Positions 1-64,000 of a stretch of DNA of 64,000 nucleotides are shown here, one piece after another. A program made the translations under genes and the position numbers. Where the stretch lies: assembly GCF_021869765.1 (NCBI RefSeq), contig NZ_CP084580.1, forward strand, positions 1,922,001 to 1,986,000, read 5' to 3'. The stretch comes from Chryseobacterium sp. MEBOG06. GTDB taxonomy: Bacteria > Bacteroidota > Bacteroidia > Flavobacteriales > Weeksellaceae. The notes under the pieces were generated by a model. It saw only the letters and a list, made by a program, of their open reading frames with translations, did no database searches and was not told the DNA's origin. Every line of letters begins with the position of its first letter. The first letter of the stretch is position 1.

Positions 1-1
1 T

Positions 2-1033
2 AATAAAGCATTTGAATATGCAATAAAAGCTAAAGATTCAGATCTCAAAAATAAGCTTATTCCAAGGCTTTATGTGAACAGAGGAATCTATTTTGCATGG
101 AAAGGATGGCGGGGAACATCCCTGAAATCTTTTATCAAAGGAAACGAACTTGAAAATTCAGCGTATACCAATAGTATGGTTGCTCAGTACTATTTATTTA
201 ACCAAGAGCCTGAGGCTGCGGGAGTATATGTTGCTAAAGCAGATAACCTGATGCTGAGTCAGAAAACAAGTGATGTGGAATCTCTTTGGGTTTACTATAC
301 AATGGGATATTATTATAATGAGGTTAATAATAATGAAAAAGCAGAACAGGCACTGAAAAAAGCCCTCGAAATCAATATAAAAACCAGACGTACCTATTCC
401 TCTCATATCAATGGTGTTTATAAGGCATTAGCAGAGCTTTACAAAAAAAAGAACGACGGAGGTAGAGCATATTATTATTTAAAGAAATATATGGAAGAGG
501 AAAACAGGCTCGATGTTGCACGGCTGTCTACCATGAATAAGGCTACTGAGAATTTCATTTCTGAAATAAAGAAAGAATCAGACTGGCATAAAAATGATCT
601 GCCGCTGTTCATTGCCCTGTCAATTGCTGTTCTCACTATCCTGGGGGGATATCTGAGAAAGGTAATCACGGTAATGAAGGTGAATAAGAGTGCCCTGAAA
701 ATGGAAACTGAAGAGCTGAAAACCCATGTATATACAAGGCAGCTGGAAGAAGTTATTGAACTCGCCAGGAAGAATGATTCGTCTTTTTTGCTGAAATTTA
801 AAGAACTATATCCTGATTTTGTGAGTGAACTTCTAAAGATCAATCCTGATCTGGAGAATTCAGAGCTTTCTTTCTGCGCCATGCTGAAGCTGCGTTTTTC
901 ATCCAAGGAAATTGCAGATTATACTTTTGTACAACACAGATCTGTACAACAGAAAAAATACAGGATAAGAAAAAGACTTACCATTCCTGCCGATGTTGAT
1001 ATTTATGATTTTTTTGAAAATATAAAATCCTAA
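2..1033 (+). CDS. TPR and helix-turn-helix membrane regulator, 5' end outside window
   Basis: The frame is open to the left edge, so the true start lies outside the window. The visible 343 codons begin in helical TPR-like repeats (for example the NEKAEQALKKALEIN stretch), then a single membrane segment (about LPLFIALSIAVLTILGGYL), a short coiled region, and a C-terminal helix-turn-helix-like domain ending in YRIRKRL. This layout is typical of Bacteroidota TPR regulators that sit in the inner membrane with the DNA-binding part in the cytoplasm; that role is inferred from the domain order. The following gene at 1139 is a paralogue with nearly the same C-terminal 80 residues, so the pair probably arose by tandem duplication. 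Target genes cannot be told from the sequence. Confidence 0.8.
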   Translation, partial: NKAFEYAIKAKDSDLKNKLIPRLYVNRGIYFAWKGWRGTSLKSFIKGNELENSAYTNSMVAQYYLFNQEPEAAGVYVAKADNLMLSQKTSDVESLWVYYTMGYYYNEVNNNEKAEQALKKALEINIKTRRTYSSHINGVYKALAELYKKKNDGGRAYYYLKKYMEEENRLDVARLSTMNKATENFISEIKKESDWHKNDLPLFIALSIAVLTILGGYLRKVITVMKVNKSALKMETEELKTHVYTRQLEEVIELARKNDSSFLLKFKELYPDFVSELLKINPDLENSELSFCAMLKLRFSSKEIADYTFVQHRSVQQKKYRIRKRLTIPADVDIYDFFENIKS

Positions 1034-1138
1034 AAAGTAAAACGGTGTTTTTTCATCAGAGGATTTTTAATTCCTTTAATTTCAGGTGTTTGTTTATCAT
1101 AACTTATAGATAGAATTTAGTTCAAGTACAGAAAACTC

Positions 1139-2563
1139 ATGATACGTATTTTTCTTTCTGCTTTGCTTATTATTTTGGTTTCGTGCCATTCTCATTCTCA
1201 GGAAGAATATGAGAAAAATTTTGACGCTCCCTTGCTGAATCAAAATGAAAAGTATCGGCTTTCGGGTGAATATGATTCCCTTGTTAATCTTAATAAAAGA
1301 TATTATAAACTGGCTGATAAAATAAACTATGAGGATGGAAAAGCGCTGTGTTATATCAATTTGGCAGAACTGAATATTTCCCTTGAAAACTATCAGAAAT
1401 CACAGATCCTTTTTGATAATGCAAAAGAAATTATGAAAGATTCAGAAAATAATATTCATAAGGCAAGGTTTTATAATGTGTACGGACGCTTTAATCTTGA
1501 ACTCAGAAGATTTGATAAAGCTTTCGAATATAATAGTAAGGCGATGGACTGCCTGCAGAAAAGCGGGAAATCTGAATTGAAGAATTATCTGACTTTTAAT
1601 ATTTATTTCAGACGCGCGCTTTACCTTGTTGGAAAAAAGCAGACTAAGCAGGCACTGGAATATTTTCATAAGGCAAAAAAGCTTGATAATACAGGACTTA
1701 CAGACTGCGCTATAAGTGATTATGTATATATGTCTAAAAACAGAGATTCCGCGTTCAAATATGTAACGATTGCCTATAATAAAGCTCGGGACAGAGGAAA
1801 AGAAGATGGAATCGCTTTGTATGCCAATACCATTATGGGAGAATATTATATTGCGGATAAGCAGTATGACAAAGCAGAAGAAGTTCTTAAACAGGCACTG
1901 AAAATAGATGCAAAAACAAAACGGATCTATGCCTACTATGGGAAGTATATTTATAATGATCTCAGAATGGTATATGAGCATCTGGGGGATAAAAAGAAAG
2001 CTTATTTTTATCTGAATGCCTATACAGAGGCTAGAGATAAGACTAATACAGCACTACTGGCAACAATAAATCTGGATATGGAATCCTTTATCAAAGAATC
2101 AAGAAAAGATTCAGAAAAACACAAGAATAATATACAGTGGGTGGTTCTTTTTTCTCTTGCAGGCTTGTCATTATTAGGAGTATACGGATGGAGGATGATA
2201 AGCTTGCTGAAAAAGCGAAAAGCAGCTCTTAAAAAAGAGTCTGAAAATCTGAAAAATCAGATTAATGATAATTCACAGGAAGAAATCATGGAGCTGGCCA
2301 GAAATAATGATCCTGATTTCATTGATCACTTTAAAGAAGCATACCCTGATTTTATAAATAAACTTCTTGCTATCAATCCGAACCTGGAGAATTCTGAACT
2401 GGTTTTTTGTGCGATGTTAAAACTTCATTTCAGTTCCAAAGAAATAGCAAACTATACTTTGGTTCAGCACAGAACTGTACAGCAGAAAAAATACAGAATC
2501 AGGAAAAGACTTAATATTCCTACCGAAACAGATACTTATCAGTTTTTTGATGACCTGAATTAA
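1139..2563 (+). CDS. TPR and helix-turn-helix membrane regulator (lipoprotein-like signal)
   Basis: The 474-residue protein starts with a hydrophobic signal ending in a lipobox-like LVSC at residues 13-16, followed by several TPR-type repeats (residues about 60-320), one membrane segment near residue 340 (WVVLFSLAGLSLLGVYG) and a C-terminal helix-turn-helix domain with the sequence SSKEIANYTLVQHRTVQQKKYRIRKRL. It is a complete copy of the architecture seen in the partial gene just upstream, 105 bases away on the same strand. Such proteins are thought to relay a periplasmic or envelope signal to a cytoplasmic DNA-binding domain; ligand and targets are unknown. If the signal is cleaved as a lipoprotein, the later membrane segment would still cross the inner membrane. 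Confidence 0.8.
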   Translation: MIRIFLSALLIILVSCHSHSQEEYEKNFDAPLLNQNEKYRLSGEYDSLVNLNKRYYKLADKINYEDGKALCYINLAELNISLENYQKSQILFDNAKEIMKDSENNIHKARFYNVYGRFNLELRRFDKAFEYNSKAMDCLQKSGKSELKNYLTFNIYFRRALYLVGKKQTKQALEYFHKAKKLDNTGLTDCAISDYVYMSKNRDSAFKYVTIAYNKARDRGKEDGIALYANTIMGEYYIADKQYDKAEEVLKQALKIDAKTKRIYAYYGKYIYNDLRMVYEHLGDKKKAYFYLNAYTEARDKTNTALLATINLDMESFIKESRKDSEKHKNNIQWVVLFSLAGLSLLGVYGWRMISLLKKRKAALKKESENLKNQINDNSQEEIMELARNNDPDFIDHFKEAYPDFINKLLAINPNLENSELVFCAMLKLHFSSKEIANYTLVQHRTVQQKKYRIRKRLNIPTETDTYQFFDDLN

Positions 2564-2574
2564 TTCCAAAAAAA

Positions 2575-2601
2575 ACTGCCTGATTTCTCATGTCAGACAG
2601 T
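2575..2601 (+). terminator. Hairpin after the TPR regulator gene
   Basis: Inverted repeat ACTGCCTGA / TCAGACAGT with one internal mismatch and a 9-base loop, starting 11 bases after the stop codon at 2563. The following bases are only moderately T-rich, so the terminator call is probable rather than certain. Confidence 0.5.
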
Positions 2602-3190
2602 ATTCGAAATATTCTCCTTTCACCACTCAAATTTTTAGTGGTCTTGTGCTCAAATTTGGATATTTTTTATCAAAGGAAGAAAAAAACGACTACTACACAA
2701 GTACTACATGTGAAATTGATGATCATAACTTTTTGATATATAGTAGATTGTATTTTTATAGAGAAAATGTATCCTTTTTGTAAGAATTTAAACCCATTCT
2801 CCACTATCAGGATTTTTTTTAATGATCAGCTTCTGACAGGACTTCTTTACATAATTGCTTTTATACTTTGATTTTCCCTAAATATCTTTTGGATAAAAAT
2901 TTTATTTTCATGCAACTGAATTTTTATATTAAAAAGAATTTGTCCTGGATTTGGCTTTTAACATGTTGATAATTAGGTGTTTGATTTAATGCTGTATCGG
3001 TGTAGTAGGTCTTTTTTATCCTTTTTTGAATTTAAAATATAGATTTGTGGGTTAGACGATTAGTGGCATTCCTATTATGACTTGAATTAAGAATAATCAT
3101 TCAAATAGTTAACTGTTAAATAAGCATATTAAAAGTTTCTCCAAAAAACTGGATCAAATGATCTAAAATGGAATTTATTTTTTCAAAATG
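2602..3190. other. AT-rich non-coding stretch
   Basis: About 590 bases without a supported gene. The sequence is strongly AT-rich with runs of T, and stop codons are frequent in all six frames. I see no tRNA, repeat array or convincing promoter in it. Confidence 0.5.
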
Positions 3191-3224
3191 AAAAAGGCTG
3201 CCTCAAATATTGAGACAGCCTTTT
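3191..3224. terminator. Bidirectional hairpin terminator
   Basis: AAAAGGCTGCCTCA and TGAGACAGCCTTTT form a 14-base stem with one mismatch around a 5-base loop; A and T flanks make it usable from both strands. On the minus strand it lies about 70 bases past the stop codon of the Tet(X)-like gene. Confidence 0.75.
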
Positions 3225-3293
3225 ATCAATATTTTTAACAAAGCAGAATCAAAATGAAACAAGAATAAAAAGTCTTGGCATTGTGTCATCTCT

Positions 3294-4460
3294 CTACTGA
3301 TCCGTATGATGCCCGTTAAAGAAATTCAGCATTTCTGTTAAAGCATTTTCAGAGTGCATCAGTTCTCCATTTTCAAGAGATTCCAATGTGGCTTTGGCTG
3401 CTCTTTTGCGCATGTTGACTTCATACGCTGCAATAGCTTCTTTTAATGTTTTGTAATTATTACCAGCGAGGTATTCACTGAGTTCAAGTGCGTCAAGCAT
3501 AGCCATATTAGCCCCTTCACCCGCAAATGGAGGCATTACATGGGCAGCATCACCCATCAGCGTTAAATTGGACATTGTTTCCCAGGTCTGATCTAAAGGC
3601 ATATAGTAAATAAGGCGTGGAATAAATGGAGTTGAAGCATTCTCAAATAATTCCTGCCAGAGATCACTCCATTCAGAATATTTTTCCTGAAACCAAGTCA
3701 GGAGCTGCGTCTTATCAGAAAAATCTAATCCACTTTCTGCAGGCCAGTTCTCATCTGCTTTGAAGCTTGCATAAAAGCCAAGATCACCATTGCCTTTCTG
3801 GCCCATCAATATATTTTTAGTGTTTCCAAAAGCCATTATTTTCCCGCCTTTAATTAAGGCATCTATATGAGGAGCATTTTCTTTTGATACATTTCCTTCC
3901 AGCATGATCACTCCGGAATAAACGGGTTTTTGGTCGCTCAGATAAGGACGTATTTTAGAATTCGCACCATCTGAAGCAATCACAAGATCTGCATACGCTG
4001 ATGTACCGTTTTTGAAATGGAGCAGCCATCCTTCATTTTGGGGTTCCATAGATACAAAATGGCTGCCCCATACTACTGTTTCAGGCTGTAAAGATTCAAG
4101 GAGCATATTTCTTAAAGGACCCCGGTCTATTTCAGGGCGGAAATGTTCATCACCAAAATCTTCTTCAGGTTTGGCTCCGTGATCACTGAAAAAGATTTCT
4201 CCCTGATCATTCATAATCAGTGTTTTATCAGCGCCGGGGCGAAAGGTTTTTTTGAAGACTTCCAGCAGCTCAGCTTTACGTATAGCGGCCAATCCGGAGT
4301 CTTCATGCATATCCAGTGGAGAACCCTGTACGCGGGCATATTTATTCGTATCTCTTTCATATACTTTTACATTTGCATTTTTCAGCTGTAAAAGTCTGGC
4401 CAGTGTAAGTCCTGCAGGGCCGCCACCAACGATTGCTATTGATTTATTGTCTGTCAGCAT
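3294..4460 (-). CDS. Tet(X)-like FAD-dependent monooxygenase
   Basis: A 388-residue class A flavoprotein monooxygenase of the Tet(X)/PHBH type. The N-terminal Rossmann fold has GGGPAGL (12-18) and the ribose-binding acidic residue in VYERD (E35); the second FAD motif GDAAHVMPPFAGEGAN starts at about 303 and matches the equivalent block of Tet(X), which is also 388 residues long. Tet(X) hydroxylates tetracyclines using NADPH and oxygen. Overall likeness by eye is clear but far from identity, and Flavobacteriia carry many chromosomal homologues whose substrate is unknown, so I call the family and not tetracycline resistance. The AraC-type regulator gene lies 27 bases upstream on the same strand, suggesting co-transcription. 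Confidence 0.85.
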   Translation of the reverse strand: MLTDNKSIAIVGGGPAGLTLARLLQLKNANVKVYERDTNKYARVQGSPLDMHEDSGLAAIRKAELLEVFKKTFRPGADKTLIMNDQGEIFFSDHGAKPEEDFGDEHFRPEIDRGPLRNMLLESLQPETVVWGSHFVSMEPQNEGWLLHFKNGTSAYADLVIASDGANSKIRPYLSDQKPVYSGVIMLEGNVSKENAPHIDALIKGGKIMAFGNTKNILMGQKGNGDLGFYASFKADENWPAESGLDFSDKTQLLTWFQEKYSEWSDLWQELFENASTPFIPRLIYYMPLDQTWETMSNLTLMGDAAHVMPPFAGEGANMAMLDALELSEYLAGNNYKTLKEAIAAYEVNMRKRAAKATLESLENGELMHSENALTEMLNFFNGHHTDQ

Positions 4461-4487
4461 TTTTAATTTAAATTTTACAGGACAAAA

Positions 4488-5243
4488 TTACTTTCCCTTC
4501 AACACAGATAATAGTACAAATCGGTCGTTTTGGTTTTTTGACAATTCCTTCGGAGCTACTCCTGAAAATTTTTTCACCTCTTTGATGAAATGATTTTGAT
4601 CCGTATAGTTAAGCTCAGGAAAAAGTTTTCCTTTTGCAATATGCTCCAGAGAGGCTCTGAAACGTAATATCGTAGAATAGGCCTTTAATGATAGCCCAAG
4701 TTGCTTTCTGAAATAACGGTTGATCTGCCTGCTGCTCCATCCTGTACTTTCTGAAAGGTCCTTTACACTCATTTCGCCTTTCGATGTATAGATCAGTTCA
4801 AAAAGCTTACGTTTTCTTGCATCTATTTTTAGGGGAATAAGCTCCTTTAGTTTTTTTATAGCTTTTACACAGCAAGCGTCAAAATCCTGTAAATCATCGG
4901 AATTGAAGTCCCAGAAATCATTGGGAAGATCTTTCCCGGTATTTAATAAGTCGGCAATGGAGGTTTTTAGAATATATTCAACGGCAAGAGGTTTAAAACT
5001 GATAATAAAAGCAGTGGTATGCGGAGAAATAAGCCTTTGCTCCGGATAGGTTTCTAGCCCGAGAAGGGTAATATGAAAAACTTCAGTTGGCGATTGTGAA
5101 AAAAATAGATCAACTCTTCCGTCGGGAATGATAACCACTTCTTTGGGGGTATCGGATAGATTATGAAATGTTCCTATATTTTCCACAAAGTAAGCAATTG
5201 CTTCATCGGGTTCGACAAAATTGTAATAAAAGTCATTGTCCAT
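4488..5243 (-). CDS. AraC family transcriptional regulator
   Basis: The C-terminal 100 residues hold the AraC double helix-turn-helix (KGEMSVKDLSESTGWSSRQ in the first motif, then RYFRKQLGLSLKAYSTILRF), preceded by an N-terminal sensing domain of the type often found with it in Bacteroidota. I chose the start at 5243 (MDNDFYYNF, 251 residues). A frame open further upstream to 5357 would add 38 hydrophobic, Cys-containing residues that do not look like part of the fold. The gene immediately precedes the Tet(X)-like gene and is divergent from the RND efflux operon, so it may control either or both. Effector unknown. Confidence 0.85.
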   Translation of the reverse strand: MDNDFYYNFVEPDEAIAYFVENIGTFHNLSDTPKEVVIIPDGRVDLFFSQSPTEVFHITLLGLETYPEQRLISPHTTAFIISFKPLAVEYILKTSIADLLNTGKDLPNDFWDFNSDDLQDFDACCVKAIKKLKELIPLKIDARKRKLFELIYTSKGEMSVKDLSESTGWSSRQINRYFRKQLGLSLKAYSTILRFRASLEHIAKGKLFPELNYTDQNHFIKEVKKFSGVAPKELSKNQNDRFVLLSVLKGK

Positions 5244-5372
5244 ACTAGTAAGGGATATATACAGGTTTTGATAAAGAAAATTACAAAAAATAGTTAAACT
5301 AAAACAAATAATTTGATCATCTAATGATGTACACAAACCAAAAGAAAAAATAGACAATGAATAATATTTTTT

Positions 5373-5408
5373 TTATTCACATTGCCTTTAAGAATGCAAT
5401 GTGAATAA
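5373..5408. terminator. Strong hairpin between divergent genes
   Basis: Perfect 13-base inverted repeat TTATTCACATTGC / GCAATGTGAATAA with a 10-base loop. On the plus strand it is followed by GGTTTTTTAATTTT and so has the form of an intrinsic terminator; on the minus strand a run of A/T also follows. It lies in the divergent intergenic region, 163 bases before the RND adaptor start and about 130 bases before the AraC start. It may attenuate read-through into the efflux operon, or be a leftover. Confidence 0.6.
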
Positions 5409-5570
5409 GGTTTTTTAATTTTAAAACGTTACTTTTTTATTGGAAATATACATTTTCAAATAAAATTTTAAATATTTATTTGAAAAATAATCTATTAATA
5501 TCTTATTTTTATATGAATGAAATAAAAAAATGGAATCCCTCCTGTTTTTATTCTAGACACTCACATTGAT

Positions 5571-6719
5571 ATGAAAAAAGGCGCATATATTCCTTTCTTG
5601 CTGGTTATATTATTTTCCTGTGCTAAAAAAAAGCAACAGAAAGCACCAGATATACAAAACTATCAGGTACTGACATTAGCACCCAGAGAAGTTACTGTTT
5701 ATAATGATTTCCCTGCATCGATACAAGGTCAGAATGTGGTAGAAATTAAGCCGATGGTCTCAGGATATCTTCAGGATATTTATGTGCCAGAAGGAGCTTC
5801 TGTCACCAAAGGACAATTGTTATTCAGAATCAAGAATCCTCAGTATGAGCAGGATATCCTCAGCGCAAAAGCCGCTATAAAAATTGCTGAAGCCAATGTA
5901 AATACAGCAAGGATGAATGTAGAAAAGGCAAGGCCTCTGGTACAGCAGGAAATTGTCAGTAAATATGAACTGAGCTCTGCTCAATATACATTACAGTCTC
6001 AGGAAGCAGCGTTGGCACAGGCAAAAACGACTCTTGCCAATGCTCAGACCAATCAGGGATATACTTATATCCGCAGTCCTCAGAGTGGAACAATCGGTCT
6101 TATTCCTTATAAAATTGGAGCGTTGGTAAGCAGTACAGCAACAGATCCGCTTACGACGCTTTCCAATACCACCAATATATTTGCCTACTTTTCTTTAAGC
6201 GAAAAGCAACTGCTGAGTTTCATGAGCAGTATGAAAGGCAGTACCACAGCAGAAAAGCTGAATAATATGCCACTTATCAGTCTGGTGCTTGCCGATGGTA
6301 CTATATATCCGGAAAAAGGCAGGATGGAAACAGCCAGCGGAGGTATTGACAGCAGTACCGGAACAGCGACCTTTAAAGTGGTATTTGATAATAAACTGGG
6401 AATTATTCAGAATGGAGCAAGTGCTACCATCCGCATTCCTGTCACTTTAAATAATGCTTTGCTGGTTCCGCAAACGGCTGTCTATCAAATGCAGGATAAA
6501 TCATTTGTATATAAAATGATGAAAGGAAATCAGGTGATGAGTGAGGCTGTGACAACTTCTCCTACTGATGATGGTAATTTTGTAGTGCTGAAAAGCGGGA
6601 TTAATGCAGGGGATCAATTGGTCCTTAACGGGCTCAATATTAGTGACAGCACAGTCATTAAGCCAACACCTGCCAATGCAGCTGAAATTTACCGTACCAT
6701 GAAATCCAAATCCAACTGA
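5571..6719 (+). CDS. RND efflux periplasmic adaptor (membrane fusion) lipoprotein
   Basis: A 382-residue AcrA/MexA-type adaptor. The signal peptide ends in a lipobox LFSC (C17), which predicts lipid anchoring. Next come the barrel-sandwich (lipoyl) domain (VVEIKPMVSGYLQDIYVPEGASVTKGQLLF split around an alpha-hairpin with ANVNTARMNVEKA repeats) and beta-barrel and membrane-proximal domains in the last 180 residues. The adaptor links the inner-membrane pump to the outer-membrane channel. The pump gene follows after 5 bases and the channel gene after that, so the three make one operon for a complete tripartite exporter. Confidence 0.92.
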   Translation: MKKGAYIPFLLVILFSCAKKKQQKAPDIQNYQVLTLAPREVTVYNDFPASIQGQNVVEIKPMVSGYLQDIYVPEGASVTKGQLLFRIKNPQYEQDILSAKAAIKIAEANVNTARMNVEKARPLVQQEIVSKYELSSAQYTLQSQEAALAQAKTTLANAQTNQGYTYIRSPQSGTIGLIPYKIGALVSSTATDPLTTLSNTTNIFAYFSLSEKQLLSFMSSMKGSTTAEKLNNMPLISLVLADGTIYPEKGRMETASGGIDSSTGTATFKVVFDNKLGIIQNGASATIRIPVTLNNALLVPQTAVYQMQDKSFVYKMMKGNQVMSEAVTTSPTDDGNFVVLKSGINAGDQLVLNGLNISDSTVIKPTPANAAEIYRTMKSKSN

Positions 6720-6724
6720 TCGCC

Positions 6725-9700
6725 ATGCTGAAACTATTTATAAGAAGACCAGTGCTAAGTACGGTGATTTCTGTAATCATTGTTGTTCTAGGGGTTTTAG
6801 GAATCAGTGGTTTACCCGTTGCTCAGTATCCTGATATTGCACCTCCTACCATTCAGGTTTCGGCATCTTATCCCGGAGCTAATACCACTACGCTTATTAA
6901 CAGTGTGGTTTTTCCGCTTGAACAGCAGATCAACGGGGTAGAAGGTATGACCTATATGACTTCTTCTGCCAGTAACACGGGTTCTGCCAGTATCAGCGTC
7001 TATTTTGCGGTGGGCGTAGATCCTAATCAGGCTGCGGTAGATGTTCAGAACAGGATCAGTACTGTTCTTTCTAAGCTGCCACAGGCCGTAACCCAGGCTG
7101 GGGTAACCGTAAGAAAACAGCAGAGCAGTAATGTCCTGATTGTGGGTTTATTCAGTGAACGTCCTCAATATGATCAGAAGTTTTTGCAGAATTATGCTGC
7201 TATTAACCTTGTTCCTCAATTGCAGAGAGCAAAAGGAGTAGGGGGAGCTACTATATTTGGGGGAGCAATGACCTATGCAATGCGGATTTGGCTACAACCT
7301 GATAAAATGGCAGCTTACGGACTGGTGCCTGCTGATGTAACCGCAGTTTTGAATGCGCAGAACTTTAATGCGGCTCCCGGAAAAATTGGTGATAATCTAG
7401 ATCAGGCTTTCCAATATGATATTACCTATTCTGGAACATTGGTTTCATTAGAACAGTTTCAGAATGTAATTGTCAAATCTATTGGTAACGGACAGTATCT
7501 TTATTTAAAAGATGTTGCACGGATTGATCTTGGAACACAAACTTATACCAGTGCTACAGCAATCAACGGAAAGCCTGCTGTTGCAGTGGCGATCAGCCAG
7601 ACACCGGGCTCCAATGCCCAACAGGTGATTACAGGGGCACAAAAAGTAATGGCTGATGCCTCAAAAAGTTTTCCTTCAGGCATTAAAATGATGGAACTGG
7701 TGAATATCAATAACTTCCTCAGCGAAAGTATTTCCAAAGTACTCCATACCTTAGTGGAATGTTTTTTACTGGTATTCCTGGTTATTCTTATCTTTTTACA
7801 GGATGTACGGTCTACTATTATTCATGGTGTTTCGGTTCCGGTATCTATTATAGGAACATTTTTTTTCCTGTATTTATTCGGATACAGTCTTAACCTGCTT
7901 ACTTTATTCGCTCTCGTACTGGCCATCGGTATTGTAGTGGATGACGCGGTAGTGGTAGTAGAAGCTGTTCACAGTAAACTGGAACACGGTTATACTTCTC
8001 CCCGTAAGGCTGCAATTGATGCAATGGGAGAAATTGCTCCGGCTATTATTTCGATCACCCTTGTAATGGCTTCTGTGTTTCTTCCGGTAACTTTTCTGGG
8101 AGGTTCTGCAGGAGTTTTTTACAAACAGTTTGGAATCACTCTGGCAGTAGCAATCATGATCTCCGCAGTGAACGCTCTTACCTTAAGCCCAGCATTGGCC
8201 GCCATGTTTCTAAGGCCGCCGAATCACGAAGAAGAAGCAAAGAAAAAAGGTTTATTACAAAAGATGAAATCAGGTTTTAATTCCAATTATGAAAAACTGA
8301 TTAATAAATATACAGATACAGTAAGCTTTCTTATAAGAAGAACATGGCTGACAGTGGTGTTGGTAATTATTTTTGGCGGATTGTTTTATGTGACTATTAA
8401 AAGTGTAGCCTCCAGTTTCGTTCCTTCAGAGGATATGGGGACTATATTCGTTAACGTAACTCTTCCGGTAGCCGCCAGTAAAGAAAGAGTACAGGCAGTC
8501 AATACCCAGATCGACCATATTGCACATACAATCCCTGAAGTACAGGCTTCTATGACTACGTTGGGGCAAAACCAGCTTGGAGGAAGCGGGAGTTCATATG
8601 GGATGCTTATTTTAAGGCTTACTCCATGGAGCCAGCGGCCCGGAGTTACAGATAAAGATGTCATACAACAGCTTACAGAAAAAACAAAACATATACAGGG
8701 AGCTTCTATTAATTTTATGCAGCAGCCTACCATTAGTGGTTTCGGAACAAGTGGCGGATTTACTTTTCAAATAGAAGACAGAGGAGGGCATAGCATTGGT
8801 GATTTTTATAACGTTGCCCAGAATTTTCTTTCAGCACTTAATAAAAGAAGTGAAATTCAATATGCAGCAACAGCATTCAATCCTAATTTTCCGCAATATG
8901 AAGTAGACGTAAATGTCGCAAAATGTGAAGATAACGGAATACAGCCTTCTGATATCTTAAACCTTATGAATGTGTACTACGGAAGTTCATACATCAGCAA
9001 CTTTACAGAATTTGGACAGCAATATCAAATTATTCTTCAGGCAGACAATCCTTATCGGGGAACTGTAGAGCAGATGAATAATATTAAAATCAGAACCCAA
9101 AGCGGAACGATGAGCCCTATTTCAGAATATATTACCATGAAAAAGGTATATGGACCTTCTTCTGTTTCAAGATTTAATATGTATAATGCGATCTCGGTAA
9201 GTGGATCTCCCAATGCAAGCTACAGTACAGGGCAGGCAATGCAGGCAATCAATGAAGTGGCAGATCAGACTCTTCCTCCCGGATACAGTTTTGAATACAG
9301 TGGAATCAGTAAAGAAGAGCAGAGCTCCGGCTCTCAGGCGGGAATTATATTCCTTTTGAGCCTATGTTTTGTTTATTTGCTTTTAAGTGCATTATATGAA
9401 AGTTATATTCTCCCGTTGGCAGTTATTCTTTCGCTGCCGGTAGGACTGAGTGGTATTTTCGTTTTTGCCAAGTTATTTGGAATAGATAATAATATTTATG
9501 TGCAGATCTGTATGGTAATGCTGATAGGGCTCTTGGCCAAAAATGCTATTTTAATGGTAGAATTCTCACTTGAAAAGAGACATGAGGGGATGAGTCTGCT
9601 GGACAGTGCTCTGGCAGGAGCGAAAATCAGAATAAGACCTATTCTGATGACTTCCCTGGCTTTTATTTTTGGATTAATGCCTTTAATGTTCTCTACTGGT

Positions 9701-9880
9701 GTGGGAGCCAACGGAAATAAATCCATTGGGATAGGGTCTATTGGTGGAATGCTGTTTGGGACCTTATTGGGAATTTTCGTTATCCCCGGGCTGTATGTAA
9801 TTTTCCAGGGGCTGCAGGAAAAAGCAGTAAGCAGTAAATATGACGAAAATGACGAACTGATTGTTGAAAATAAAAAATAA
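6725..9880 (+). CDS. RND multidrug efflux pump, HAE1 (AcrB-like) family
   Basis: At 1051 residues this has the normal length of AcrB-type pumps. It begins with the typical MLKLFIRRPVLSTVISVI first membrane helix and PVAQYPDIAPPTIQVSASYPGA, has the proton-relay Asp pair in GIVVDDAVVVVEA (about 405-406, helix 4) and the matching Lys in GLLAKNAILMVEF (helix 10). Two large periplasmic loops lie between helices 1-2 and 7-8. Proton-driven export of drugs, detergents or bile-type compounds is the known role of this family; the substrate here is not predictable. It is translationally close to both neighbours (5 and 15 bases). Confidence 0.95.
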   Translation: MLKLFIRRPVLSTVISVIIVVLGVLGISGLPVAQYPDIAPPTIQVSASYPGANTTTLINSVVFPLEQQINGVEGMTYMTSSASNTGSASISVYFAVGVDPNQAAVDVQNRISTVLSKLPQAVTQAGVTVRKQQSSNVLIVGLFSERPQYDQKFLQNYAAINLVPQLQRAKGVGGATIFGGAMTYAMRIWLQPDKMAAYGLVPADVTAVLNAQNFNAAPGKIGDNLDQAFQYDITYSGTLVSLEQFQNVIVKSIGNGQYLYLKDVARIDLGTQTYTSATAINGKPAVAVAISQTPGSNAQQVITGAQKVMADASKSFPSGIKMMELVNINNFLSESISKVLHTLVECFLLVFLVILIFLQDVRSTIIHGVSVPVSIIGTFFFLYLFGYSLNLLTLFALVLAIGIVVDDAVVVVEAVHSKLEHGYTSPRKAAIDAMGEIAPAIISITLVMASVFLPVTFLGGSAGVFYKQFGITLAVAIMISAVNALTLSPALAAMFLRPPNHEEEAKKKGLLQKMKSGFNSNYEKLINKYTDTVSFLIRRTWLTVVLVIIFGGLFYVTIKSVASSFVPSEDMGTIFVNVTLPVAASKERVQAVNTQIDHIAHTIPEVQASMTTLGQNQLGGSGSSYGMLILRLTPWSQRPGVTDKDVIQQLTEKTKHIQGASINFMQQPTISGFGTSGGFTFQIEDRGGHSIGDFYNVAQNFLSALNKRSEIQYAATAFNPNFPQYEVDVNVAKCEDNGIQPSDILNLMNVYYGSSYISNFTEFGQQYQIILQADNPYRGTVEQMNNIKIRTQSGTMSPISEYITMKKVYGPSSVSRFNMYNAISVSGSPNASYSTGQAMQAINEVADQTLPPGYSFEYSGISKEEQSSGSQAGIIFLLSLCFVYLLLSALYESYILPLAVILSLPVGLSGIFVFAKLFGIDNNIYVQICMVMLIGLLAKNAILMVEFSLEKRHEGMSLLDSALAGAKIRIRPILMTSLAFIFGLMPLMFSTGVGANGNKSIGIGSIGGMLFGTLLGIFVIPGLYVIFQGLQEKAVSSKYDENDELIVENKK

Positions 9881-9895
9881 CCCTCCGGTAAAAGT

Positions 9896-11284
9896 ATGAT
9901 ACATTGGAACAAACAATATAATCTTTTTATACAGGTTTCGGCCTTTTCAATTGTGCTTTTCAGCTGCGATGTTGCCAGGCCTTATACAACAAGTCAGACT
10001 GTTCCGGATAGTTTGTACGGAGAAACCGGGGCAGATTCCAGTAAGAACATGGCTGTACTTTCGTGGAAGGAAATCTTTAAAGATCCCTTATTGCAGGACC
10101 TTATTTCTGAAGGAATTGCTAATAATCTGGATTTGAAAACGGCAGCGGCAAACCTTAAGGCAGCCGAGGCTAATTTTGTACAGAGTAAACAGGCATTTCT
10201 GCCTTCACTTTCAGGAAATGCTTCTGCAGGAGCATATGATCCATCCAGTTCGCAGGCCTCTGCTTCACAGATCTATCAGCTTTATGCCCTTTCATCATGG
10301 CAGGTAGATATTTGGGGTAAACTCAAAAGTACCAAAAGATCAATGTATGCCACTTATCTGGCGAGCGAAGCGTATCGACAGGCTGTGCAAACGCAACTGA
10401 TAGCGAATATTGCTGTAACTTACTATCAATTATTGGCTTATGATGAGCAATTGAATATTGTACAGCAGTCTCTTGATGTGTATTCTAAAGATACAGAAAC
10501 CATGAAGATCTTAAAAAACAGTAATGTGGTAACTGGTGCTGCTGTAGTACAAAGTGCAGCCAACTATTATGCTGTAAAATCTACTGTGCCTGATATTAAA
10601 AACAATATTCGGCAGAGCGAAAACACGATGGCTTTACTACTTGGCCGGACACCGGGGCCTGTAAAAAGGGATGCCATTTTTAATGAGCAGGTATATAGTG
10701 AATTGTCAGTGGGAGTTCCCGCTCAGTTATTAGCCAACAGACCTGATGTAAAGGAAGCCGAGCTACAGCTCAGAAGTAATTTTGAACAGATCAATGTAGC
10801 CAGAACGGCTTTCTATCCTGCCTTAACAATAACAGGGCAAGCAGGTTTATATGCAACACAGCTCAATTCATTTTTTAATGCCGGAGCTTTTTTTGCCAAT
10901 ATTATTGGAGGGTTGGCGCAGCCGATCTTTAATAACGGGCTTAATAAGCAAAAGCTGAAAGTAGCACAGGCTAATTATGAAGCAGCAGAATACAATTACA
11001 GCAAGGTTTTATTGACCGCAGGACAGGAAGTATCCAATGCTTTATATCAATATCAGATGGTGGATGAGAAGTTTTCTTCCCGTAAAGAACAGATTGAAAA
11101 TCTTGAAAAAGCCGTTTACTTCACAAAAGAACTTTTAAAATATACCAGCGCAACCAATTATACGGATGTTCTTACTTCAGAGCAGAGTCTTTTAAGTGCA
11201 AGGCAGAGTGCTGTTACAGATAAATTGCAGCAGCTTCAGGCGGTAGTCAACCTGTATGCAGCTTTAGGAGGAGGATGGAAATAA
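9896..11284 (+). CDS. Outer-membrane efflux channel, TolC/NodT type lipoprotein
   Basis: A 462-residue RND-type outer-membrane factor. The N-terminal signal ends in a lipobox-like LFSC (C24). Two repeated outer-membrane efflux domains follow, each with the alpha-helical barrel pattern (ANLKAAEANFVQSKQAFLPSLSG; later RPDVKEAELQLRSNFEQINVARTAFYPALTITG). It completes the tripartite pump encoded by the two preceding genes. The start at 9896 gives the lipoprotein signal directly. Confidence 0.92.
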   Translation: MIHWNKQYNLFIQVSAFSIVLFSCDVARPYTTSQTVPDSLYGETGADSSKNMAVLSWKEIFKDPLLQDLISEGIANNLDLKTAAANLKAAEANFVQSKQAFLPSLSGNASAGAYDPSSSQASASQIYQLYALSSWQVDIWGKLKSTKRSMYATYLASEAYRQAVQTQLIANIAVTYYQLLAYDEQLNIVQQSLDVYSKDTETMKILKNSNVVTGAAVVQSAANYYAVKSTVPDIKNNIRQSENTMALLLGRTPGPVKRDAIFNEQVYSELSVGVPAQLLANRPDVKEAELQLRSNFEQINVARTAFYPALTITGQAGLYATQLNSFFNAGAFFANIIGGLAQPIFNNGLNKQKLKVAQANYEAAEYNYSKVLLTAGQEVSNALYQYQMVDEKFSSRKEQIENLEKAVYFTKELLKYTSATNYTDVLTSEQSLLSARQSAVTDKLQQLQAVVNLYAALGGGWK

Positions 11285-11297
11285 GCATTTTTTATCT

Positions 11298-11334
11298 ATA
11301 AATACTCGATACTTTAAACTTATAGAGTATTTAT
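11298..11334. terminator. Hairpin after the efflux operon
   Basis: ATAAATACTC / GAGTATTTAT, a perfect 10-base AT-rich stem with a 17-base loop, starting 14 bases after the channel gene stop. A second imperfect hairpin (AACC...CTGTA / TACAG...GGTT) lies at about 11364-11392 and may serve the TonB receptor gene read from the other strand. Confidence 0.5.
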
Positions 11335-11412
11335 TGACGGTTTTAATGATTCAAAAAAATAAAAAACCCGAACTGTAAAATACAGCCCAGGTTCTATCAA
11401 GATTAAAAAAAA

Positions 11413-13848
11413 TTAAAAAGAATACCCTACAGAAACCATTACATTTCTTGGAGCTCCCGGGAATCCTCGTGTATAATCAAACCCGCCCAGGAAATAATAT
11501 TTATCAAAGATATTATTGACATTCACTGCCATTTTCATTTTTCCGATGTGATAATAGACTGCTGCATTTACTGTAGTATAAGATGGCCACTGTCCCCAAA
11601 GTGCATTTCCTCCGCTGTCTTTGCCAATGCTGTTATCCATACGTCTGGTGTCTACATAATAGACTCCGGCACCGAAACCAAGCCCTTTCAAAGCGGTAGT
11701 AGAAAAGACATATTTCATCCACATACTGGCCATATTCTTAGGAGCTCCCGGTAATGCCTGCCCAACTTCAGAAGCTATGGATGAAGATTTTACCTCCGTG
11801 TAGTTATAGGTATAATTTCCCATAATCTGAAACTCTCTGGTGAGCTGTCCTCGGATGTCCAGTTCCACCCCTTTGGAAAGGGCTTTTCCAGACTGTCTGT
11901 ATACCGGAAATCCGGTGGTACTGATCTCTCCCGTAGCAATGAGCATATTTCTGCGCTCAATCTGGAAAAGAGAAAGATCCATTTGTAGCTGGTTCTTGAA
12001 AAATCCGGTCTTAAGCCCGGTCTCAATCTGGAAGCTATGTTCAGCACTAAATGCCTTATCGGCACCGTAATCCTGATAATTTTGGATGAAATTTGCTCCT
12101 ATAGGAGCGAAACCTTGTGAGTAGCTTGCAAAATAGTTGATCTGATCATTGATTTGATATGTTAATCCAATTCGGGGCAGCCATGCATTTTGTGTAGCGC
12201 TGTAACGGTTGGCAGAACTGATCGTTTCCGAATAATAATGTTCGTGGCGGAGTCCCAGAATAAGTTTCAGCCTTTCAGCAAAAGATATCTGATCCTGTAC
12301 ATAGATTCCTGTGGTCTTATACGGGCTTAAAAAAGGATAGCTTCCTTGTGGCAGCCATACATAATTGGTAAGATCATGCGTTGTATAGGTCGGATTATTA
12401 AGATCAAAGGTCAGAGGAACTACTTTTCCGTCTACTTTCTGCTGCCGGGCCTCCCGCTGCTGATTATTGCTGTCTCCTTCATATTGCGCATAATCTACTC
12501 CGGCTATCAGATGATGCTGTATTTTACTTCCTGTAAGATCCCATTTCAGGTATACTACAGAATTATCTGTGTAATCTTTTCCGTGACGGTCAAAGAAACG
12601 CATGTTCATAATTGTATTGTTGGGAGCATCAGCATAGGTGTTCAGTGTACGGTGTTCATTAACGTCTTCCTGGTAAACCGACTTCATATAGCTGGCGTTT
12701 AATGACAGATTATGGGTAAGCCGCTGGCTGAACCTTGCGCTTAAGGATAAAGTTCTGGTGTTGTAAAAGTCTGAAGGCTGGCTTAATGTAAATGAGCGGG
12801 GTAGGGCATAAAAATCGTTATTCCTTAAACCCATTCCACGGTCCAGATACCCATGGAACTGATCATATACCAGGTCTATATCCAGCTGAGTTCCATCAAG
12901 AGGTTTAAAAGTAAATGACGGAGCAATCATAAAGTTTTTTTGCTGATTGACATTTCTGAATGTTTTGCTGTCTTCATATCCGGCATTCAGACGGTATAGA
13001 ATTTTCTTGTCTTTATCCAGAGGTCCTGTAAGGTCAATACTCGTCCGGATTGTCTGAAAACTGCCGACTGAGAAATTAACAGATCCTTTTTGTTTGTCCA
13101 AAGGCTTTTTAGTTACCATATTGATGGTTCCTCCGGGAGTAATATCCCCGAATAATGACGCTCCCGGACCTTTTAAAACAGAAACACTTTCCAGATTGAT
13201 CGTTAGCGGTGACCGGTAATAGCTGTTTCCATAACTATAGCCTGACCGCAATCCGTTGACAAGGCGGATACCGGTTTCATAGCCGCTTTTAAAACCACGG
13301 ATAATGAGGTCATCATAAGACGAAGCTGTGGTGACACCTGCCAGATCCTGTGCTATTTCACGGGTGGTATAAGCCTGTTTGTCCTCCATAAATTCGCTGC
13401 TTACAATAGATACAGACTGGGGAAGATCTTTAAGATTACCGGAAAATTTTCCACCCAGTTCCAAAGTATTGGTGAGATAAGAATTATTTCTGCGGGCTGT
13501 GACCAAAATTTCCTGAATATCTGTTTGATTTTCAGCCATGCGGATTGTTATTCCGTTTTTATCATCATAAGAAAGGGAATCCAGAGTAATATTCGATCCT
13601 GAATACCCTTTTGCATTAATCATCAACTGAGCCGGATACTGAACCGGATTGCCAAATTGAAATTTTCCATCTTTATTCGTAATGGCCGATGTTCCCTGGT
13701 TGATGGAAACCGTCGCATTGGAAATTATTTTACCCTCCTGATTCAGTACCGTTCCGAAAATAGTATGGGTTTCCTGTGCTGATAAGGCAAAAGGAAGTAA
13801 GAGCATTATACCATTGATGTATAATACCTTTTTGGTGATGTGCTTCAT
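11413..13848 (-). CDS. TonB-dependent siderophore-type receptor
   Basis: An 811-residue outer-membrane receptor. After a signal peptide (about 1-24, ending LSAQ) comes a carboxypeptidase-regulatory-like domain (HTIFGTVLNQEGKIISNATVSI), then the plug with VSVLKGPGASLFGDITPGGTINMVTKKP, characteristic of the ferric-siderophore receptor group, and a 22-strand barrel ending in an aromatic residue (VSVGYSF). It moves a metal chelate across the outer membrane with TonB energy. It is the last gene of the long operon that begins with nickel chaperone genes, so a nickel- or cobalt-metallophore is a reasonable alternative to iron; this is inferred from context only. Confidence 0.9.
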   Translation of the reverse strand: MKHITKKVLYINGIMLLLPFALSAQETHTIFGTVLNQEGKIISNATVSINQGTSAITNKDGKFQFGNPVQYPAQLMINAKGYSGSNITLDSLSYDDKNGITIRMAENQTDIQEILVTARRNNSYLTNTLELGGKFSGNLKDLPQSVSIVSSEFMEDKQAYTTREIAQDLAGVTTASSYDDLIIRGFKSGYETGIRLVNGLRSGYSYGNSYYRSPLTINLESVSVLKGPGASLFGDITPGGTINMVTKKPLDKQKGSVNFSVGSFQTIRTSIDLTGPLDKDKKILYRLNAGYEDSKTFRNVNQQKNFMIAPSFTFKPLDGTQLDIDLVYDQFHGYLDRGMGLRNNDFYALPRSFTLSQPSDFYNTRTLSLSARFSQRLTHNLSLNASYMKSVYQEDVNEHRTLNTYADAPNNTIMNMRFFDRHGKDYTDNSVVYLKWDLTGSKIQHHLIAGVDYAQYEGDSNNQQREARQQKVDGKVVPLTFDLNNPTYTTHDLTNYVWLPQGSYPFLSPYKTTGIYVQDQISFAERLKLILGLRHEHYYSETISSANRYSATQNAWLPRIGLTYQINDQINYFASYSQGFAPIGANFIQNYQDYGADKAFSAEHSFQIETGLKTGFFKNQLQMDLSLFQIERRNMLIATGEISTTGFPVYRQSGKALSKGVELDIRGQLTREFQIMGNYTYNYTEVKSSSIASEVGQALPGAPKNMASMWMKYVFSTTALKGLGFGAGVYYVDTRRMDNSIGKDSGGNALWGQWPSYTTVNAAVYYHIGKMKMAVNVNNIFDKYYFLGGFDYTRGFPGAPRNVMVSVGYSF

Positions 13849-13877
13849 TGTATCTTTCTACGCTGCCGTAGTGTTTA

Positions 13878-14396
13878 TTATTTTGTTGTAATCATTAATT
13901 CCATATGCAATGTAGGGTAGGTGCCTTCATAGCAGGATTTCAGTAATTTAAATTCCTGTTTCAGCCAATAATCATAGGCTCCCTGCAGGAAGGGATGAGT
14001 GTGGAGGTATAAACGTTTTATATGTTTCTGTTGTGCTGTTTTTACCAGTTCCTGAAATAATCGGGACGCAATTCCTGTTCTTCTGTATTCCGGGTTAACG
14101 AACAGCCTTGCTACTTCTACTGTCGTTTCTTCATCAATGTTCAGATGGGAAAAACGGTAGTCATAGGGCATCATTCCGATAACACCAATCAGCTTTCCGG
14201 ATGCTGTTCTGGCTTGTAAAAAAGCTCCGGTAGGAGACTGAATATAGTTTTGCTCAAAGTTGACCAGATCTTTTGGAACAATCAGAGGATCAAGTAACGG
14301 ATACAGCTGACGTCTGAATTCCATCACATATGGAAGGACTTCAAAAACATGGTAGTCTTCTACTGATGAAATAATTATTTCTTCATGATTTTTCAT
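13878..14396 (-). CDS. GNAT family N-acetyltransferase
   Basis: A 172-residue single-domain GNAT protein. Motif A is visible as EVARLFVNPEYRRTGIASRLFQELVKTA, giving the acetyl-CoA pyrophosphate-binding R-x-x-G-I-A pattern. It sits 29 bases before the TonB receptor gene and 5 bases after the ABC ATPase gene, inside the metal-uptake operon. Its substrate is unknown; it might act on a metallophore or a peptide, but this is only suggested by location. Confidence 0.85.
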   Translation of the reverse strand: MKNHEEIIISSVEDYHVFEVLPYVMEFRRQLYPLLDPLIVPKDLVNFEQNYIQSPTGAFLQARTASGKLIGVIGMMPYDYRFSHLNIDEETTVEVARLFVNPEYRRTGIASRLFQELVKTAQQKHIKRLYLHTHPFLQGAYDYWLKQEFKLLKSCYEGTYPTLHMELMITTK

Positions 14397-14401
14397 ATAT
14401 T

Positions 14402-15172
14402 TTATTTTAATTGAGGTGTAAATATTGGGGTTCCCTGATTGTCGGCTACGGATAAAGGAACCTGATAGGTATCTTCCAGAAGCTTTTTCAGCAAGTCTTT
14501 TTCCAGTGATTGAACAGGGGTCAGTTCATGGTGGTGCATTACAAAAAAATCATCTCCAAAAAGAAAAGCGAGATTAGGATCATGCATTACACACAAAACT
14601 GTAGTTCCCTCATTCACCAGCTGGCGGATTGCCTCCAGAACGGCTACCTGATAATGCAGATCCAGATGATTGGTAGGTTCATCAAGCATCAGAACATCAG
14701 GTTTCTGAACCATTACCCGGCATAAAAGTACCAGCTGACGCTCTCCACCGGAAAGAGAGGTATAGGGTTTATCCTTTAAATGGATTAAATTAAATTTCTG
14801 CAGGATATTCTCAACTTCTTTATAGTCCTGTTTTTGGGGAGAAAATCTTGAAAAAGTGGCCCTGCCGGTTAATATCACATCAAAAACAGTGAATGGAAAA
14901 GTAGTTTGATGGATTTGGTTTAAAAATCCCAGACGGATCGGTTTTGAAGTTCCTATTTTAATTTTTCGACGCTCCTTATCTCCGATCCGGATATTGCCCC
15001 GATAGCGCTTTTCCAGCCCGGCAATGATCTTGAATAAAGTAGATTTACCACTTCCGTTTCTTCCAAGAATGACAGAAAGTTTACCCTTTTGAAATTGAGC
15101 ATTTACATTCTTCAGGACTTCATCTTTTCCATAACCGAAAGAAAGCTGTTCTATAGAAATAATATTGTTCAT
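14402..15172 (-). CDS. FecE/FepC-type ABC transporter ATP-binding protein
   Basis: A 256-residue ABC ATPase with Walker A GRNGSGKSTL (about 37-46), Q-loop in LGFLNQIHQ, signature LSGGERQLVLLCR and Walker B VLMLDEPTNHLD. It belongs to the group that drives metal-chelate or cobalamin import. Its start overlaps the stop of the permease gene by 4 bases (ATGA), indicating translational coupling. It would power uptake of whatever the substrate-binding lipoprotein and permease of the same operon handle. Confidence 0.93.
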   Translation of the reverse strand: MNNIISIEQLSFGYGKDEVLKNVNAQFQKGKLSVILGRNGSGKSTLFKIIAGLEKRYRGNIRIGDKERRKIKIGTSKPIRLGFLNQIHQTTFPFTVFDVILTGRATFSRFSPQKQDYKEVENILQKFNLIHLKDKPYTSLSGGERQLVLLCRVMVQKPDVLMLDEPTNHLDLHYQVAVLEAIRQLVNEGTTVLCVMHDPNLAFLFGDDFFVMHHHELTPVQSLEKDLLKKLLEDTYQVPLSVADNQGTPIFTPQLK

Positions 15173-16179
15173 GAGTTCCAGTTTATGGCGTTTCGACGCA
15201 TTAAATAAATAAAAACAGGAGCTCCTATAATCATAGTAAACACTCCGATCGGAATTTCAAAGGGCATCGCTGTACGTGAAAAATCATCAATTAACAGTAA
15301 AAAAGTTCCTCCGATACTTATATTGGCCCAAACTGTAATGGAATTGTTTGGCCCGAAAATCATTCTGCTGATGTGAGGGACAATTAACCCAAAGAGGCTG
15401 ATCACTCCTACGGCCGCTACTGATGATGCTGTAATCATGGTTGCTGCTGCCATCAGGATCAGTTTCAACACTGTCGGATTAACTCCAACAGCCATTGCCT
15501 CCTGATCTCCCAAAGCTAAAAGGTTGAGCTTCCAGCGAAGAATAATGATAATAAAAAGACCAATAAGAACAGGAAATATTGCAGTATGTACTTTCTGCCA
15601 TGAAGCTGTGTGCAGGTTTCCCATGGTCCACTGTATAATAGCCTGTAATTTATAAGGATCACTCAGGTATTGTAACACCGTCAGTAAAGCAGTAAACACT
15701 CCTGACACAATCATTCCTGCAAGAACCATACTTACAATGGAGGTTTTGGCTCCGGCATAAGACACAAGGTAGGTAATTGCCACAGCGATGACTCCAAAAA
15801 TAAACGCCGAAGTATTAACTGCCATAACAGGGAATAACATCGCTAATGCCGCGCCAAATGCGGAGCCTGAAGAAATTCCAAGAGTGAACGGGTCAACAAT
15901 AGGATTTCTGAAAACAGCCTGCAATACTCCTCCGGAAGAAGCCAGAGAAGCCCCCACCAGAAAAGTTAGGATAATCCGGGGTAGACGGACCTGCCACAGG
16001 ATTGTAGGCAGACTTCCCTGTAGGACAAGATCGTCTTTAGAAATACCTAATTCCAGAGCGATATGATGAAATAGTTCTCCAAAACCGATATTCTGGCTGG
16101 AGCCTATGATCAGTGAGATACATAACAGGATAATAGGTAATAGGATCAGTAAAGCTCCTTTTTTAACGTTCTTTATCAT
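15169..16179 (-). CDS. FecCD-type ABC transporter permease
   Basis: A 336-residue polytopic inner-membrane protein of the BtuC/FecCD family with about ten membrane segments. Family hallmarks are RLPRIILTFLVGASLASSGGVLQAVFRNPIVDPFTLGISSGSAFGA and, near the C-terminus, GLIVPHISRMIFGPNN. It forms the translocation pore as a homodimer, since only one permease gene is present. Its start overlaps the stop of the binding-protein gene by one base. Confidence 0.93.
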   Translation of the reverse strand: MIKNVKKGALLILLPIILLCISLIIGSSQNIGFGELFHHIALELGISKDDLVLQGSLPTILWQVRLPRIILTFLVGASLASSGGVLQAVFRNPIVDPFTLGISSGSAFGAALAMLFPVMAVNTSAFIFGVIAVAITYLVSYAGAKTSIVSMVLAGMIVSGVFTALLTVLQYLSDPYKLQAIIQWTMGNLHTASWQKVHTAIFPVLIGLFIIIILRWKLNLLALGDQEAMAVGVNPTVLKLILMAAATMITASSVAAVGVISLFGLIVPHISRMIFGPNNSITVWANISIGGTFLLLIDDFSRTAMPFEIPIGVFTMIIGAPVFIYLMRRNAINWNS

Positions 16180-17192
16180 CAGATCAACCCTTTTTTTCCA
16201 TAGATCACTTCAAAAGCTTTTTTTACATCCTGATCCAGCTGTTCCTGTGTATACTCCGGCATACACCAGTGGCGAAGCTGTTTGGCAAACAGCATAAACT
16301 TCACAGTATGCGGATCATATGGGAATGATGGTGACATTACGAAGACCTGCTTATTTTTTACGGCTGGGAGAGCTGCCAGCTCCTTCAGGCTGTAAACGTC
16401 CGACAGTTTGGAATTCCATAGAACAATCAGATCAGGGTTCCATTTATACATGGTTTCTGCGCTGATATTAGGTGCTTCTACGGGAACCGGACATACATTT
16501 TGGGCTCCTGATAATGTAATAGCCATATCAATCAGGCTTCCTTTTCCTGAAGTAGACATAATACGTCCTTTTGACCAGGCATAATAAATTTTTTTCGGAG
16601 AAGTTTCTCTGGAGGCTCTCATTTTTTTTACTTCTTCAGAAACGTATCTCGTAATTTCCTCTGCGCGTTTTTGCTTTCCAAGCAGCTTCCCTACATTTTT
16701 CAGCTCATCAAGAATTTTTTCATCGTTTAAAGAAGAAAAAGTAAATACAGGAATTCCCAGATTTTCAATTTGGGTAATATTATCCTGATCTGTATTGAAT
16801 GTGAGTACCAAATCAGGTTGGAGCCCAACAATACTTTCTGCATTGCTGGATTGTCCTCCGAAAGTGGGTGTGGGAATGCTTTTATTTTTAATCCGGTCAT
16901 CCAGCTTGGACAGAAAGTTGTAAGTGTCTTCCATTTCATAAATCTGCTGAGGAATTCCTACAATTTTTTCACCTGCCTGAAGCATATAAACATCATCTAC
17001 AAGGGCATTGTATAAAACTACAACGCGCTTTGCTTCGTGGGGAAGGATTATTGTTTTTCCTCTGCTGTCTGTTGCGGTGACTTCGGTATTGGCTGAGGTT
17101 TCTTTATTACCCGAATTTTTTTGGTTATTACAGCTCTGCAGCATTAATATAACCGCAGAAAAGCTTGTAATAAAAAGATTTTTAATTTTCAT
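16179..17192 (-). CDS. ABC transporter substrate-binding lipoprotein, metal-chelate type
   Basis: A 337-residue FecB/BtuF-like periplasmic binding protein. The signal ends in a lipobox LQSC (C21). The mature part shows the TROSPA-like start DSRGKTIILPHEAKRVVVLYN and the second-lobe motif LPAVKNKQVFVMSP. The fold class binds ferric siderophores, haem, cobalamin or nickel/cobalt chelates. Because the gene lies directly between a ureE-like gene (11-base overlap) and the permease gene, nickel delivery is my favoured reading, but no residue seen here proves the ligand. Confidence 0.88.
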   Translation of the reverse strand: MKIKNLFITSFSAVILMLQSCNNQKNSGNKETSANTEVTATDSRGKTIILPHEAKRVVVLYNALVDDVYMLQAGEKIVGIPQQIYEMEDTYNFLSKLDDRIKNKSIPTPTFGGQSSNAESIVGLQPDLVLTFNTDQDNITQIENLGIPVFTFSSLNDEKILDELKNVGKLLGKQKRAEEITRYVSEEVKKMRASRETSPKKIYYAWSKGRIMSTSGKGSLIDMAITLSGAQNVCPVPVEAPNISAETMYKWNPDLIVLWNSKLSDVYSLKELAALPAVKNKQVFVMSPSFPYDPHTVKFMLFAKQLRHWCMPEYTQEQLDQDVKKAFEVIYGKKGLI

Positions 17193-17658
17193 GTGTTTTA
17201 TTTTTTACCAGATATCGAAGTGACTGATTAGATAGCAGCTGTGTGTCTGTAAGCTCAATGCGTTCACCATACCTGAACGATAGCTGTTCATACAGACGTC
17301 CGTCATAAGGAACTGCAAATTGCTGGTTTGAGGTTAAAAATACAGGAAGATGCTGATTGCCGATAAAGTAGCAGAAGTCTGCAGCTTCAGTATCATTTTT
17401 TGCAGAAAAACATATGGTAAGACAGGGTTTGATCGTAATTACAGCGGCTAGTTTCCCATTACAATATAAATGATCTCCCTGCTGCCATTCCTTAAGGTTG
17501 CCTAATCTCAGCTCTAAAACTATCCCGGATCTGGTAATCCGGGTTAATTTTTGCTTTTTATTTTCAAACCATTCGAGTTCCAGAATATCAGGATAAGAAT
17601 CATTCGGATTTTCTCCTGTTTTCACATCATCTATTACGATTGGCTGTATTGTATTCAT
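17182..17658 (-). CDS. ureE: UreE-like nickel metallochaperone
   Basis: I read this 158-residue protein as UreE-like. The N-terminal half is a beta-rich domain (LTRITRSGIVLELRLGNLKEWQQGDHLY), and the C-terminal half has AADFCYFIGNQHLPVF, corresponding to the conserved G-N-x-H block that carries the nickel-binding histidine in UreE, followed by the YDGRLYEQLSFRYGERIE helix. The length fits the family (about 150), but the His-rich tail of some UreE proteins is absent. Its partners hypA and hypB lie directly upstream (gap of 3 bases to hypB), and the metal importer genes follow. No urease structural genes occur in the window. Confidence 0.7.
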   Translation of the reverse strand: MNTIQPIVIDDVKTGENPNDSYPDILELEWFENKKQKLTRITRSGIVLELRLGNLKEWQQGDHLYCNGKLAAVITIKPCLTICFSAKNDTEAADFCYFIGNQHLPVFLTSNQQFAVPYDGRLYEQLSFRYGERIELTDTQLLSNQSLRYLVKNKTHEN

Positions 17659-17661
17659 ATA

Positions 17662-18378
17662 TTAAGCTTCCTGGACAGCATTTTCTTTTTTTAATCTTAC
17701 TTTTTCTTTCAGCCAGCTGCACCATTCGTCTATTCCGTCTCCGTTTAAGGTGCTTATAGTGATCACTTCAAGGTTAGGATTCACTTCGTGGGCATCTTTT
17801 GTTACCGCTTCCACAGAGAATGGGACATAAGGCAGCAGGTCAGCTTTAGAAACAAGCATCAGCTCGCTGGTTAAAAACATACGCGGATATTTTTTAGGCT
17901 TATCATCTCCTTCAGTAGAAGCAAGAAGTGTTACCCGGTAATCTTCTCCAAGATCAAATGCAGAAGGACAAAGAAGGTTTCCTACATTTTCTATAAATAA
18001 CAGATCTACTCCGTCCAGATTGATATGATCCAGGGCCTGTAAGATCATTTGTGCTTCAATATGGCACATTCCTCCTGTTACGATCTGAAGTGCATCTATT
18101 CCAACTTCACGCATTCTAATGGCATCACGTTCTGTTTCAGGGTCACCTACAAGAACTGATATGTTGAGATCCTGGGCAAGACGCTTTCCTGTCTCCTGCA
18201 TCAGTGTTGTTTTTCCGGATCCGGGAGATGAACAAACATTAATGACACAAATATTCTTCAAACGTTCTCTTATGGCTTTGGCTACAAAATCATTAGCCTT
18301 TAATAAATGAAGTGTAGTATTATCACATTGAACCGATCCTACACGGTTTCCTAAACTTTTTGGGTTAGCTGTTGACAT
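17662..18378 (-). CDS. hypB: HypB nickel-inserting GTPase
   Basis: A 238-residue SIMIBI-class GTPase. It has the P-loop SSPGSGKTTL (about 52-61), the metal-site block GGMCHIEA (one Cys and one His, as in the G-domain metal site of HypB), FIENVGNLLCPSAFDLGE and the SKADLLPYV base-recognition motif. The N-terminal CxxCGC motif and His-rich stretch found in some HypB proteins are missing, so this is the minimal form that passes nickel on rather than storing it. It lies 3 bases after hypA. Known roles are nickel insertion into NiFe hydrogenase and, in Helicobacter, support of urease. Confidence 0.92.
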   Translation of the reverse strand: MSTANPKSLGNRVGSVQCDNTTLHLLKANDFVAKAIRERLKNICVINVCSSPGSGKTTLMQETGKRLAQDLNISVLVGDPETERDAIRMREVGIDALQIVTGGMCHIEAQMILQALDHINLDGVDLLFIENVGNLLCPSAFDLGEDYRVTLLASTEGDDKPKKYPRMFLTSELMLVSKADLLPYVPFSVEAVTKDAHEVNPNLEVITISTLNGDGIDEWCSWLKEKVRLKKENAVQEA

Positions 18379-18381
18379 ATT

Positions 18382-18735
18382 TTAATGATTTTTTTGTTTA
18401 AAAATTACTTTTGAAATAAAGAGTTCATTACCCTGAACAATATTGGCAGAGGCCGTTCCGCAGTCATCACACACAAACCTGTGGTACCTGACTTGGAAGT
18501 CTTTTTCACACCGGTCACAGTGTGCAATAATTTCGTTGACGAGAACTTCGAGTTCCATTTCCTGATAGTGGGGATGATCGGTAATAAATGCATCAAATGC
18601 ATTCTGGATCAGGACAGGTTGTACGTTAGATAAAAGTCCTGCCGTAACCTGAACCTTCTGAATATCTTCTGCTTTAGCGTCATAATGTTCTTCCAAAGTG
18701 TCAAAAATATCCTTCACTATACTTAATTCATGCAT
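18382..18735 (-). CDS. hypA: HypA nickel metallochaperone
   Basis: A 117-residue HypA with the diagnostic N-terminus MHELSI (His2 is the nickel ligand) and a zinc site made of CDRC and CDDC in the C-terminal half. It normally works with HypB to bring nickel to apo-enzymes. Its place as the first recognised gene in an operon with hypB, ureE-like and an importer supports a nickel-centred unit. No hydrogenase subunit or other hyp gene is present nearby. Confidence 0.92.
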   Translation of the reverse strand: MHELSIVKDIFDTLEEHYDAKAEDIQKVQVTAGLLSNVQPVLIQNAFDAFITDHPHYQEMELEVLVNEIIAHCDRCEKDFQVRYHRFVCDDCGTASANIVQGNELFISKVIFKQKNH

Positions 18736-18826
18736 AGCTTATATTTTTATAGGTGAAACTGATTATCCGGAATTTTTCAGATAACCTTAATAAGAATTTG
18801 GCTGCAAATAATCCATTACATGGAGC

Positions 18827-19210
18827 TTACAGAGAAAAGTTGAAATCAGAAATCCTGATTTTTAAATTGTGGAATAAAAGATATCTGGGAAGATGGTAAT
18901 GGTGTATAAATTCTGAAGCAGAACTTATTACCGGATTAGAATTGAATTTTGATCTCCATGAAAGTGTATCTTTTTCAAAAAGAGTAAAAGGGAGATCGAA
19001 AAAGGTCTTATCAATATCAAAATCATTTTCTGCAAGAGAAGCCATGAACAGTATATCGTGCTGCTGAACAGATTCGGATGATTTCAGACCTATTTGGTTT
19101 TCAGAAGAAGACGCATTGATATGATCTTTGCTATTCCTGGTGAATCCCATTTTTGCAGTAGAAAACAGGATTAGCAGAAAAATAATTGATATGTGAAAAG
19201 ACTTCTTCAT
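18827..19210 (-). CDS. Small secreted or anchored hypothetical protein
   Basis: A 127-residue protein with an N-terminal hydrophobic segment (MKKSFHISIIFLLILFSTAKMGF) that looks like a signal peptide or anchor. The rest has no motif I recognise; a His-containing patch (FIHHYHLPRYLLFHN) lies near the C-terminus and might bind metal, which would suit the operon. I chose the ATG at 19210; an upstream TTG at 19276 would put basic residues ahead of the signal. It is 91 bases ahead of hypA on the same strand and could be the first gene of the nickel operon. A TAAATTTG promoter-like box lies at 19219-19226. Confidence 0.6.
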   Translation of the reverse strand: MKKSFHISIIFLLILFSTAKMGFTRNSKDHINASSSENQIGLKSSESVQQHDILFMASLAENDFDIDKTFFDLPFTLFEKDTLSWRSKFNSNPVISSASEFIHHYHLPRYLLFHNLKIRISDFNFSL

Positions 19211-19276
19211 CAGTAGTACAAATTTAGACCTTTTACCAATCCCGGTTCTTACCAAAATCCTTTTAAAAATGTTCAA

Positions 19277-19806
19277 AATCGGGATGAAATATGTTGTTTG
19301 AAATAAAATGAAAAATGAATGATATTTTATGTGTTTAAATTGTATTATTTTGTTTATCAGTATTTTGATTTGGTTTTTATGAAGGCGTTCAAGTTTTTGT
19401 CTCTACTTTTGAATGTTAAAAATAGTGACTTAGACACACTGAAAAAATAGCTGAAATTTTCCGTATTTCTAAACCCTTGCTTTTATTAATCGTCAATATA
19501 ATCAGAACATCATCAAAATTTAAAAAAGAGTCTTTTCATAAAGATAAACAGCCTGAAGCTGAATAAGAAGAATATCAGGAGGTCGCAGATCTGGTTATCT
19601 ATTAATAATTAATGACTGAAGATTAAGATATTTTAATTGAAATACATTTTTAAAACCCTTTGAAATATAGATTTTAAAGGATTTTGTTTTTTATAGTTTA
19701 TGCCCAAAAATACAAAATCCCTGTGTTAGTCAGCTTTAAAGTACCTATATTTGAATGAAGTAATGCATTGTAGAATGTTTTATAATGCCGAATGAAAAAG
19801 AATAAT
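19277..19806. other. AT-rich non-coding stretch
   Basis: About 530 bases with no supported gene. A short reading (roughly 19519-19605) gives a few acidic residues interrupted by a stop and may be a coding remnant, but it is too short to name. The rest shows only AT-rich sequence and scattered stops. Confidence 0.4.
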
Positions 19807-19956
19807 ATGAAAAAAGAAACAATAGATTTTTTACACCATAATGAATCTGCCTGGAACAAGCAGGCACTGGAACCGAATGAATGGTCTCATTTCAGATTCT
19901 TAATTGATAAATATTTGCCAACTTTTATAGCATCCACGGCTGTGAAATTAGACTGA
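19807..19956 (+). pseudogene. Internally deleted SAM-methyltransferase remnant
   Basis: A 49-codon frame joins what look like the two ends of a class I methyltransferase. It starts MKKETIDFLHHNESAWNKQ, like the usual N-terminus (H-N-x-x-A-W-x-K-Q) of this family, and ends YLPTFIASTAVKLD, like the usual C-terminus (Y-x-P-T-F-I-A-T-x-A-x-K). The roughly 200 central residues with the SAM-binding fold are missing. The product would be inactive, so I call it a deletion remnant. It precedes the Crp/Fnr regulator by 13 bases. Confidence 0.55.
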
Positions 19957-19969
19957 ACCATACAATACA

Positions 19970-20551
19970 ATGGATAAATCATCAATAAACAATTATTTTC
20001 ATTCGTTATTTAGTATCAGGGATGAGGTTGTAGAGCAGATTACACAGACATTCAATTGTTTTGAACTCAAAGCAAATGCTGTTTTGCTGGATAAAAATAC
20101 TATCAGTACAAGAACGTTCTTTCTGGAAAAAGGATATGTACGTTCATACATCCTCAATGAAGATAATGAGGAGATCACCACCAATATTTATGCTGCACCG
20201 TGTTTTGTAAATGATTTTTTATCCTTTTTCAGACAGCAGCCTACCAAAGAAATCTACCAAACGGTTACAGATTGTACGTTCTGGGAAACGGGTCTTGAGA
20301 ATGTTCAGAATAATTTCCATACTGTTCCGGAATTCAGAGAGTTCAGCAGGCTTCTTTTTGTGCTCAATTATCATAATATTCATGACAGACTGATTGAAAT
20401 GGCCAGTCAGAAAGCTTCCACAAGATATTCTAACCTGATGAAGAAGGATCCGGATATTTTCCGCTACGTTCCTCTGAAAGTCATTGCGTCTTATCTGGGA
20501 ATAAAAGACAGTTCGCTGAGCCGCATCAGAAGAGAGATTAAGAAAATATAA
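19970..20551 (+). CDS. Crp/Fnr family transcriptional regulator
   Basis: A 193-residue protein with an N-terminal cyclic-nucleotide-binding-like beta roll (NTISTRTFFLEKGYVRSYILNEDNEE) and a C-terminal winged helix (YVPLKVIASYLGIKDSSLSRIRREI). No cysteine cluster for an iron-sulfur cluster is seen, so it is the short Bacteroidota type whose ligand is unknown. It is followed 63 bases later by the ketopantoate-reductase-like gene, which it may regulate. Confidence 0.88.
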   Translation: MDKSSINNYFHSLFSIRDEVVEQITQTFNCFELKANAVLLDKNTISTRTFFLEKGYVRSYILNEDNEEITTNIYAAPCFVNDFLSFFRQQPTKEIYQTVTDCTFWETGLENVQNNFHTVPEFREFSRLLFVLNYHNIHDRLIEMASQKASTRYSNLMKKDPDIFRYVPLKVIASYLGIKDSSLSRIRREIKKI

Positions 20552-20614
20552 TTTCTTTTCATTTGTCAAGTGATAGTTTAAAATTTCTCCTCCATCTTTG
20601 TTAAAAATAATGTA

Positions 20615-21550
20615 ATGAATAAAAAACATATTGTGGTTGTTGGATTGGGTGGTGTAGGCGGATATTTCGGCTTTAAAATAAATCAGATCAATGAAACTTC
20701 CGGGAAATATAAAGTTACTTTCGTGGCCAGGGGAGAAACTTATGATAAAGTAAAAGAAAACGGACTGGTTCTTTTATCTCCGGAACATTCCGTAGATCAT
20801 ACTTACCCCAATGCTTTAGAAAAGAATATCAGTGACGTTAGCAATCCGGATCTGGTACTTATCTGCGTGAAGGAATATGATTTGGAGAACGTCTGCAGAC
20901 AGCTCGCAGAGGTGATTCAGGATGACACAATATTGCTTCCTATGATGAACGGAGCCGATATCTATGACAGAATCCGTAAAATAATTTCTGATCATACAAT
21001 ATTACCAACCTGTCTTTATGTGGCTTCCCATATTAAAGAAAGAGGAATAGTAGAACATAAAGGAAAAGCAGGAAAAGTGATTGCAGGGAGAGATCCTGAG
21101 CATTTTTCCGCTGATGTGGACTGGGTTATAAATTTACTTCAGGAGAGTAAAATTGATTTTGATTTTAAAGATAATTCTCTGACAGATATCTGGACCAAAT
21201 TTTTCTTTATTGCAAGTTTTGGTCTGGTAACTGCAAAGCATAATTCATCCATTGGAACTGTTTGTACTGACAATCTGCAAAAGCAGGAAGCAACAGAAAT
21301 TATGAAAGAGATGAAATTGATTACCGACAAAAAAGGAATTGAACTTCATCCGGATATTATTGAAGCAACTTTTGAAAAGGCCGCTGCGTTTCCTTTTGAA
21401 ACCCCTACCTCTTTACAACTGGATGTTCATTCCGGGAAGAAAGATAACGAACTGGAATTATTTGCCGGAGCAATTTTAAAATATGGCAGAGAACTTGGAA
21501 TAGAGACTCCTTTTACTCGAAAAATATATCTGGAGATCAAAACACAATAG
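20615..21550 (+). CDS. Ketopantoate reductase family protein (PanE/ApbA-like)
   Basis: A 311-residue NAD(P)-dependent reductase. The N-terminal Rossmann motif VVVGLGGVGGYFG (residues about 6-18) and the middle block LVLICVKEYDLENV, followed by MMNGADI, match the 2-dehydropantoate 2-reductase family. The C-terminal helical domain has the family DVHSGKKDNELELFAGAIL block. The pathway role could be pantothenate synthesis, but Bacteroidota often carry several paralogues with other 2-oxoacid substrates; no pan genes adjoin it. Confidence 0.85.
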   Translation: MNKKHIVVVGLGGVGGYFGFKINQINETSGKYKVTFVARGETYDKVKENGLVLLSPEHSVDHTYPNALEKNISDVSNPDLVLICVKEYDLENVCRQLAEVIQDDTILLPMMNGADIYDRIRKIISDHTILPTCLYVASHIKERGIVEHKGKAGKVIAGRDPEHFSADVDWVINLLQESKIDFDFKDNSLTDIWTKFFFIASFGLVTAKHNSSIGTVCTDNLQKQEATEIMKEMKLITDKKGIELHPDIIEATFEKAAAFPFETPTSLQLDVHSGKKDNELELFAGAILKYGRELGIETPFTRKIYLEIKTQ

Positions 21551-21585
21551 ATTTTGGGTAAAGACAAGTGGATCATCTTATATAA

Positions 21586-21611
21586 TTAAGGCGGGTTTTA
21601 ACCCGCCTTAA
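21586..21611. terminator. Strong bidirectional hairpin terminator
   Basis: TTAAGGCGGGTT and AACCCGCCTTAA form a perfect 12-base GC-rich stem with a 2-base loop, 36 bases past the reductase gene. It lies between convergent genes. Confidence 0.85.
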
Positions 21612-21701
21612 TTGATAAATAGAAATTTAAATATAAAGCTGCAAAATGCATTCACTGATGGTAAAGGTTTACCGACCACAATCGCTGATATGCTTTTAAG
21701 A

Positions 21702-22586
21702 TCAAAACTCACGGTCACGGTCTCTTATGTTTCTGAATTTTGTATTAAAGAAGATATCAGCTTTGGTATTAAACTCATCTGTATAAACCACTAAAGTACT
21801 GTGGCCGGAATTAGGCAGGATCCAAAGGTTGGCTCTGGGAATATTTCTGAAAATTTCCAGCGTATGTTCCGGTTTTATGACATCATAATCTCCTCCTGTT
21901 ACCAGAACCGGAATTTTAATATTGTGTAAAGCTCTGTGGTCTATATTAGGTTGTTCACTTAATAACCTTTTGTATTTGAGAACCATATAATCCAGGTCAG
22001 TTTTATTCTTGTTTTTAGCAAACTGATCTTTAAATTTTGTATAATTGGAACTTACCCTTTTGAAAACATCTGACTGTACTGCAGTTGAATCCGGACGCAG
22101 ATTAGCTCCGGTAATAATTAGCTTTTTTACCTTTTCAGGATGCCTGATGCTTAGCAGCAGACCATTAATCCCGCCATCACTCCAGCCAATGACAAAAGCT
22201 GAATCAATCTTCATTTTTTGAAGCAGTTCAGCATAATCATCCGCCATCATTTCATAGGTAAGAGCATCTCCTCTGTCTATTGATTTTCCATGTGCTCTGC
22301 TGTCAGCAACAATTACTTTATAATTTTTTGAGAAAAAAGGAATTTGTTTAGAAAAATCAACAATTGAGCCTCCGTTTCCATGGATAAGGAGTAAAGGCTG
22401 CCCCTGTCCATACGTTTCACAATACATCTTTATACCATTGACTTCATAATACTTGCCGGCTGCCGGATTATTGCCATAACCGGACTTTTCCAAAAGCTGT
22501 ATATATTCTTTTTTGATTTCCGTGATATCTGTCTGTGCAGAAAATAAAGCAGGTAATAAAGTGAGAAAAAATAATATCTGTTTCAT
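21702..22586 (-). CDS. Secreted alpha/beta hydrolase
   Basis: A 294-residue alpha/beta-hydrolase with an N-terminal signal peptide (MKQILFFLTLLPALFSAQ). The oxyanion-hole block LLIHGNGGS, the nucleophile elbow GWSDGG (Ser), a candidate acid in GGDYDVI and the terminal His in NSGHS give a complete catalytic triad. The natural substrate (ester, lactone or similar) is not evident. It stands alone, convergent to the reductase gene. Confidence 0.85.
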   Translation of the reverse strand: MKQILFFLTLLPALFSAQTDITEIKKEYIQLLEKSGYGNNPAAGKYYEVNGIKMYCETYGQGQPLLLIHGNGGSIVDFSKQIPFFSKNYKVIVADSRAHGKSIDRGDALTYEMMADDYAELLQKMKIDSAFVIGWSDGGINGLLLSIRHPEKVKKLIITGANLRPDSTAVQSDVFKRVSSNYTKFKDQFAKNKNKTDLDYMVLKYKRLLSEQPNIDHRALHNIKIPVLVTGGDYDVIKPEHTLEIFRNIPRANLWILPNSGHSTLVVYTDEFNTKADIFFNTKFRNIRDRDREF

Positions 22587-22695
22587 AATTTATAATAGGG
22601 TGTTAAAATTATTGATGATATTTTGCTTCCCGATTAGTAGTAAATATTCAGGTCTTGTTACACCATTATTTTAAGTGGCGGATACCCTAAAAAGT

Positions 22696-23046
22696 TTAAG
22701 AATTATGCATGAAGTTCTTCCGGTTCAGCAGCACCTCTTCCGTTTCCCGATGGTCAGGATCATCAACACAGCAGTCTACAGGACATACCGCTTTACATTG
22801 TGGCTCTTCATGAAAACCTTTACACTCCGTACATTTTCCTGATACGATATAATAAACATCATCCGATACCGCCTCATTAAAGGCATTGGCATCTGCTTCA
22901 GAACCGTCCGGAAAAGTGATATGACCGGAAAGTTTTGTTTTGTCCTGCCAACGCCAGTCGATAGCCCCCTCATAAATAGCTGAATTGGGGCATTCCGGTT
23001 CACAGGCTCCACAGTTGATGCAGGCATCTGTTATTTTTATAGCCAT
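22696..23046 (-). CDS. 4Fe-4S dicluster ferredoxin
   Basis: A 116-residue ferredoxin of the YfhL/Alvin type. The first cluster motif is CINCGACEPECP (residues about 10-21); the second is CTECKGFHEEPQCKAVCPVDC with the long spacer between Cys ligands usual for this group. It is a low-potential electron carrier in the cytoplasm. It is the last gene of the superoxide dismutase operon read from 25284, after a gap of 141 bases, so the link to that operon is likely but not certain. Confidence 0.9.
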   Translation of the reverse strand: MAIKITDACINCGACEPECPNSAIYEGAIDWRWQDKTKLSGHITFPDGSEADANAFNEAVSDDVYYIVSGKCTECKGFHEEPQCKAVCPVDCCVDDPDHRETEEVLLNRKNFMHNS

Positions 23047-23187
23047 ATTATATTATTTTATTTTAAGATTCCAGTAAAAGGAATTTCTTTTAACAAGTTC
23101 TGTTGCGGAAATCCCTATTCAACTTAATTAAAGCATTTTCAACAATTTATATACATCATAAACTGTGCAAACTTTTACTTTTATCTG

Positions 23188-23511
23188 TTAATCTGAAGCA
23201 ATTTGTACAGAAAGTCCATCCATCTGAGCGGTAAGATAGATCTGGCAGGCTAACCTGCTGTTTTCGTTGGTGTTGAAAAGTTCAGAAAGAAGGGCTTCTT
23301 CAATATCATTTTTTTCAGATAGTGCTTTTGTATCATCAGGAATATAGCAGTGGCAGGTGGCACACATGGCCATTCCTCCGCACATCGCTTCCATAGGGAG
23401 ATCATAGGCTTTACACATATCCTTTAAGGTGAGTCCCATATCTGTGGGGCAGATCAGGACGTGCGTGTTTCCTTCCTGATCTGTGACGGTGATGGTAATT
23501 TCATTCTTCAT
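23188..23511 (-). CDS. 2Fe-2S ferredoxin (adrenodoxin-like)
   Basis: A 107-residue plant/adrenodoxin-fold ferredoxin. Cluster ligands appear as AMCGGMAMCATCHCYI (Cys, then Cys-x2-Cys) with the fourth Cys in RLACQI. It carries single electrons, possibly to an Fe-S or haem enzyme. It lies 62 bases after the FMN reductase gene, and both are electron-transfer proteins, fitting a redox-defence operon headed by superoxide dismutase. Confidence 0.9.
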   Translation of the reverse strand: MKNEITITVTDQEGNTHVLICPTDMGLTLKDMCKAYDLPMEAMCGGMAMCATCHCYIPDDTKALSEKNDIEEALLSELFNTNENSRLACQIYLTAQMDGLSVQIASD

Positions 23512-23573
23512 AGGATCAGCAGCGTATTTTTAGAAGTCCGGCTTCAATAATCAATATGTCCGTTTCTATCATT

Positions 23574-24140
23574 TTAAGAGTGGTTTATGGTAATTTTTTC
23601 TATTTTCTTAGTGGTAGCAATATTGATAAGTTTGTCAAATTTATCAGCGTAAAGAGATGATATTTTTATATGATCACTGTCCAGCAAAGAATTTTTAATA
23701 ATAGGTATACTGAAGGGCAGAGGCCATGCCCGTAATGATTTGGCAACAGAATCCATTGTATTGATTCCCTGCATAGCCTGTAAACCATCTGCCCAGCACA
23801 CCAAACCTATTGTTTTGTCTGTAAGATAAGGCTCGTAGCTGTTAGCTGTCACTTCAAGCCAGTCCAGACAGTTTTTCATAACCCCCGGAATACTTCCGTG
23901 GTAAAGAGGAGCCAGCCAGAAATGGACATCAGCATCCCGGAATAACTGAGTCATGCGTTCTACGGCCAAAGGAGTTTTGGTAAGGGTTACATCAAATAAA
24001 GGAATTCCGGAATCAGCTAGGGTAAAAATGTCAGAATGAATTCCCAGTATTTTGAGGCGCTCTGCAAAATATCCTGAAATAAGCCCGGATGTGGATTCGG
24101 TTCTTCTTTCCAGTGACCCGTTAAATATGATTGCTTTCAT
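23574..24140 (-). CDS. NADPH-dependent FMN reductase family protein
   Basis: A 188-residue flavodoxin-like reductase. It starts IIFNGSLERRTESTSGLIS (phosphate-binding loop) and has the WLAPLYHGSIPGVMKNCLDWLE block typical of NADPH-dependent FMN or chromate/quinone reductases. It probably reduces flavin or quinones. It lies 4 bases after the DUF2480 gene and is co-transcribed with sod. Confidence 0.88.
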   Translation of the reverse strand: MKAIIFNGSLERRTESTSGLISGYFAERLKILGIHSDIFTLADSGIPLFDVTLTKTPLAVERMTQLFRDADVHFWLAPLYHGSIPGVMKNCLDWLEVTANSYEPYLTDKTIGLVCWADGLQAMQGINTMDSVAKSLRAWPLPFSIPIIKNSLLDSDHIKISSLYADKFDKLINIATTKKIEKITINHS

Positions 24141-24144
24141 TTTT

Positions 24145-24645
24145 TTATCTTTTAAAAATTACTTTTGGTAAGCCTATTTCACCATACATCAGACTTTTGA
24201 CCAGAGGTTTCAGAAGTCCTGCCGCAAGCAGATAAAGCGAAGGATCATAGCTTGTGCCCGCTCTTACAACTACTTTCTGATTTTTAAAATGCTTCATATC
24301 CGCATAGATGAGACGGCGCTTCCAGAGATCAAGCAGAATCTTTTCGGCATTGTTTAAATCCGCATAGGCGGCATAGGGAGTTAGTTTCTCCATTAGCAGC
24401 ATATAAGCCCACGGCGGAATAATAGCCTCCGTAGAACAAATGATTCCTACTGCTTTTTCATTGTATACAGAAAAGTCTGCTTCTGCAATGGATGCTTTAA
24501 ACTCCTTCTCCTTGACAATCATTCCCATAAAAAGATAATCTTTGATATCCAGTTCCACAATTTCTGTAGTAGGTCTGTAGTCTAAAAGATCAAGTGCAAT
24601 AATGCCTGAAGTCTTTGCTTTATTGATGAAAGTTTCCTGATTCAT
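24145..24645 (-). CDS. DUF2480 family protein
   Basis: A 166-residue member of DUF2480, a family widespread in Bacteroidota. The recognisable blocks are GIIALDLLDYRPTTEIVELDIKDYLFMGMIVKEKEF, ICSTEAIIPPWAYMLL and LLKPLVKSLMYGE. The function is not known. In this genome it is embedded between superoxide dismutase and an FMN reductase, which suggests a role near Fe-S or redox homeostasis; that is inference from position. Confidence 0.85.
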   Translation of the reverse strand: MNQETFINKAKTSGIIALDLLDYRPTTEIVELDIKDYLFMGMIVKEKEFKASIAEADFSVYNEKAVGIICSTEAIIPPWAYMLLMEKLTPYAAYADLNNAEKILLDLWKRRLIYADMKHFKNQKVVVRAGTSYDPSLYLLAAGLLKPLVKSLMYGEIGLPKVIFKR

Positions 24646-24657
24646 AACTGTAGTTAA

Positions 24658-25284
24658 TTATCTTACTTTAGAGAGTGCTTCTTCGTATTTCTTTTCAACA
24701 GAAGACCAGTCCAGTACAGACCAGAATGAATCCACATAGTCTGCTCTTTTATTTTGATAATGAAGATAATAAGCATGTTCCCATACATCGATCCCAAGAA
24801 TAGGAAAGCCTCTGCTCATCGTAAGAACGTCCATCATGGGATTATCCTGGTTGGGAGTAGAGCTCACCGCAAGAGAACCATTGAATTTTACAAATAACCA
24901 TACCCATCCGGAACCGAACTGGCTAAGACCTATTTTTTTCATCTCTGCCTTAAGGTTTTCAAGATTTCCGAAAGTTGAGATAATAGCATCATTAAGAGGG
25001 CCTTCAGGATTTAATTTTGGCTGCGGAGAAAGAATTTCCCAGAATAAAGAATGATTGAAATGACCTCCGCCGTTATTTCTTACTGCAGGACTATATTCAC
25101 TTATTCTTTGCAATAATGAATCAAGATCAGGATGCGTTTCATTGGTTTGTGCTAATGCTGCATTTAAGTTATCAATATAAGCCTGGTGATGACGCAGATG
25201 GTGGATAGTCATGGTTTCTTTATCTATAAACGGCTCCAAAGCATCATAAGCATACGGTAAAAGGGGAAGTGTAAATGGTTCCAT
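24658..25284 (-). CDS. Fe/Mn superoxide dismutase
   Basis: A 208-residue superoxide dismutase. Metal ligands are visible: a His in MTIHHLRHHQAYIDNLN, a His in NNGGGHFNHSLFWEIL, and Asp and His in GIDVWEHAYYLHYQN. It converts superoxide to peroxide and oxygen in the cytoplasm (no signal peptide). Iron against manganese use cannot be settled by eye. It is the first gene of a redox operon with a promoter (25313-25342) overlapped by a SufR-type operator, opposite a SufR-like regulator gene. Confidence 0.95.
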   Translation of the reverse strand: MEPFTLPLLPYAYDALEPFIDKETMTIHHLRHHQAYIDNLNAALAQTNETHPDLDSLLQRISEYSPAVRNNGGGHFNHSLFWEILSPQPKLNPEGPLNDAIISTFGNLENLKAEMKKIGLSQFGSGWVWLFVKFNGSLAVSSTPNQDNPMMDVLTMSRGFPILGIDVWEHAYYLHYQNKRADYVDSFWSVLDWSSVEKKYEEALSKVR

Positions 25285-25312
25285 TGTATTTATTTTTTTA
25301 ATTAATGTATCG

Positions 25313-25342
25313 CAAAGATAACACTATATTTAGATAAAACAA
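25313..25342 (-). promoter_or_regulatory. Bacteroidota-type promoter of the sod operon
   Basis: Read on the minus strand: TTG (25342-25340), a 19-base spacer, then TATCTTTG (25320-25313), matching the -33 TTG and -7 TAnnTTTG consensus of Bacteroidota. The start codon of sod follows 28 bases downstream. Confidence 0.7.
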
Positions 25343-25357
25343 CTAATTTGTTGTTTT
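25336..25357. promoter_or_regulatory. SufR-type operator, CAAC-N6-GTTG
   Basis: AAAACAAC, six bases, then GTTGTTTT: a perfect 8-base inverted repeat whose core (25340-25353) is CAAC-N6-GTTG, the operator form reported for cyanobacterial SufR. It overlaps the -33 element of the sod promoter, so occupancy would block transcription. A second, oppositely arranged dyad (GTTGTTG ... AAAACAAC) lies at 25444-25464 beside the regulator start. Confidence 0.65.
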
Positions 25358-25436
25358 ATTAGTTTGTTTGAAATGATAAATAATGCATTGTGAATAATTG
25401 ATTTACGCTCATAATTTAAAGATTATAGAAAATGAT

Positions 25437-25444
25437 TATATTTG
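25437..25444 (+). promoter_or_regulatory. -7 promoter box of the SufR-like regulator
   Basis: TATATTTG matches TAnnTTTG and lies 35 bases before the regulator start codon. No clear -33 element is seen. The GTTG/CAAC dyad at 25444-25464 begins at the last base of this box, which would allow autoregulation. Confidence 0.5.
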
Positions 25445-25478
25445 TTGTTGAAAAATAAAACAACCTAAATATTGTCAA

Positions 25479-26099
25479 ATGAAGAAGCCCGCAGCAGACC
25501 GCATCCTGATGTTTCTGAAGATGAGGGGAGAGGCTACATCACTTCTTATTTCTGCAGAACTGTCTATTACAAAAGAGGGTGCGAGAAAACATTTACTGAA
25601 TCTTGCTGAAGAAGGGTTCATCCAGCCATCTGTGAAGAGCGAGGGTGTTGGCAGACCTACGACTTATTATACGCTTACTGAAAAGGGACTGGCTCAGTTT
25701 CCGGATACTCATGCAGAAGTAACGGTTGAAATTCTGAAGTCTGTAAAAAAACTTTTAGGAGAAAATGCACTGGAGCTTCTGATCACTGACCGGGAGAAGA
25801 ACACGCATGAGCGGTATGAAAAAGCACTTTCCAGGACGAAATCTCTTGAACAGCGTCTGGAAGTTCTCACAGAAGTACGTAGTAAAGAAGGATATATGGC
25901 AGAATGGAAAAAGGAGGGTGAAGAATATTTTCTTATCGAAAATCATTGCCCGATATGTGCTGCTGCCACAGAATGCCAGGGTTTTTGCCGTGCAGAATTA
26001 TCTAATTTCCAATCACTGATTGGAAAGGAATATAGAGTAGAAAGGGTAGATCACATTATTTCCGGTGGACAGCGCTGTGTGTATAAAATCAGTCAATAA
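25479..26099 (+). CDS. SufR-like iron-sulfur-type transcriptional regulator
   Basis: A 206-residue regulator with an N-terminal winged helix (RGEATSLLISAELSITKEGARKHLLNLAEEGFI, then the wing VGRPTTYYTLTEKG) and a C-terminal domain with cysteines in HCPICAAATECQGFCRAEL and GGQRCVYKI, which resemble the cluster ligands of SufR-type Fe-S sensors. It is divergent from the sod operon. The presence of a CAAC-N6-GTTG site in the shared intergenic region supports the SufR-like call and suggests it represses the operon in response to Fe-S or oxidative status. Direct proof of a cluster is not available from sequence. Confidence 0.8.
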   Translation: MKKPAADRILMFLKMRGEATSLLISAELSITKEGARKHLLNLAEEGFIQPSVKSEGVGRPTTYYTLTEKGLAQFPDTHAEVTVEILKSVKKLLGENALELLITDREKNTHERYEKALSRTKSLEQRLEVLTEVRSKEGYMAEWKKEGEEYFLIENHCPICAAATECQGFCRAELSNFQSLIGKEYRVERVDHIISGGQRCVYKISQ

Positions 26100-26130
26100 T
26101 TCATTACATATACTATTTCATTTAAATAAG

Positions 26131-26769
26131 ATGGCATTGAAAGCAGTAATATTCGATATGGATGGAGTTCTTGTAGATTCCGAAGGTTTCTGGGCAAAGG
26201 CGGAACTGGACGTATTTTCATCATATGGCGTACAGGTTACAGATGAGCTGGCTGCACAGACCAAGTATATGACAACCGAAGAGGTGACGAAATTCTGGTA
26301 TGAGAAATTTCCATGGGAAAACCTGAATGTCTCTTATGTAGAGCAGCAGGTAGTATCAAGGGTGATCGAATTTATACAAACTGAAGACTGTACCATGAAC
26401 GGTATACAGGAATTTATTAAAAATCTTAAAAATAAAGAATATAAGGTAGGCCTAGCAACCAATGCCCCTTTGAAGGTTGCCGATGCTGTCCTGGACAAAC
26501 TAAAGGTTCGGGAACTTTTTGACAGCGTGCATTCATCAGAATCTGAAGCGCAGGGGAAACCGCATCCTGCTGTATATCTTACTTCAGCAAAAAAGCTGGG
26601 GGTATCTCCTGAACATTGTATTGCTATTGAGGACAGTCATTCAGGATTACGGGCGGCCAAAGAAGCAGGAATGAAGACCGTTGTTTTTACCAATAATGAT
26701 GAAACAATAGACTTTGATATCGCAGATTTTAAAATTTTAAACTTTAAAGAAGGGGTATTACCTGCCTGA
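26131..26769 (+). CDS. HAD family phosphatase (beta-phosphoglucomutase-like)
   Basis: A 212-residue HAD subfamily IA hydrolase. Motif I is FDMDGVLVDSE (nucleophile Asp in D-x-D), motif II lies in GLATNAPLKV, and motifs III and IV are GKPHPAVYL and IAIEDSHSG. Related enzymes remove phosphate from sugar phosphates (YniC/HxpB-like) or isomerise them. I chose the ATG at 26131 (MALKAVIFDMDG); an in-frame start further up at 26065 overlaps the regulator gene and adds residues foreign to the fold. Confidence 0.9.
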   Translation: MALKAVIFDMDGVLVDSEGFWAKAELDVFSSYGVQVTDELAAQTKYMTTEEVTKFWYEKFPWENLNVSYVEQQVVSRVIEFIQTEDCTMNGIQEFIKNLKNKEYKVGLATNAPLKVADAVLDKLKVRELFDSVHSSESEAQGKPHPAVYLTSAKKLGVSPEHCIAIEDSHSGLRAAKEAGMKTVVFTNNDETIDFDIADFKILNFKEGVLPA

Positions 26770-26779
26770 TAACGGAATT

Positions 26780-27502
26780 ATGAATTTTAATACAACCGAG
26801 CTTTCTGATTATATCAACCTGTTTTGGCAGTTTTCATGGCCACAATGGATTATATTTAGCTTTATAATCAATATCCTGTTGTATCTCTTTTCAATAGGGC
26901 TGTATTTATTTATTGATAAAACATGCCGTAAAAATTTATTGCAGGAAAAAAATCACCCTGTTTCAAAATCAGATTTTTATCTCAGCCTTTTTACAGTAGC
27001 CTGCAACAGTCTGGTGATGCTGCTGGGTGTTTTTCTATGGAAAAATGGCTGGCTTGAACCTGGAAGTAATCTTTCAGCAGGTATTATTGTTTTTGAAGTA
27101 ATCGCATTGCTGCTTGTGATGGATTTTCTAATGTATTTCTTTCATTATGCAGCTCATTTACCTTTTGTATACAGACTATTGCACGGAAAGCATCATGAAC
27201 ATGTAAGTACCAATTATTTGAGTCTTTTTGTTCTTCATCCATTTGAAACTGTCGGTTTTGGGTTGATGATGCTGGTGGTATTAATGTGCTATGATTTTTC
27301 TGTTGTTGCAATTTCTGTCTATTTACTGATCAATCTGATTTGGGGAACTATAGGTCATCTGAACAGAGAGTTTTTTCCCGCTCAGTTTGACCGTTTTTTT
27401 GTAGGGACTACAAGATTTCACAACCTGCATCATTTGGATGAGACTAAAAACTTTGGTTTTTATACATCCATCTGGGACAGGCTGTTTGGAACTTATAAAT
27501 AG
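26780..27502 (+). CDS. Sterol desaturase/fatty acid hydroxylase family membrane protein
   Basis: A 240-residue integral membrane di-iron protein. Its His boxes are HYAAH, HGKHHEH and HNLHH, the ligand set of the fatty acid hydroxylase superfamily, set among four or five membrane helices. The reaction is oxygen-dependent hydroxylation or desaturation of a lipid; the lipid is unknown. It starts 10 bases after the HAD gene and is probably co-transcribed with it. Confidence 0.88.
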   Translation: MNFNTTELSDYINLFWQFSWPQWIIFSFIINILLYLFSIGLYLFIDKTCRKNLLQEKNHPVSKSDFYLSLFTVACNSLVMLLGVFLWKNGWLEPGSNLSAGIIVFEVIALLLVMDFLMYFFHYAAHLPFVYRLLHGKHHEHVSTNYLSLFVLHPFETVGFGLMMLVVLMCYDFSVVAISVYLLINLIWGTIGHLNREFFPAQFDRFFVGTTRFHNLHHLDETKNFGFYTSIWDRLFGTYK

Positions 27503-27566
27503 TATTTCTGACATTGCGGGAGAACTGATCCCTCTTTGGGTAGCGTACTCTCCAGAATAGGCATAA

Positions 27567-27989
27567 TCAGAATTTGATATGATGTAAAACTTTACCCAGC
27601 AGATTATTAAGATTTTCCAGTTCTGCAGAGCTTAGTATTTCCGCAGTCTGCTTCGTAATATTTTTCCTGAATGTTTCTGAATTTTCTATAACAAACCGTC
27701 CTTTTTCTGTGGCAGAGAGGTTGAATTTTCTGCGGTCGGTTTCATCCTGTTTCTGAATGATGAAATCATGATTGATCAGGAACTTCAGCTGTTTTGAAAT
27801 AGCAGCCTGGCTGATATTGAATGCCAATGAAATTTCTGTTCCTGTTGCTCCCTCTTTCCGCAAAATAAATTCAATGATATTATAATGAGCTGCTGTGACC
27901 CCGTTAATATCTCCTCTGTTCATATGCGCCAGAATGAGACACTGAAAATCAGTAAATGTGTTAAAAAACTCTTTTTCAATAGATTTCAT
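27567..27989 (-). CDS. MarR family transcriptional regulator
   Basis: A 140-residue MarR protein with the winged helix GATGTEISLAFNISQAAISKQLKFLINHDFIIQKQDETDRRKFNLSATEKG. The D-x-R-x-x-x-x-x-L-T wing pattern is present (DETDRRKFNLSATEKG). It is divergent from the UvrA-like gene with 51 bases between them, containing repeated sequences that may be its operator. MarR proteins often repress an adjacent resistance or export gene and let go when a phenolic or drug ligand binds. Confidence 0.9.
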   Translation of the reverse strand: MKSIEKEFFNTFTDFQCLILAHMNRGDINGVTAAHYNIIEFILRKEGATGTEISLAFNISQAAISKQLKFLINHDFIIQKQDETDRRKFNLSATEKGRFVIENSETFRKNITKQTAEILSSAELENLNNLLGKVLHHIKF

Positions 27990-28000
27990 AATAATTATAC

Positions 28001-28036
28001 TTAACTTGGTTAATAATTTACAGAGTTAATAATTTA
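28001..28036. promoter_or_regulatory. Candidate MarR operator: inverted and direct repeats
   Basis: TTAAC-TTG-GTTAA is a perfect inverted repeat at 28001-28013, and the 12-mer GTTAATAATTTA occurs twice, at 28009-28020 and 28025-28036. All fall in the 51-base region between the marR and uvrA-like start codons. Confidence 0.5.
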
Positions 28037-28040
28037 AAAA

Positions 28041-30290
28041 ATGAAAAATATAGAAATTACAAATGCCAGGCAAAATAATCTCAAAAATATTTCCATAAAA
28101 ATTCCAAAATATAAGATCGTAGTTTTTACAGGAGTATCAGGTTCAGGAAAATCTTCTTTGGTTTTTGAGACTATCGGGGCAGAAGCTCAACGGCAAATTA
28201 ATGAAACTCAGAATAGTTTTATAAGAAACCGGCTGCAGCATTATGGCCTTCCGGATGTAGATAAAATTGAAAATCTTAATGTTCCTATTATGATCAATCA
28301 GAAAAGGCTGGGCGGAAATGTAAGATCTACCGTGGGGACAGCAGTGGATGTATCTGCTGCTTTAAGGCTTTTGTTTTCAAGAATGGGAGAACCGTTTGTA
28401 GGATATTCCAATGTTTTTTCGTTCAATAATCCGCAGTGAATGTGCCCCGAATGTGAAGGATTAGGCTTTATCCAGACCCTGGATGTCAATACTTTAATTG
28501 ACCGTAATAAATCTTTACATGAGGGAGCTGTTCTATTTCCTACCTTTCAACCTGGTGGCTGGAGATTAACAAGATACACCCAATCCGGCTATTTTGATAA
28601 TGATAAAAAGCTGAAAGATTTTACCCCTTCAGAATGGGAAATGCTATTAAATGCAGCAGAACATAAACCTCAGCATCCTCATAAAGATTGGGGGAAAACC
28701 GTAAAGTATGAAGGCATTATTCCAAGAATTGAAAAAGCATTTCTGAAAAAAGATTCCAAAGAAAATATAACAAGAAAAGATGCCCTGAATCATGTGGTCA
28801 TTACCAGAACCTGTCCGATATGTAAAGGAAAGCGATTGAATGAAAAAATATTATCCTGTAAAATTAAAGGAAAAAGTATAGCCGATTGTACAGCGCTTTC
28901 CGTTGATGAATTACTGGAGTTTATTACTTCTCTTGATTCACATCCATATGACATAATTATCAGCGAGCTTGCGGTAAAACTTCAGAATATTATGACCATC
29001 GGACTGCAGTACCTGACCCTTGACAGAAATACAAATTCGCTTTCAGGAGGTGAATCTCAGCGGATAAAAATGGTACGCAGTCTAGGAAATAGTTTAGTGG
29101 ATCTCTTATACATTTTTGATGAACCCAGTATTGGACTTCATCCAAAAGATCTGGAAAATATTGCGTCTATCATTCAGCAAATCAGGGATAAAGGGAATTC
29201 TGTTTTAATTGTGGAACATGACCCCGATCTGATTAAAATGGCAGACTGGGTTATTGATATAGGACCCGGTTCTGGAAGGAATGGAGGGGAAGTGGTATAT
29301 GAAGGGACATTTGAAGACTTAAAAATGTCTGGAAGTAAGACGGGAATATATTTTTCCAAGAGGCCATTTATCAAACAAAAATTTAAAAGCCCTTTAGGCT
29401 ATCTGGAAATTAAAAATGCCAGTCTCTATAACCTCAAAAATGTGACGGTTCATATTCCGACCGGGGTAATGACAGTGGTTACCGGAGTGGCAGGATCAGG
29501 GAAAAGCACCTTAATCAATCGCATTTTACCGGATTTTTATCCTGATGTAACCATAATAGATCAGTCATTGTCTGCAGCCAGTGCCCGTTCTAATTTACTT
29601 ACTTACCTTGGAATATCAGATATTGTACGCAGACTTTTTGCCCGGTGTAATCATGCTTCCGACAAACTGTTTAGCAGAAATAGTGAAGGAGCCTGCAAAA
29701 ACTGCAAAGGATTGGGAGTGGAGAGAATTGATCTTGCTTTTATGGATAATATTGAGCAGCCTTGTGAAGTTTGTGGTGGTTCGGGATTCAATTCTGAAGT
29801 ATTAAAATACCTGTACAACGGAAAAACAATTGTAGAAATTATGGATATGACCGTTTATGAAGCCAGTCATTTTTTTAAAGAACAGTCTATTCTCAAAAAT
29901 TTTGATTTGCTGATTCAGCTGGGGTTGGATTATCTGACCCTGGGGCAGAGGCTGGATCATTTTTCAGGAGGTGAAAGACAGCGTCTGAAATTAACCAAAG
30001 AATTGAAAAGTACCCATCAGACTATTATTCTTGATGAACCGAGTACCGGGCTTCATCCAAGTGATACGCAGAAATTATTAACCTTTTTTAATACTATTGC
30101 GGATCAGAATAATACATTGATTGTCATAGAACATAATCTCGACATTATTGCACAGGCCGACTGGATTATTGATATGGGCCCCGGTGCCGGAAAGTATGGC
30201 GGAGAAGTACTGTTTGAAGGAACCCCGGAAGCATTATTAAAGGATAAAACATCATTTACTGCAGAGTTTCTGAGAAAACATATCCGGTAG
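28041..30290 (+). pseudogene. UvrA-like ABC protein interrupted by an in-frame TGA
   Basis: The frame codes for a UvrA-family ATPase of 749 codons, but codon 133 (28437-28439) is TGA. In this family the tract reads N-P-x-G-x-C-P-x-C-x-G-L-G, and here it is NNPQ-stop-MCPECEGLG, so a GGA glycine codon probably changed to TGA. Otherwise the gene looks intact: Walker [10 protein letters not shown] (31-39) and GVAGSGKSTL, zinc-finger CxxC pairs, two LSGGESQR/FSGGERQR signatures and two Walker B ILDEPS-type motifs. The length is well short of the 940 residues of true UvrA and fits the UvrA2/DrrC-type group linked to drug resistance. With the stop, only a 132-residue N-terminus or a reinitiated piece from 28440 would be made. 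Confidence 0.85.
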
Positions 30291-30300
30291 GATCAAAAAA

Positions 30301-30394
30301 TTAAACCATTAAGAAAAGTCAGACCGGTAAGAAATTGCTTCGGTTTGTATTGGCAATGCCTGTAGCATATCTCTTAGCTTTCCTAATGGTTTAA
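30301..30394. repeat. Palindromic intergenic element or long hairpin
   Basis: TTAAACCATTA at 30301 is matched by TAATGGTTTAA at 30384-30394, a perfect 11-base inverted repeat closing a 72-base interior with further partial pairing. It fills the gap between the convergent uvrA-like and phytase genes and probably ends transcription from both. The extended imperfect stem also resembles the small palindromic repeats seen between Chryseobacterium genes, but I cannot show other copies. Confidence 0.4.
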
Positions 30395-30401
30395 ATAAAA
30401 T

Positions 30402-31448
30402 TTATTTTGACTTTTTAGCTGCTCTTACCGCAGATTGAATCTTTTTTTCAATAATTCTCCAGTCATAAAAATGAAATACCCTGCCATTGCTCATCGCAAC
30501 AAATACGCCTTTCGGAAACTTCGGACCCAAATTAACAGAAGTCACTTCAGAACCATCACTTTCGAGAGTAGAAACAGGAATTTCTGCAATTCTTCCTTTT
30601 GCCGGATTCTCTCTTAAATACACATTAAACGTATCATTTTGCTGATTGGAAACCAGAATATATCCCGTTTTTTCAGAAGTGGGGTAGATTGAAATTCCTT
30701 CCACATCAGATTTAAAATCACCATTTCCGAAAACCAGAAGCTCTTCATTCCCTTTTGCCGGATCAGCATAATACTTATGAACGCCAAACTGCTCATCAGA
30801 ATAATAGATATATCCCATTTCATCATCTACAGCTATGCTTTCAATCTCTTTCAGCCCGCTGTATTTTCCAAACTTACGGACAACTTCTCCGGTGATGCTT
30901 CCATTTTTTTCAGAAAGTTTATATTGCCACAGGTAACTATCTTTAGGGCCTGATTTTCTTCCCACAACAGCGAAAATATCTCCTGTCTTACTGTTTTTGT
31001 ACATTGAAATTCCCATGGGACCACGTTCAGCCTCTCCGTCGAATACAGAAAATTCACCTACTTCCTTCAGTTCAGGAAGAGTATAAAGCTTGACTTTGTT
31101 GGTTTCACGTTCTGTAACAGCAGCAAGGTCTGTTTTCTTTCCCTTTAAAACAAAGCCATATTCAATGTCAACATTATTAGGACGCTTAAGACCTAAAACC
31201 TTATTAACGATCTTACCGTTGAGGTCAAAAGCATAGAGGCCACCATTGGTATCTTTATCTGTACCGATAATTATACTTTTGGAAGGATCTGTGGGATTGA
31301 TCCATATTGCCGGATCATCGGTATCATGAACTACAGTTTCTGTAATTACTGTTGGTTTTAATTTTTCTACCGACTGTTCCTGTCCTTTACAATTCATAAT
31401 AAAAGGGAAGAGAGCCAGTGCCGCTATATAATAATTTATCTTTTTCAT
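30402..31448 (-). CDS. Beta-propeller phytase lipoprotein
   Basis: A 348-residue beta-propeller phytase. The lipobox IMNC (C20) predicts a lipoprotein. The family signatures are HDTDDPAIW and NNVDIEYGF, which place calcium and phosphate-binding acidic residues; further blades follow (for example DVEGISIYPTSEKTGYILVSNQQ). The enzyme takes phosphate from inositol hexakisphosphate outside the cytoplasm. It directly follows the large TonB receptor gene (6-base gap), so the two form a phytate-use pair. Confidence 0.9.
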   Translation of the reverse strand: MKKINYYIAALALFPFIMNCKGQEQSVEKLKPTVITETVVHDTDDPAIWINPTDPSKSIIIGTDKDTNGGLYAFDLNGKIVNKVLGLKRPNNVDIEYGFVLKGKKTDLAAVTERETNKVKLYTLPELKEVGEFSVFDGEAERGPMGISMYKNSKTGDIFAVVGRKSGPKDSYLWQYKLSEKNGSITGEVVRKFGKYSGLKEIESIAVDDEMGYIYYSDEQFGVHKYYADPAKGNEELLVFGNGDFKSDVEGISIYPTSEKTGYILVSNQQNDTFNVYLRENPAKGRIAEIPVSTLESDGSEVTSVNLGPKFPKGVFVAMSNGRVFHFYDWRIIEKKIQSAVRAAKKSK

Positions 31449-31454
31449 GTTTCT

Positions 31455-34265
31455 TTAAAAATCAAATTTTATACCCATGGTAAATCTCGGTCTGTAGTAT
31501 TCTGCCTGTGCCGTTCTGCTTTGAATTCCCTGGTAATATCTTAACGGCTGATTGGTCAGATTATTGGCCTCTGCAAAAATTCTCAGTTGGCTTGTGATTT
31601 TATACGAAGCATTGGCATCCAGAAAAACCTGCTTGTCATAATAGCGGTCATCAAAAGCTTTACCTCCCAATTCATCAATATAATAAGACGCATAATTCAT
31701 AGAAACTCTGGCTGAAAAACGTTTGTTCTCCCATGAAAGAGATCCGTTGAACATATGAGGAGCTGCTCCCGGAAATCCTACATCTGTTCTTTCAATCCCT
31801 TCTTCATTGGTGATTCCTTTTGCCTTTGAATGGGTGTAGGTATAGTTGACATAAACTCCAAGACCTTTCCAGAATGCTCCCGGAATAAAATCCATCTGCC
31901 TCTGTAAAGCGACTTCAAAACCATAGATATCTACATTGTCACCATTACGCTGCTGAGTGAATTTCCAGTTGCTTTCTCCTCCGGGAATAGGGTTGGACTG
32001 ACCTGTGAAGTCGTTGGAAAAGTCGGTTGCCGTATAATTTCTTCGTGAATAGGTATAAATAAAATTATTCAGATTTTTATAAAAAATACCTCCGGAAAGA
32101 ATCCCTACAGATTTAAAATACTTTTCTGCCATAAAATCAAAATTGTAGGCATAGGTAGCTTTTAAATTCGGATTTCCGGCCGAGATGACTTCGTCTTCTG
32201 AAATTACGTTAAGGAAAGGAACCAGTGAGTAATAATTAGGACGGGCCAGAGCTGTCGTAAATGCTGCACGAAGTACAAGATCCTGAACAGGAACATACTT
32301 GAAAGAGACGTTAGGAAGTACATTGGTATAAGTGTTGGTATTGTTGATCTTTCCTACCAGATCACTTTCGTTCATTACATAATTTCCGGTGTAATCAATT
32401 TGGGTCGTCTCAATACGGGCTCCCATAATCATGGAAAGCTTATCGTTGAAATCCTGATCCCAGCGGATATATCCCGCATAAATCTGCTCTTTTGCAGTAT
32501 AATTGCTTGATAGGAATTTAGAAGGTTTTAGTTTGCCATTGAATAAATTTGAATTATAAAGATCCAGTCCGCCTAAATAAGACGGATCCACAAATGTTCC
32601 CGGAACATAGTTTCCTGCCTGGAAATTGCTGCCATTGAAATATACTGTAGGTACAGAAAGTAAGCTCCCCATATTTGTGACAGGTGTAAAGGTGTAGTAA
32701 TCATTCTCCCTTTCCTTATTCTTTAAACGCATACGCAAGCCGGCACGGATTCTTCCTTTTTGGCCGTCAATCACAGAAAAGGGAAAGCGTACATTCACCT
32801 TTGCACCAAATTCTTTTTCTTGCGTAAAGCTGTTGGCATCTGAAAGATCACTTAACTTATAACTTCCCGGATTATCCGGAGCAAGAAGATTGATCATAGG
32901 TTTTCTGGGATCACTAAGGTCCTGTGAAAAATTCATCTTGCTGTTTTCAAACTCTATATAACGCTGGTGAGGCTTGTCTTCGCTGGCGGTGGCATAATTC
33001 ATGGACCAGTCCAGATCTATTTTAGACCCCAGTAAATGTTCACCTCTTAATGCATAGTTCTGTACTTTTTGTTTTTCAAGACGCGTATTGTCATTGTCTG
33101 AATTTCCACCCTTATTTTGCCTTGTGATGCTGCCTTTCCAGTCTGTGATCTCTGATTCATCAGCATTATAGACTGGCTTTATTTTATATCCAAGCGCAAA
33201 ACGGTTTTCCTTATCATTCCTGAAATTGTACATTGCCGAAGCGTAGATCTTGTTTTTGGAGTTGAATTCATAATCCATATTAAGATCAAAGCTGTGTCTG
33301 ATACGGTGTTCATTGTACTGACGGACTCCCATTTTACTTATATAGGCCGTCTGCGCCTTATCGTTAGCCTGGCTCCATACAGGTTCTATATTGTCTGAAC
33401 CAAAATTATTGTTGTTATAAGAAAAACTGAATACAGCACCCAGCTTTTTGTTTAAAAAACGGTTTCCATATACCAGACCTGCTGTATAATTTCCCTTCTC
33501 CCGGATGGGATTATAACCTCCGGCTAATGTTGCAGAAATTCTTTGCCCGTTAGGAGATGCTCTTGTGATCAGGTTTACAGATCCTCCAATGGCATCAGCG
33601 TCCATGTCGGGAGTTAATGTTTTATTCACTTCAATAGTGGAAATCATGTCTGAAGGAATAAGATCCATCTGAACATTCCGGTTATCTCCCTCAGCAGAAG
33701 GAATTCTGTCACCATTTAGGGTTACAGAGTTGAGGTTCGGGGCAAGCCCTCTGATAATAAGGTTTCTGGCTTCTCCCTGGTCATTTTGTATCGTGATTCC
33801 GGGAACACGCTTTAAAGCATCTCCAATATTAGCGTCAGGAAAACGCCCTATCTGGTCGGAAGAAATTACGTTGGTGATATTGGCATTGTTTTTCTGCTTG
33901 TTTAAAGCTCTGGCCTGGTTTTTTAAAGTAGCTCCGGAAACCACGATTTCTCCAATGCTTGTCTCTTTTTTATCAAAAACAATATTTTGGCTGGTGTTTT
34001 TTTCGGGCTCTACAACAACGTTATACTGACGAGTCCCATAGCCCAGATAGTCAATCTTCATCGTATAATTTCCGGGTGGGACATTCAGGAAAACGAAATT
34101 TCCATGCTCATCAGAAGTAGTATAGATATTTCCGGGGCTTAGAGAGATTTTAGCCCCAGGTAAGGCTATTTTAGCATCGTCATTAATGTTTCCGGTAACA
34201 CTACCGGTTTGTGCATAGAAAAATAGAGAAGCACAAAACAAAACAGAGGTAAAAATTTTCTTCAC
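31455..34265 (-). CDS. TonB-dependent receptor paired with phytase
   Basis: A 936-residue outer-membrane receptor: signal peptide (MKKIFTSVLFCASLFFYAQ), carboxypeptidase-regulatory-like domain (GNINDDAKIALPGAKISL), plug (SDQIGRFPDANIGDALKRVPGITIQNDQGEARNLIIRGL) and a barrel ending in FDF. It belongs to the large Bacteroidota group that imports oligomeric or phosphorylated organic compounds. Lying 6 bases ahead of the phytase gene in one operon, it probably imports phytate or its breakdown products; that substrate is inferred. Confidence 0.9.
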   Translation of the reverse strand: MKKIFTSVLFCASLFFYAQTGSVTGNINDDAKIALPGAKISLSPGNIYTTSDEHGNFVFLNVPPGNYTMKIDYLGYGTRQYNVVVEPEKNTSQNIVFDKKETSIGEIVVSGATLKNQARALNKQKNNANITNVISSDQIGRFPDANIGDALKRVPGITIQNDQGEARNLIIRGLAPNLNSVTLNGDRIPSAEGDNRNVQMDLIPSDMISTIEVNKTLTPDMDADAIGGSVNLITRASPNGQRISATLAGGYNPIREKGNYTAGLVYGNRFLNKKLGAVFSFSYNNNNFGSDNIEPVWSQANDKAQTAYISKMGVRQYNEHRIRHSFDLNMDYEFNSKNKIYASAMYNFRNDKENRFALGYKIKPVYNADESEITDWKGSITRQNKGGNSDNDNTRLEKQKVQNYALRGEHLLGSKIDLDWSMNYATASEDKPHQRYIEFENSKMNFSQDLSDPRKPMINLLAPDNPGSYKLSDLSDANSFTQEKEFGAKVNVRFPFSVIDGQKGRIRAGLRMRLKNKERENDYYTFTPVTNMGSLLSVPTVYFNGSNFQAGNYVPGTFVDPSYLGGLDLYNSNLFNGKLKPSKFLSSNYTAKEQIYAGYIRWDQDFNDKLSMIMGARIETTQIDYTGNYVMNESDLVGKINNTNTYTNVLPNVSFKYVPVQDLVLRAAFTTALARPNYYSLVPFLNVISEDEVISAGNPNLKATYAYNFDFMAEKYFKSVGILSGGIFYKNLNNFIYTYSRRNYTATDFSNDFTGQSNPIPGGESNWKFTQQRNGDNVDIYGFEVALQRQMDFIPGAFWKGLGVYVNYTYTHSKAKGITNEEGIERTDVGFPGAAPHMFNGSLSWENKRFSARVSMNYASYYIDELGGKAFDDRYYDKQVFLDANASYKITSQLRIFAEANNLTNQPLRYYQGIQSRTAQAEYYRPRFTMGIKFDF

Positions 34266-34410
34266 TTTACTTATAATAGATTAAATTGGAACAAAATTAA
34301 ACGTCTGTTTGGATAATCAGTTGAAGTGTAAATTAAGGTTTTTTTAATATTTGTTAATATAGGGTAGATTTAGCCGAAATAAAAGCAGGTTTCAGCAATG
34401 GCAATTGCCT
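34266..34410. other. Upstream region of the phytase operon
   Basis: On the minus strand a TAATTTTG box (34292-34299) matches the TAnnTTTG -7 consensus 27 bases before the receptor start. No convincing -33 element or phosphate-box is recognisable by eye. Confidence 0.4.
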
Positions 34411-34522
34411 TTATGGTTTGAATGCTGACTGGAATTCCCTGAAAGCCTGGCCAAATTTTTCAGTAAGTTCGTAGTTACTGAACTCATATTCTTCATGAAG
34501 GCGTAAAACTGAGGAAAAAAAT
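34411..34522 (-). pseudogene. Possible C-terminal coding fossil
   Basis: Read on the minus strand this stretch gives a plausible helical protein end (SSVLRLHEEYEFSNYELTE, then KFGQAFREFQSAFKP and stop) with no start codon. The terminator at 34523-34544 lies immediately upstream in that direction. I do not recognise the family. It could be the tail of a deleted gene, or chance. Confidence 0.25.
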
Positions 34523-34544
34523 AAATCCTGCCATGGCAGGATTT
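34523..34544 (-). terminator. Terminator of the sigma factor/azoreductase operon
   Basis: AAATCCTGCC and GGCAGGATTT form a perfect 10-base stem with a 2-base loop; on the minus strand it is followed by ATTTTTTTCC. It lies 72 bases past the azoreductase stop codon. Confidence 0.8.
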
Positions 34545-34615
34545 ACAGTCATTCTTTGCGTTTTTATACAATCATGGTCCGGAATATTCTTTTTCAAAAG
34601 CTGATTATCAATTTG

Positions 34616-35230
34616 TCACATTATTGCGGTGTAATCTTTTGTCTCATTAGCTGTCAGCTGTTTTAAAATTTCAGTTTGTTGCAATATCATTTTTTCTTTT
34701 ATTCTGGCCTCGTCTACAGTACCATCCAGGGGGAAATAAGAAATGTCAGTTACTCCCATATGATTCAAAAGCTGTGTGATGTGAATTTCCAGCGGATTTC
34801 TTACTTTATGAGAAATGCCCCCCATTGAAGAGATGATATATGCCTTTTTATTCTCAAGTAATCCTTTGCGGGTGCTATTATAACCTGTAAATGTTTTCTT
34901 CGTTCTGACAACGCTGTCAAAATAGGCTTTTAATGAAGAAGGAATCCCATAGTTGTACATCGGGCAGGTAATCAGGAGTTCTTTACACTGATACAATTCA
35001 TTGATCAGTTCATCAGAGAAACAAATGCTTTCCATATCAGGCGTTTCACTAAAGAAGGCATTCACGGTCTGTTGGGTGATATGAGGAACAGGCTGTCTGG
35101 TAAGATCTCTTTCCAGAATGGTATTAACTGGGTTCTTTCTTTTCCATTGCCTAATAAAATAATCTCCTAATGTACGGGAGTAAGATTTTTCTGTTCTAAG
35201 GCTGCTGTCGATTCTAAGTAGTGTGTTCAT
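34616..35230 (-). CDS. FMN-dependent NADH azoreductase
   Basis: A 204-residue flavodoxin-fold protein of the AzoR/AcpD family. It starts LLRIDSSLRTEKSYSRTLGDYF (FMN phosphate loop) and has CPMYNYGIPSSLKAYFDSVVR, the standard FMN-binding block with the Pro-Met-Tyr-Asn motif. These enzymes reduce quinones and azo compounds using NADH. It lies 43 bases after the ECF41-type sigma factor gene, matching the known habit of ECF41 genes to sit beside oxidoreductases. Confidence 0.9.
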   Translation of the reverse strand: MNTLLRIDSSLRTEKSYSRTLGDYFIRQWKRKNPVNTILERDLTRQPVPHITQQTVNAFFSETPDMESICFSDELINELYQCKELLITCPMYNYGIPSSLKAYFDSVVRTKKTFTGYNSTRKGLLENKKAYIISSMGGISHKVRNPLEIHITQLLNHMGVTDISYFPLDGTVDEARIKEKMILQQTEILKQLTANETKDYTAIM

Positions 35231-35273
35231 ATTTTTTTCTTTAAAGACACACTGCTTTTTTAAAATGTGACAT

Positions 35274-36107
35274 TTATTGCAGTTTTTTTAATTTTTCAGG
35301 ATCCACAATAGAATAGATTTCACGGATCATACCTTCTGGATCAATATCCAGAATGTGACAGTTATAAATACGGTCTTTCTGCCAGAAGCAAATGGCGGGC
35401 TGATGATTAAAGATATGGAAAGTATAGGGCTTGTTGCCAAGAAATTGCTGCTGTACGTAGGCTAAAAGCTGAGCTGCAGCCGATTTTCCAACTTCTACAG
35501 CCTTGATTACCCGAACGCGTTTTCCACCATCTGCTGAAAGTTTTATATCATCAATAAGCAGTTTCTCGATATCAGTCGCATTTCCTTCACTCAGTGCCTG
35601 TTGGTATTTCTGAAGAATCTCTGTCTCGGAAGCAGTACCGATATTATCCGGCTTATACTTTATATCCTGCAATTGCTTAGAAGCACGGCTTAATAACTTC
35701 CGTGAATTTTCTACTGAAATAGCAAGAATTTCTGAAATTTCCTGATGAGAATAGTCAAAAGCTTCTTTGAGTATATAGACGGCACGCTCCCTTGCATTGA
35801 GTTTCTCTAACAGGACAAGCAGGGTATAGCGGACTGTTTGTTCCTTAATAAGTTTGTTTTCTGCATTTTCAAAAGAGAGAGGTTCAGGGAGCCATTCTCC
35901 ATAGACCATTTTCTTGTGATGCCGGTTTTTAAAGTTAATGGCATGATTAATCGTACTTTTAATCAGAAAATTAATCTCATTTCTAATTTCAGATTTATCT
36001 AAAGAAATATATTTTTCTATGACATCCTGTACCAGATCCTGAGAATCTTCATAGGAACCGGTAATATTATAGGCATAGGTCAGGAGCCTGCTGTAATTTT
36101 CCTTCAT
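35274..36107 (-). CDS. ECF41-type RNA polymerase sigma factor (SigJ-like)
   Basis: A 277-residue sigma factor with region 2 (AYNITGSYEDSQDLVQDVIEKYI) and region 4 (ARERAVYILKEAFDYSHQEISEILAISVENSRKLLSRAS) plus a C-terminal SnoaL-like extension of about 110 residues. The linker motif YGEWLPEPL and the extension motif SADGGKR correspond to the WLPEP and DGGG motifs that mark group ECF41; the usual NPDKL-like end appears as DPEKL. In this group the fused domain regulates activity in place of a separate anti-sigma factor. The only gene after it in the operon is the azoreductase. Confidence 0.9.
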   Translation of the reverse strand: MKENYSRLLTYAYNITGSYEDSQDLVQDVIEKYISLDKSEIRNEINFLIKSTINHAINFKNRHHKKMVYGEWLPEPLSFENAENKLIKEQTVRYTLLVLLEKLNARERAVYILKEAFDYSHQEISEILAISVENSRKLLSRASKQLQDIKYKPDNIGTASETEILQKYQQALSEGNATDIEKLLIDDIKLSADGGKRVRVIKAVEVGKSAAAQLLAYVQQQFLGNKPYTFHIFNHQPAICFWQKDRIYNCHILDIDPEGMIREIYSIVDPEKLKKLQ

Positions 36108-36250
36108 AATATTTCTTTTAAGACAAAGTTATCAGGCAAAATGTGACAACTAAATGAGAGAAATTTTTTTAATTGAAAATTAAGAACTAATAATTGAGAA
36201 TTGAAATTATCCATTTTTCAAAATGAATTCGGTACATCACTGAAAGAACT

Positions 36251-36964
36251 TTATATAAATCCTCCTGTATAATAAAGCTGTACGAGAAAGAAAAGCAAAG
36301 TAAAGAACCACACAACATAAGGATGGTAGCGGAAGTTTTCTTTCAGGATATAATGAAGCGCCTTAAACAACTTGAAGAGCCCTATAATTCCTATGATAAT
36401 AAAGGTAAAGAAAACTGCGAGGAATGCATAGTCTCTGATTCCGTAGGTCTGCACAGTTGCAAAGTGGTTAATATAGGACTGTACATTGATAGTTTTCCCT
36501 AAAAACATCGCTGAAATAATTAATATAAAAAATGGAGTAGAAGTATACACGGTAGTATAAATAAAAGAAAACAGAAGTGTCCGGAAGGCAGAAGTGTTCA
36601 CCTTTTCTTTTTTATAGACCAGTAATATTACACTGAATAATACTGCCGTGATATTATTAAAAAGAAATATAAACAGGGCTTTTTCTACCATGCTCAATCC
36701 TTTGATTCTGGAAATAAAGTTCTGTTCATTGCTATAATCCATTAACAATACAGAAACAATGACAGAGGTATACACAGAAAGCTTGATAGGGGACAGGTAA
36801 TCCTGAAACCGTTCTGTTTCCTCTTTTTCCATTTCATGTACCGAAAATTCATAACAGCGATGGGGGGCCTGAAACAATTTAAAAATAGTAACAGGTACCA
36901 GCAGAATTTCTATAATAATCTGCAGGCAGAGCTTCTCAAAGCTGTCAATTAATTTTTCGAACAT
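36251..36964 (-). CDS. Hypothetical multi-pass membrane protein
   Basis: A 237-residue protein with four to five predicted membrane segments (for example LSVYTSVIVSVLLMD, ALFIFLFNNITAVLFSVILLVY, LFSFIYTTVYTSTPFFILIISAMF, VVWFFTLLFFLVQLYY) and a short soluble N-terminus containing a His-Arg-Cys stretch. It resembles the general layout of Yip1/DUF3667-like Bacteroidota membrane proteins, but I cannot assign it. It stands alone upstream of the sigma-factor operon on the same strand. Confidence 0.65.
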   Translation of the reverse strand: MFEKLIDSFEKLCLQIIIEILLVPVTIFKLFQAPHRCYEFSVHEMEKEETERFQDYLSPIKLSVYTSVIVSVLLMDYSNEQNFISRIKGLSMVEKALFIFLFNNITAVLFSVILLVYKKEKVNTSAFRTLLFSFIYTTVYTSTPFFILIISAMFLGKTINVQSYINHFATVQTYGIRDYAFLAVFFTFIIIGIIGLFKLFKALHYILKENFRYHPYVVWFFTLLFFLVQLYYTGGFI

Positions 36965-37053
36965 AGATACCGGGGTATTAAGAGAATGTGTTCATGATGC
37001 AATTTAAATAAAATTTAGATTGCCTGTAAAATAAAACTGATGAATATTAAAAA

Positions 37054-37084
37054 AGGTGCCTGATCTTACTAAGATGAGGCACCT
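37054..37084. terminator. Bidirectional hairpin terminator
   Basis: AGGTGCCTGATCTT and AGATGAGGCACCT pair in a long stem around ACTA, with A-rich sequence on one side and TATTTTTTTCC just beyond. It lies 22 bases past the stop of the cupin-like gene on the minus strand. Confidence 0.8.
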
Positions 37085-37106
37085 GATATTTTTTTCCGAT
37101 TCTTTT

Positions 37107-37988
37107 TTATTTTGGAAGACCCTTTTTCAGAGCAATATTGGCTCTCTCAACGGCTTTTCTTTCCTTCCAGTCCATATATCTTTTTTTGTAACGGCCTTTC
37201 ATGAAGTTATCAAAGTTACGCTGAACGGCAAGATTCCAAAGAGAATGTGCCTTTACAGCCCAGCTTTTGTCCCACGCACGAAGGGATATAGAGAAAGAAC
37301 CGTCCAGATACTTCATCCAGTGCCACCATCCTGTTGGCATAAACAGCGTATCCCCATGTTCCAGAAAACATTCAATCCCCTCAATTCCGTCAAGTGCCGG
37401 GAATTTTTCGAAATCAGGATTGGCTATATCATAATCTTCCAATGCATAAGTTGCGTAAGGAAGTTTGTAAAGACGCGTTTTCCATTTATATTCAAAAAGA
37501 AGAACATGCTTTCTTCCGTTAAAATGAGTATGGAAGATATGAGGCATATCAATATCATAATGAAGGAAAGTCACAGAGCCTTTACCTCCAAAGAACATAC
37601 TTGGATACTTATCTAAAAATCCTCCCATCAGATTTTTTGGAGGAACATATTCATCCAATAATTTAGGAGCAAATTTTATAGGATCAAAAAAGAAAATTCT
37701 AAGATCTGTAGGCTCTCTTTGGATAAGGTCTACATAATCACCGAACTTCATTTTGGTGGTCGGGGTATTGATGGGAGCTGCAGGGTCTGCTTTGGCACTG
37801 TCATATAAAGGCACTTCAACATCACCTACTACCTCTTTCATGTACTCCATCGTCCATTTTTGGTACGCAGGCCATTTCCTAGCCATATTCTTGATTACCA
37901 CTGGCTTGCATGGCTTTAGATATTTTTCACGAAAATCTTCTTGTGAAATATCATCTACTACATCAATAGGTTTAAGGAGTATTCCCAT
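37107..37988 (-). CDS. Cupin-like (JmjC-type) domain protein
   Basis: A 293-residue member of the cupin-8/JmjC-like dioxygenase family. The core contains GSVTFLHYDIDMPHIFHTHFNGRKHVLLF, in which HxD (HYD) and the second-half His in FLEHGDTLFMPTGWWHWMKYL supply the expected Fe(II)-binding set and the 2-oxoglutarate fold. Such enzymes hydroxylate protein or small-molecule substrates. No neighbours suggest the target. Confidence 0.85.
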   Translation of the reverse strand: MGILLKPIDVVDDISQEDFREKYLKPCKPVVIKNMARKWPAYQKWTMEYMKEVVGDVEVPLYDSAKADPAAPINTPTTKMKFGDYVDLIQREPTDLRIFFFDPIKFAPKLLDEYVPPKNLMGGFLDKYPSMFFGGKGSVTFLHYDIDMPHIFHTHFNGRKHVLLFEYKWKTRLYKLPYATYALEDYDIANPDFEKFPALDGIEGIECFLEHGDTLFMPTGWWHWMKYLDGSFSISLRAWDKSWAVKAHSLWNLAVQRNFDNFMKGRYKKRYMDWKERKAVERANIALKKGLPK

Positions 37989-38238
37989 TCGTTTAAATTA
38001 TTAAGCTAAAGTATTAAATATTTATGAAAATAAATAGAAAGAAATTAAATTATTTGGAACTAATATAAATAAATATAACTACTAAAAGTCAAATAAGCTT
38101 AATAAAGCTATATCAGACAGTTCGTTCCTATTTTTGCATCCGAAAAACAGGTGTTTTTGAACCGTAAAATAATATTTGTAAAATATGATATTTGTCTGTA
38201 TACTTGCCTTATTATTTAGAAGAAAAGATTAATAACCG
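37989..38238. other. Divergent upstream region
   Basis: Between the cupin-like gene (minus) and a small membrane-protein gene (plus). A TATTTTTG box at 38129-38136 matches the TAnnTTTG -7 consensus on the plus strand; no clear -33 element pairs with it. Confidence 0.35.
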
Positions 38239-38499
38239 ATGAATGATAATCAGTTTGTATATGCAGTTTCAATAATTTGCCTGCTGTTTATTATTGTTTC
38301 CTTTAAGGTCAATAGACTTTTGGGAGTTATTAATAGTGTTGTATTCTTGTTGTACAGTACGTTTTTGTATTATAATTTATTTTTCAAAAGTGGAGGTGGG
38401 ATGAGTCTTGTATGGTGGTTTTATCTGCTGCTTGTCATGGGAATCCATATGCTGACCGTTGGGATTTTCTTTTTAATTAAACTTTTAAAGACTAAATAA
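38239..38499 (+). CDS. Small hypothetical membrane protein
   Basis: An 86-residue protein made almost wholly of three hydrophobic segments (VYAVSIICLLFIIVSF, LLGVINSVVFLLYSTFLYYNLFF, VWWFYLLLVMGIHMLTVGIFFLI), so an inner-membrane protein of unknown role. No family recognised. It lies upstream of the M1 peptidase gene but has its own spacing of 155 bases, so operon membership is uncertain. Confidence 0.6.
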   Translation: MNDNQFVYAVSIICLLFIIVSFKVNRLLGVINSVVFLLYSTFLYYNLFFKSGGGMSLVWWFYLLLVMGIHMLTVGIFFLIKLLKTK

Positions 38500-38642
38500 T
38501 CTGAAGAATTAAATAAAATGGATAATTCTTTTGATAACGAGTTTGAAAAGTTCTTTGAAGAAGATCTTTAGGTCTTACCATATAGTATTACTGATGTAAG
38601 TTTCCTCTTTGCATTAAACATGCCATTTCCATTTTCAATTCT

Positions 38643-38650
38643 TATATTTG
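38643..38650 (+). promoter_or_regulatory. -7 box immediately before the M1 peptidase start
   Basis: TATATTTG (TAnnTTTG) ends 4 bases ahead of the ATG at 38655. If used, transcription would begin at or within a few bases of the start codon, that is a leaderless message. Confidence 0.45.
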
Positions 38651-38654
38651 ATCT

Positions 38655-41219
38655 ATGAAAACAGGTGTACTAGCATTATCTTTTGTTATTTTCAGCAGTG
38701 GTTATTTTGCACAGACAAAATTCCAGACCAAACCGGAAACGGGAGTGTCACACGAATTGGCTCAGTTGAGAAAAACTACATTAAGCACTGTTAAATATGA
38801 ACTTAACCTGCAAATTCCTGAAAATAAATCAGAAAGAATATCAGGGGCAGAAGTTCTTTCTTTCCATTATAAAAAACAAAACGAAGCACCTTTATTAATC
38901 GATTTTAAAGAAGAAGCAGCCTCGTTGATATCTGTATCTGTAAACGGGCAGACGACTCCACCGGTTTTGGAAAACGAACATATCATTATTGATGCAAAAT
39001 ACCTGAAATCAGGATTTAATCAGATCAATTTTACTTTTCTTGCCGGAAATTCTGCATTAAACAGACGTGACGGCTATCTCTATACTTTATTTGTACCGGA
39101 TCGTGCAAGAACCATGTTCCCGTGTTTTGATCAGCCTAATCTGAAAGCTAATTATTCTTTAACATTAACAATTCCTGAAAAATGGAGTGCCATCGCTAAT
39201 GGAGAACTTGAAAATACAACCTTACAACAAGGGAAAAAAATCCTCCATTTTAAGGAGTCAGATGTAATTCCTACATATCTGTTTTCTTTTGCTGCAGGAG
39301 ATTTTAAAACCTTTACAGAAAAAATAGATCAACAGGATTCTAAACTCTTATACCGTGAAACAGATTCTGTGAAAATAAAAAACAGCATGGATTCTATTTT
39401 TACCCTCTACCGGAATTCACTGGATTATTTTACAAAATGGACTAATATTCCGCATCCTTTCCAAAAACACGGAATGGTTGCGGTACCGGATTTTCAGTTT
39501 GGAGGAATGGAACACCCAGGTGCTATCTTGTTTCAGAATTCAACCCTGTTTTTAGATAAAAGTGCTACACAAAGCCAACTCAATAACCGTTCAAACCTTA
39601 TTGCTCATGAAGTTGCCCATCTCTGGTTCGGAGATATGGTTACGATGGATTGGTTTAATGATGTTTGGATGAAAGAGGTTTTTGCAAACTTTATGGCCGA
39701 TAAAAGTACAGGAGCGGCTTCGGACAAAGCAGTTTATGATCTTAAATTTTTAACCACCCATTTTCCTGCGGCCTATTCTATAGACCGTACTTTGGGAGCG
39801 AACCCGATCAGACAGGTTCTGGATAACCTTCAAAATGCAGGGATGATGTATGGGCCTATCATTTACAATAAAGCCCCCATTATGATGCGCCAGCTGGAAT
39901 TATTGATTGGTGAAGAAGATTTCCGAAAAGGAATTGAAGAATATCTTAAAAAATATGCTTACAGCAATGCAACCTGGCCGGATCTGATTGATATTCTTGA
40001 TAAGCATACTAAGGAAGATTTGCAAAGCTGGAACAAAGTCTGGGTTAATGATCCGGGTAGACCTGTTGTGGATTACAACATAAAATATAAAGGTGACAAG
40101 ATAGAAACATTTACCGTTTCTCAGCATCCAGAATATGGAAAAGAGCAGAAAGTTTGGCCACAGGAGTTTCAGATAAGTTTATTTTACCCTGGAACAGTCG
40201 AGAAAGTTGATGTTAAATTATCAGGAGCGCAGAAGGAAATTCTGGAATTAAAAGGAAAGAGCAAACCTTTTTTCGTCCTGCAGAATTCTTCAGGGATTGG
40301 ATATGGGGTATTCGGGATTGATAAATCTGCAATGTCTGAATTTTCTATAGTAAAGGATCCGATAAACCGTGCCAGTGCTTACATTTCTTTATACGAAAAT
40401 ATGTTGGGCGGCACAGGAGCTTCACCTCAGGAACTATTGGACTTCTTTACCGGACAGCTGCAAAATGAAACTTCAGAACTGAATCTCCGTCTTATTACCG
40501 GTTATATTTCTGCAGTATACTGGAGCTTTTTACCAGAAAATAAAAGAACTGAAGTTTCTGAAAATCTGGAAAATACAGTATGGAAAGCATTACAGGTACA
40601 GACAGCAAAAAATAATAAGAAAATTTTATTCGATTGCTATCAGGGGATTTTTCAATCCTCAAAGGCATATGACAACCTATATGCGATCTGGAAATCCCAG
40701 ACTCCGCCACAAGATGTATCTCTCAATGATGAAGACTTTACCAATCTAGCGCTTGCTTTATCACTTCGGAATAATGATAACAATTCTTTGCTACAGGAAC
40801 AGTTAACGAGAATAAAAAACCCGGACAGGATAAATCGCTTTAAAATCATTATGAAAGCAGCTTCTTCGGACAAAGATATCCGTGATGAATTTTTTAATGG
40901 TCTTTCAGAAAAACAAAACAGATCCAATGAGTCTGCAGTGGGTGCCTCTCTTACTTATCTGCATCATCCTTTGAGACAGAAGACTTCTGTTAATTACGTT
41001 CCAAAGACTTTAGAGCTGCTGCAGGAGATTCAAAAAACGGGAGATATCTTCTTCCCGGATAACTGGCTCCGTTCCACATTAGGAGCTTACCAAAACCCAA
41101 AAGCTCTGGATATGGTCAATCAGTTTTTATTACAAAATCCGAATTATAATCCAATATTGAAAAATAAGATCCTGCAGGCTTCAGATAACCTGAAAAGAGC
41201 TCAGAAGCTTATAAAATAA
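38655..41219 (+). CDS. M1 family zinc aminopeptidase
   Basis: An 854-residue M1 peptidase with a signal peptide (MKTGVLALSFVIFSSGYFAQ). The exopeptidase motif appears as GGMEHPGA, a variant of GxMEN, and the zinc site as HEVAHLWFGD (about 317-326) with the second Glu in MKEVFANFMAD 18 residues on. It trims N-terminal residues from peptides in the periplasm or outside the cell. A helical C-terminal domain completes the usual length. It is a single-gene unit. Confidence 0.93.
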   Translation: MKTGVLALSFVIFSSGYFAQTKFQTKPETGVSHELAQLRKTTLSTVKYELNLQIPENKSERISGAEVLSFHYKKQNEAPLLIDFKEEAASLISVSVNGQTTPPVLENEHIIIDAKYLKSGFNQINFTFLAGNSALNRRDGYLYTLFVPDRARTMFPCFDQPNLKANYSLTLTIPEKWSAIANGELENTTLQQGKKILHFKESDVIPTYLFSFAAGDFKTFTEKIDQQDSKLLYRETDSVKIKNSMDSIFTLYRNSLDYFTKWTNIPHPFQKHGMVAVPDFQFGGMEHPGAILFQNSTLFLDKSATQSQLNNRSNLIAHEVAHLWFGDMVTMDWFNDVWMKEVFANFMADKSTGAASDKAVYDLKFLTTHFPAAYSIDRTLGANPIRQVLDNLQNAGMMYGPIIYNKAPIMMRQLELLIGEEDFRKGIEEYLKKYAYSNATWPDLIDILDKHTKEDLQSWNKVWVNDPGRPVVDYNIKYKGDKIETFTVSQHPEYGKEQKVWPQEFQISLFYPGTVEKVDVKLSGAQKEILELKGKSKPFFVLQNSSGIGYGVFGIDKSAMSEFSIVKDPINRASAYISLYENMLGGTGASPQELLDFFTGQLQNETSELNLRLITGYISAVYWSFLPENKRTEVSENLENTVWKALQVQTAKNNKKILFDCYQGIFQSSKAYDNLYAIWKSQTPPQDVSLNDEDFTNLALALSLRNNDNNSLLQEQLTRIKNPDRINRFKIIMKAASSDKDIRDEFFNGLSEKQNRSNESAVGASLTYLHHPLRQKTSVNYVPKTLELLQEIQKTGDIFFPDNWLRSTLGAYQNPKALDMVNQFLLQNPNYNPILKNKILQASDNLKRAQKLIK

Positions 41220-41313
41220 AAACAACCTTTGCTTTTATGAACAAAAATAAACAGATCCAGTTTTTATGAAATATCTATATTATCATCCACTAATAAAGGG
41301 ATAAAAGCGTTCA

Positions 41314-41321
41314 TACATTTG
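41314..41321 (+). promoter_or_regulatory. -7 promoter box of the PutP-like gene
   Basis: TACATTTG matches TAnnTTTG and lies 74 bases ahead of the chosen ATG at 41396. No clear -33 element. Confidence 0.4.
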
Positions 41322-41395
41322 CGGTTCAAAAAACGTTGTATCAGCTTTTGCGGCTGACCCGGAAAATCATTATATTCGGCTTCATAAAAAATAAT

Positions 41396-42892
41396 ATGCA
41401 AGTATATGAAGCGGTTTCTGTGGGACTGTACCTGTTGCTAATGATAGGTATAGGCATATATTCTTATAGAAAATCAACAAGCAATTCTGAAGAATTTTTA
41501 ATAGGTGGTCGGAAAATGGGCCCTGCGGTAACGGCATTGTCTGCCGGTGCTGCTGATATGAGCGGATGGCTGCTGATGGGAGTTCCCGGAGCCATGTATC
41601 TGTCGGGTATTTCCAGTGCATGGATCGCTATTGGCTTAACGATTGGGGCTTATCTCAATTACATAATTGTTGCACCGAGACTCAGAATTTATACAGAAGT
41701 AGCTCAGAATGCTATTACGCTACCTGTTTTTTTTGAAAACAGATTCAAAAATAAAAACCATCTTCTCAAGATCACCTCATCCATTTTTATTCTGGTGTTT
41801 TTCACCCTTTACACTTCAGCAGGGATGGTGTCCGGTGGAAAATTATTTGAATCGGCCTTTGGGATGGATTACACCGTAGGTTTACTTTTAACAAGTGTGG
41901 TGGTTGTTTTATATACATTTTTAGGAGGATTTCTTGCTGTGAGCCTTACAGATTTTGTACAGGGAACCATTATGGTGCTGGCATTGGTGATTGTACCAAT
42001 TGTAGCGGTTATCCAAATTGGAAGTGTTGGTGAAACGCTTTCGTTGATTGAAACTAAAGATCCGAAATATCTTGATTTATTCAGAGGGACAACTACCGTA
42101 AGTATTGCATCTTTGTTGGCGTGGGGTCTTGGCTATTGTGGTCAGCCTCATATTTTAGTCCGTTTTATGGCGATTGATAAACCTAAAGATCTTGTAAAAG
42201 CAAGACGAATAGGTATTACATGGATGATCTTTACCGTTGCCGGAGCATTAGCCATAGGTTTGATAGGGATTGCTTATCTGCAGAAATTTGATGTGGAAAC
42301 CATGTTGAAATTTGATGGATCAAAGACCGAGGCAGAAACAATATTCATTTATTTTTCCCGAATATTATTCCATCCGTTTATAGCAGGATTTCTGCTTACA
42401 GCGATTCTTGCGGCTGTAATGAGTACAATTTCATCTCAGTTACTGGTAACGTCAAGTTCATTAACAGAAGATATTTATAAAGCTTTTCTGAATAAAAAAG
42501 CAACTCCAAAACAACTTTTGATAGCCAGCAGACTTTCTGTTTTACTGGTAGCAATTATTGCAGGGCTTCTGTCGCTGGACCCTAAAGACAGTATACTTAA
42601 TCTGGTTGGAAATGCCTGGGCTGGTTTTGGTTCAGCATTCGGACCCCTTATTTTACTGTCACTTCTATGGAAGAAAACAACCTGGCAGGGAGGTCTTTCC
42701 GGAATGCTTGTAGGAGGAGTAACAGTATTGGCCTGGGTTTACCTTCAGCATCCGCTGAAAGACTGGTATGAAATAATTCCTGGATTTACGCTCTCTTTAT
42801 TAGCCAATATTGTCGTTTCTTTGTTTACCTACAAACCTGATATGATTATTGAGCAGGAATTTGATGAAATGAAGAAAATTATGAAGGAATAA
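41396..42892 (+). CDS. putP: Sodium/solute symporter, PutP-like (sodium/proline)
   Basis: A 498-residue SSS-family transporter with about 13 membrane segments. The blocks SNSEEFLIGGRKMGPAVTALSAGAADMSGWLLMGVPGAMYLSG and AAVMSTISSQLLVTSSSLTEDIY are those of PutP sodium/proline symporters, including the Na+-site Ser/Thr pair in helix 8-9. I chose the ATG at 41396 (MQVYEAVSVGLYLLL); an upstream TTG would add 20 basic residues. Substrate most likely proline, though related SSS carriers differ only subtly. Confidence 0.87.
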   Translation: MQVYEAVSVGLYLLLMIGIGIYSYRKSTSNSEEFLIGGRKMGPAVTALSAGAADMSGWLLMGVPGAMYLSGISSAWIAIGLTIGAYLNYIIVAPRLRIYTEVAQNAITLPVFFENRFKNKNHLLKITSSIFILVFFTLYTSAGMVSGGKLFESAFGMDYTVGLLLTSVVVVLYTFLGGFLAVSLTDFVQGTIMVLALVIVPIVAVIQIGSVGETLSLIETKDPKYLDLFRGTTTVSIASLLAWGLGYCGQPHILVRFMAIDKPKDLVKARRIGITWMIFTVAGALAIGLIGIAYLQKFDVETMLKFDGSKTEAETIFIYFSRILFHPFIAGFLLTAILAAVMSTISSQLLVTSSSLTEDIYKAFLNKKATPKQLLIASRLSVLLVAIIAGLLSLDPKDSILNLVGNAWAGFGSAFGPLILLSLLWKKTTWQGGLSGMLVGGVTVLAWVYLQHPLKDWYEIIPGFTLSLLANIVVSLFTYKPDMIIEQEFDEMKKIMKE

Positions 42893-42965
42893 TATTCAGT
42901 TCTGTATATATTTCATTGATCATATACCTGGAAACGATTAATTTATTATTTTTATCAAATTAAAA

Positions 42966-43227
42966 ATGCAGTGTATATTTTTGCAGGTGAAGGTACAAAT
43001 TTTCCAGCGGGTATTTTTACACATCCGCAAATGCTGAACCACAGATAAAAAAATCATTAAGCGGAATATTGAATAAATATCCTGTAGATAAAGGATTTTA
43101 TGATTGTACAATTCAGGAAGGCTTTTTTACGATTCGGACAAAAAACCAAAAAGAATCAAAATTTATACAGAAGTTTACCTTTGCTTCACTGGAATATTTT
43201 CACTTTGAAAATGGTAATTTAAAATAA
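42966..43227 (+). pseudogene. Frameshifted small gene (DUF7710-like)
   Basis: Two overlapping frames together make one small protein: AVYIFAGEGTNFPAGIFTHPQ in one frame and AEPQIKKSLSGILNKYPVDKG onward to EYFHFENGNLK in the frame that a one-base deletion near 43030 would connect. The joined pattern (GEGxxFxxGxF ... LSGxLxxYPxDxGxYD ... GxF) resembles a small DUF7710-type family I recall only from memory. No in-frame ATG heads the first part, so the start is also uncertain. It is best described as a decayed gene. Confidence 0.45.
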
Positions 43228-43314
43228 CAGCGCTGGTGAAATTATTGTTAAAAAGTACAAATTTATCAGAGCAATCTGCCTTGCAGAATAGACTGCCCTA
43301 AAAAAGAAAAACTA

Positions 43315-43842
43315 ATGATTAATCTATCAATTATACCTAATGAAAATCTAAAGGATGTTTCTCTGGTCTATCATTTTTATGAAGATACGGGCAGAATACC
43401 GCTTGAAATAATTTTTGATGCATATTCTGTTTATCAGGAAGGTATTACAATAGATAATTATGACGGGGAAACGGGAAATTTTATCACATTTAAGTTTGAT
43501 AAAGTATCAAAAAGCCTTGTCAATATTACCTTTGTATCTGTTAATGGGAAAAATATTATACCTGAAAACTTCATGGAAAATATTCATGCTGCTGAAGGTA
43601 GGTATCAGTTTTGTTTACATGATAATAAGGCTGCCCAAAGAACATATCATACCACTCAAATCTTATTTGATGTTCAGTGTCAGAATATTTTGGTCTTCTT
43701 TGGCAAAGCTGATGTCAATGCATTGACATTTTATGATGCAGATGAACATCTATCCCTTGGACTGGATACGGATTATAATTTTAAAAGTATCCTATTGAAA
43801 AAGCTGGAAAAAGAACAAATAAAACAAATCCTTAATTTGTAA
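43315..43842 (+). CDS. Hypothetical protein
   Basis: A 175-residue soluble protein with mixed alpha/beta composition and no signal peptide or membrane helix. I find no motif that I can name. The coding bias is good (clear third-position AT preference as in neighbours) and the length is compatible with a single domain. It follows the decayed DUF7710-like gene by about 90 bases and precedes an ATPase gene by 118. Confidence 0.55.
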   Translation: MINLSIIPNENLKDVSLVYHFYEDTGRIPLEIIFDAYSVYQEGITIDNYDGETGNFITFKFDKVSKSLVNITFVSVNGKNIIPENFMENIHAAEGRYQFCLHDNKAAQRTYHTTQILFDVQCQNILVFFGKADVNALTFYDADEHLSLGLDTDYNFKSILLKKLEKEQIKQILNL

Positions 43843-43960
43843 TATCAGTAAAATTTGAAATAAAGGTTCTGTCACAGTAGGTGTAACATCACGATTGAAA
43901 AGAGGGTAATACTTCTGATTGACGTGAAGTTGTACTTATTCCAAATATTATTTAAACTTA

Positions 43961-44518
43961 ATGAAAAAACTATGTATCATCACTGGCGGCCCCGGTGCCG
44001 GGAAAACAGCTTTGCTGGATGAATTACAGAGGCGGGGATTTCAGACAGTTCCTGAAGAAGGCCGTAGAATAATCAAAGAACAGATCGCTCTGAATGGAAA
44101 CGGGCTTCCCTGGCTCAATAAAAAGTATTTTGCAGAATTGATGTTCAATGCTTCTTTAGAAAGATTTCAGGAGATAAACTCAGGGGCTGATTCTAAAATC
44201 ATATTCTTTGACCGGGGAATATTAGATACCTCAGGATATCTTAAACTGGAAAATATACCTGTTTCTGAAGAAATGCAAATCAAATCTGCTGAAATGATCT
44301 ATCATAAAAATGTTTTTATTCTTCCGCCCTGGAAAGAAATTTATGAAAACGATCAGGAACGAAAACAAACTTTTGAGGTAGCTGTATCCACTTTTTACTG
44401 TATCAAGGAGATCTATCTGGCCTACGATTATCATGTTATTGAAGTCCCTAAAGGTACAGTAGAAAAAAGAGCAGATTTTATTCTTGAAACTATCAAAGTG
44501 AATCAAATGTTTTTGTAA
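43961..44518 (+). CDS. AAA-family P-loop ATPase
   Basis: A 185-residue nucleotide-binding protein with Walker A GGPGAGKTAL (9-18) and an Asp/Arg motif FFDRGILDTSGYL that looks like a kinase-type Walker B/acceptor site. It matches the AAA_28 family, small kinase-like proteins of unclear substrate in Bacteroidota. It is followed closely by a GNAT gene and a DUF6624 gene in the same direction. Confidence 0.8.
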   Translation: MKKLCIITGGPGAGKTALLDELQRRGFQTVPEEGRRIIKEQIALNGNGLPWLNKKYFAELMFNASLERFQEINSGADSKIIFFDRGILDTSGYLKLENIPVSEEMQIKSAEMIYHKNVFILPPWKEIYENDQERKQTFEVAVSTFYCIKEIYLAYDYHVIEVPKGTVEKRADFILETIKVNQMFL

Positions 44519-44545
44519 CTTCGGTTGTCTAAAATATATAAGATA

Positions 44546-44971
44546 ATGAATATCAGGAAAATGAAAAAAGAAGATCAGAATGCTGTTGCAGTTTTACTGG
44601 ATCAGCTTGGATATCCTGATACAGGGGAATTTATTGCTCAAAAAATTAAAAATCTTTTAAATGATCCCGATGAATACTTAACAGTAGTGGAAAATTCCGA
44701 AGGAAAAGTGACCGCATTTATATCTATTCATATTATTCCACAGATTGCGCTTAAAGGAGATTTTGCCCGAATCAGCTATTTCTCGGTTGATGAAAATTTC
44801 AGAAGTTCAGGACTTGGAAAACAGTTGGAAGAATATTGTGAGAAAATAGCGCGAACGCGAAAGTGTGATCGTATAGAAGTACACTGTAACGGCAAAAGAG
44901 AAAAAGCTCATCAATTTTATTATAGGCAGGGTTATACAGAATCTCCCAAATATCTTATAAAAAAACTATAA
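44546..44971 (+). CDS. GNAT family N-acetyltransferase
   Basis: A 141-residue GNAT protein: RISYFSVDENFRSSGLGKQLEEYCEKIAR supplies motif A (R-x-x-G-x-G), and the C-terminal half CDRIEVHCNGKREKAHQFYYRQGY supplies motif B. I chose the ATG at 44546 (MNIRKMKKEDQ); a TTG at 44525 would add seven residues. Its gene is 2 bases before the DUF6624 gene. Confidence 0.85.
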   Translation: MNIRKMKKEDQNAVAVLLDQLGYPDTGEFIAQKIKNLLNDPDEYLTVVENSEGKVTAFISIHIIPQIALKGDFARISYFSVDENFRSSGLGKQLEEYCEKIARTRKCDRIEVHCNGKREKAHQFYYRQGYTESPKYLIKKL

Positions 44972-44973
44972 CA

Positions 44974-45531
44974 ATGAATGAGAGTTTCGCCAAAGAATTG
45001 CTGAAACTGGCAGATAAAGATTTAGCCATAAGACAGCAGTTATTAGCTGAAGGAAAGCTGTCAGCCGGTTATCATCCCGAAATGGAAAAAGTTCATACAG
45101 ATAATGCAAAAAGGCTGCGTGAAATTATCGCAGAAATCGGGTTTCCAACCATTTCAAAAGTAGGTGAAAATGCAAGTAATGCTGCATGGCTGATTGTACA
45201 GCATTCCATTGGGGAGCCTGATTTTATGAAACAGTGTTATAAGATGATGGAAGAAAACAGTAATGATTTGGATGCCAGGAACACAGCCTATTTGTATGAC
45301 CGCATTCAGGTATTCCAAAGTAAACCCCAAAAATACGGAACACAAATTATTCCTGAAGGAATTTATCCTGTTGAAGATAAAGACAACCTTAATAAGGAGC
45401 GCGAAAAGGTCAATCTGCTGCCATTATCCCAGGAAAAAATTAATTGGATCCCGACTCCGGAAAATATTCCGGAAATTGAGGCGAAAGATAAAGGATATAA
45501 TATTTGGAGGAAGAAAGTTGGCTGGATATAA
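44974..45531 (+). CDS. DUF6624 domain protein
   Basis: A 185-residue protein with the DUF6624 pattern: FPTISKVGENASNAAWLIVQHS and the later LDARNTAYLYDRIQVFQSKPQKYGTQ block. The function is unknown. It follows the GNAT gene by 2 bases, so the two are probably translated from one message, perhaps together with the ATPase gene. Confidence 0.75.
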   Translation: MNESFAKELLKLADKDLAIRQQLLAEGKLSAGYHPEMEKVHTDNAKRLREIIAEIGFPTISKVGENASNAAWLIVQHSIGEPDFMKQCYKMMEENSNDLDARNTAYLYDRIQVFQSKPQKYGTQIIPEGIYPVEDKDNLNKEREKVNLLPLSQEKINWIPTPENIPEIEAKDKGYNIWRKKVGWI

Positions 45532-45585
45532 TATATGGAGTTTAACGTTTTATAAAACTAATAAAGAATGTTCCTGATATGGTGT

Positions 45586-46731
45586 CTATTTAGTTTGCGC
45601 TAAAGCAGTCATTCTCTCTCTGGCATATATAATCTGTTCCTTTTCTCTTTCCTGGTCAGGTTTGTTTTTGAGATACAACTGATAATAGACCACCGCATTT
45701 TTAGGCTGTTTTAGATTAAGGTCATATAGAAGGCCTAAACGGTAACAGATCATATTGCTCTGTCCGAAACTAAGTCCTCTTTTATAAGCTGCCAGTGCAT
45801 CACTGTACCGGCTTTTTGCTTCATAAATACCTGCCAGCGCAGCATAATAAAGTGGAGTATGATCTGAAATCGCTTCATCAATGGTTTTTTGAGCATAGAT
45901 TGCAGCCTTATCATAATCCTTTAGTTCACGATAGCTCAAAGCCATATAATACAATGTTCCCTCATTCTGAATCCCCAGATCTTCAAGAACTTTATACAGA
46001 TTAATGCATTTCTGATAATCTTTTACATAGAAATAGGCCTGTCCTGTATCATTCATAACGTTGACGTCAGCATTGATTTTCAACAATTTTTCGCCGGTCT
46101 CGATCACTTCCTGATACTTGCCTAGCTGATTGGCTAAAGGTAATTGAGCCTGCTGTAGAGTAAAATTTTCAGGATCTGCAGAAATAGCTGTTTTTAAAAT
46201 ATCATATGCCTGTTGATATTCTTTAAGCTCCCGGTAAACCATAGAAAGATCATACGCTACATCCGGATCTGCAGTCTTCAGTGTATTGGCTTTTTTGAGA
46301 AATTTAAGTTTTGCATCAGGAACATCTTCATAAGCTGCAAGCTGTTTATAAGCACTGAAATTGAGGCTGTCTAACTGAATAATCTGATGAAGATAAGATT
46401 TTGCTTTGGAAGCATTACCCCGTCTGGAATTGATGCTGGTAAGACTGAATAAGGCAGATAAATTGTTAGGCTGCAGACTGTTGATTTTCAGATAACTTTT
46501 TTCAGCTTCAGGAAGTTTCCCTGCCATCAGATTACAGTAAGCAATTTGGCTGAGCGCCTTTATATCCTTTGTATTCTCATTGTATATACTTTGAAGGTAC
46601 TTGGCAGCATCTTCATAGCGCTGGTTTTCATAATATTCAAGCAGTTTCTCGGGGTCAATTTTTGCAGACTGAGCGGATATATTTTTGAAACTCAGAATAG
46701 CAATCAATAAAGAAAGCCAAATTTTCATCAT
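45586..46731 (-). CDS. Secreted TPR-repeat protein
   Basis: A 381-residue protein with a signal peptide (MMKIWLSLLIAILSFKNISAQ) and about nine consecutive TPR units (for example LFSLTSINSRRGNASKAKSYLHQII, VAYDLSMVYRELKEYQQAYDILKTAI, ALAGIYEAKSRYSDALAAYKRGL). It is a periplasmic protein-protein interaction scaffold. No enzymatic domain is seen, and neighbours give no clue to partners. Confidence 0.85.
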   Translation of the reverse strand: MMKIWLSLLIAILSFKNISAQSAKIDPEKLLEYYENQRYEDAAKYLQSIYNENTKDIKALSQIAYCNLMAGKLPEAEKSYLKINSLQPNNLSALFSLTSINSRRGNASKAKSYLHQIIQLDSLNFSAYKQLAAYEDVPDAKLKFLKKANTLKTADPDVAYDLSMVYRELKEYQQAYDILKTAISADPENFTLQQAQLPLANQLGKYQEVIETGEKLLKINADVNVMNDTGQAYFYVKDYQKCINLYKVLEDLGIQNEGTLYYMALSYRELKDYDKAAIYAQKTIDEAISDHTPLYYAALAGIYEAKSRYSDALAAYKRGLSFGQSNMICYRLGLLYDLNLKQPKNAVVYYQLYLKNKPDQEREKEQIIYARERMTALAQTK

Positions 46732-46908
46732 TATTGTTTTTTTTACTAAAATATCAGATATTTAATAATTTTCCAAATTTAGTGATTAGTTATTAAACGC
46801 TTTTTTGATGTTTTGAATAATTTATATCAGAAATTATAATCTTCTTTTTCAGGATTTCTTATCTTCAAATGATAAAACGGACTGTTAATTTGATTAAAGG
46901 CTTAACCA

Positions 46909-47411
46909 ATGGAAATAAAATCTGTGAAATCATTTGTTGATTACGGTGAAAAAATCAGAGAAGGAACAAGCAGAATCATTGAATCAGTATCTCCTGTACA
47001 TGTAGATTTTCCCTCTAAACCCGGGAAATTTACCATTGGAGATCAGATCAGATATATTGCCACCATTGAACGCTATAGGTATTGCGAAACCATTTCAGGA
47101 AGAAAAAGTGCTTATCAGGGATGTAGAAGAGACCTGGCAGACGGTTATGAAAATACCGTGATTTTTTTAATGAAATGCACAGACAAACACTGGAAATAAT
47201 TAATAATTTGTCCAATGAAGATCTTTACCGGAAATGTTTAACACCTGCCAATAGTGAAATTTCAACTTGGAAATGGCTTCGTGCAATGATAGAACATGAA
47301 ATTCATCACAGAGAAGAAATATACATATACCTCAATCTGCCTGATGTAAAGACACCTCAGATCTATGGACTTTCTGCAGAAGAAGTATGGGGAGTAAGCG
47401 TTCAACTGTAA
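46909..47411 (+). pseudogene. DinB family protein with a one-base frameshift
   Basis: A DinB-superfamily (DUF1572/metal-site) protein is split across two frames. The first frame (46909-47199) runs to NTVIFLMKCTDKHWK; the correct continuation, MHRQTLEIINNLSNEDLY and onward with the metal-site H-E-I-H-H-R, is in the next frame from 47175 to 47411. Adding one T to the run of seven at 47162-47168 gives VIFFNEMHRQTLEII and restores one 167-residue frame. The frameshift lies in a homopolymer, so it may be a real mutation or a sequencing error. Confidence 0.8.
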
Positions 47412-47481
47412 GAAGTAAAACATTTCTACCTGTTAAACCGGCTGCCGTAATTTGTATATATTAGCCCTTTAAAAAATAACA

Positions 47482-49254
47482 ATGGCCAAACCTTTCATTA
47501 TTCCTTTTTTATTAGTGGTAAATTCTGCTTATGCTCAAACCAATACATACCTGAAACCGGGTGATACCCTGAAATACTCACCTCAGTCTGATAAATCTGT
47601 CTGGATTTCTGTTCAGTCGTCTGATGCCAATCTGGCTTTAGCACTATTTATGGATGGAAAAAAAGTAAAAGATCAGGATGATTCGAGAGGAATAAAAAGT
47701 GTGGAAAGGTTATATTTTACCCCTGAGAAAGGTAAAATATATGAACTTAAAATCTGGGCTAAGTCTTATTTAGAAAAGAGTAAACCTGCTAAAGTTACTA
47801 TTACAGAATCTAAAAATGTTCAGGTTTTAAAAGATCAGTTAAGTGCTGGTCAGTTTGTGGAAGACCTGCATACTTTCCGTTCTATAAGAGAAAAAGCAAA
47901 TTCAGGACTATATGTTTACAGGGCTAAAAAACAGATTGACAGCATTTATCAGCAGGCAGAGAAGGAAGCTGAAAACTGTAAAAATATCTTTGATTTTTAC
48001 AAGGTGATTGCCAAAGTCACAGGATTTGAAGGCAGCTGTCATAACTATACTGATCTGCCCAATCATGCTTCTTATTATATGACCCAGAAGCCGGAGTATC
48101 TTCCTGTTACATTAACGAATATTGACGGACGGCTGCTGCAGGATTCTAAGGAGGTTGTGGTGCCTCTTGGCGCTGAGGTACTGTCTGTGAATGGTATTCC
48201 GGCAAAAGAGATGATCAACCGCTTTTCTCAATACTATTTTTCCGACGGATTTTCAATGCCCTATAGAGAAACAGCAGGATTTGAAAGGGGAATGATTGAT
48301 AAATTTTACATGGAATTTGGAACTCACAAAAATTATGAAATCAGCTATCGGTGGAATGGAAAGATAAATAATGTTTCCCTGCCTGGGATATCATTGGAGA
48401 GTTTCAGAAAACTACAGGATTCACGGCATTCACTTTCTTTCGATAAGAAGCTGATGGCAGAAAAATACAGTTTTAATAAAGAAGGAGAGGGGATATACCG
48501 GTTATCTGTAAGAGGCTTTGACTTTGCAACAGGCAAGGAAGATCCTGCATATACCAGATTTAGTGCTTTTCTTGATCAGATGATAAATACACTAGAGCAG
48601 GAAAAGGTGAAGAATCTCATTGTCGATTTAAGAGGAAATACAGGTGGAACAGGAGCGCTTTATGAAAAAGTCTTTTCTTACCTTACACAAAGGCCTTTCC
48701 GTGACAGCCATTATGCTTATACAAAATTTAATGAGGTTCCATTAGACGAAAAGCTGGTGATTATTTCCCTTTTCCTATCCAATGGCGTAAAAGATAAATA
48801 CGGATTGAATACTTATCTGAAACAGCTTTATCCTAAACAGATTCAGGATAAATATTATTGGACTGATGATAAAAATCCGCTGATTCTTCCTAATCAAAAA
48901 ACCTTTAAAGGACAGCTTTATCTGCTGGTAGATCAACGTGTAGCTTCCGCAGCTTCGCACCTGGCTTCCCTGATTAAGTCATATACCAATGCAGTGGTCA
49001 TTGGAAAAGAAACAGTTGGAGGGTATTATGAGCACAACGGGCACCTTCCCTTGGTTTATGAACTGCCCAATACCGGTATACAGACAGGTTTTTCCATTGT
49101 TCATGTCATTCAGGATGCCCAAAACCTTCCGGATCAGCATAAAGGACAGGGGATTATTCCTCATATTGAAGTTCACCAGACTGATCAGGAATTTTTAGAC
49201 CAGACTGATGTTTATCTAAAAAAAGTTTTAGAGCTTCAGAAAGAACGGATATAA
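47482..49254 (+). CDS. S41 family (tail-specific) peptidase
   Basis: A 590-residue secreted S41 peptidase. After a signal peptide (MAKPFIIPFLLVVNSAYAQ), residues about 290-590 hold the core: LIVDLRGNTGGTGALY and VDQRVASAASHLASLIKSYTNAVVIGKETVGG, where the Ser in ASAAS is the nucleophile of the Ser/Lys type. The N-terminal half contains a beta-rich domain likely for substrate or PDZ-like binding. Substrate unknown; members degrade peptides at the envelope. Confidence 0.87.
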   Translation: MAKPFIIPFLLVVNSAYAQTNTYLKPGDTLKYSPQSDKSVWISVQSSDANLALALFMDGKKVKDQDDSRGIKSVERLYFTPEKGKIYELKIWAKSYLEKSKPAKVTITESKNVQVLKDQLSAGQFVEDLHTFRSIREKANSGLYVYRAKKQIDSIYQQAEKEAENCKNIFDFYKVIAKVTGFEGSCHNYTDLPNHASYYMTQKPEYLPVTLTNIDGRLLQDSKEVVVPLGAEVLSVNGIPAKEMINRFSQYYFSDGFSMPYRETAGFERGMIDKFYMEFGTHKNYEISYRWNGKINNVSLPGISLESFRKLQDSRHSLSFDKKLMAEKYSFNKEGEGIYRLSVRGFDFATGKEDPAYTRFSAFLDQMINTLEQEKVKNLIVDLRGNTGGTGALYEKVFSYLTQRPFRDSHYAYTKFNEVPLDEKLVIISLFLSNGVKDKYGLNTYLKQLYPKQIQDKYYWTDDKNPLILPNQKTFKGQLYLLVDQRVASAASHLASLIKSYTNAVVIGKETVGGYYEHNGHLPLVYELPNTGIQTGFSIVHVIQDAQNLPDQHKGQGIIPHIEVHQTDQEFLDQTDVYLKKVLELQKERI

Positions 49255-49564
49255 TATTGATCAACCATGAAAATAGAGTAAGTTTTTTTTGAAAAATGGA
49301 TAATTTTCATTGAAAGTAAAAGGGGATAAGAGCAATTGGTGAACAGATGTTTGAGCCTGATCTGTAAACGGGAATTCAAAGGAGAGATTACTAAGGAATA
49401 TTACTAGGATTAAAAAATATTTCTTAAAAAACATAGTAACACATCGGGAAGTTCTCTTTGATTTTAAATGATTGGTATTTAGATTTTAATATACTTTATT
49501 TTTGATTTTTAAGTGAGTTGAATGCTTATTGAATCTAAAAAAAATAATTTTATTGAAAAAATAT
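49255..49564. other. Non-coding stretch before the tRNA promoter
   Basis: About 310 AT-rich bases between the S41 peptidase gene and the tRNA-Ser promoter. No coding frame, repeat or hairpin of note was found. Confidence 0.4.
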
Positions 49565-49595
49565 TTTGTCAATATTAAAAAACTTTCTATATTTG
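49565..49595 (+). promoter_or_regulatory. Promoter of tRNA-Ser
   Basis: TTTG (49565-49568), a 19-base spacer, then TATATTTG (49588-49595). This is a textbook Bacteroidota -33/-7 pair, placed 35 bases ahead of the tRNA 5' end. Confidence 0.75.
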
Positions 49596-49630
49596 CACCA
49601 CTGAAAAACAACGGTACTACCGGAGTTTAT

Positions 49631-49715
49631 GGAGAGATGGCAGAGTGGTCGATTGCGATAGTCTTGAAAACTATTGACTGTAACAGGTCCGGGGGTTCGA
49701 ATCCCTCTCTCTCCG
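49631..49715 (+). tRNA. tRNA-Ser (anticodon UGA)
   Basis: An 85-base tRNA with acceptor stem GGAGAGA / TCTCTCC, a T-loop GGGGGTTCGAATCCC, an anticodon loop CTTGAAA with anticodon TGA, and the long variable arm usual for serine tRNA. CCA is not encoded. It is the landmark beside which two IS copies lie. Confidence 0.93.
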
Positions 49716-49740
49716 CAGGTTGAGAAACTAAAATAAGCTA

Positions 49741-49772
49741 AAATGCTGTAAACATCAATGTTTACAGCATTT
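49741..49772. terminator. Terminator after tRNA-Ser
   Basis: Perfect 15-base inverted repeat AAATGCTGTAAACAT / ATGTTTACAGCATTT with a 2-base loop, followed by TCTGTTTTTG. Confidence 0.85.
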
Positions 49773-49804
49773 TCTGTTTTTGCACTACTATCAAAAAAAA
49801 TCAA

Positions 49805-49831
49805 AATAGGTCACGATTTATATGACCTATT
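49805..49831. repeat. Hairpin abutting the IS copy 1 left end
   Basis: AATAGGTCA and TGACCTATT are inverted repeats with a 9-base loop. The structure ends 2 bases before the IS terminal repeat. It may be part of the target site or of an older element; no cause can be shown. Confidence 0.35.
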
Positions 49832-49856
49832 CCGGATCAGGTGCAAAAGTTGGGGG

Positions 49857-50846
49857 CTAAGCAAAAAGTTTGGTTAATCTGAATAAAAAAAATGATCTGT
49901 CCTTCACCCCTCTGAGCTGCATCCTAAAGTTTTTGATTTTAGCATTGAAAGATTCAGCCGCTGCGTTAGTGCTTCTTTTATCAAAATAATTTAGAATATC
50001 TCTGTAATGATGGATTATGGTCTTTCTTAAGGTGGAAAAAGATCTAAAATCTGCTTCTTCAACATTTCTAAACCAATGCGCAAGTTTAGTCATAGCCACA
50101 GATTTTGTAATAGGCTGATTATAGATCTTTCTAAGGCCATCGGTTAATCCATACGCTTTTTCCAGATCAGGATATTGAGCAAAAAGGATGGAAGCTCTTT
50201 GCCTCTGGGACAGCGTCCATTTTTCCCGGCTCTTGTAAAGCAGATACCTGCTTCTTGCCAGAAGCTGTTTGCGGGAATCTCCATTTTCAAATACTTCCGT
50301 CTTTAAAATTTGCTCTTCAGAGGCTTCTTCAAGAGTCTTATTTTCCATTTCAAGGGCTTCCCAACGATGTTTGATCCTGATTTCCTGAAGGGCTTCCAGA
50401 GCCAGCTTTTGAACATGAAAGCGGTCGATCACCTGTACTGCATTAGGAAAGCATCTTTTAGCAATACGCTTCATGGAGCCCGCCATATCCAAAGTTATTT
50501 CCTTTACCTTCATCCGAAGTCTCCTGCTGATTTTTAAAAGATGCGCGATGACAAAATCACTCTGAGTCCCTTTTATAATTGCAACAATACTTCCTTTTCT
50601 CCCTTTGGCTCTTTTGGAGGTAAGAACGGTATACAGTTCTCCATCAGATAAAGCAACTTCGTCTAAGGATAGGGATGCTGAGAGATTTTCAGGATAAATG
50701 ATCCAGTCTTCTGCGTGAGGTTTTTGTTCCCAACTATGATATTCGCTGAGTTTATTCTTGTATTGTCTCTGGAAAGTCTTACCCTTGATACCAAAAAATT
50801 CTGCTATAACTTTGAGAGGAAGAGCTTTAGTGTCTGCTAATTTTTT
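49857..50846 (-). CDS. ISAon1-like transposase, main (DDE) part, ORF2
   Basis: The frame is open from about 50846 to 49857 (329 codons), but the first ATG is at 50513 (MKVKEITLDMAG), well inside the domain. The upstream part (ADTKALPLKVIAEFFGIKG, ALSDGELYTVLTSKRAKGRKG) is therefore expected to be made by frameshift from ORF1. DDE residues are suggested by LDMAGS, VIDRFHVQKLALEA and NAAAESFNAKIK. This intact copy ends LRGVKDRSFFLFRLTKLFA. It would mobilise the element if the frameshift product is made. Confidence 0.85.
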   Translation of the reverse strand, partial: KKLADTKALPLKVIAEFFGIKGKTFQRQYKNKLSEYHSWEQKPHAEDWIIYPENLSASLSLDEVALSDGELYTVLTSKRAKGRKGSIVAIIKGTQSDFVIAHLLKISRRLRMKVKEITLDMAGSMKRIAKRCFPNAVQVIDRFHVQKLALEALQEIRIKHRWEALEMENKTLEEASEEQILKTEVFENGDSRKQLLARSRYLLYKSREKWTLSQRQRASILFAQYPDLEKAYGLTDGLRKIYNQPITKSVAMTKLAHWFRNVEEADFRSFSTLRKTIIHHYRDILNYFDKRSTNAAAESFNAKIKNFRMQLRGVKDRSFFLFRLTKLFA

Positions 50847-51195
50847 TTAAGAAGACCGCAAATTCATTTGTCATGCGCGTTCCTTTAGCTACAACCTGCC
50901 AGTTTCTTTGAAGGATTTCTCCTGAAGACTTATCGGTCCATCTTCTTCTTTTCACGTGAAGCTTTACGATTTTACCCCTTAATGGGTAATCATCTACAAT
51001 AATTTCAGGTAAAAAGCCTTTTGATTCTAGCAGTCTTTCTTTAAATTCCTCAGGAATACTGCTTTTTTCTTCAAAATAAATATGAAGTTCACCAGAATAT
51101 TCTTCTGCTTTGAGGATATCAAAGTGTTCAACTAGAAATTCTGGAAGTAAGAATTTAAGAAGGTCGTAATCGCTTAGCATAAGACAAAGATACAA
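50827..51195 (-). CDS. ISAon1-like transposase N-terminal region, ORF1
   Basis: A 122-residue frame corresponding to the N-terminal region of ISAon1-family transposase. It ends FAVFLKKISRH right over an A8 run, where the main frame joins one base later (a +1 shift, or slippage on the run). The blocks HVKRRRWTDKSSGEILQRNW and KGTRMTNEFAVF are basic and probably bind DNA. The start could equally be the Met at residue 6. Confidence 0.8.
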   Translation of the reverse strand: MYLCLMLSDYDLLKFLLPEFLVEHFDILKAEEYSGELHIYFEEKSSIPEEFKERLLESKGFLPEIIVDDYPLRGKIVKLHVKRRRWTDKSSGEILQRNWQVVAKGTRMTNEFAVFLKKISRH

Positions 51196-51319
51196 CCACT
51201 AAACATTCCCCCCAACTTTTGAGACTGATCCATTATGGACCAGGTGCAAAAGTTGGGGGCTAAGCAAAAAGTTTGGTTAATCTGAATAAAAAAAACGATC
51301 TGTCCTTCACCCCTCTGAG

Positions 51320-52249
51320 CTACATCCTGAAGTTTTTGATTTTAGCATTGAAAGATTCAGCCGCTGCGTTAGTGCTTCTTTTATCAAAATAATTTAGAAT
51401 ATCTCTGTAATGGTGCATTATGGTCTTTCTTAAGGTGGAAAAAGATCTAAAATCTGCTTCTTCAACATTTCTAAACCAATGCGCAAGTTTAGTCATAGCC
51501 ACAGATTTTGTAATAGGCTGATTATAGATCTTTCTTAATACATCCGTTAATCCATACGCTTTTTCCAGATCAGGATATTGAGCAAAAAGGATGGAAGCTC
51601 TTTGCCTCTGGGACAGCGTCCATTTTTCCCGGCTCTTGTAAAGCAGATACCTGCTTCTTGCCAGAAGCTGTTTTCGGGCATCTCCGTTTTCAAATACTTC
51701 CGTCTTTAAAATTTGCTCTTCAGAGGCTTCTTCAAGAGTCTTATTTTCCATTTCAAGGGCTTCCCAACGATGTTTGATCCTTATTTCCTGAAGGGCTTCC
51801 AGAGCCAGCTTTTGAACATGAAAGCGGTCGATCACCTGTACTGCATTAGGAAAGCATCTTTTAGCAATACGCTTCATGGAGCCCGCCATATCCAAAGTTA
51901 TTTCCTTTATCTTCATACGAAGTCTCCTGCTGATTTTTAAAAGATGCGCGATGACAAAATCACTCTGAGTCCCTTTTATAATTGCAACAATACTTCCTTT
52001 TCTCCCTTTGGCTCTTTTGGAGGTAAGAACGGTATACAGTTCTCCATCAGATAAAGCAACTTCGTCTAAGGATAAGGATGCTGAGAGATTTTCAGGATAA
52101 ATGATCCAGTCTTCTGCGTGAGGTTTTTGTTCCCAGCTATGATATTCGCTGAGTTTATTCTTGTATTGTCTCTGGAAGGTTTTACCCTTGATACCAAAAA
52201 ATTCTGCTATAACTTTGAGAGGAAGAGCTTTAGTGTCTGCTAATTTTTT
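51320..52249 (-). pseudogene. ISAon1-like transposase ORF2, copy 2, nonsense-truncated
   Basis: Nearly identical to ORF2 of copy 1, but the Gln codon after KNFRM is TAG (51320-51322), removing the last 20 residues. Beyond it the frame continues to a stop at 51260. The first ATG is at 51916, and the expected A8 frameshift site is also present at 52244-52251. Loss of the end of the catalytic region probably inactivates it. Confidence 0.75.
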
Positions 52250-52577
52250 TTAAGAAGACGGCAAATTCATTTGTCATGCGTGTTCCTTTAGCTACAACCT
52301 GCCAGTTTCTTTGAAGGATTTCTCCTGAAGACTTATCGGTCCATCTTCTTCTTTTCACGTGAAGCTTTACGATTTTACCCCTTAATGGGTAATCATCTAC
52401 AATAATTTCAGGTAAAAAGCCTTTTGATTCCAGCAGTCTTTCTTTAAATTCCTCAGGAATACTGCTTTTTTCTTCAAAATAAATATCTGCTTTGAGGATA
52501 TTAAAGTGTTCAACTAGAAATTCTGGAAGTAAAAATTTAAGAAGGTCGTAATCGCTTAGCATAAGACAAAGATACAA
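52230..52577 (-). CDS. ISAon1-like transposase N-terminal region, copy 2 (short)
   Basis: A 115-residue version of ORF1 in which the residues AEEYSGELH of copy 1 are replaced by AD through an in-frame deletion of 21 bases. Everything else, including HVKRRRWTDKSS and the A8 site, agrees with copy 1. Confidence 0.75.
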   Translation of the reverse strand: MYLCLMLSDYDLLKFLLPEFLVEHFNILKADIYFEEKSSIPEEFKERLLESKGFLPEIIVDDYPLRGKIVKLHVKRRRWTDKSSGEILQRNWQVVAKGTRMTNEFAVFLKKISRH

Positions 52578-52612
52578 CCACTAAACATTCCCCCAACTTT
52601 TGAGACTGATCC

Positions 52613-52839
52613 AAATATTTCTTAATAATTACATTTAAATTTTCAATACATTGTGATTAAATTTAGAATAGAATATGTTAACAAGTTATAAAATTTAAAG
52701 ATTGGTTATGGATTTGCTATTATATGGGCTGCTTAGTTTGGAATTCTCTATATAAAGATATAGCTTAGCATAAATTAAAAAACACCAGTGCACGAATGTT
52801 TTTTAGAATTAAAAAATATTAATTTTAAAAATTAAGAAA
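52613..52839. other. Upstream region of the double-glycine peptide gene
   Basis: AT-rich 227 bases between IS copy 2 and the peptide gene. A weak promoter may be formed by TTTG (52737-52740) and TATAGCTTAG 18 bases later, but the second element departs from TAnnTTTG. I saw no other structure. Confidence 0.35.
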
Positions 52840-53016
52840 ATGAATTTATCAAAATTAAATGTACAAGAATTAAGTACAAACGAAATGAAGAAAACAGAAG
52901 GAGGTTTTTTTGGTCCATTTAGAGCTGGGCTAACACTTGCTTATAGAAACTGGCTTGCACAAAATGGAGGTGGTACTTATAATGGCAGTGATTACGGTTG
53001 GGGAGGTATCCATTAA
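52840..53016 (+). CDS. Double-glycine leader peptide, bacteriocin-like precursor
   Basis: A 58-residue precursor. Residues 1-22 form a leader with L11, E15, M16 and the cleavage pair G21-G22, which matches the double-glycine consensus (Leu -12, Glu -8, Leu/Met -7, Gly-Gly -2/-1). The predicted 36-residue product begins FFGPFRAGL and ends DYGWGGIH. It is rich in Gly and aromatic residues and has no Cys, so no lanthionine or disulfide. The C39 ABC transporter encoded 1.7 kb downstream is the natural processing exporter. Antimicrobial or signalling activity is inferred from this pairing, not proven. Confidence 0.8.
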   Translation: MNLSKLNVQELSTNEMKKTEGGFFGPFRAGLTLAYRNWLAQNGGGTYNGSDYGWGGIH

Positions 53017-53064
53017 TTTATTTTTCGTATATAGGCATTATTATTTTGTTAAAAACTGATTATT

Positions 53065-53193
53065 ATGTTTGATATTATATTTGCAACACTCTTTATTGCA
53101 ACAGATTTGATTATTTATATCTTTCTTGCAAGGAAATATAAAACATATAACCCCTTTAAAATATCCAAATTTTGGATTAAGGAATATATGTAA
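53065..53193 (+). CDS. Small membrane protein next to the bacteriocin-like gene
   Basis: A 42-residue frame, MFDIIFATLFIATDLIIYIF then a basic tail ending FWIKEYM. It has one hydrophobic segment and a positively charged C-terminus. It starts 48 bases after the peptide gene, before the hairpin at 53226-53256, so peptide and this frame probably share a message. Such tiny basic membrane proteins often confer immunity to the adjacent bacteriocin; that role is speculation. Confidence 0.5.
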   Translation: MFDIIFATLFIATDLIIYIFLARKYKTYNPFKISKFWIKEYM

Positions 53194-53225
53194 ATTTAAT
53201 TTGAAGGAAAGTTAATAAATTTTAA

Positions 53226-53256
53226 AACAAGGCTGTATAATAAATGCAGCCTTGTT
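53226..53256 (+). terminator. Terminator separating peptide genes from exporter genes
   Basis: AACAAGGCTG and CAGCCTTGTT make a perfect 10-base stem with an 11-base loop, followed by AATTTTAATT. It would end most transcripts of the peptide gene, allowing high peptide and lower exporter expression. Confidence 0.75.
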
Positions 53257-53284
53257 AATTTTAATTACTAAATCATACTATTAG

Positions 53285-53467
53285 ATGTTTAATTTTTTAG
53301 ATAAAAGCAGAATCCTAATTATTCTAGTAAGTGTTCTCATCTTTATTTCATTAATTTTTTTAATGTATATCACAATTGGCATAAAGAAGGAAGAAAAAAG
53401 AGAGATTAATTTTAAAGTATATGCCATAAACAAAAGTAAACCCATTAGCAATAACTACAATGCATAA
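53285..53467 (+). CDS. Small single-pass membrane protein in the export locus
   Basis: A 60-residue protein with one strong membrane helix (ILIILVSVLIFISLIFLMYI) followed by a basic/polar tail (KKEEKREINFKVYAI). Unknown family. Its stop codon overlaps the next small gene, and the adaptor and transporter genes follow, so it is part of the exporter message and could be an accessory or immunity protein. Confidence 0.5.
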   Translation: MFNFLDKSRILIILVSVLIFISLIFLMYITIGIKKEEKREINFKVYAINKSKPISNNYNA

Positions 53468-53564
53468 GCAAAAAAAGGAAAATTTGCAAGAAAATCAATT
53501 TAACATTGGAGTAATTATAGCCATTGCTTTAATGCTTTTTGTAGCAATCTTGTCTGTTTTTTAG
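53460..53564 (+). CDS. Tiny membrane protein, 34 residues
   Basis: ATG at 53460 overlaps the end of the previous frame. The peptide has a polar N-terminal half (MHKQKKENLQENQF) and a hydrophobic C-terminal half (IGVIIAIALMLFVAILSVF). It is too short to name, yet it lies exactly between the 60-residue gene and the adaptor gene with consistent strand, so I accept it as a probable gene. Confidence 0.4.
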   Translation: MHKQKKENLQENQFNIGVIIAIALMLFVAILSVF

Positions 53565-53598
53565 CTTATGCCAAAGTATCTAAAAGTTACACTAAATA

Positions 53599-54681
53599 AT
53601 GGTCAGGAAATTCATATGCATTAGTATTTTACTATTAATTGGCTTGGTTCTGGTTGCTCTACCCATTGTTAAAATCCCCATTTCTTCTTCTTCAAAAGGT
53701 GTAGTTCGTTCTGTAAATGAAAACACTAAACTTAGTTCAGTGGTAAGTGGCAGAGTTATAAAAACTCAATTAGAAAAGAATAATCAATTTCTGAAACAAG
53801 GAGATACATTACTTGTTATAACAGCAGAACAATTAGATACTCAGAAACATCTGCAAAATAGTCAGAGTGAAGATTATGCAGCACAGTTACAGGATTTAAA
53901 CAGACTTACCAAGGGGCGATATAGTAGCTTACAGACAGAACAATACCAAAGGGAACTTTCTGCCATGCAGGAAAAAATTGCACAGGTTCAAACTCAGCTA
54001 TCTTTAGCTCAAAAAGATTTAGACAGAGCTGTTCTGCTTTATAAGCAAGGGGTTATCCCCAAAGCAGAATATGACAAGTATTATTATGACCATCAGGGGT
54101 TTTCTAAACAAATTGCCAATATTAAAGAACAACAAATAGCACAATGGCAAACACAAAAACGAGAAGTTGAAAGACAATTACGTTCTTTCAGTTCAGAAAT
54201 TCAACGTATCAATCAAGAACAAAAAAATTACATTATCACAGCTCCCGTTTCAGGAAGATTGGTTAATTTTTCAGGAGTTCAAATAGGGAACTTTTTAGTT
54301 CAGGGACAAACGGTAGGAGAAATTTCTCCCGAACAATCTTTGGTTATCGAATGTTTGGTTTCTCCCAAAGATATAGGATTTATCCAAGTAGGGCAAAAGG
54401 TAAAATTTCAAGTAGATACTTACAATTATAACCAATGGGGACTGCTAGATGGAAAGGTTCAGGAAATAGACCAAAATGTAAAGATTAATGAACAAACGGG
54501 AGAAGCTTGCTTCAGGGTTCTTTGTGAAATGGATAAAAATTATCTGGAACTAAAAAATGGGTATAAAGGACAAATTGTAAAAGGAATGACCCTTACAGCC
54601 CGTTTCCACCTTATAGACCGTACTTTATGGCAATTGTTATTTGATAAAGCAGATGATTGGTTTAATCCGAAATTGAAATGA
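53599..54681 (+). CDS. HlyD family secretion adaptor
   Basis: A 360-residue HlyD/EmrA-like protein: an N-terminal membrane anchor (FICISILLLIGLVLVALPIV), a lipoyl-like half (LSSVVSGRVIKTQLEKNNQFLKQGDTLLVI), a long coiled coil (residues about 80-200) and the second lipoyl half with a beta domain (YIITAPVSGRLVNFSGVQIGNFLVQGQTVGEI). It spans the periplasm and links the ABC transporter to an outer-membrane channel, which is not encoded here and must come from elsewhere. It overlaps the transporter gene by 4 bases. Confidence 0.88.
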   Translation: MVRKFICISILLLIGLVLVALPIVKIPISSSSKGVVRSVNENTKLSSVVSGRVIKTQLEKNNQFLKQGDTLLVITAEQLDTQKHLQNSQSEDYAAQLQDLNRLTKGRYSSLQTEQYQRELSAMQEKIAQVQTQLSLAQKDLDRAVLLYKQGVIPKAEYDKYYYDHQGFSKQIANIKEQQIAQWQTQKREVERQLRSFSSEIQRINQEQKNYIITAPVSGRLVNFSGVQIGNFLVQGQTVGEISPEQSLVIECLVSPKDIGFIQVGQKVKFQVDTYNYNQWGLLDGKVQEIDQNVKINEQTGEACFRVLCEMDKNYLELKNGYKGQIVKGMTLTARFHLIDRTLWQLLFDKADDWFNPKLK

Positions 54682-56840
54682 TGAAAAAAGATATATTAAT
54701 TAAACAACATGATTTAAAAGATTGTGGTGCAGCTTGTTTGGCTTCTGTTTCTGCTCATTATGGATTAAAAATGCCTATTGCTAAAATTAGACAATTAAGC
54801 CATACTGATACAAGAGGAACTAATGTATTAGGACTTGTACAGGGGTTGGAATCAATGGGGTTTAATGCTAAAGGAGTGAAAGGAGGGGCAGATGTTTTAC
54901 CAGACATTCCATTACCTGCTATTGCTCACATTGTAAGTAAAGAACAATATCATCATTACGTTGTTATCTATAAAGTAGCTAAAAGTAAGGTTTCCGTGAT
55001 GGACCCTGCTTTTGGTAAAGTTGAAGAATATACTAATGAAGAGTTTTCCAAAATATGGACTGGTGTTCTGGTCCTGTTAGAGCCCAATCAATATTTTGAG
55101 CAAAAAAATGAAAAAACCATCCTATACAAAAGATTCTGGAATCTGATACAACCCCATAAAAGCATCTTAATTCAGGCTTTATTAGGGGCATTAGTCTATA
55201 CTATTTTAGGGCTGTCCACATCAATTTATATAGAGAAAATTACGGATTATGTTTTGATTGATGGCAATAGAAGACTTTTAAACTTACTTTCTGTAGGTAT
55301 GATTGTCATTTTATTATTTCAGATTTTTATAGGAGCTATGAAAAGTATTCTTGTTCTGCAAACAGGACAAAAAATGGATAAACACCTGATATTAGGTTAC
55401 TATAAACATTTATTGAAGCTTCCACAACGTTTTTTTGATACCATGAAAGTGGGAGAAATCATTTCAAGGGTAAATGATGCTGTAAAAATAAGAACATTCA
55501 TCAATGATGCTGCTATTCAAATATTTGTAAATATTTTTATTGTTATTTTTTCATTTACTTTAATGTTTACCTATTACTGGAAACTGGGACTCATTACAGC
55601 TTTAGTTATTCCGTTGTATTTTTTTGTCTATTGGCTTACAAACAAACTAAATAAGAAAGTAGAGAGAAAAATGATGGAGGAAAATGCAGAATTAGAATCT
55701 CATTTAGTTGAATCTCTCAATTCAGTCAGAACTCTCAAACAATTTGGAATAGAGACATTTGCCAATAATAAAACAGATAATGCATTTACCAAATTATTAA
55801 AAACAATATATAAGTCTGTACTTAATGCCTTATTTGCAGGTAATTCATCTGAGCTTTTGTCCAGAATATTTACAATCATATTGCTTTGGGTAGGTTCAGG
55901 ATATGTTATAGATAGGATTATTACTCCTGGGGAGCTTTTATCATTTTATGCTTTAATAGGTTACTTTACAAGTCCTGTTGCTGAGCTTATAGGGATGAAT
56001 AAAACAATACAGAATGCTTTAATAGCAGCAGACCGTTTGTTTGAAATTATGGATTTGGAACGGGAAGAAACCACAGAAAAAATTGATTTGGCAACTGAAC
56101 ATATCGGAGATATTCAATTTAAAGAGGTTAATTTTAGCTATGGAAGTAGAGTTGATGTTTTTACTGATTTTAATTGTATACTAAAAAAAGGAGAAACAAC
56201 TGCCATCGTAGGAGAAAGTGGAAGTGGGAAAACTACCTTAGCAGCTTTAATTCAAAATTTATATTCTTTAAAATCAGGTAAAATTCTAATTGGAGACTAT
56301 GATATAAACTACATTTCAAATTACTCACTAAGGAGTTTAATTTCGGTTGTACCCCAACAGATAGATTTGTTTTCGGGAAATGTAATTGAAAACATTGCAT
56401 TAGGAGATGATTTTCCTGATATGCAGAGAGTATTTAGCATAACTAAAAACTTAGGAATATTAAGCTTTGTAGAAAAACTTCCGAATGGTTTTCAGACTTA
56501 TTTAGGGGAAAACGGGGCTTTATTATCAGGGGGACAAAAGCAAAGAATTGCTATTGCCAGAGCTTTGTATAAGAATCCTGAAATTTTAATTTTAGATGAA
56601 GCAACATCTTCGTTAGATACCGAAGCAGAGACTGTTATACAGAAAACATTACAAGAATTTAAAAATCAAGGTAAAACAATGATTGTCATAGCTCACCGAT
56701 TAAGTACGGTTGCTAATTCTGACACCATTCTTGTCATGAAAGAAGGACAAATTATAGAACAAGGGAACCATGATGAGCTCATTTCTAAAAATTCGGTATA
56801 TAAGTCTATGTGGGAAAAGCAAAGTCTTAGATTGAGTTGA
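54678..56840 (+). CDS. C39-peptidase ABC transporter (bacteriocin-type exporter)
   Basis: A 720-residue fusion of three parts. The C39 cysteine peptidase (1-130) shows QHDLKDCGAACLASV (catalytic C16), H93 in YHHYVVIY and D109 in MDPAFG. Six membrane helices follow (about 155-440), then an ABC domain with Walker A GESGSGKTTL (near 510-518), signature LSGGQKQRIAIARAL and Walker B ILILDEAT. Such proteins cut double-glycine leaders and export the mature peptide at once; the peptide at 52840 is the obvious substrate. The C39 triad looks intact. Confidence 0.92.
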   Translation: MMKKDILIKQHDLKDCGAACLASVSAHYGLKMPIAKIRQLSHTDTRGTNVLGLVQGLESMGFNAKGVKGGADVLPDIPLPAIAHIVSKEQYHHYVVIYKVAKSKVSVMDPAFGKVEEYTNEEFSKIWTGVLVLLEPNQYFEQKNEKTILYKRFWNLIQPHKSILIQALLGALVYTILGLSTSIYIEKITDYVLIDGNRRLLNLLSVGMIVILLFQIFIGAMKSILVLQTGQKMDKHLILGYYKHLLKLPQRFFDTMKVGEIISRVNDAVKIRTFINDAAIQIFVNIFIVIFSFTLMFTYYWKLGLITALVIPLYFFVYWLTNKLNKKVERKMMEENAELESHLVESLNSVRTLKQFGIETFANNKTDNAFTKLLKTIYKSVLNALFAGNSSELLSRIFTIILLWVGSGYVIDRIITPGELLSFYALIGYFTSPVAELIGMNKTIQNALIAADRLFEIMDLEREETTEKIDLATEHIGDIQFKEVNFSYGSRVDVFTDFNCILKKGETTAIVGESGSGKTTLAALIQNLYSLKSGKILIGDYDINYISNYSLRSLISVVPQQIDLFSGNVIENIALGDDFPDMQRVFSITKNLGILSFVEKLPNGFQTYLGENGALLSGGQKQRIAIARALYKNPEILILDEATSSLDTEAETVIQKTLQEFKNQGKTMIVIAHRLSTVANSDTILVMKEGQIIEQGNHDELISKNSVYKSMWEKQSLRLS

Positions 56841-57355
56841 AAACGAACGGAAAATGAGTTAAATTTCAATCTATTATTTTATTTTATTAAAAGACTATAA
56901 ATCAATCATTTATCACATTGGCTGTTAGAAATAGTAGTTTACAGAAAGGAATTGATAAAAGGCAGCTTTTTTTTAATGGTTTGGAACAATTATTTTAGTG
57001 GGAATATAGTGCATTTTGAACACTAAAAAACAGTCAAAAAATGGCTAAAATTGAATGTGCCATTTGTTTTTGATAAACGTTTGAAAATCAGTTTTTTAAT
57101 AAGTGAAACAATCCAGTCTTGTTGCTGCGTATATAGAGAAACGAAAATCTCCTCTAAAACTGGAGAGAATTTCTCTTTGTTAAAACCTCATAAAAGAGGT
57201 GTGCTTGTTCTGCGGCTTATAGAGAATTTCTTTTTGTAATAACAGCTTTGTAATTTGGGAATATACGGGTAAATCTCAACAGTTCCTCAAAATATCTGTC
57301 ATTTCTACGATTTAAAGGAGTCATTTTTATCAAGTCTTATTATAGAATCCATATT
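56841..57355. other. AT-rich non-coding stretch after the exporter
   Basis: About 515 bases with no gene I would accept. A 62-codon frame at 57051-57239 is possible but its residues look random. Short repeats of GAGAAAT/CTCC-like motifs occur near 57140-57170 without clear stem structure. Confidence 0.4.
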
Positions 57356-57591
57356 GAAATTTGACAATTTTACCTCTTAATGGGTCATCATCTACAATAA
57401 TTTCAGAAAGAAAACCTTTGGACTCTAATAATCTATCTTGTAATTCATCATGAATACAGCTTTTTTCTTGAAAATAAATATCTGCTTTGAGGATATCAAA
57501 GTGTTCAACTAGAAATTCTGGAAGTATAATTTAAGAAGTTCGTGATCGCTTAAGATAATCCTTGCTGCCCTATAACTTTTGCACCTGATCC
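57356..57591 (-). mobile_element. Fossil of an ISAon1-like element (right end)
   Basis: A degenerate 236-base piece equivalent to the ORF1 start and right end of the IS copies: the tract covering the coding blocks FLPEIIVDDYP and ILKADIYF can be followed, and it ends with GCACCTGATCC, a terminal repeat. It carries the same 21-base deletion as copy 2, but with many more differences and frameshifts. It marks the downstream edge of the export locus. Confidence 0.7.
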
Positions 57592-57677
57592 GATGGTCCC
57601 CGAAGGGAAACTTTAAATAATAACAAGATTCGGATTTTATCCGATATGAATAATTTAGAAATTGCAAAAAAAATTAG

Positions 57678-58199
57678 ATGAATATAAAAATCAAAAACTG
57701 TTCGCTATCTGATGTAACTGATATTATGGCACTCTATCAAGCGGCAAGGGAGCTCCAGACGGAAAGGGAAATGGTAGTTTGGCCTTACTTTGAAGATGCG
57801 TTTCTTAAAAAGGAAATCAATGAAAATCGACAGTGGAAAATAACTTTTGATGGTACAATAGCCTGCAATTGGACGATCACATTTGAGGATAAGGAAATCT
57901 GGGGAATCAAAGACAAAAACGACAGCATTTATATACATCGAATTTGTACAAATCCTGAATTGCGAGGTAACAGATATATCGATGAAATAGTAAAATGGTC
58001 CAGGGAATATGCAAAACAAGAAGGAAAACGGTTTGTCCGCCTTGACACATTGGGAAATAATATAAAGTTAATAGAACACTACACATCGGCCGGATTCAAT
58101 TTTTTAGGTATGGTCAAACTTACTGATACAGAACAACTACCGGCTCATTATCAAAATGAAAGAAATTGCTGCCTTTTTGAATTAGACGTTTGGATGTAG
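57678..58199 (+). CDS. GNAT family N-acetyltransferase
   Basis: A 173-residue GNAT protein: IYIHRICTNPELRGNRYIDEIVKWSREYAKQEGKRFVRLDTLGNN contains the beta4/alpha3 segment, although the usual R-x-x-G-x-G/A is altered to RGNRY. The C-terminal half ends with a typical YTSAGFNFLG. The substrate is unknown. An 11-codon frame at 57646 ending in the overlapping TGA could couple translation to this ATG. Confidence 0.8.
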   Translation: MNIKIKNCSLSDVTDIMALYQAARELQTEREMVVWPYFEDAFLKKEINENRQWKITFDGTIACNWTITFEDKEIWGIKDKNDSIYIHRICTNPELRGNRYIDEIVKWSREYAKQEGKRFVRLDTLGNNIKLIEHYTSAGFNFLGMVKLTDTEQLPAHYQNERNCCLFELDVWM

Positions 58200-58248
58200 C
58201 ATTTTTCTGAATAGTATACTTTCCAAAAATTTATTTTTGGTTCAAATG

Positions 58249-58282
58249 AAAACTGCGATTGAATGATGTCAACCGCAGTTTT
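58249..58282. terminator. Bidirectional hairpin terminator
   Basis: AAAACTGCG and CGCAGTTTT, a perfect 9-base stem, followed by TATTGG with flanking T and A runs. It lies between the convergent GNAT and aldehyde dehydrogenase genes. Confidence 0.75.
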
Positions 58283-58331
58283 TATTGGTTTTTTGCATTC
58301 GCATACCAATAGAGCAGGCGTGTTGCGGATA

Positions 58332-59746
58332 TTATTCCAAAATGGCTTTAGGTTCAAGATATTCTTCCAGTCCGAATTCACCATATTCTCTTCCAATACC
58401 AGACTGTTTGAAACCGCCGAACGGTGCTTTGGAATCGTGCAGAATACCATTAATGCAGACTCTTCCTGCATCAATCTCGGCAGCTACCCGATAGGCTCTC
58501 TCTTGATCTGAAGAACTGACATAGGCACATAACCCATAAGCTGTGTCATTGGCAATAGCTACAGCATCTTCTTCATCTTTATAAGGTATAATACTTAATA
58601 CCGGCCCGAAAATCTCTTCCTGGGCGATACGCATGCTGTTTTTTACATTGGTGAAAACCGTTGCCTTTACGAAATTTCCGGCTTCAAGCCCTTCAGGTTT
58701 TCCGGGGCCGCCAACCAATAACGTTGCGCCTTCTTCCAGTCCGATTTTAATATATTCCTGTACCCGTTCAAACTGTTTTTTACTTACCATAGGACCTATA
58801 CCTGTATCTTCATTTTTTGGGTTACCAACTTTTGTTTTCTCAACTGTGTTTTTTGCAATTACATTTACCTGTTCTAATTTATCATAGGGAACCAATAAGC
58901 GGGTAGCAGCTGCACAGGCTTGTCCACTATTCAGGAAAGCACCCATTATAGCGGTGGGTATTGCTGTTTCTAAATCAACATCATCTAAAATGATATTCGG
59001 CGACTTTCCACCTAATTCCAATGTTACCCTTTTCATGGTATCAACGGCTCCTTTAGCGATAATTTTTCCTACGGCTGTAGAACCGGTAAATGCAATTTAT
59101 CAATTCCCGGATTGCGGGTGATTTCAGCACCCACCACATCACCCATTCCGGTTACAAAGTTAACAATACCCTTTGGAAGACCTGCCTCATGAAAACATTC
59201 GGCTATGATCTGTGTTTGCTGGGCACTCATTTCACTGGGTTTTACAACGGCTGTACAGCCTGCTGCAATAGCTGTTGATAATTTGGTACAGATAAATCCA
59301 TTGCTCATGTTCCAGGGTATAATAATACCGACAACCCCCTTAGGCTGTAGACGAAGTTTTGAGTGACCTATAGTACGTTCGAAATCAAAATTTTTCAATG
59401 TTTCGATCATCGCTGTAAAATCGTCAATGGCGAATTGAGAAACCATTGAGCAAAACTGATAGGTTCCGCCATATTCTTCAACCATCACATCGGTTAAGTC
59501 TTTTTGGCGTTTGATGATTACTGAGCGTATTTTTTCCAGAAGAGTGATACGTTCATCCTTTGTGCTTTTTGAAAAGGTTTTGAACGCCATCCTTGCAGCA
59601 TGAATTGCATTTTGAGTGTCAACCTTATCAGCGAGTGTTACCTCTGCCATTTTCTGACCACTTGTAGGATTGATCAATTCCAGAATTTCAGTACCATTAG
59701 GCGTTATAAATTCACCATTGATATAAATTTTATTAATTACTTTCAT
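58332..59746 (-). pseudogene. Aldehyde dehydrogenase with a one-base frameshift
   Basis: A full-length aldehyde dehydrogenase of about 470 residues split in two frames. The first part (59746 to 59069) ends NPGIDKLHLPVLQP; the second (from about 59094 to 58332) has the catalytic Cys in NSGQACAAATRLL and the conserved LELGGKSP. Family comparison expects NPGIDKIAFTGST; one missing A in the run near 59097 explains the break. Walker-like glycine motif and the C-terminal PFGGFKQSGIGREYG are intact. It follows the SnoaL-like, AraC and membrane genes on the same strand. Confidence 0.85.
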
Positions 59747-59856
59747 TTTTTTGTAATTTTAATTTATACAAAAATCATAAATCTGTCGTGGATACTATTT
59801 CGCCTATGGTTCAAAGATGATTTGCTGTAAAGCTCACTTACGAAAAAATTTATTGA

Positions 59857-60306
59857 TTACCTGTTTTCAATAATATCAACGAGCAATTTGCGTTCTGCAA
59901 AAAACCATTTTTCATCCTGCTTTACAAACCGGTCTTTGTAACGGATATAAGCTACCATTAATTTCTGGATATTATTCTCAAAGGTCTGATGATGAGCAAT
60001 ACAGTAGGTAATTCCTGTCGCAGTATTTTCGTTTAGAGATAAAATTGTACTCTGCCCGTTAAAGTGCATCGTAGCAGAATACGAGTTCAGATTGTCAAAG
60101 ACAGGAAATAGAGACGGTCTGCCAGTATATACTTCTGAGGGGCTATCTGCTTTAGGGTCGTAATAGACCTCAAAATTTGTATCGTTGGTAAAAAGGGCCA
60201 TTTGTCCTTTTGCATCTCTTGTATCTGCGCAATAGGCGTAGCGGTCTACCAGTTCACGAATGGCCAGTCGATCTTCCGCTTCCAGAATTTTTTGATCGTA
60301 ATTCAT
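59857..60306 (-). CDS. SnoaL-like / NTF2-fold protein
   Basis: A 149-residue protein of the SnoaL_4/NTF2-like cone fold: EDRLAIRELVDRYAYCADTRDAKGQMALFTNDTNFEVYYDP at the start is characteristic. Members include isomerases, hydrolases and ring-cleaving enzymes; the reaction here is unknown. Its start overlaps the AraC gene end by 4 bases, so the two are translationally coupled. Confidence 0.85.
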   Translation of the reverse strand: MNYDQKILEAEDRLAIRELVDRYAYCADTRDAKGQMALFTNDTNFEVYYDPKADSPSEVYTGRPSLFPVFDNLNSYSATMHFNGQSTILSLNENTATGITYCIAHHQTFENNIQKLMVAYIRYKDRFVKQDEKWFFAERKLLVDIIENR

Positions 60307-61142
60307 TTTGTTATTTTTTTGATTGTTAAACTTTCGGCAGGGGTGGTCCCGTATTTCTTTTTGAAACAGGTGTAGAAATGTGACAGATTCTCAAATCCCA
60401 GATCAATATAGATATCTGCGGGCTTCTTATTTTCCATATGAATAATCCTATAGGCTTCTTCAAGACGTTTCTCCTGAAGCCATTTGCGTGGAGAGGTCTG
60501 AAAAGCTTTCTCAAAATCCCGTTTAAAGCCTGCAAGACTCCTTCCGGTAAGCCTGGCGAAATTTTCTATCGGAACGTTGAAGTGATAGTTCTGCAACATG
60601 AATTTTTCAAGATCTATTTTAAAAGGTTCTGTGAAATCAAAAAGAAAATTTTTGAGATCCGGACTTAAATTAAGCAGCAATTCGATTGCCTCATCTATTT
60701 TTATTTCGGTCAGTTTCCTACTGATGCCTTTTGACTGTTCAATATAGGGAAGCAGGGAGTGGAAATAGCCTTCCATAAGCGCATCTGGTTTTAGCAGTAT
60801 ATTGTTTTCTCCAGAGTATATCTTCTTGCTGCCTGATGGATTATTAGCGGCGAACTGTCGTAATACAGCATCGGTAAGCAGTATCGACATACTTTTGTAT
60901 TCTTTGTCTTTACCCGGAATTTTTGTGGATTTTGTCAGTTGGTTTCCTCTCGCTAGTAACATTTGGTTTTCACGAAGTACTAATGTGCCTTTGGACAGCT
61001 GTATATGCGTTTCTCCCGAAAACTGAAAAGCTAATGTGTGATGAGGTACAAATTGTTCGTGTCCACGTTGTTTGTCAAATGAACAGGAGTATACAAAGCT
61101 GTCCTCAAGAAATTGTGTTACAGGCAATATACTTTCATTCAT
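60303..61142 (-). CDS. AraC family transcriptional regulator
   Basis: A 279-residue regulator with the AraC double helix-turn-helix at the C-terminus (VPIENFARLTGRSLAGFKRDFEKAF and PADIYIDLGFENLSHFYTCFKKKYGTTPAE) and an N-terminal effector domain. It sits between the membrane protein gene and the SnoaL-like gene with 4-base overlaps on both sides, so it is part of one operon with them and probably controls that operon and the aldehyde dehydrogenase. Confidence 0.9.
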   Translation of the reverse strand: MNESILPVTQFLEDSFVYSCSFDKQRGHEQFVPHHTLAFQFSGETHIQLSKGTLVLRENQMLLARGNQLTKSTKIPGKDKEYKSMSILLTDAVLRQFAANNPSGSKKIYSGENNILLKPDALMEGYFHSLLPYIEQSKGISRKLTEIKIDEAIELLLNLSPDLKNFLFDFTEPFKIDLEKFMLQNYHFNVPIENFARLTGRSLAGFKRDFEKAFQTSPRKWLQEKRLEEAYRIIHMENKKPADIYIDLGFENLSHFYTCFKKKYGTTPAESLTIKKITK

Positions 61143-61636
61143 CGTGTGATTGTTTTTAGTGCCTGATGGTATGCTGTATTTCTGGCATTGGTATTACTAT
61201 CTATCAATAACAAAACAATCATCAGTGCTATAGTGGTTATTCCTGTTGCTCTCCACATTGGGGTATTGGCAAACATGATTAATAAAGCAGCAGCAATGAT
61301 AATACAGGGTAGAATCTTAAAAACAAGCGCAAGTTCCTTTTGTGATTTTGAAGTTCGCTCTATTTCGGTTTTTACGAATGCCTGTGTATCATGTTTATAT
61401 GCTTTTTCAAATTGTGAGATGCGTGGCTTATTGGTAAAATACAAGCCTGCACTTACAGTAAATATTAAACCACCTGCAATTAATAAAGGCCATACAAATG
61501 CATTGGCCATAACGGTTTTGCCCAATTGCCAAAAACCAATTGATGCCATAAAAAAAAACAAGCCGATCAATGCCGCTATTTTGGCTGAAAATACTTCGGA
61601 ATGAGCCCAATCTGTACTTAATTTTAAGACGTCCAT
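61139..61636 (-). CDS. Hypothetical membrane protein
   Basis: A 165-residue protein with four hydrophobic segments (IAALIGLFFFMASIGFWQLG, VWPLLIAGGLIFTVSAGLYF, ALVFKILPCIIIAAALLIMFAN, TGITTIALMIVLLLI). No family is recognised. It is the first gene of the operon with the AraC regulator (4-base overlap). Confidence 0.7.
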   Translation of the reverse strand: MDVLKLSTDWAHSEVFSAKIAALIGLFFFMASIGFWQLGKTVMANAFVWPLLIAGGLIFTVSAGLYFTNKPRISQFEKAYKHDTQAFVKTEIERTSKSQKELALVFKILPCIIIAAALLIMFANTPMWRATGITTIALMIVLLLIDSNTNARNTAYHQALKTITR

Positions 61637-61976
61637 CTTGATTAATTATTTTAAATTTTATAAAACAAAGGTCAACCTTTTAAGAGTTAAATCATTTGCT
61701 TTACAGCTCAAAAATTATTTACTGTACAGCTCAAAATTGGTCAGAAAATACTTTATAAGTGGTAAAACAAATTGATATCATTCTGGTAGCATAAATATAG
61801 GGAATAAAAAATAAATCAATCTGGAGATATTGATATTTCAGGTCCAGGTGAGCCATATTACAGTATAGACTTAAATGATGTAATAAAGTCCGTAGTTAAA
61901 TTTTGCGGGCTGAAAAGATAAAAGGCAGTTCCGAAATACCAAGTTTATTTCCAGCTAAGGATGAGAGCATAAAGAT
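61637..61976. other. Non-coding stretch with a possible coding fossil
   Basis: About 340 bases between the membrane-protein gene (start at 61636) and the hairpin at 61977. A 37-codon open stretch with no start (61808-61921), reading SGDIDISGPGEPYYSIDLN then a basic end, looks like the C-terminus of a lost gene. No other structure seen. Confidence 0.3.
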
Positions 61977-62009
61977 AAGTCAATGAAGCATTTTTTGCTC
62001 CATTGACTT
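61977..62009. terminator. Hairpin after mreB
   Basis: AAGTCAATGAAGCA and TGCTCCATTGACTT pair with one mismatch over 14 bases and a T-rich loop. It lies 67 bases past the mreB stop on the minus strand. Confidence 0.65.
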
Positions 62010-62075
62010 GGTCGTAGTTGGTAAAGTTTAATCGTTTTTACTTAATCGGAAATAATTTCTATTTAATATCGGAAA

Positions 62076-63104
62076 TTAACTCGTTGTAAGAAATCTGAAC
62101 TTATTTATATTTTTAAGTGCGATGCCCGTTCCACGAACAACAGCTCTTAAAGGATCTTCAGCAACGCATACAGGGAGTCCTGTTTTTCTGTGTATTCTGT
62201 CAGCAAGCCCATTCAGCAGAGCACCGCCTCCGGCAAGATAAATACCTGTTTTATAGATATCCGCTGCAAGCTCTGGAGGAGTAAGAGAAAGTGTTTCCAA
62301 AACAGCATCTTCAATCCTCATAATCGATTTATCCAGAGCTTTGAAAATCTCCTTGTAATTGACCATGATTTCTTTTGGCTTCCCTGTGATCAGATCTCTT
62401 CCCTGAACCGGAATATCTTCTAAAGGATAATCAAGTTCCTCCAGGGCGGAACCTATTTCAATTTTTATTCTTTCAGCGGTTCTTTCTCCAATATATAGAT
62501 TATAGTGTGATCTCAGAAAATAAGCAATGTCATTTGTAAACACATCGCCAGCTATTTTCAGAGACTTATCACAAACGATACCGCCAAGTGCAATCACTGC
62601 TATTTCAGTAGTTCCGCCTCCTATGTCAATAATCATATTTCCTTCAGGGTTCTGAACATCTATACCTGCTCCAATAGCGGCTGCCATGGGCTCATAGATT
62701 AGCTTTACTTCCTTGGCATTCACTTTCAGTGCAGAATCTTTAACAGCTCTTTTTTCAACTTCAGTAATTCCTGAAGGAATACATATTACAATTCTGAGAG
62801 CAGGCTGAATAAATCTACCTCTGATTCCAGGTATCTGTTTGATAAATTCTTTAATCATGTGTTCGGAAGCATGAAAATCGGCAATGACCCCATCTTTTAA
62901 TGGACGTATCGTTTTGATGTTTTCATGAGTTTTCCCCTGCATAAGTTTGGCTTGTTCTCCAACTGCAATGGGCTTTCCGGTAGATCGGTCAATAGCGACA
63001 ATAGAAGGCTGGTCAATGACGATTTTGTTATTATGTATGATCAGAGTGTTAGCCGTTCCTAGATCCATTGCAATCTCTTGTGTAAACATATCAAATAATC
63101 CCAT
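62076..63104 (-). CDS. mreB: Rod shape-determining protein MreB
   Basis: A 342-residue actin homologue of the MreB type: MAMDLGTANT-like phosphate 1 loop (here IAMDLGTANTLI), phosphate 2 block IIDIGGGTTEIAVI, and adenosine loop YLAGGGALLNGL. It polymerises under the inner membrane and guides wall synthesis. mreC, mreD and rodA do not follow on the minus strand, so it is an isolated copy or a second paralogue. The chosen ATG gives the usual MGLFDMFTQE start. Confidence 0.93.
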   Translation of the reverse strand: MGLFDMFTQEIAMDLGTANTLIIHNNKIVIDQPSIVAIDRSTGKPIAVGEQAKLMQGKTHENIKTIRPLKDGVIADFHASEHMIKEFIKQIPGIRGRFIQPALRIVICIPSGITEVEKRAVKDSALKVNAKEVKLIYEPMAAAIGAGIDVQNPEGNMIIDIGGGTTEIAVIALGGIVCDKSLKIAGDVFTNDIAYFLRSHYNLYIGERTAERIKIEIGSALEELDYPLEDIPVQGRDLITGKPKEIMVNYKEIFKALDKSIMRIEDAVLETLSLTPPELAADIYKTGIYLAGGGALLNGLADRIHRKTGLPVCVAEDPLRAVVRGTGIALKNINKFRFLTTS

Positions 63105-63456
63105 CTATTCATTCTTTTATAGACTGCTAAAATACGCTTTATGTATTGATATACTTGCCGGCAGACTTCGTGCAGAAGTTAAAGTTGTGTTAATTATTCC
63201 TCTGAGACAATTGTAGCCGTTTAAAAGTCGTCAGATCGAGTATTGTCTTTCATGAGTTTGTCTTTTAAAAATTTTTTAGCACCACCATGTAAAAAATACA
63301 ATAACTGCTTATTACTATTGTCACGTTAAGGTCTATCTGATTTATAAAAACAATGAATATATGAACAGTTTGTTTGTCTGAAGGAAACCAGAATACCATA
63401 CTTTGCTCGCTAATTTATTATATTAGAGGCCTAAAAGCTGTTCAATTTTTACAATA
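63105..63456. other. Divergent upstream region
   Basis: 352 bases between mreB (minus) and a secreted protein gene (plus). AT-rich with no convincing promoter pair or repeat seen. Confidence 0.35.
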
Positions 63457-64000
63457 ATGAGAAAAACCGTTTTTATAACCTTGCTCTTTTGGTCTGTCTA
63501 TAGCGCAAAAGGACAAAAACAACAAATTTCCAGTGACAGTATTTCTATTTTTTTTGATGAGATTAAAATGGCATCAAAAAAGAACACCGGACTTTGGAAT
63601 CAAGATTTATACGGTCCTATGATTTTAGTTGCTTCGAAAACAAGAACCCTGTTTGCAGATGAACCGGACACTGGAGCTCAGTTGAAACCCAATGGGAATA
63701 TCTATACAGGAATTTTACCTGACAATGTGAATATTGCTAATACGGCAGTCGGCTGGAGCGGTAAAAGATGGGCTATGATTATGCTTCCGCTTCCTAAGAA
63801 TAAAGCCGACCGAATTAATCTGCTTGCTCATGAGTCATTTCACCGTATTCAGCCTTCATTAGGATTTGTGCTTAACAATGTTGAGAATAACCATCTTGAC
63901 CTTAAAGAGGGAAGAATCTATCTGCGTCTGGAAGCAGAAGCATTGAAGAAAGCACTTCAGTCATCTTCGGAAAAAGAAATGCAGCAGCATCTTACTCATG
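63457..64000 (+). CDS. Secreted HExxH-motif protein, 3' end outside window
   Basis: The frame runs from ATG at 63457 to the right edge with 181 codons visible and no stop. It starts with a signal peptide (MRKTVFITLLFWSVYSAKG). At about residue 119 it has INLLAHESFHRIQP, an HExxH zinc-protease-type motif, with a possible third ligand Glu in LRLEAEALKKAL further on. The family is not recognised; a metallopeptidase or a related hydrolase is the natural guess. Confidence 0.7.
   Translation, partial: MRKTVFITLLFWSVYSAKGQKQQISSDSISIFFDEIKMASKKNTGLWNQDLYGPMILVASKTRTLFADEPDTGAQLKPNGNIYTGILPDNVNIANTAVGWSGKRWAMIMLPLPKNKADRINLLAHESFHRIQPSLGFVLNNVENNHLDLKEGRIYLRLEAEALKKALQSSSEKEMQQHLTH

Follow-up and report, generated by a model that had tools for sequence, protein, structure and literature searches.

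A putative locus for the export of an unmodified double-glycine bacteriocin in Chryseobacterium sp. MEBOG06

Introduction

Class II microcin systems consist of a precursor peptide, a C39-peptidase ABC exporter (PCAT), a membrane fusion protein, TolC and a membrane immunity protein, and they depend on TolC for function (PMC9746304). The Bacteroidetocins, described from Bacteroidota, have four Cys, leaders of 15–16 aa and a thiol oxidoreductase, and lack an immunity protein (PMC6671954). In class IIb systems, known immunity proteins include members of the CPBP/Abi family (PMC8538875). Others have described double-glycine peptides that serve roles other than killing, e.g., biofilm control in cyanobacteria (PMC4997328).

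Here we analyze a locus within a 64,000-nucleotide stretch (“the window”) of the 5.29-Mb single-contig genome of Chryseobacterium sp. MEBOG06, for which a sequence-only reading had proposed export of either a bacteriocin or a peptide signal. We compare its genes with those of related loci, weigh the two proposals against further alternatives, and place the locus among the systems above.

Results

The precursor gene (52840–53016, + strand) encodes 58 aa; its coordinates had been read correctly, and every leader residue claimed for it (L11, E15, M16, G21, and G22) is present. L11, E15, G21, and G22 are also near-invariant columns among 41 precursors of related loci, a set that includes the window peptide. 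The predicted cut after G22 would release a 36-aa core, FFGPFRAGLTLAYRNWLAQNGGGTYNGSDYGWGGIH, with a calculated average mass of 3922 Da, a net charge of about +1, and no Cys. A profile built from the related precursors, with the window peptide and its close homologue left out, returned the window peptide as the sole real match among 328 window ORFs (E 7.5e-16; runner-up, E 1.2), though the members of this profile were originally found via similarity to the window peptide or nearness to such a match and are not wholly independent of it. Against 12,900 shuffled small ORFs, the same profile reached a best E of 6.1. The very large gap to the runner-up ORF marks the precursor as a genuine gene rather than a chance ORF. 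Its dN/dS is 0.12 over 56 codons relative to the copy in genome G080 (matched to Chryseobacterium paridis).

The core had not been recognized from any described bacteriocin. In family libraries, nothing passed a curated cut-off for the window peptide (TIGR01847, 14.0 vs. 15.7 bits), and Pfam gave no match. An AlphaFold model of the precursor places a helix over residues 24–42 at low confidence (pLDDT 57.6). This genome and G080 agree at every one of core residues 1–20 and differ in the tail, a pattern suggesting that the main function resides in the helix.

Export genes follow on the same strand. The HlyD-type periplasmic adaptor reported earlier is found at 53599–54681 (+; 360 aa; PF13437, E 1.4e-17; TIGR01843, E 1.2e-35, which lies under that model's cut-off), and the C39-peptidase ABC exporter at 54678–56840 (+; 720 aa; PF03412, E 1.4e-35). 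The exporter belongs to the PCAT family by TIGR01193 (532.9 bits; cut-off 523.85) and aligns end to end with PCAT1, an “ABC-type bacteriocin transporter” (PDB 4ry2; E 1.6e-170). Its Cys16, His93, and Asp109—the set previously called intact—are kept in this alignment together with Gln10, and Walker A, LSGGQ, and Walker B are intact as well. PCAT1 comes from a Gram-positive and is not known to need HlyD or TolC, unlike the system proposed for the window.

The outer-membrane channel had been reported as missing, with a host TolC to be borrowed. The first statement holds for the locus, which contains no TolC gene, but not for the genome: the TolC adjoining a sibling exporter in genome G071 has one clear ortholog here (G000:C1:5242235, where G000 is this genome), far from the locus, at 78% over 448/448 residues (next best in the genome, 25%). 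The second was correct in essence, and this ortholog, which would be the partner of the window exporter, can be put forward as the likely channel. In G071, the whole sibling cassette sits between the gene of a 414-aa protein, presumably FolC-like, and the TolC gene, whereas this genome has the same gene order at that site without the cassette; this gene order marks the channel gene as resident, with cassettes being gained and lost beside it. In E. coli, tolC sits apart from the microcin genes. Elsewhere in this genome, four further C39-bearing proteins occur in loci of other make-up (L025–L028).

Three small membrane ORFs in the locus, overlooked in the sequence-only reading, mean that immunity candidates are present. 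A 42-aa single-TM ORF (53065–53193, +) lies directly behind the peptide gene and ahead of a conserved intrinsic terminator (53226–53256, +; 13-bp stem; fold −19 kcal/mol, z −6.0), of which a nearly identical stem stands at the same place in G080. As this terminator closes the unit ahead of the exporter genes in both genomes, the peptide gene and the 42-aa ORF look like a single transcription unit. Among the small ORFs, the 42-aa ORF shows the strongest constraint (dN/dS 0.04). It occurs in exactly 3/173 genus genomes, the same three as the core; no probability is attached to this co-occurrence, since kinship among the species means that they do not count independently. G035 has a damaged peptide gene (no start, a frameshift, and an internal stop) and no exporter of the window type in the 20 kb examined around it, yet the 42-aa ORF is open; protection kept after the weapon is lost is what would be expected of an immunity gene. 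We infer that the 42-aa ORF is the best immunity candidate, a putative protection of the producer.

The other two single-TM ORFs lie beyond the terminator, and both keep their position in G080. The 60-aa ORF (53285–53467, +; 49 aa in G080; dN/dS 0.25) is a candidate accessory or second immunity gene and the 34-aa ORF (53460–53564, +; 33 aa in G080; dN/dS 0.16) a candidate accessory gene; as core-specific immunity candidates, both are less conserved than the 42-aa ORF. None of the small ORFs passed a curated cut-off in the family libraries.

Relatives of the precursor were found in 9/173 genus genomes by single-sequence search and, by profile search, in further genomes and genera, where the weaker matches include other double-glycine families. 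The genome search for the core suggested in the sequence-only reading returned only three loci in the genome contig scan (named matches, C. paridis and C. candidae, of the same genus) and none in plasmids or in the remaining genomes of a 395-genome draw across the class. The loci examined typically line up one to four precursors, at least one membrane ORF, HlyD, ABC and sometimes TolC, in that order; most have two or more precursors, the window locus one. Across the 41 precursors, mean column entropy is 1.5 bits in the leader and 3.0 bits in the core. The class IIb lactobin A/cerein 7B model (TIGR03949) matches 28/41 of them and Bacteriocin_IIc (PF10439) 20/41 at E up to 0.1, a threshold that makes these matches loose, i.e., not all are above the model cut-off. 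A membrane ORF (small TM or CPBP) lies between peptide and HlyD in 19/21 exporter loci, and non-precursor ORFs are hydrophobic more often in sense (37/56) than in antisense of the same stretches (9/28; Fisher p 0.005). CPBP/Abi proteins are present in many related loci, and all seven larger membrane ORFs tested proved to be CPBP/Abi over the Pfam cut-off.

Several of these loci deserve separate mention. Genome G089 has two four-precursor arrays beside exporters (L021:8533–9508 and L085:8847–9818), and these are the only loci of the 21 without a membrane ORF between peptide and HlyD. In L024, a 36-aa membrane ORF (8782–8892) ends in GKVIGKALFYLLN, which closely resembles the end of the neighboring precursor (9048–9209), GKEIGKAAYYLTH—a partner resembling its own peptide. 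A membrane ORF of 29–31 aa (FAPxxIL...IWHY type) recurs with different cores (L018:9834–9929, L019:9457–9552, L020:10725–10820, and L023:9105–9194) and hence may be a general accessory of such loci.

The exporter and the core seem to have separate histories. The window HlyD is closer to its counterparts in G116 and G015 (89–90%), two genomes with an unrelated core, than to the one in G080 (82%), where the core is the same, and the ABC exporter follows suit (92–93 vs. 91%). The HlyD and ABC trees agree, with key-node support of 0.93 for HlyD and just 0.68 for ABC. In G080, the window-type module is preceded by two other precursors, forming a pair, and by two CPBP genes. Exchange of peptide–immunity modules before a common exporter is the simplest reading of these comparisons, with modest support. 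Flavobacteriia may hold a modular system in which a conserved exporter takes swappable cassettes of peptide and membrane immunity gene, here with an unusually small 42-aa immunity protein and its own core family killing close relatives; we put this forward tentatively, at somewhat less than even chance.

Insertion sequences flank the locus. On the left stand two tandem copies (49834–51232, −; and 51237–52613, −, 97% to the first) of an element that we take to be ISAon1-like and that the genome carries in five full-length copies. On the right border lies a related remnant (57355–57592, −) that matches the left copy at 85% across 178 nt and has a terminal repeat, this repeat being a 19/19 inverted match to 49833–49851. 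The gene set is probably movable. A composite transposon moving as one unit was considered but not adopted: the outer IS ends are present, yet a target-site duplication was looked for at 49833 and 57592 and none is visible. The left IS begins exactly where a conserved block behind tRNA-Ser, kept in other species, ends. From the tRNA-Ser to the IS edge (49557–49834), this block is ~90% conserved in many species, sometimes with two copies per genome, and its surroundings differ, making it a possible insertion hot spot; the region beside tRNA-Ser varies among species, and no exact empty site was found at the window position. Farther right, one gene, presumably an aldehyde dehydrogenase (58332–59746, −), is split in two frames by a frameshift near 59040–59100, either as a pseudogene or through sequencing error.

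Discussion

The sequence-only reading proved correct on the locus and on its probable role. Between the two functions first proposed, bacteriocin export is the best supported. Related precursors match the curated class II models, CPBP/Abi proteins accompany them in many loci, and a core-specific membrane ORF holds the equivalent place in the window. In our view, the locus probably encodes a class II bacteriocin of Gram-negative type that consists of one unmodified peptide and would act like a class II microcin. With this gene set, the cell very likely produces an unmodified antibacterial peptide, cuts and exports it, and protects itself against it; the coding parts are all under purifying selection relative to G080. 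Set against this interpretation are a window peptide that falls below all family cut-offs, the single precursor, the low-confidence structure, and the non-killing roles of some other double-glycine peptides.

The sequence itself shows which genes are present, the leader and the catalytic residues, the purifying selection and the co-occurrence, and the terminator and the TolC ortholog, whereas we infer expression, cleavage, killing, target, and immunity. In this reading, one transcript covering the precursor and the 42-aa membrane protein would end at the terminator, and the exporter would be expressed through terminator read-through or from a second start. The C39 domain would cleave the precursor after Gly22, and the ABC exporter, HlyD adaptor and resident TolC ortholog would move the linear 36-residue peptide outside. 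There, its aromatic, probably helical N-terminal half and its Gly/aromatic tail may act on the envelope of related bacteria, while the 42-aa membrane protein would shield the producer.

A lone precursor raises the question of whether the peptide belongs to a two-peptide (class IIb) bacteriocin and has a partner that was lost or lies elsewhere, leaving the locus incomplete. Pairs or larger sets in many related loci, and matches of their precursors to class IIb models, speak for it. However, the module in G080 likewise holds one peptide and the same small ORFs, beside a separate pair, G116 and G015 have a single peptide too, and this genome offers no second close precursor (next match, E 6e-4); we regard half of a pair as unlikely. 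Less likely still is that the identical export route carries a secreted signal (pheromone) or a biofilm or community factor rather than a killer. Here the same class of leader and transporter exports signals in Gram-positives, ComC/BlpC models weakly match a few related precursors, and biofilm factors of a cyanobacterium leave by such a route (PMC4997328). The signal proposed in the sequence-only reading loses ground because the locus has no receptor kinase, regulator, or peptide importer; moreover, between-species core diversity and the CPBP/TM partners point to conflict rather than a shared code, and the core is in just 3/173 genus genomes.

The locus might instead be decaying, with the peptide no longer made and insertion sequences pressing from both sides, which we judge the most improbable of these alternatives. 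It is true that the IS copies come to within ~230 bp of the start codon on the upstream side, that there is an IS remnant on the downstream side, and that the same module has decayed in G035; yet all six ORFs are intact and under purifying selection relative to G080, the peptide gene included, and the 200 bp upstream of the start are still G080-like (145 identities, 50 mismatches, and 10 gaps). A one-peptide bacteriocin locus accordingly stays our preferred reading.

Compared with described systems, the window locus shares with class II microcins (microcin V type, CvaA/CvaB/TolC) the double-glycine precursor, the PCAT, and the membrane fusion protein; it also has a small membrane ORF as immunity candidate, and the genome offers a TolC ortholog as putative channel. 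It differs in its Bacteroidota host and in a core that matches no microcin model, and its 42-aa immunity candidate is below the 51–216 aa range of confirmed immunity proteins (PMC9746304). The lactobin A/cerein 7B family (TIGR03949) is approached through the precursors of orthologous transporters, many with CPBP/Abi beside them, whereas the window peptide is unmatched by that model up to E 1 and stands alone, with a small membrane ORF taking the place of CPBP. With one precursor, the locus is not a class IIb two-peptide operon, and a core without YGNGV and Cys sets it apart from class IIa (pediocin-like) peptides. Like the Bacteroidetocins, it combines a Bacteroidota host, a double-glycine peptide, a C39 exporter, and mobile elements (PMC6671954), but it has no Cys in the core, a 22-aa leader, no thiol oxidoreductase gene in the locus, and an immunity candidate.

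The open-licence literature searched yielded no experimentally described double-glycine bacteriocin from Chryseobacterium, a genus that holds a large, diverse set of precursors with a common exporter. Being compact, with one peptide and one clear immunity candidate, the window locus is a good test case for that whole series, as well as for the ways in which such Gram-negative bacteria combat their near kin. As a probable bacteriocin locus, it adds a new member to a class of weapon already known, its core found here in only three genomes, from a large and little-described series.
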